Source of the DNA: Planctomycetota bacterium
GTDB lineage: Bacteria > Planctomycetota > UBA1135
NCBI GenBank assembly: GCA_029243845.1
Contig: JAQWRF010000028.1
Coordinates: 1 to 11,272 of the forward strand
Direction of reading: 5' to 3'
DNA: 11,272 nucleotides
The notes under the pieces were generated by a model. It saw only the letters and a program-made list of their open reading frames with translations, had not been told where the DNA came from and ran no database searches. This document shows, one piece after another, positions 1 through 11,272 of this stretch. Each line of letters begins with the position of its first letter. Position 1 is the first letter of the stretch. A program made the translations under genes and the position numbers.

Positions 1-396
1 GGCGATCGCAATCGACTACGTGACATCATCACCCTACTGTTTATGATTGCACTAGCGGATGGCGAGCTGCATCCACGGGAAAAAACGCTTATTGGCCAAA
101 TTGCGCAGGCTATGGGGCTAAACATGCATGATGTCGAAAACTGTGAAGCGACATATAGAGCCACCCGAGGAGGCGGGTCTTCTACATCTATAAGTGATGC
201 TTATAAAGTATTAGGCGTCAATCAAAACTCTAGTGATGCTGAAGTTAAAAGTGCGCACCGCAAATTAGTACGTGAGTATCACCCAGACGTACTAGCGTCT
301 AAAGGATTGCCAGAAGATTTCCTAGAGTATGCGCAACAAAAAATGGTTGCCATCAATGACGCCTGGGACGTGATTAAAGAAAAGCGCGGTATGTAA
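1..396 (+). CDS. TerB/J-domain (DjlA-like) co-chaperone, 3' part
   Basis: The reading frame is open from base 1, so this gene starts before the window; the ATG at 43 lies inside a conserved helix and is not the likely start. The 131 visible residues hold the end of a TerB/DjlA-type helical domain (about 1-52, with 'ALADGELHPREK'), a short Gly/Ser linker (57-63) and a C-terminal J domain (about 66-126). The J domain carries the diagnostic HPD tripeptide at visible residues 94-96, which in this family stimulates the ATPase of a DnaK-type Hsp70. In E. coli DjlA the TerB-like part follows an N-terminal membrane segment; whether one exists here cannot be seen. The gene ends with TAA, 6 bp before the stop of the convergent gene at 403. 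The family call is firm; the client and location are unknown. Confidence 0.88.
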   Translation, partial: GDRNRLRDIITLLFMIALADGELHPREKTLIGQIAQAMGLNMHDVENCEATYRATRGGGSSTSISDAYKVLGVNQNSSDAEVKSAHRKLVREYHPDVLASKGLPEDFLEYAQQKMVAINDAWDVIKEKRGM

Positions 397-400
397 TTCG

Positions 401-418
401 GTTTACAGAACCGTAAAC
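401..418. terminator. hairpin at convergent gene ends
   Basis: GTTTAC (401-406) and GTAAAC (413-418) form a perfect 6-bp stem around a 6-nt loop. The hairpin lies 4 nt after the stop of the J-domain gene and overlaps the last codons of the opposing small gene. It has no U-tract on either strand, so it is not a classical intrinsic terminator; a role in ending convergent transcripts is inferred from position only. Confidence 0.3.
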
Positions 419-771
419 GGCAAGCGATTCGTTTCGGTACCCCACAAGAGGCCGTCTTTCATAAACACTTCGCTGCTACCTGACCCGGTGATTAACGGCA
501 CCGCTGAGGCTATGACTGTAATCCGTCCAAGCAGTGGGACTCTAATCGACCTACTCCGCAAAACAGGAGAAAACCCAACGCCGACGAAAACGAAATTGTC
601 TGGCTGAAGATTAGCACCTATTAGGAGAAATGGGGACAGCGGAGCGCCTTCGGCTGGAAACGCGAACCACAGCTCGCCAGGATTAGACAAAGTCTGAGGG
701 AAATCAGTAGAAGCTACCTCTCCACCAATAGGAGCAAAAAGTAGTACCGCCGCGAGTGCCAAATTCTTCAT
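403..771 (-). CDS. small secreted protein of unknown function
   Basis: Predicted protein of 122 aa. Residues 1 to about 20 form a signal peptide: Lys at position 3, a hydrophobic run 'LALAAVLLFAP', then a small-residue region ending near 'EVAS'. The mature part is rich in Pro, Gly, Leu and Val and looks like a small beta-rich domain; it ends '-NRLPFTVL'. Its alternating hydrophobic pattern loosely resembles the C-terminal domain of the sulfotransferase-like protein at 7321, but I cannot align them securely. No catalytic motif is seen and I do not recognise a family. Support for it being real is the export signal, its good fit between neighbours (6 bp from the convergent stop, 26 bp from the divergent serB start) and a -10-like box ahead of it. 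No Shine-Dalgarno sequence is present. Confidence 0.65.
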   Translation of the reverse strand: MKNLALAAVLLFAPIGGEVASTDFPQTLSNPGELWFAFPAEGAPLSPFLLIGANLQPDNFVFVGVGFSPVLRSRSIRVPLLGRITVIASAVPLITGSGSSEVFMKDGLLWGTETNRLPFTVL

Positions 772-797
772 TTAGAAACTATATCATATACAGCGCA
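772..797. promoter_or_regulatory. divergent overlapping promoter, -10 boxes
   Basis: The 26 bp between the two divergent starts contain the near-palindrome TATATCATATA (780-790). Reading plus, TATCAT (782-787) ends 10 nt before the ATG at 798. Reading minus, TATGAT (788-783) ends 11 nt before the ATG at 771. Both match the TAnnnT form of a bacterial -10 box and overlap each other. Any -35 elements would lie inside the opposite gene. Transcripts from either would have leaders of only a few bases. Confidence 0.45.
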
Positions 798-1439
798 ATG
801 CCCGCCTACGACTTAGTGTTTTTTGACTGTGACTCAACCTTGTCTTCCATAGAAGGCATCGATGAATTAGCCAGCCGCGCCGGTGTTGACGTAAGCGAGC
901 TAACCAACGCCGCTATGGACGGCCGCCTGCCGATGGAAGACGTTTATCGCAAGCGTCTCGAGATGATTAATCCGACACCTAAAGATTTTGAATGGTTAAG
1001 TAGGCTGTATATTTTGACTGCTATCAAAGACGCAAAATCGGTTATTGCAAAGCTGCATGCCTGTAAAGTTGATGTGCATATTATTTCCGGAGGCCTTCTG
1101 CCCAGTATTCTGGCCTTTGCGCACCACCTTGGGATTGCTCCAGAGAGAGTGCATGCGGTCCCCTACGATTGCGACAATCCCGAACCAAGCTATGTTCACC
1201 CTCTAGCCAATAACGGTGGCAAGCCCGCAGTGGCAGAATCGGTAGGTGAAAAGTTGGGTGTACCGCGCGAGCGCCGCTTACTCATCGGCGATGGTGTTTC
1301 CGATCTTGAGGCTAGCAGCGTTGTTGGCCAGTTCGTTGGCTTCGGCGGAATCATCGAGCGAGATGCCGTGAAATCAGCTGCAACACAATATATTGCGGAT
1401 CCCCTACTAGAACCTCTACTAGATATGGTTTTACAATAA
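798..1439 (+). CDS. serB: phosphoserine phosphatase (HAD family)
   Basis: Hydrolyses O-phosphoserine to serine and phosphate, the last step of the phosphorylated serine pathway. The 213-aa protein has the HAD motifs in order: motif I D10-C-D12-S-T (nucleophile and acid/base Asp), E19 in the SerB-specific 'IEGID' segment, the cap region with 'AAMDGRLP', motif II S97-G-G, motif III K142, and motif IV G164-D165-G-V-S-D169 (usually GDGxND). A start at 756 would add 14 residues and run into the divergent gene; the ATG at 798 puts the DxDST motif near the N-terminus as in known SerB proteins. There is no N-terminal ACT-like domain, so this is the short form. It is followed after 6 bp by the aminotransferase and lies in an operon with serC- and serA-type genes, which supports phosphoserine as substrate over other HAD substrates. 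Confidence 0.9.
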   Translation: MPAYDLVFFDCDSTLSSIEGIDELASRAGVDVSELTNAAMDGRLPMEDVYRKRLEMINPTPKDFEWLSRLYILTAIKDAKSVIAKLHACKVDVHIISGGLLPSILAFAHHLGIAPERVHAVPYDCDNPEPSYVHPLANNGGKPAVAESVGEKLGVPRERRLLIGDGVSDLEASSVVGQFVGFGGIIERDAVKSAATQYIADPLLEPLLDMVLQ

Positions 1440-1445
1440 CGACCA

Positions 1446-2519
1446 ATGAAGCTGTTCATCCCAGGCCCCACCCAAGTTGCTCCTGAAATATTAGCCGAAA
1501 TGGCCAAGCCCGCCATCGGCCACCGCACCGCTGAATGCGCGCGCTTATGGCGAGAATCGCGCGATGGTTTGCAAAAATTAATGCATACCAAAAACGAAGT
1601 GATGATTCTTACCGCGCCGGCCTCTGCATTTATGGAAGCGGCCATTCGCAACACCGTTAAAGAAAAATCACTGCACTTAATCTGTGGTGCGTTTTCCAAG
1701 AGATGGTTCGACATCGCCAAGTCAACTGGTGTTGACGCAATAGCCGTCGAGAAAAAAACCGGCCAAGGTTTTAGCGCGGATGATTTGCGCAGCGCCCTCA
1801 ATGAATGCGGCACTGTTGATGCAGTAACTGTTGTGCATAACGAAACTTCAACTGGGGTCACTAACCCTGTTCAAGACTACGCCGAGGTACTAAAAGATTT
1901 CCCTGATACTTTGTTGTTAGTTGATACGGTTTCATCGATGTCCGGCATGCCGGTCTATGTTGACAAATGGGGTATCGATGTTTGCTTGTTCGGAGTGCAA
2001 AAATGCATGGCCCTACCTGCCGGCGTCGCGATCGCATCTGCCTCGCCGCGCGCACTTGAACGCGCAGCGACTATTGAATACCGCGGGTGGTTCTTAGATT
2101 TTTTACGCTTGGCAAAGTCAAATGAGAAAGAGCAATCACCGACTACCCCGAGTACGGCGCACCTTTACGCACTAACCGCTCAGCTTAAGCGCATCTTCAG
2201 TGAAGGCATTGAGGCGCGTTGGAAACGTCATTATGAGATGGCGGCCTATGTTCGTAACTGGGCGAAAAGTCACGGCTACGAAATGTTCCCAGATGCCGGT
2301 TACTGTTCTGACACGGTCTCTTGCATAGCTCGCGGAACGGGTCCTGATTTTGTACCTGTGCTTGATGCGCTAAAAGAGGAAGGCGTTCTTGTTTCAAATG
2401 GCTACGGTGATTTGAAAGGAAAAACTTTCAGAATAGGACACCTCGGCGAGCATACTCTTGACGACATGCGTCAACTCACCGAACAATTTGACTCGATACT
2501 CGAACCCGTCCTTAACTAA
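1446..2519 (+). CDS. serC: class V aminotransferase, probable phosphoserine aminotransferase
   Basis: PLP-dependent enzyme of the serine-pyruvate/alanine-glyoxylate aminotransferase family (fold type I, 357 aa). Visible landmarks are the N-terminal 'FIPGPTQVAPEIL', 'GHRTAE' (25-30), 'HNETSTG' (131-137), the PLP-pyridine Asp in 'VDTVSS' (D160), the Schiff-base Lys in 'GVQKCM' (K186), 'PTTPS' (232-236) and the substrate-carboxylate Arg in 'RIGHLG' (R329). The usual SGSGT-like phosphate loop reads 'TAPASAFMEA' here. By sequence alone it could be an alanine-glyoxylate or serine-pyruvate aminotransferase. Its place between serB and serA argues that it converts 3-phosphohydroxypyruvate and glutamate to phosphoserine, as this subfamily does in several bacteria lacking classical SerC. 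Its stop TAA is directly followed by the serA ATG, so the two are probably translated in a coupled way. No Shine-Dalgarno sequence is seen. Confidence 0.85.
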   Translation: MKLFIPGPTQVAPEILAEMAKPAIGHRTAECARLWRESRDGLQKLMHTKNEVMILTAPASAFMEAAIRNTVKEKSLHLICGAFSKRWFDIAKSTGVDAIAVEKKTGQGFSADDLRSALNECGTVDAVTVVHNETSTGVTNPVQDYAEVLKDFPDTLLLVDTVSSMSGMPVYVDKWGIDVCLFGVQKCMALPAGVAIASASPRALERAATIEYRGWFLDFLRLAKSNEKEQSPTTPSTAHLYALTAQLKRIFSEGIEARWKRHYEMAAYVRNWAKSHGYEMFPDAGYCSDTVSCIARGTGPDFVPVLDALKEEGVLVSNGYGDLKGKTFRIGHLGEHTLDDMRQLTEQFDSILEPVLN

Positions 2520-3497
2520 ATGGCAACGGTCTTCATCGCAGACAAAGTCGCCGACGACTGCGTCGCCATGCTGCAGCAGTCTGGCTTTAATGTAATCAAC
2601 AAGCCAGGACTCGAGGTTTCCGAAAAATTAGATATCCTCGCTAGCGCCGACGCCCTTATCGTGCGTTCGGCGACGAAAGTAAACGCGGAAATGTTTGCTG
2701 CTGCGCCAAACCTAAAAGTTGTCGGGCGTGCAGGGACTGGTGTCGACAACATTGATTTAGAAGCAGCCAACGCAAGCGGTGTTTGGGTAATGAATGCGCC
2801 AGGTCAAAACACTTTGGCCGCTGCCGAACATGCCTTCGCTTTGATGATGACCATGTGCCGTAACATCCCAGCTGCTGACTCGCGCATGCGCTCGGGCGAT
2901 TGGAGTAAAGGCGGATTGATGGGGACTGAGCTTGACGGCAAGACATTAGGCCTAGTAGGCCTCGGGCGGATTGGCCGCGAAGTGGCTAAGCGCGCTGCCG
3001 CATTCAACATGCGAGTCATCGGATTCGATCCGTTTTTGTCAGCGCAAGATGCTGGCCAATGGGATATTGAGAAATGCGAACTGAGCGATGTGTGGGCGCA
3101 AGCCGATATCATCAGCTTGCATGCACCGATGACTCCTGAAACTAAGCATGTGCTTAATGCAGCAAGTTTTGCACAATGCAAAAACGGTGTGCGCATCGTA
3201 AATTGCGCGCGCGGTGGCTTAATCGACGACAACTCATTAGTTGACGCGCTTGAAACCGGCAAAGTCGCGGGCGCGGCGCTCGACGTATTCGAAGTAGAGC
3301 CCCTACCGGCAGATCATGCCTTCTTGACGAATCAAAATGTAATTGTTACGCCGCACCTCGGCGCATCAACATTCGAATCGCAAGTTAAGGTGGCGACGGC
3401 AATCGCACGACAGTTTGATGCCTTCTTTAATCACGACGACATTCAGTGCGCGGTTAATGAACCTGTCGTGAATGGCAAAACAGCGCCTTCTGTTTAG
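2520..3497 (+). CDS. serA: D-3-phosphoglycerate dehydrogenase, short form
   Basis: Oxidises 3-phosphoglycerate to 3-phosphohydroxypyruvate with NAD+, the first step of serine synthesis. The 325-aa protein is a D-2-hydroxyacid dehydrogenase: a split substrate domain (about 1-98 and 285-318) around a Rossmann NAD domain with G147-L-G149-R-I-G152 and the ribose-binding Asp at D170. The catalytic set is R231 ('NCARGG'), E260 ('DVFEVEP') and H279 ('PHLGAST'). 'VGRAGTGVDNID' (68-79) is typical of SerA. It ends right after the substrate domain, so the ACT domain that lets serine inhibit many SerA enzymes is absent, as is the intervening domain. It starts at the base after the serC stop. A relative such as hydroxypyruvate reductase is possible by fold, but the operon makes SerA by far the best call. 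Confidence 0.92.
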   Translation: MATVFIADKVADDCVAMLQQSGFNVINKPGLEVSEKLDILASADALIVRSATKVNAEMFAAAPNLKVVGRAGTGVDNIDLEAANASGVWVMNAPGQNTLAAAEHAFALMMTMCRNIPAADSRMRSGDWSKGGLMGTELDGKTLGLVGLGRIGREVAKRAAAFNMRVIGFDPFLSAQDAGQWDIEKCELSDVWAQADIISLHAPMTPETKHVLNAASFAQCKNGVRIVNCARGGLIDDNSLVDALETGKVAGAALDVFEVEPLPADHAFLTNQNVIVTPHLGASTFESQVKVATAIARQFDAFFNHDDIQCAVNEPVVNGKTAPSV

Positions 3498-3513
3498 AGC
3501 TGTATATCTTTAC

Positions 3514-4605
3514 TCACTCTGCATTGCAGGTGTAACTGCAAACTTTTGCGTCGAGCAATCGCTGCAGTAATGTATTGCCAAGTGCGGTAGCTGGAGTCGT
3601 AAAGCCAATCGCTTGTGACTCGTTAGCAACCAAGGCGAGGCCAGTATGAATGAGACACCTGACAGTAACGGTGTTGCCGGGGTCGCCGGGCCATGTAAAC
3701 GTTAGACGCAGTGGATTGCTGCAATCATCTTCAAGAAAAGTATGCTTGACGAATCCGTTTGCAATAATTTTTGCTGATGGGCCTTCCCCTGGTTTCGGAC
3801 CTAATTTGCGAAGCACACTGCGGCCGACCGAACAACTCATCAGCCAGCCCATGAGCCCAAAGTAACCCCTGACTAAGTGAGCAACAAGTTTGTTTGGAGT
3901 CAAAAGATGCTCGTGATAATCGACATTACAATCTAATGAAACCACCCTCTCATTGATTGGGGCCATCACGAAATCCGTTGCGTATTTATTTAACGCTGCA
4001 ACTTTAAATACACCCGGGCGCATGGGCTTAGGTACAACAATTTTGTCTTCAGCTAGCTTTAGCCCTGAAGCTAAAGTTCCGCCATTTAGCCCGCCGCGCA
4101 TGGAATAGTAGCCGCCAAAGGACTTGATGGTGCGCCCGTCGAGCGCAATGCGCTTCAAAAATTCTTGCGCGCCGAGTGAGGCCGGCACTGAATCAAAGCC
4201 GCTTGATGGAATGAGAGTGACTTCATTCGCCAAGGCGTCGGCGCCATACTTAGTGGTCATTTCTTCAATCCAATGGGACTCGCCAGTCAAGTCTGCGTAA
4301 TGGCATTTATTTTTCACGCATGCAGCCACCAATTTTTCTCCGAAGCTTGCGAACGGCCCTGCGCACGACAAGACGACGCTGCAGTTTTTGGTTAATTCAT
4401 CTAGCTGCGGTTCGCTAAAAGCATCTGCAATCAAAAACTCGCAATTAAACTCTGTAGCGAGAGCTGATAAACGTTTGCTATTACGGCCGCTTATCGCCCA
4501 GCGAAGATTGGGCGGTGCAATATTAGATAGTTCGCGGACGGCGAGGCGCCCAGTAAAGCCCGTTGCGCCATGAATTATTAAATCAAATTGCCTAATTTTT
4601 CTCAC
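3514..4605 (-). CDS. saccharopine dehydrogenase-like NAD(P) oxidoreductase
   Basis: Predicted 363-aa protein of the saccharopine dehydrogenase-like/trans-acting enoyl reductase family (SCCPDH type). A Rossmann fold opens with 'GATGFTGR' (13-20), followed by 'AISGRN' (37-42), 'CAGPF' (81-85) and 'HYADLTGE' (about 102-109), then 'SGFDSVPASLG', all typical of this family. Members act on varied substrates (lipid-linked enoyl groups, saccharopine-like adducts), so the reaction is unknown. The frame is open upstream to 4941, but that extension runs antisense through the selenoprotein gene and has no family match. I chose GTG at 4605 because it gives the usual short N-terminus ('RKIRQFDLIIHGATG'). 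ATG at 4638 is the alternative and would overlap the divergent start. It is the only gene here that stops at TGA; it converges on serA with a 16-bp gap. Confidence 0.82.
   Translation of the reverse strand: MRKIRQFDLIIHGATGFTGRLAVRELSNIAPPNLRWAISGRNSKRLSALATEFNCEFLIADAFSEPQLDELTKNCSVVLSCAGPFASFGEKLVAACVKNKCHYADLTGESHWIEEMTTKYGADALANEVTLIPSSGFDSVPASLGAQEFLKRIALDGRTIKSFGGYYSMRGGLNGGTLASGLKLAEDKIVVPKPMRPGVFKVAALNKYATDFVMAPINERVVSLDCNVDYHEHLLTPNKLVAHLVRGYFGLMGWLMSCSVGRSVLRKLGPKPGEGPSAKIIANGFVKHTFLEDDCSNPLRLTFTWPGDPGNTVTVRCLIHTGLALVANESQAIGFTTPATALGNTLLQRLLDAKVCSYTCNAE
3524..3541. terminator. hairpin just beyond serA
   Basis: TTGCAG (3524-3529) and CTGCAA (3536-3541) form a perfect 6-bp stem with loop GTGTAA, 27 nt after the serA stop. 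On the plus strand it is followed by A-C-TTTT, a poor U-tract. It overlaps the 3' end of the opposing oxidoreductase gene. It may end the serBCA transcript; the evidence is only shape and position. Confidence 0.35.
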
Positions 4606-4636
4606 GTCCTTAGTGTAACACGTTAGGATAGGTGGC
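4606..4636. promoter_or_regulatory. divergent promoter, -10 boxes close to both starts
   Basis: The 31 bp between the divergent oxidoreductase and selenoprotein starts hold a minus-strand TACACT (4617-4612), 6 nt before the GTG at 4605, and a plus-strand TAGGAT (4624-4629), 7 nt before the ATG at 4637. At that spacing transcription would begin at or next to the start codon, giving leaderless mRNAs. AAGGA directly abuts the GTG and is too close to act as a normal ribosome binding site. No convincing -35 was identified. Confidence 0.4.
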
Positions 4637-5581
4637 ATGAAATTAAACTCCATCACTTTGAGTTTTGTCGCCACTTTAGCACTATCTTCATTGATCTTTG
4701 CGCAAGACGACAACCAAGCTAAATACGATAAAAAAATAAAGGCTGGCTGGATTAAAGCAGGCGGCTGGGAATTAGACCACGGCAAAGCAATGGACGCCGC
4801 CAAGTCTGAGGGCAAGTACATCTTGGCGTACTTCTCTCGTTCATATGCACCATGACCGCCTTGTGCAAGTCTTGAGAGCGGTCTGCTCTCAAGCGAAGAA
4901 TTTGCAGAATGGGGCGAAAGTGTTTCCCTATGGTACAACATGACAACAAAAATAGAGGGTCACCCCTCTGACGCTTTAGCGCGGCGATATGGGATACGTA
5001 GCTTCCCTACACTGATGATTCTTGATGCCTCTGGCAAAAAAGTGGCCACTCCAGCCGGGCGCAGTATTGAGGCATTCGATAACTCGCTGAACAACCTTCG
5101 CCAGCTAGATAGCTTGCGTGAGCGTGAATCAAACGGAGAAAAAGGCCTTGGTGCTTCAATCCTGCTAGCCGAATTGCGCCTAGGATCGATTGACTTCGAA
5201 GAAGGCTCAAAACGTCGCAGTGGCTTAAAGATTGTCAAAACAAGAAAATTTGATAAAGCGCAGTGGGAGTCCGATCTTGCAGAGATAGATGAGATGCTGT
5301 TTAACCTCGAGCTGGCCGAGCTATTCCAAAACACTGGTCGTGATGAAGAGAGCCAAGCAGCTCTAGCTGAAGAGTTGTACGCCATGGCAAAGAACGGCAA
5401 GTTCGCAAGTGGCAATATGGCCGCTCGCTACTGGAGCGTGGTTATGGATGCCGCCAAGGATAATAAAGATAAAAAAATCTTTGGGCAAGGTTACGGAATT
5501 CTTTACGAAATGTACAAGGACAACCCGCGCGCTAAAGAGTATCTAGCCGGCATGAAAACCGAGCTTGATGCTATGAAGTAA
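4637..5581 (+). CDS. exported thioredoxin-like selenoprotein (UPPC), TGA read as Sec
   Basis: Reading TGA 4853-4855 as selenocysteine gives one continuous 314-aa protein. Residues 1-22 form a signal peptide ending '-LIFAQ', so it is exported. The thioredoxin-like domain spans about 45-145: 'KYILAYFSRSYAP' leads into U73-P-P-C76, where relatives have CPPC, and 'GIRSFPTLMILD' supplies the cis-Pro (P124). Both halves are in the same frame and join without loss of any conserved piece. Residues about 150-314 are charged and helical, perhaps TPR-like. A perfect hairpin follows the TGA (4871-4893). Expected role: thiol-disulfide or peroxide chemistry outside the cytoplasm, with Sec as the attacking residue. 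Without recoding only a 72-aa fragment would be made. Alternatives are a real nonsense mutation or a sequencing error (TGC or TGT to TGA), but the TGA at exactly this residue, the hairpin and a second such gene at 9607 argue for Sec. The partner is unknown. Confidence 0.85.
4853..4855 (+). other. UGA selenocysteine codon (residue 73)
   Basis: In-frame TGA between 'SRSYAP' and 'PPCASLES'. It stands at the first Cys of a thioredoxin CxxC motif, the position where Sec is expected in natural thioredoxin-like selenoproteins. The frame continues for 241 more codons to TAA. Confidence 0.83.
4871..4893 (+). promoter_or_regulatory. bacterial SECIS hairpin
   Basis: CTTGAGAGC (4871-4879) pairs perfectly over 9 bp with GCTCTCAAG (4885-4893); the loop is GGTCT (4880-4884). 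The stem starts 15 nt, and the loop 24 nt, after the TGA. Bacterial SECIS elements sit inside the coding sequence just after UGA and present a GU in a small apical loop to SelB; the same GGUCU string occurs, from memory, in the E. coli fdhF SECIS. A short GCAA (4865-4868) / TTGC (4902-4905) pair could extend the base. There is no bulged U in the upper stem, unlike E. coli. Confidence 0.8.
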
Positions 5582-5599
5582 GAGCAATTACTTATCTTG

Positions 5600-7273
5600 T
5601 TAACGGGGCACCTTAACACCGTGCCTCGTCATGCAGTCCACTGCCTCGTCATATCCTGCGTCAACGTGACGCACAACACCCATTCCTGGGTCGTTAGTAA
5701 GTAATGCTTCAATACGCTTGTCGGTTTCTGGGGTGCCATCGCAACAAATGACCTGGCCAGAGTGTTGCGAGTAACCGATACCCACTCCACCGCCGTGGTG
5801 CATGCTCACCCAACTTGCTCCACTTGCAACAGCCAGCATACCATTAAGTAACGGCCAATCAGCGATGGCGTCTGAGCCATCTTTCATAGCTTCGGTTTCG
5901 CGGTTAGGACTTGCGACCGAACCACAATCTAAGTGGTCGCGGCCAAGCACGATTGGCGCTGATAGCTCACCATCGCGAACCATTCGATTAAATTCGAGTC
6001 CGGCAACGTGACGCTCGCCATAACCCAACCAACAAATACGACTAGGCAAACCTTGGAAGGCGACACGTTCGCGCGCCATCTTTAACCAACGATGCAAGTG
6101 TGCTTTCTCTGGGAACAAGCGCATCAGCGCAGCGTCGGTTTTATAAATATCTTCTGGATCTCCACTAAGCGCTGCCCAACGGAACGGCCCTTGCCCTTCG
6201 CAGAATAGTGGGCGAATATAAGCCGGCACGAAGCCGGGAAAGTCAAACGCATTTTCGACACCTGCTTCTTCGTTAGCGAAAGCTCGCAAGTTGTTGCCAT
6301 AGTCAAAAGTTTCGGCACCGCGTTTTTGCAGCTCTAACATTTGCTCAACATGGCGACCCATCGTTCGGAACGACTGCTTTTGATATTCGCCGGCATCATT
6401 GACACGCAATGCCTCAGCGTCGGCAAGTGACATGCCGTCTGGAACATAACCACCAAGGGGGTCATGCGCTGAAGTTTGGTCCGTCAAAATATCAGGAGTA
6501 ATCTCGCGATCGATTAATGCTTGCAACAACTCGGTGGCGTTACAGCAAACACCAATACTTACCGCCTCGCCGTTTGCCTTAGCTTCTAAAGCGCGGGCAA
6601 TCGCTGCATCCATACTCTCGGCGCATTCGTCAAGGTAACGGGTGCGCAATCTCATATCGATGCGCGCCTGCTCTACATCCGCAATCAAACACGCACCTTC
6701 GTTCATCGTAACTGCCAAAGGCTGCGCGCCACCCATGCCACCAAGCCCAGCGGTAACCGTCAAAGTGCCTTTCAAAGAATCGAGGCCGCGCTGCTTTGCA
6801 AGTGCCACTAAAGTCTCGTAAGTACCCTGCAGAATGCCTTGGGTTCCAATGTAGATCCATGAACCCGCCGTCATCTGACCGTACATCATTAATCCTTTAT
6901 CTTCAAGATCGCGGAAGGTCTCCCAGTTGGCCCACTTGCCGACTAGGTTTGAATTTGCGATCAACACCTTTGGAGCGTGCGCGTGCGTTCTAAAAACCGC
7001 AACGGGTTTACCGCTTTGCACCAACATCGTCTCGTCAATTTCTAACTCTTGCAAAGTCTTTACTATAGCTTCGGCTGCTGGCCAGTTGCGGGCAGCTTTG
7101 CCTGTCCCACCGTAAACCACTAAATCTTCCGGGCGCTCGGCAACTTCTGCATCGAGATTGTTCAAAAACATGCGCAGCGCGGCTTCAGCATGCCAATCCT
7201 TGCAGTAAAGCTTAGTTCCGGTCGGAGCTTTTTGCGCTCCAGGAGAAATTGTTAGGCGCTTATGGGGTATCAT
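5600..7273 (-). CDS. hutU: urocanate hydratase
   Basis: Converts urocanate to 4-imidazolone-5-propanoate, the second step of histidine breakdown, using tightly bound NAD+ as an electrophile. The 557-aa length is normal for HutU. Hallmarks are '[15 protein letters not shown]' near the N-terminus, the NAD-binding '[10 protein letters not shown]', '[20 protein letters not shown]', 'RICWLGYG' with C414 (matching the catalytic Cys near 410 in Pseudomonas), '[20 protein letters not shown]' and '[15 protein letters not shown]'. The frame is open to a TTG at 7297, but the ATG at 7273 gives the standard N-terminus ('[12 protein letters not shown]'). No hutH, hutI or hutG lies nearby, so the pathway genes are scattered or the enzyme acts alone. 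It converges on the selenoprotein gene with an 18-bp gap and diverges from the gene at 7321 over 47 bp. Confidence 0.97.
5603..5629. terminator. hairpin at convergent gene ends
   Basis: ACGGGGCAC (5603-5611) pairs with GTGCCTCGT (5621-5629) over 9 bp including one G-U, with a 9-nt loop. It lies 21 nt after the selenoprotein stop and spans the last codons of hutU. Neither strand has a U-tract afterwards. It is the strongest of three hairpins at the window's three convergent junctions; a termination or mRNA-end role is inferred from position. Confidence 0.35.
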
Positions 7274-7320
7274 GGTGTAATATTGTAAAACCACCAATAT
7301 GGTTTGGGGGTTGAATAGCC
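7274..7320. promoter_or_regulatory. divergent intergenic region with hutU -10 box
   Basis: On the minus strand TACAAT (7287-7282), one mismatch from TATAAT, lies 8 nt before the hutU ATG, so the hutU message is probably leaderless. On the plus side GGGGG (7306-7310) is 10 nt from the ATG at 7321 and is a doubtful ribosome binding site; TATGGT (7298-7303) is a possible -10. No operator-like repeat is obvious. Confidence 0.4.
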
Positions 7321-8889
7321 ATGCTCATTTCGCTGCTCCTCTCAGCCTTAGCCGCCCCCCAACAGGACGGCTTGATTCTTGTCGGTCCTAGCTCAAGCAC
7401 CGATACTTTCTTGCTAGACAACAGCGGTGTAAAATCTCACACTTGGACTACATCAACATATCAACCTGGCCAAGCTAGTTATCTGACTGAGTCCGGGCAT
7501 CTTATTCGCACGGTACGCGTTTCAGGATTAGCCGCTTCGACGATTGGCGGCTCTGGTGGCGGAGTCGAAATTTACAATTACGACGACGTGCTGATTAGCG
7601 ATTTCTTTTATGCGAGTGACGACCATCTACTGCATCACGATATTGCCGTAATGCCTAACGGCAATATCCTTATGATTGCATGGGAGAAAATTCTTGATAT
7701 TGACGTAATTGCCGCCGGACGCGACGCCGGGATAACCGGTCCATTCATGTGGTCTGAGTCTATTCTTGAAGTCGACATGACAACGGGCAGCATCGTTTGG
7801 CAATGGCACGCAATCGACCACATGGTGCAAGACCGAGATGCAAGCAAGCCGAACTATGGGGTCATTGCCGACAACCAAACTCGCCTCGATATTAATCAGC
7901 CAACTAACCGCCCGGGTAATAATGATTGGCTGCACTTCAACGCTATTGATTACAATGCCCACCTCGATCAAATTGCTATAAGCAGCCGCGTACTCAGCGA
8001 AATTTTTATCATCGATCACAACACTACAACCGCGCAAGCCGCAGGTGTTGACGGAGACTTTTTATATCGCTGGGGTAATCCAGAAAACTACGACCGCGGC
8101 ACCCCTGCCGATCGCATGCTTCAAAGTCAGCACGACATCCAGTGGGTCGCCGACGACTGCCCGGGCGCTGGCAACTTAATTGTTTTCAATAATGGTAGTC
8201 CCGGACCGTCAGCAGCATCAACAATTGATGAGTTCACGCCGCCGCTAGATCCGGCAACGGGTACCTACGCAATCGGTTTAACTGGGGCATATGGGCCAAC
8301 ATCTCTTGCATGGACCTATGACCCAACGCCGTCCTTTTTTGGCAGCCACACTTCAGGATGCCAGCGCCAGCCGAATGGTAACACCTTGATTTGCAACGGT
8401 CCGGCCGGAGAATTGTTCGAAGTCGACCCTGCCGGGAATACCGTCTTTAACTGGGCTTACTCCACCACCTCAAATCCTGGCATTTTCAAAGTTCGTCGCT
8501 ATCAAACCTCTTTGTTTCAAGATGAAGACATTTTTCATGCCAACACTGGGGGTACCGTTGATTTCGACCTCGCCGCTGGGAGCATGAATGCCGGTCGCCG
8601 CTATGTGATGGTTGGCACGATGTCGGGCACTTCTCCTGGAACAACTATCGGTGGGCTAAATATTCCGATTAATGCTGATGCCTTTACGAGCATCACTCGA
8701 TCTGCGGCTTACTCTAGTTTTTTTCTAGACTTCCAGGGTAATCTAGACTTGCTTGGAAATGCTACTGCGCGGATGGTCACCGGCCCAATCCCGTCATCAT
8801 TTGTGGGACGCACCATGCATTTTGCATACGTACTCCTTTCGCCGCTCGATTATTCGTCTAACGCAACGGGAGTAGAAATCGTATTCTAG
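7321..8889 (+). CDS. secreted arylsulfotransferase-like beta-propeller protein
   Basis: Predicted 522-aa protein. Residues 1 to about 12 are a short signal peptide ('[11 protein letters not shown]'). About 30-405 resemble the arylsulfotransferase (ASST) family, a six-bladed propeller that moves sulfate between phenolic donors and acceptors outside the cytoplasm. Family-like strings are '[14 protein letters not shown]' (H105/H106), '[12 protein letters not shown]', '[12 protein letters not shown]', '[13 protein letters not shown]', 'SQHDIQWV' (H271), 'GNLIVFNNG' and '[13 protein letters not shown]'. The last hundred residues or so form a separate domain with '[18 protein letters not shown]', a type I associate with secreted planctomycete proteins. 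I cannot identify the catalytic His with certainty, and many members of this family are uncharacterised, so sulfotransfer is family inference. It heads a run of four plus-strand genes, with the next one 6 bp away. Confidence 0.8.
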
Positions 8890-8895
8890 CCCACT

Positions 8896-9606
8896 GTGAT
8901 AAAGCTCACCTCACTTTCAATCATTTTGGCGCTCGGCTCTTGTACCTCTGCGCCAACCACCGAACTCAATACTTGGGGCAGCATGAAGACTGTGCTTGCT
9001 CAAGGCAAAACAGCAGCGCGAATCGCGCTGGCGGATGCGATCACGCCACATTCTGTTGGTATCGGCGCACTTGCGGGCCTTGAAGGCGAACTCACCATCC
9101 TAGATGGCGTAATTCACGCAGCGCGCGTAACTCCCAACTACGCCCTCACTTCTACAAAACTTACCGGTAGCCAAACCGACGACAGTGCAACGTTGTTGGC
9201 CATCTGCGAAGTGGCAGAATGGGAAACCGTCTTGCTTGGCGAAGTGTCTAGTTTGAGCGCACTCGAAACAATTGTCGCCGCTGAGCTCATTGATCGTGGC
9301 TTCGACATGACGCGGCCCGTACCGTTTAAGGTCGAGGCAACGTTCTCCGAAATTTCGATTCACGTGCTAAATAATTCATGCCCAATTGCAAACCCTGACG
9401 GCCCAGAACCTTGGCGTGGCAACTTCAATACTAAAAATGGCCACCTAGTCGGTCTTTATGCGGTAGGCTTCGGAGGCGAGCTCACTCACCATGGGTCAGA
9501 TTCGCACATCCACGCCATCGTTCTCGACGGCGATGTAGTTAATTCATCAGGCCATGCCGAATCATTTGCACTCGAGCCAGGTTCTATCCTCTACCTCCCT
9601 AAGTAA
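8896..9606 (+). CDS. acetolactate decarboxylase-like lipoprotein
   Basis: 236 aa starting at GTG. The N-terminus is a lipoprotein signal: hydrophobic run, then lipobox L13-G-S-C16, so the mature protein would be lipid-anchored at Cys16. The rest resembles alpha-acetolactate decarboxylase (BudA/AlsD), a zinc enzyme turning acetolactate into acetoin. 'IGALAGLEGELTILDGVIHA' (56-75; E63 and E65) matches the substrate-pocket strand, and H204-x-H206 followed by H220 ('GHAESF') matches the metal-binding HxH...H set. The spacing from the second to third His is 14 residues, 3 more than I recall for the Brevibacillus enzyme. Known decarboxylases of this family are usually cytoplasmic or secreted in fermenters; a lipoprotein next to a sulfotransferase-like protein suggests another substrate. 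It lies 6 bp after the gene at 7321, and its TAA directly precedes the next ATG. Confidence 0.75.
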   Translation: MIKLTSLSIILALGSCTSAPTTELNTWGSMKTVLAQGKTAARIALADAITPHSVGIGALAGLEGELTILDGVIHAARVTPNYALTSTKLTGSQTDDSATLLAICEVAEWETVLLGEVSSLSALETIVAAELIDRGFDMTRPVPFKVEATFSEISIHVLNNSCPIANPDGPEPWRGNFNTKNGHLVGLYAVGFGGELTHHGSDSHIHAIVLDGDVVNSSGHAESFALEPGSILYLPK

Positions 9607-9921
9607 ATGTCTGCAACCGTCTGGTTTAACCCAAACTGATCGAAGTGTCGAAGTCTCAAGCAGTTGCTTGCGGACGCCGGTCGTGACGCCGAATATCGCC
9701 ACTACATAGATCAACCACCCACCCTCGCCGAGCTTCAAGACCTGTTCTCAAAGCTCGACATCGCACACCCCTCACAGATGATGCGTAGCGATTTCACCGT
9801 GTCTGACACACCTGAATCTTGTTTATCTGCTATAGTCGATAACCCAAGTCTTTTACAGCGACCCATTTACATTGACTCAACAAAAGCTGTAATTGCTCGT
9901 CCTCCAGAATTAGCTCTCTAG
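9607..9921 (+). CDS. ArsC-family selenoprotein (USKC), TGA read as Sec
   Basis: Reading TGA 9637-9639 as selenocysteine gives a 104-aa protein of the ArsC/YfgD family (thioredoxin-fold arsenate reductases using glutathione/glutaredoxin). The start 'ATVWFNPN' then U11-S-K-C14-R matches the family's 'NPxCSKSR' active site with Sec in place of the catalytic Cys. The three Arg residues that bind the oxyanion in E. coli ArsC have counterparts at R60 ('MMRSD'), R85 ('QRPIYI') and R98 ('ARPPE'). C14 replaces the usual Ser, creating a UxxC pair. The loop after R60 is about 9 residues shorter than in YfgD and lacks the 'YKELGL' part. Without recoding, the start codon would lead to only 10 residues, and the remainder lacks the first strand and active site. 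The ATG directly follows the upstream stop (TAAATG), so translation is likely coupled. No arsR or efflux gene is nearby; the substrate may not be arsenate. A nonsense mutation is the alternative. Confidence 0.84.
9637..9639 (+). other. UGA selenocysteine codon (residue 11)
   Basis: In-frame TGA in the context N-P-N-[UGA]-S-K-C-R, exactly at the catalytic Cys of ArsC-family proteins (Cys12 in E. coli ArsC). The frame then stays open to the TAG at 9919-9921. Confidence 0.83.
9653..9675 (+). promoter_or_regulatory. candidate bacterial SECIS hairpin
   Basis: CAAGC (9657-9661) pairs with GCTTG (9666-9670) around the loop AGTT (9662-9665). After a small internal loop (T9656 opposite C9671-G9672) GTC (9653-9655) pairs with GAC (9673-9675). 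The loop begins 22 nt after the TGA and contains GU, matching the position and loop rule of bacterial SECIS elements and close to the 24-nt distance in the gene at 4637. The stem is shorter than that one, so confidence is lower. Confidence 0.55.
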
Positions 9922-9959
9922 TTCATGGAACAATCTTTCCCTTTTACCGTCCATTATTA

Positions 9960-11272
9960 ATGAACATCTCCCTCTTACTTAGCTCCATCCTCCTCGCCTC
10001 ACCGCAAAGTGCTCTCGATAGCACTGACGTGGCGCAATTCGTTGAACAAGCCGGCGTCCGTGAATTTACAGGCCGCTTAATTGTTCGTCCTCTACAGAAT
10101 GAAACTACGCGCGATCAAGCATCGCAGTTACTTTCGTCTTACGGCTTGATCGAATACGTCAAGGCTACCGACGAATACGTTATTATTCTGCCTGAAGGTC
10201 AAAACGAAAATAGCCTGTCACGGTCTCTTATGAGCACCGGCTTAATGCAATACGCCGAACCTGATTACATGCTCTACCCGGTGAACACGACACCAAACGA
10301 TCCTAATTTTAATTCGCAGTGGCATCATTCAAAAATGCGCTCAGCCGAAGCGTGGGATTTCGGAACTGGCGATGGCACCTTCATCGCTTGTACTGTTGAT
10401 ACTGGCGTTGATTTAAATCACCCCGACCTTCAAGCTAACTTAGTTTCAGGGTACAACTCTGCTGATAGGGTAGAACAATCAAGCGGTGGCCAAGTCGGAG
10501 ACGTTAACGGCCACGGCACCATGACTTTAGGTTGTGTAGGCGCAATTGGTAACAATGGCGTTGGAGTGGTAGGCATGGCTTGGGATATCAAGCTTATGCC
10601 TGTTCGATGCTCGAATTCATCAGGTGGCGGTGCTTACCTTTCGGACCTAACCGACGGCGCACGTTGGGCTGTTGATAATGGCGCACGCGCTGTTTCGGTA
10701 AGCTATTCTGGCGGCGAAAGCGGCAGTGTAGAATCGACCGGATCATACGTTCGCAGTCAAAATGGTTTGATGAGCTGGGCATCCGGCAACGGTGGCAATC
10801 GAGTTAACGGCTCCGATCACGCAAACGTGATCATGGTTGGCGCGACCAATTCCTCGGACAGTCGCACAAGCTGGTCAACATACGGTGACTGGGTTGATGT
10901 TGTGGCTCCTGGAGACAGCATACGCACAACTACAAACGGTGGCGGCAACGGTGCTGCAAGTGGCACATCCTTCTCAACGCCTATCGTGAATGGTGTGATT
11001 GCAATGATGATGATTGCCAGCCCTAGCTCAACGCCAAACGAAATCGAACAAATGTTGTTTGATAACTGCGTTGACATAGGTTCAGCAGGCGAGGACATCT
11101 ACACCGGCCACGGACGCCCGGACTTCTTCGGCTGCATGGAAGCGGCTGACGCTGCTGGCGGCGGTGGCAGTGGTGGCAACAACACTATTACACTAACCAC
11201 TACGAGCAATAATCCTGCAGCGGGTTCAAGCTTCTGGTTAAGTGGATATGATGCTCCAGCATCTGCGCCTTA
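9960..11272 (+). CDS. secreted subtilisin-like serine protease (S8), 5' part
   Basis: The window ends inside this gene; 437 residues are visible. Residues 1 to about 17 are a signal peptide ('ISLLLSSILLASPQSA'). About 36-105 form an inhibitor-I9-like propeptide ending in 'YAEPDYMLYPVNTTPNDP'. The S8 catalytic domain follows, with D147 ('VDTGVD'), H185 ('NGHGT'), oxyanion N277 ('ASGNGG') and S337 ('GTSFSTP', usually GTSMATP). From about 403 comes a Gly/Ser/Asn linker ('GGGGSGGNN') and the start of another domain, as in large secreted subtilases with C-terminal modules. All catalytic residues are intact, so it should be active after propeptide removal. It starts 38 bp after the ArsC-like gene and may share its transcript. 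No Shine-Dalgarno sequence precedes the ATG, and I see no clear promoter in the gap. Confidence 0.93.
   Translation, partial: MNISLLLSSILLASPQSALDSTDVAQFVEQAGVREFTGRLIVRPLQNETTRDQASQLLSSYGLIEYVKATDEYVIILPEGQNENSLSRSLMSTGLMQYAEPDYMLYPVNTTPNDPNFNSQWHHSKMRSAEAWDFGTGDGTFIACTVDTGVDLNHPDLQANLVSGYNSADRVEQSSGGQVGDVNGHGTMTLGCVGAIGNNGVGVVGMAWDIKLMPVRCSNSSGGGAYLSDLTDGARWAVDNGARAVSVSYSGGESGSVESTGSYVRSQNGLMSWASGNGGNRVNGSDHANVIMVGATNSSDSRTSWSTYGDWVDVVAPGDSIRTTTNGGGNGAASGTSFSTPIVNGVIAMMMIASPSSTPNEIEQMLFDNCVDIGSAGEDIYTGHGRPDFFGCMEAADAAGGGGSGGNNTITLTTTSNNPAAGSSFWLSGYDAPASAP

What the first reader, a model, noticed from the sequence alone, without database searches (positions are those of the whole stretch)
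4637..5581. Hidden thioredoxin-like selenoprotein with UPPC active site
An in-frame TGA splits what is otherwise one exported thioredoxin-like protein. It falls at the first catalytic Cys of CxxC (Y-A-P-U-P-P-C), with signal peptide upstream and cis-Pro region downstream in the same frame. A perfect 9-bp hairpin with loop GGTCT begins 15 nt after the TGA, where a bacterial SECIS belongs. A standard pipeline would report a 72-aa fragment and a separate 213-aa protein. Exported Sec-containing thioredoxin-like proteins are rare enough that this could be a new or little-described subfamily.
Basis: partly seen in the sequence, partly recalled or inferred. Interest (0 to 1): 0.9.

Follow-up and report, generated by a model that had tools for sequence, protein, structure and literature searches.

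The report
Overlooked exported selenoprotein family in Planctomycetota
A gene that looks broken by a stop codon is almost certainly an exported redox enzyme carrying selenocysteine, and it belongs to a large planctomycete protein family that standard gene calling cuts in two.

Summary
The selenoprotein reading is strongly supported. Among the loci I fetched, 126 of 136 distinct homologous sites carry TGA at exactly this codon; six of the other ten have Cys. The hairpin covaries at third codon positions and 116 of 126 sites meet published bacterial SECIS criteria. The genome has selB, tRNA-Sec and a selD fragment; selA was not found in this incomplete assembly. The downstream half is under purifying selection.

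The protein is a predicted exported thioredoxin-fold domain (nearest DsbH and DsbD-gamma) plus a C-terminal helical domain. No NCBIfam model passes its cut-off for it. Copies reach seven per genome; three relatives add a second Sec in a fused heavy-metal-associated domain. Sec-containing Trx-fold UxxC proteins are a known kind; my searches found no paper on this family. The window holds a second likely selenoprotein gene, ArsC (9607-9921). Sec insertion itself is inferred; no experiment was seen.

The parts
4637..5581 (+). Whole selenoprotein gene: ATG start, in-frame UGA as Sec at codon 73, TAA stop; 314 residues
   Evidence: TGA at the aligned codon in 126 of 136 sites; dN/dS 0.07-0.27 downstream of the TGA in six pairs of relatives
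4637..4702 (+). Likely signal peptide (residues 1-22, cleavage suggested after ...LIFA before Q)
   Evidence: By inspection; a hydrophobic N-terminal run is present in 120 of 122 TGA sites whose upstream stop is visible. No signal-peptide predictor was run
4745..5116 (+). Thioredoxin-fold domain (about residues 37-160)
   Evidence: AlphaFold2 model, mean pLDDT 92.9; PF13098 29.2 bits, cut-off 27; PDB matches DsbH, DsbD-gamma
4853..4855 (+). UGA codon read as selenocysteine (Sec73, first position of UPPC)
4862..4864 (+). Codon of Cys76, second position of UPPC
   Evidence: invariant in alignment A1 of 29 sequences
4871..4893 (+). SECIS hairpin: 9-bp stem, loop GGTCT at 4880-4884
5003..5008 (+). 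Phe123-Pro124, the cis-Pro position of the thioredoxin fold
   Evidence: Both invariant in A1; the cis-Pro role is recalled knowledge of the superfamily
5129..5575 (+). C-terminal all-helical domain (about residues 165-313)
   Evidence: predicted alone from residue 160 with mean pLDDT 96.7

Best explanation
The gene encodes a real selenoprotein. SelB and tRNA-Sec decode UGA 73 as selenocysteine, directed by the hairpin just downstream. The protein is exported, folds as a DsbH/DsbD-gamma-like thioredoxin domain followed by a helical, perhaps protein-binding, domain, and works as a thiol-disulfide oxidoreductase in the cell envelope: the selenolate of Sec73 attacks a substrate disulfide, Cys76 resolves the mixed selenylsulfide, and the Se-S bond is recycled by an electron donor such as the DsbD-type membrane protein that the genome also encodes. 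Supported by sequence comparison: conserved UGA, SECIS, Sec machinery (selA excepted), thioredoxin fold. Inferred: Sec insertion itself, export, net direction (reductase, about 0.6), the electron donor, protein binding by the helical domain.
For: TGA at the aligned codon in 126 of 136 sites and in 56 of 62 strong matches. Stem covariation: 95.9% of cells paired against 81.8% shuffled, 0 of 500 shuffles as high; the three pairs that join two third codon positions exceed all 2000 shuffles. bSECIS criteria met by 116 of 126. selB, tRNA-Sec, selD fragment in the genome. Cys at this position in 6 of the 10 non-TGA sites and in 24 of 26 full-length database homologues. Purifying selection on both sides of the TGA. 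Fold and nearest solved structures: thioredoxin superfamily, DsbH and DsbD-gamma. DsbD_TM protein in own genome and in 59 of 61 genomes. A second TGA-at-catalytic-Cys gene, ArsC, 4 kb away.
Against: selA not found in the own assembly. The window's hairpin is unremarkable against dinucleotide shuffles. Two of the five covariation measures do not exceed shuffles (343 and 496 of 500 as high), and the shuffles do not remove relatedness. 10 of 126 sites miss the SECIS criteria; only 55 of 126 beat synonymous randomisation at p <= 0.05 singly. One close family member (L024) has TGG at the codon with the hairpin intact. No recurrent neighbour gene points to a substrate. No experiment.
Confidence: 0.87

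Rival explanations
1. A selenoprotein, but not a general disulfide reductase: it is an isomerase or oxidase, or Sec serves metal or metalloid handling or peroxide reduction in the envelope.
For: Three relatives carry a C-terminal heavy-metal-associated domain with a second Sec; no neighbour or partner fixes the reductase role; fold alone does not set direction.
Against: The UxxC plus Phe-Pro layout and the DsbH/DsbD-gamma resemblance are those of thiol-disulfide exchange; the metal-binding fusion was seen in three genomes only.
Confidence: 0.3
2. UGA 73 is read through by another tRNA, with Trp or Cys inserted and no selenium.
For: One copy has TGG here (L024); in many sites C follows the TGA.
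Against: SECIS-type hairpin at fixed distance; tRNA-Sec and selB present; Cys, not Trp, is the usual alternative; the other large ORFs that I checked in the window are open under the standard code and one of nine listed ends in TGA.
Confidence: 0.02
3. UGA 73 is a true stop and the two ORFs are separate proteins, the second starting at Met102.
For: Standard gene calling does this and databases hold such pieces.
Against: Met102 is kept in 2 of 126 TGA sites; the stop would split the thioredoxin fold between its active-site residues; Cys relatives are single full-length proteins.
Confidence: 0.02
4. Sequencing error or a recent pseudogene.
For: Single MAG contig; raw reads not available.
Against: TGA in the 65%-identical named relative L012 and in over a hundred others; a 96%-identical database cluster begins at the same internal Met (P0002); dN/dS well below 1 downstream.
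Confidence: 0.01

Closest known systems
DsbH (NCBIfam NF043050 'disulfide reductase DsbH'; PDB 2ju5 'DsbH Oxidoreductase')
   Different: Window protein scores 28.5 bits, cut-off 190; Sec in place of the first Cys; about 150 more residues of helical domain
C-terminal domain of DsbD (DsbD-gamma)
   Different: Not fused to a membrane domain; carries a C-terminal helical domain; usual Sec
Sec-containing 'thiol:disulfide interchange protein' (PF13098, UxxC; 'Trx-like 2' in PMC2398784)
   Same: PF13098 over the cut-off in the window protein (29.2 against 27) and UxxC motif
   Different: Only a label, Pfam/CDD domain and motif seen in the papers; sequence identity with published members could not be tested; 22 Sec against 2,098 Cys there, against Sec predominance here
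Other NCBIfam Trx-like selenoprotein families (TsoB NF045694, Trx7/PDZ NF041199, VPGUxxT NF041382/NF041383)
   Same: Thioredoxin-like region; weak matches in 18, 11, 2 and 5 of 29 members
   Different: Window protein: TsoB 16.7 against 805 bits, no listed match to the others; different Sec motifs and architectures

Membership tests
Bacterial selenoprotein gene | In-frame UGA aligned with a redox Cys of homologues | tested here: met
   TGA in 126 of 136 sites, Cys in 6; Cys in 24 of 26 full-length database homologues
Bacterial selenoprotein gene | bSECIS hairpin: loop 3-9 nt with G in its first two positions, stem 4-16 bp, 16-37 nt after UGA, energy <= -7.5 kcal/mol | tested here: met
   Window met (loop GGTCT, 24 nt, -14.3 kcal/mol); 116 of 126 sites met by the loop, spacing and energy rules; stem length was not tested separately; criteria from PMC13188914
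Bacterial selenoprotein gene | selB and tRNA-Sec in the same genome | tested here: met
   selB 293.6 bits, cut-off 242.25; tRNA-Sec 74.7 bits, cut-off 47, anticodon TCA
Bacterial selenoprotein gene | selA and selD in the same genome | tested here: inconclusive
   selD fragment at a contig end; selA not found in the 84.8%-complete assembly but matched in 59 of 61 genomes
Bacterial selenoprotein gene | Selenium in the protein | not testable with these tools
   needs 75Se labelling or mass spectrometry
DsbH (NF043050) | Score over the curated cut-off | tested here: not met
   28.5 bits against 190
DsbH (NF043050) | Thioredoxin fold of the DsbH type | tested here: met
Thioredoxin-like superfamily (PF13098 / PF13899) | Pfam gathering score | tested here: met
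   PF13098 29.2 against 27 in the window protein; PF13899 at E <= 1e-3 in 28 and PF13098 in 16 of 29 members
NCBIfam Trx-like selenoprotein families (TsoB, Trx7/PDZ, VPGUxxT, SaoT, GOS_C, HUIPC) | Score over the curated cut-off by the window protein | tested here: not met
   TsoB 16.7 against 805; the others not among the matches at E <= 1. Cut-offs for the other 28 members were not shown
GOS Trx-like 1, 2, 3 (PMC2398784) | Sequence similarity to the published reads | not testable with these tools
   Only table entries seen; members of this family could have been lumped there

The most novel reading that the evidence does not exclude
Planctomycetota carry an unrecognised, Sec-first envelope redox system: a multi-copy family of exported thioredoxin-fold/helical selenoproteins in which selenocysteine is the ancestral state and Cys a repeated replacement, including double selenoproteins that pair a Sec thioredoxin domain with a Sec heavy-metal-binding domain. 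By this family alone some genomes reach the published threshold for 'selenoprotein-rich' (six genes).
Probability: 0.55. Interest if true: 0.78.

Novelty: new variant of a known kind. Interest (0 to 1): 0.66.

Why it matters
A large selenoprotein family seems to have been missed because gene callers cut it in two, which hides its signal peptide and active site. The selenium use of Planctomycetota is then underestimated: a word search of the main texts of a 2016 survey (PMC5029168) and a 2026 review (PMC13188914) finds no planctomycete mentioned. The family offers many natural Sec/Cys replacements for asking why Sec is kept in an exported enzyme, and a Sec-aware profile would correct annotation at once.

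Tried and rejected

Results against or weaker than my reading: dinucleotide-shuffle controls of the single hairpin; two of five covariation measures not above shuffles; in a fixed register only 65 of 124 distinct sites keep all seven pairs (by eye some use a register slipped by two); 55 of 126 sites, and 2 of 10 non-TGA sites, beat synonymous randomisation at p <= 0.05; the tree is FastTree without outgroup, so 'Sec ancestral' rests on nesting alone; the same-genus genome G001 has no match (83% complete).

Rows dropped: of 145 deduplicated hits nine had no residue at the Sec column and were left out of the 136. The 136 come from loci fetched among the stronger matches, TGA or not, not from every match; both listings grow dominated by TGA-free general thioredoxins at weak scores, and that is capped. 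One of 162 rows was left out of the tree.

Full report
What is there. The frame 4637-5581(+) encodes 314 residues and is interrupted only by TGA at 4853-4855. The TGA stands at the first position of a thioredoxin-type motif, SYAP-U-PPC. A 9-bp hairpin with loop GGTCT begins 15 nt behind it. Standard calling gives a 72-aa and a 213-aa ORF.

Is it a selenocysteine codon? In 61 genomes (own plus 60 relatives) the protein finds 62 matches with E <= 1e-15, of which 56 carry exactly one TGA (my count from the table). A profile search of 392 genomes of the phylum matches 189 at E <= 1e-10; 81 of the 392 have a best match of 1e-30 or better, in about 30 family codes, and most of the listed strong matches hold one TGA (my counts, listing capped). 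From 186 loci then in hand I aligned the hits to one profile: of 136 distinct sites with a residue at the column, 126 are TGA, 6 TGC or TGT, and one each TGG, TAC, AGC, TTG. Two of the six Cys sites have lost the second Cys (L031, L114).

SECIS. On 28 sequences the 7-bp core forms standard pairs in 95.9% of cells (81.8% after shuffling, 0 of 500 as high; at most 67.3% when slid), with a covariation score of 0.522 against 0.259. Two other measures, pairs with a change on both sides and further pair types, do not exceed shuffles. Three of the seven pairs join two third codon positions, so their joint changes are hardly dictated by the protein; on 124 distinct sequences they are standard in 83, 116 and 101 cases, against maxima of 82, 113 and 83 in 2000 shuffles. 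These shuffles do not remove relatedness. 116 of 126 sites meet loop, spacing and energy criteria taken from PMC13188914 (section read; calculation). Mean energy is -13.2 against -9.2 kcal/mol for synonymous randomisations; the ten non-TGA sites show -8.8 against -7.9. The TGG copy keeps 7 of 7 pairs, which suggests a recent change or an error.

Sec machinery. The genome holds selB (293.6 bits with its neighbour stretch, cut-off 242.25), tRNA-Sec (74.7 bits, cut-off 47; ARAGORN anticodon TCA) and a selD fragment at a contig end. selA was not found; the assembly is 84.8% complete and 59 of 61 genomes match selA. tRNA-Sec is over its cut-off in 56 of 61.

Selection and annotation. Downstream of the TGA dN/dS is 0.07-0.27 in six pairs of relatives; in a seventh, dS is saturated. 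The internal Met that would start the 213-aa ORF is kept in 2 of 126 sites. The database homologues I saw are either full-length proteins (26; Cys at the column in 24, Ser in 2) or pieces of 186-247 aa that start behind the active site, as expected of mis-called Sec members.

Mechanism. Sec at the nucleophile position, a following Cys and Phe-Pro opposite are the layout of thiol-disulfide oxidoreductases (recalled knowledge of the superfamily). With likely export and the DsbH/DsbD-gamma resemblance, an envelope disulfide reductase or isomerase is the likeliest role, perhaps fed by the DsbD-type protein found in own genome (C166) and in 59 of 61. Donor and direction are inference. No recurrent neighbour names a substrate.

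Family features. G037 has seven matches, each with one TGA, two of them partial; six genes is the threshold for 'selenoprotein-rich' in PMC5029168 (passages). Tandem copies occur (L135, three TGA sites). On a FastTree tree of 161 rows (125 Sec, 30 Cys, 6 other) the state changes at least 20 times (200 label shuffles: mean 33.8, minimum 30), and the non-Sec rows form 19 groups among Sec rows. Repeated replacement of Sec is the simplest reading; the root is not known. In three same-family relatives (L015, L018, L020) the frame runs past a second TGA into a heavy-metal-associated domain (PF00403 over its cut-off in all three) whose first Cys position is that TGA (GMTU or GMRU followed by xxxC), again with a foldable stretch behind it: a likely double selenoprotein.

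Known or new? Sec-containing Trx-fold UxxC proteins are well known (PMC13188914, two of three parts of its catalogue section read; PMC2398784 and PMC1088965, passages). No NCBIfam model passes for the window protein. Paper searches with planctomycete and selenium terms listed nothing that by title or abstract start concerns this family. PMC4807772 (one section read) reports putative selenoproteins of two planctomycetes in a table that I could not see, so overlap is possible. Most subscription papers and preprints are not in that library.

Second gene. Window 9607-9921(+) reads MSATVWFNPN-U-SKCR with TGA at 9637-9639: an ArsC-family protein (PF03960 33.3 bits, cut-off 24; TIGR00014 78.4, below its 106.05). 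TGA stands there in 3 of 20 fetched matches, all of the window's genus (own included), and TGC or TGT in the other 17 (35 of 61 genomes match). Its hairpin has loop AGUU 22 nt after the TGA, -12.9 kcal/mol, not unusual against shuffles (43 of 200). A genus-level Sec state, beside the older one of the thioredoxin family.

Noticed in passing
window 9607-9921 (+), TGA at 9637-9639: Second likely selenoprotein gene: ArsC-family protein with Sec at the catalytic Cys (NPN-U-SKCR). TGA in 3 of 20 fetched matches, all of the same genus; Cys codons in the other 17. Standard calling shows only an 85-aa TTG fragment.
   Followed up: yes
L015:2503, L018:2500, L020:2518 (second TGA): Fusion of a heavy-metal-associated domain with a second in-frame TGA at its first Cys position, giving a likely double selenoprotein.
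   Followed up: partly
L118, minus-strand frame: A separate frame beside a family member in G138 reads ...VHGMTUGGCAARL..., a heavy-metal-associated-type motif with TGA at the first Cys position.
   Followed up: no
L024 (G013:C69, contig start): Family member with TGG at the Sec codon and the hairpin fully kept: recent loss or an error in the assembly.
   Followed up: partly
L108, L168, L178: Paralogues with Tyr, Ser or Leu at the Sec position, possibly redox-dead copies; L108 also holds a TGA copy.
   Followed up: no
window 756-3497 (+): HAD phosphatase, class-V aminotransferase and 2-hydroxyacid dehydrogenase in a row, which looks like a serine-synthesis cluster (serB, serC, serA by recall).
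   Followed up: no
window 7321-8889 (+): Arylsulfotransferase-family protein (PF05935, 78.9 bits).
   Followed up: no
window 8896-9606 (+): Acetolactate-decarboxylase-like protein (PF03306 27.3 bits, cut-off 25) directly upstream of the Sec-type ArsC.
   Followed up: no
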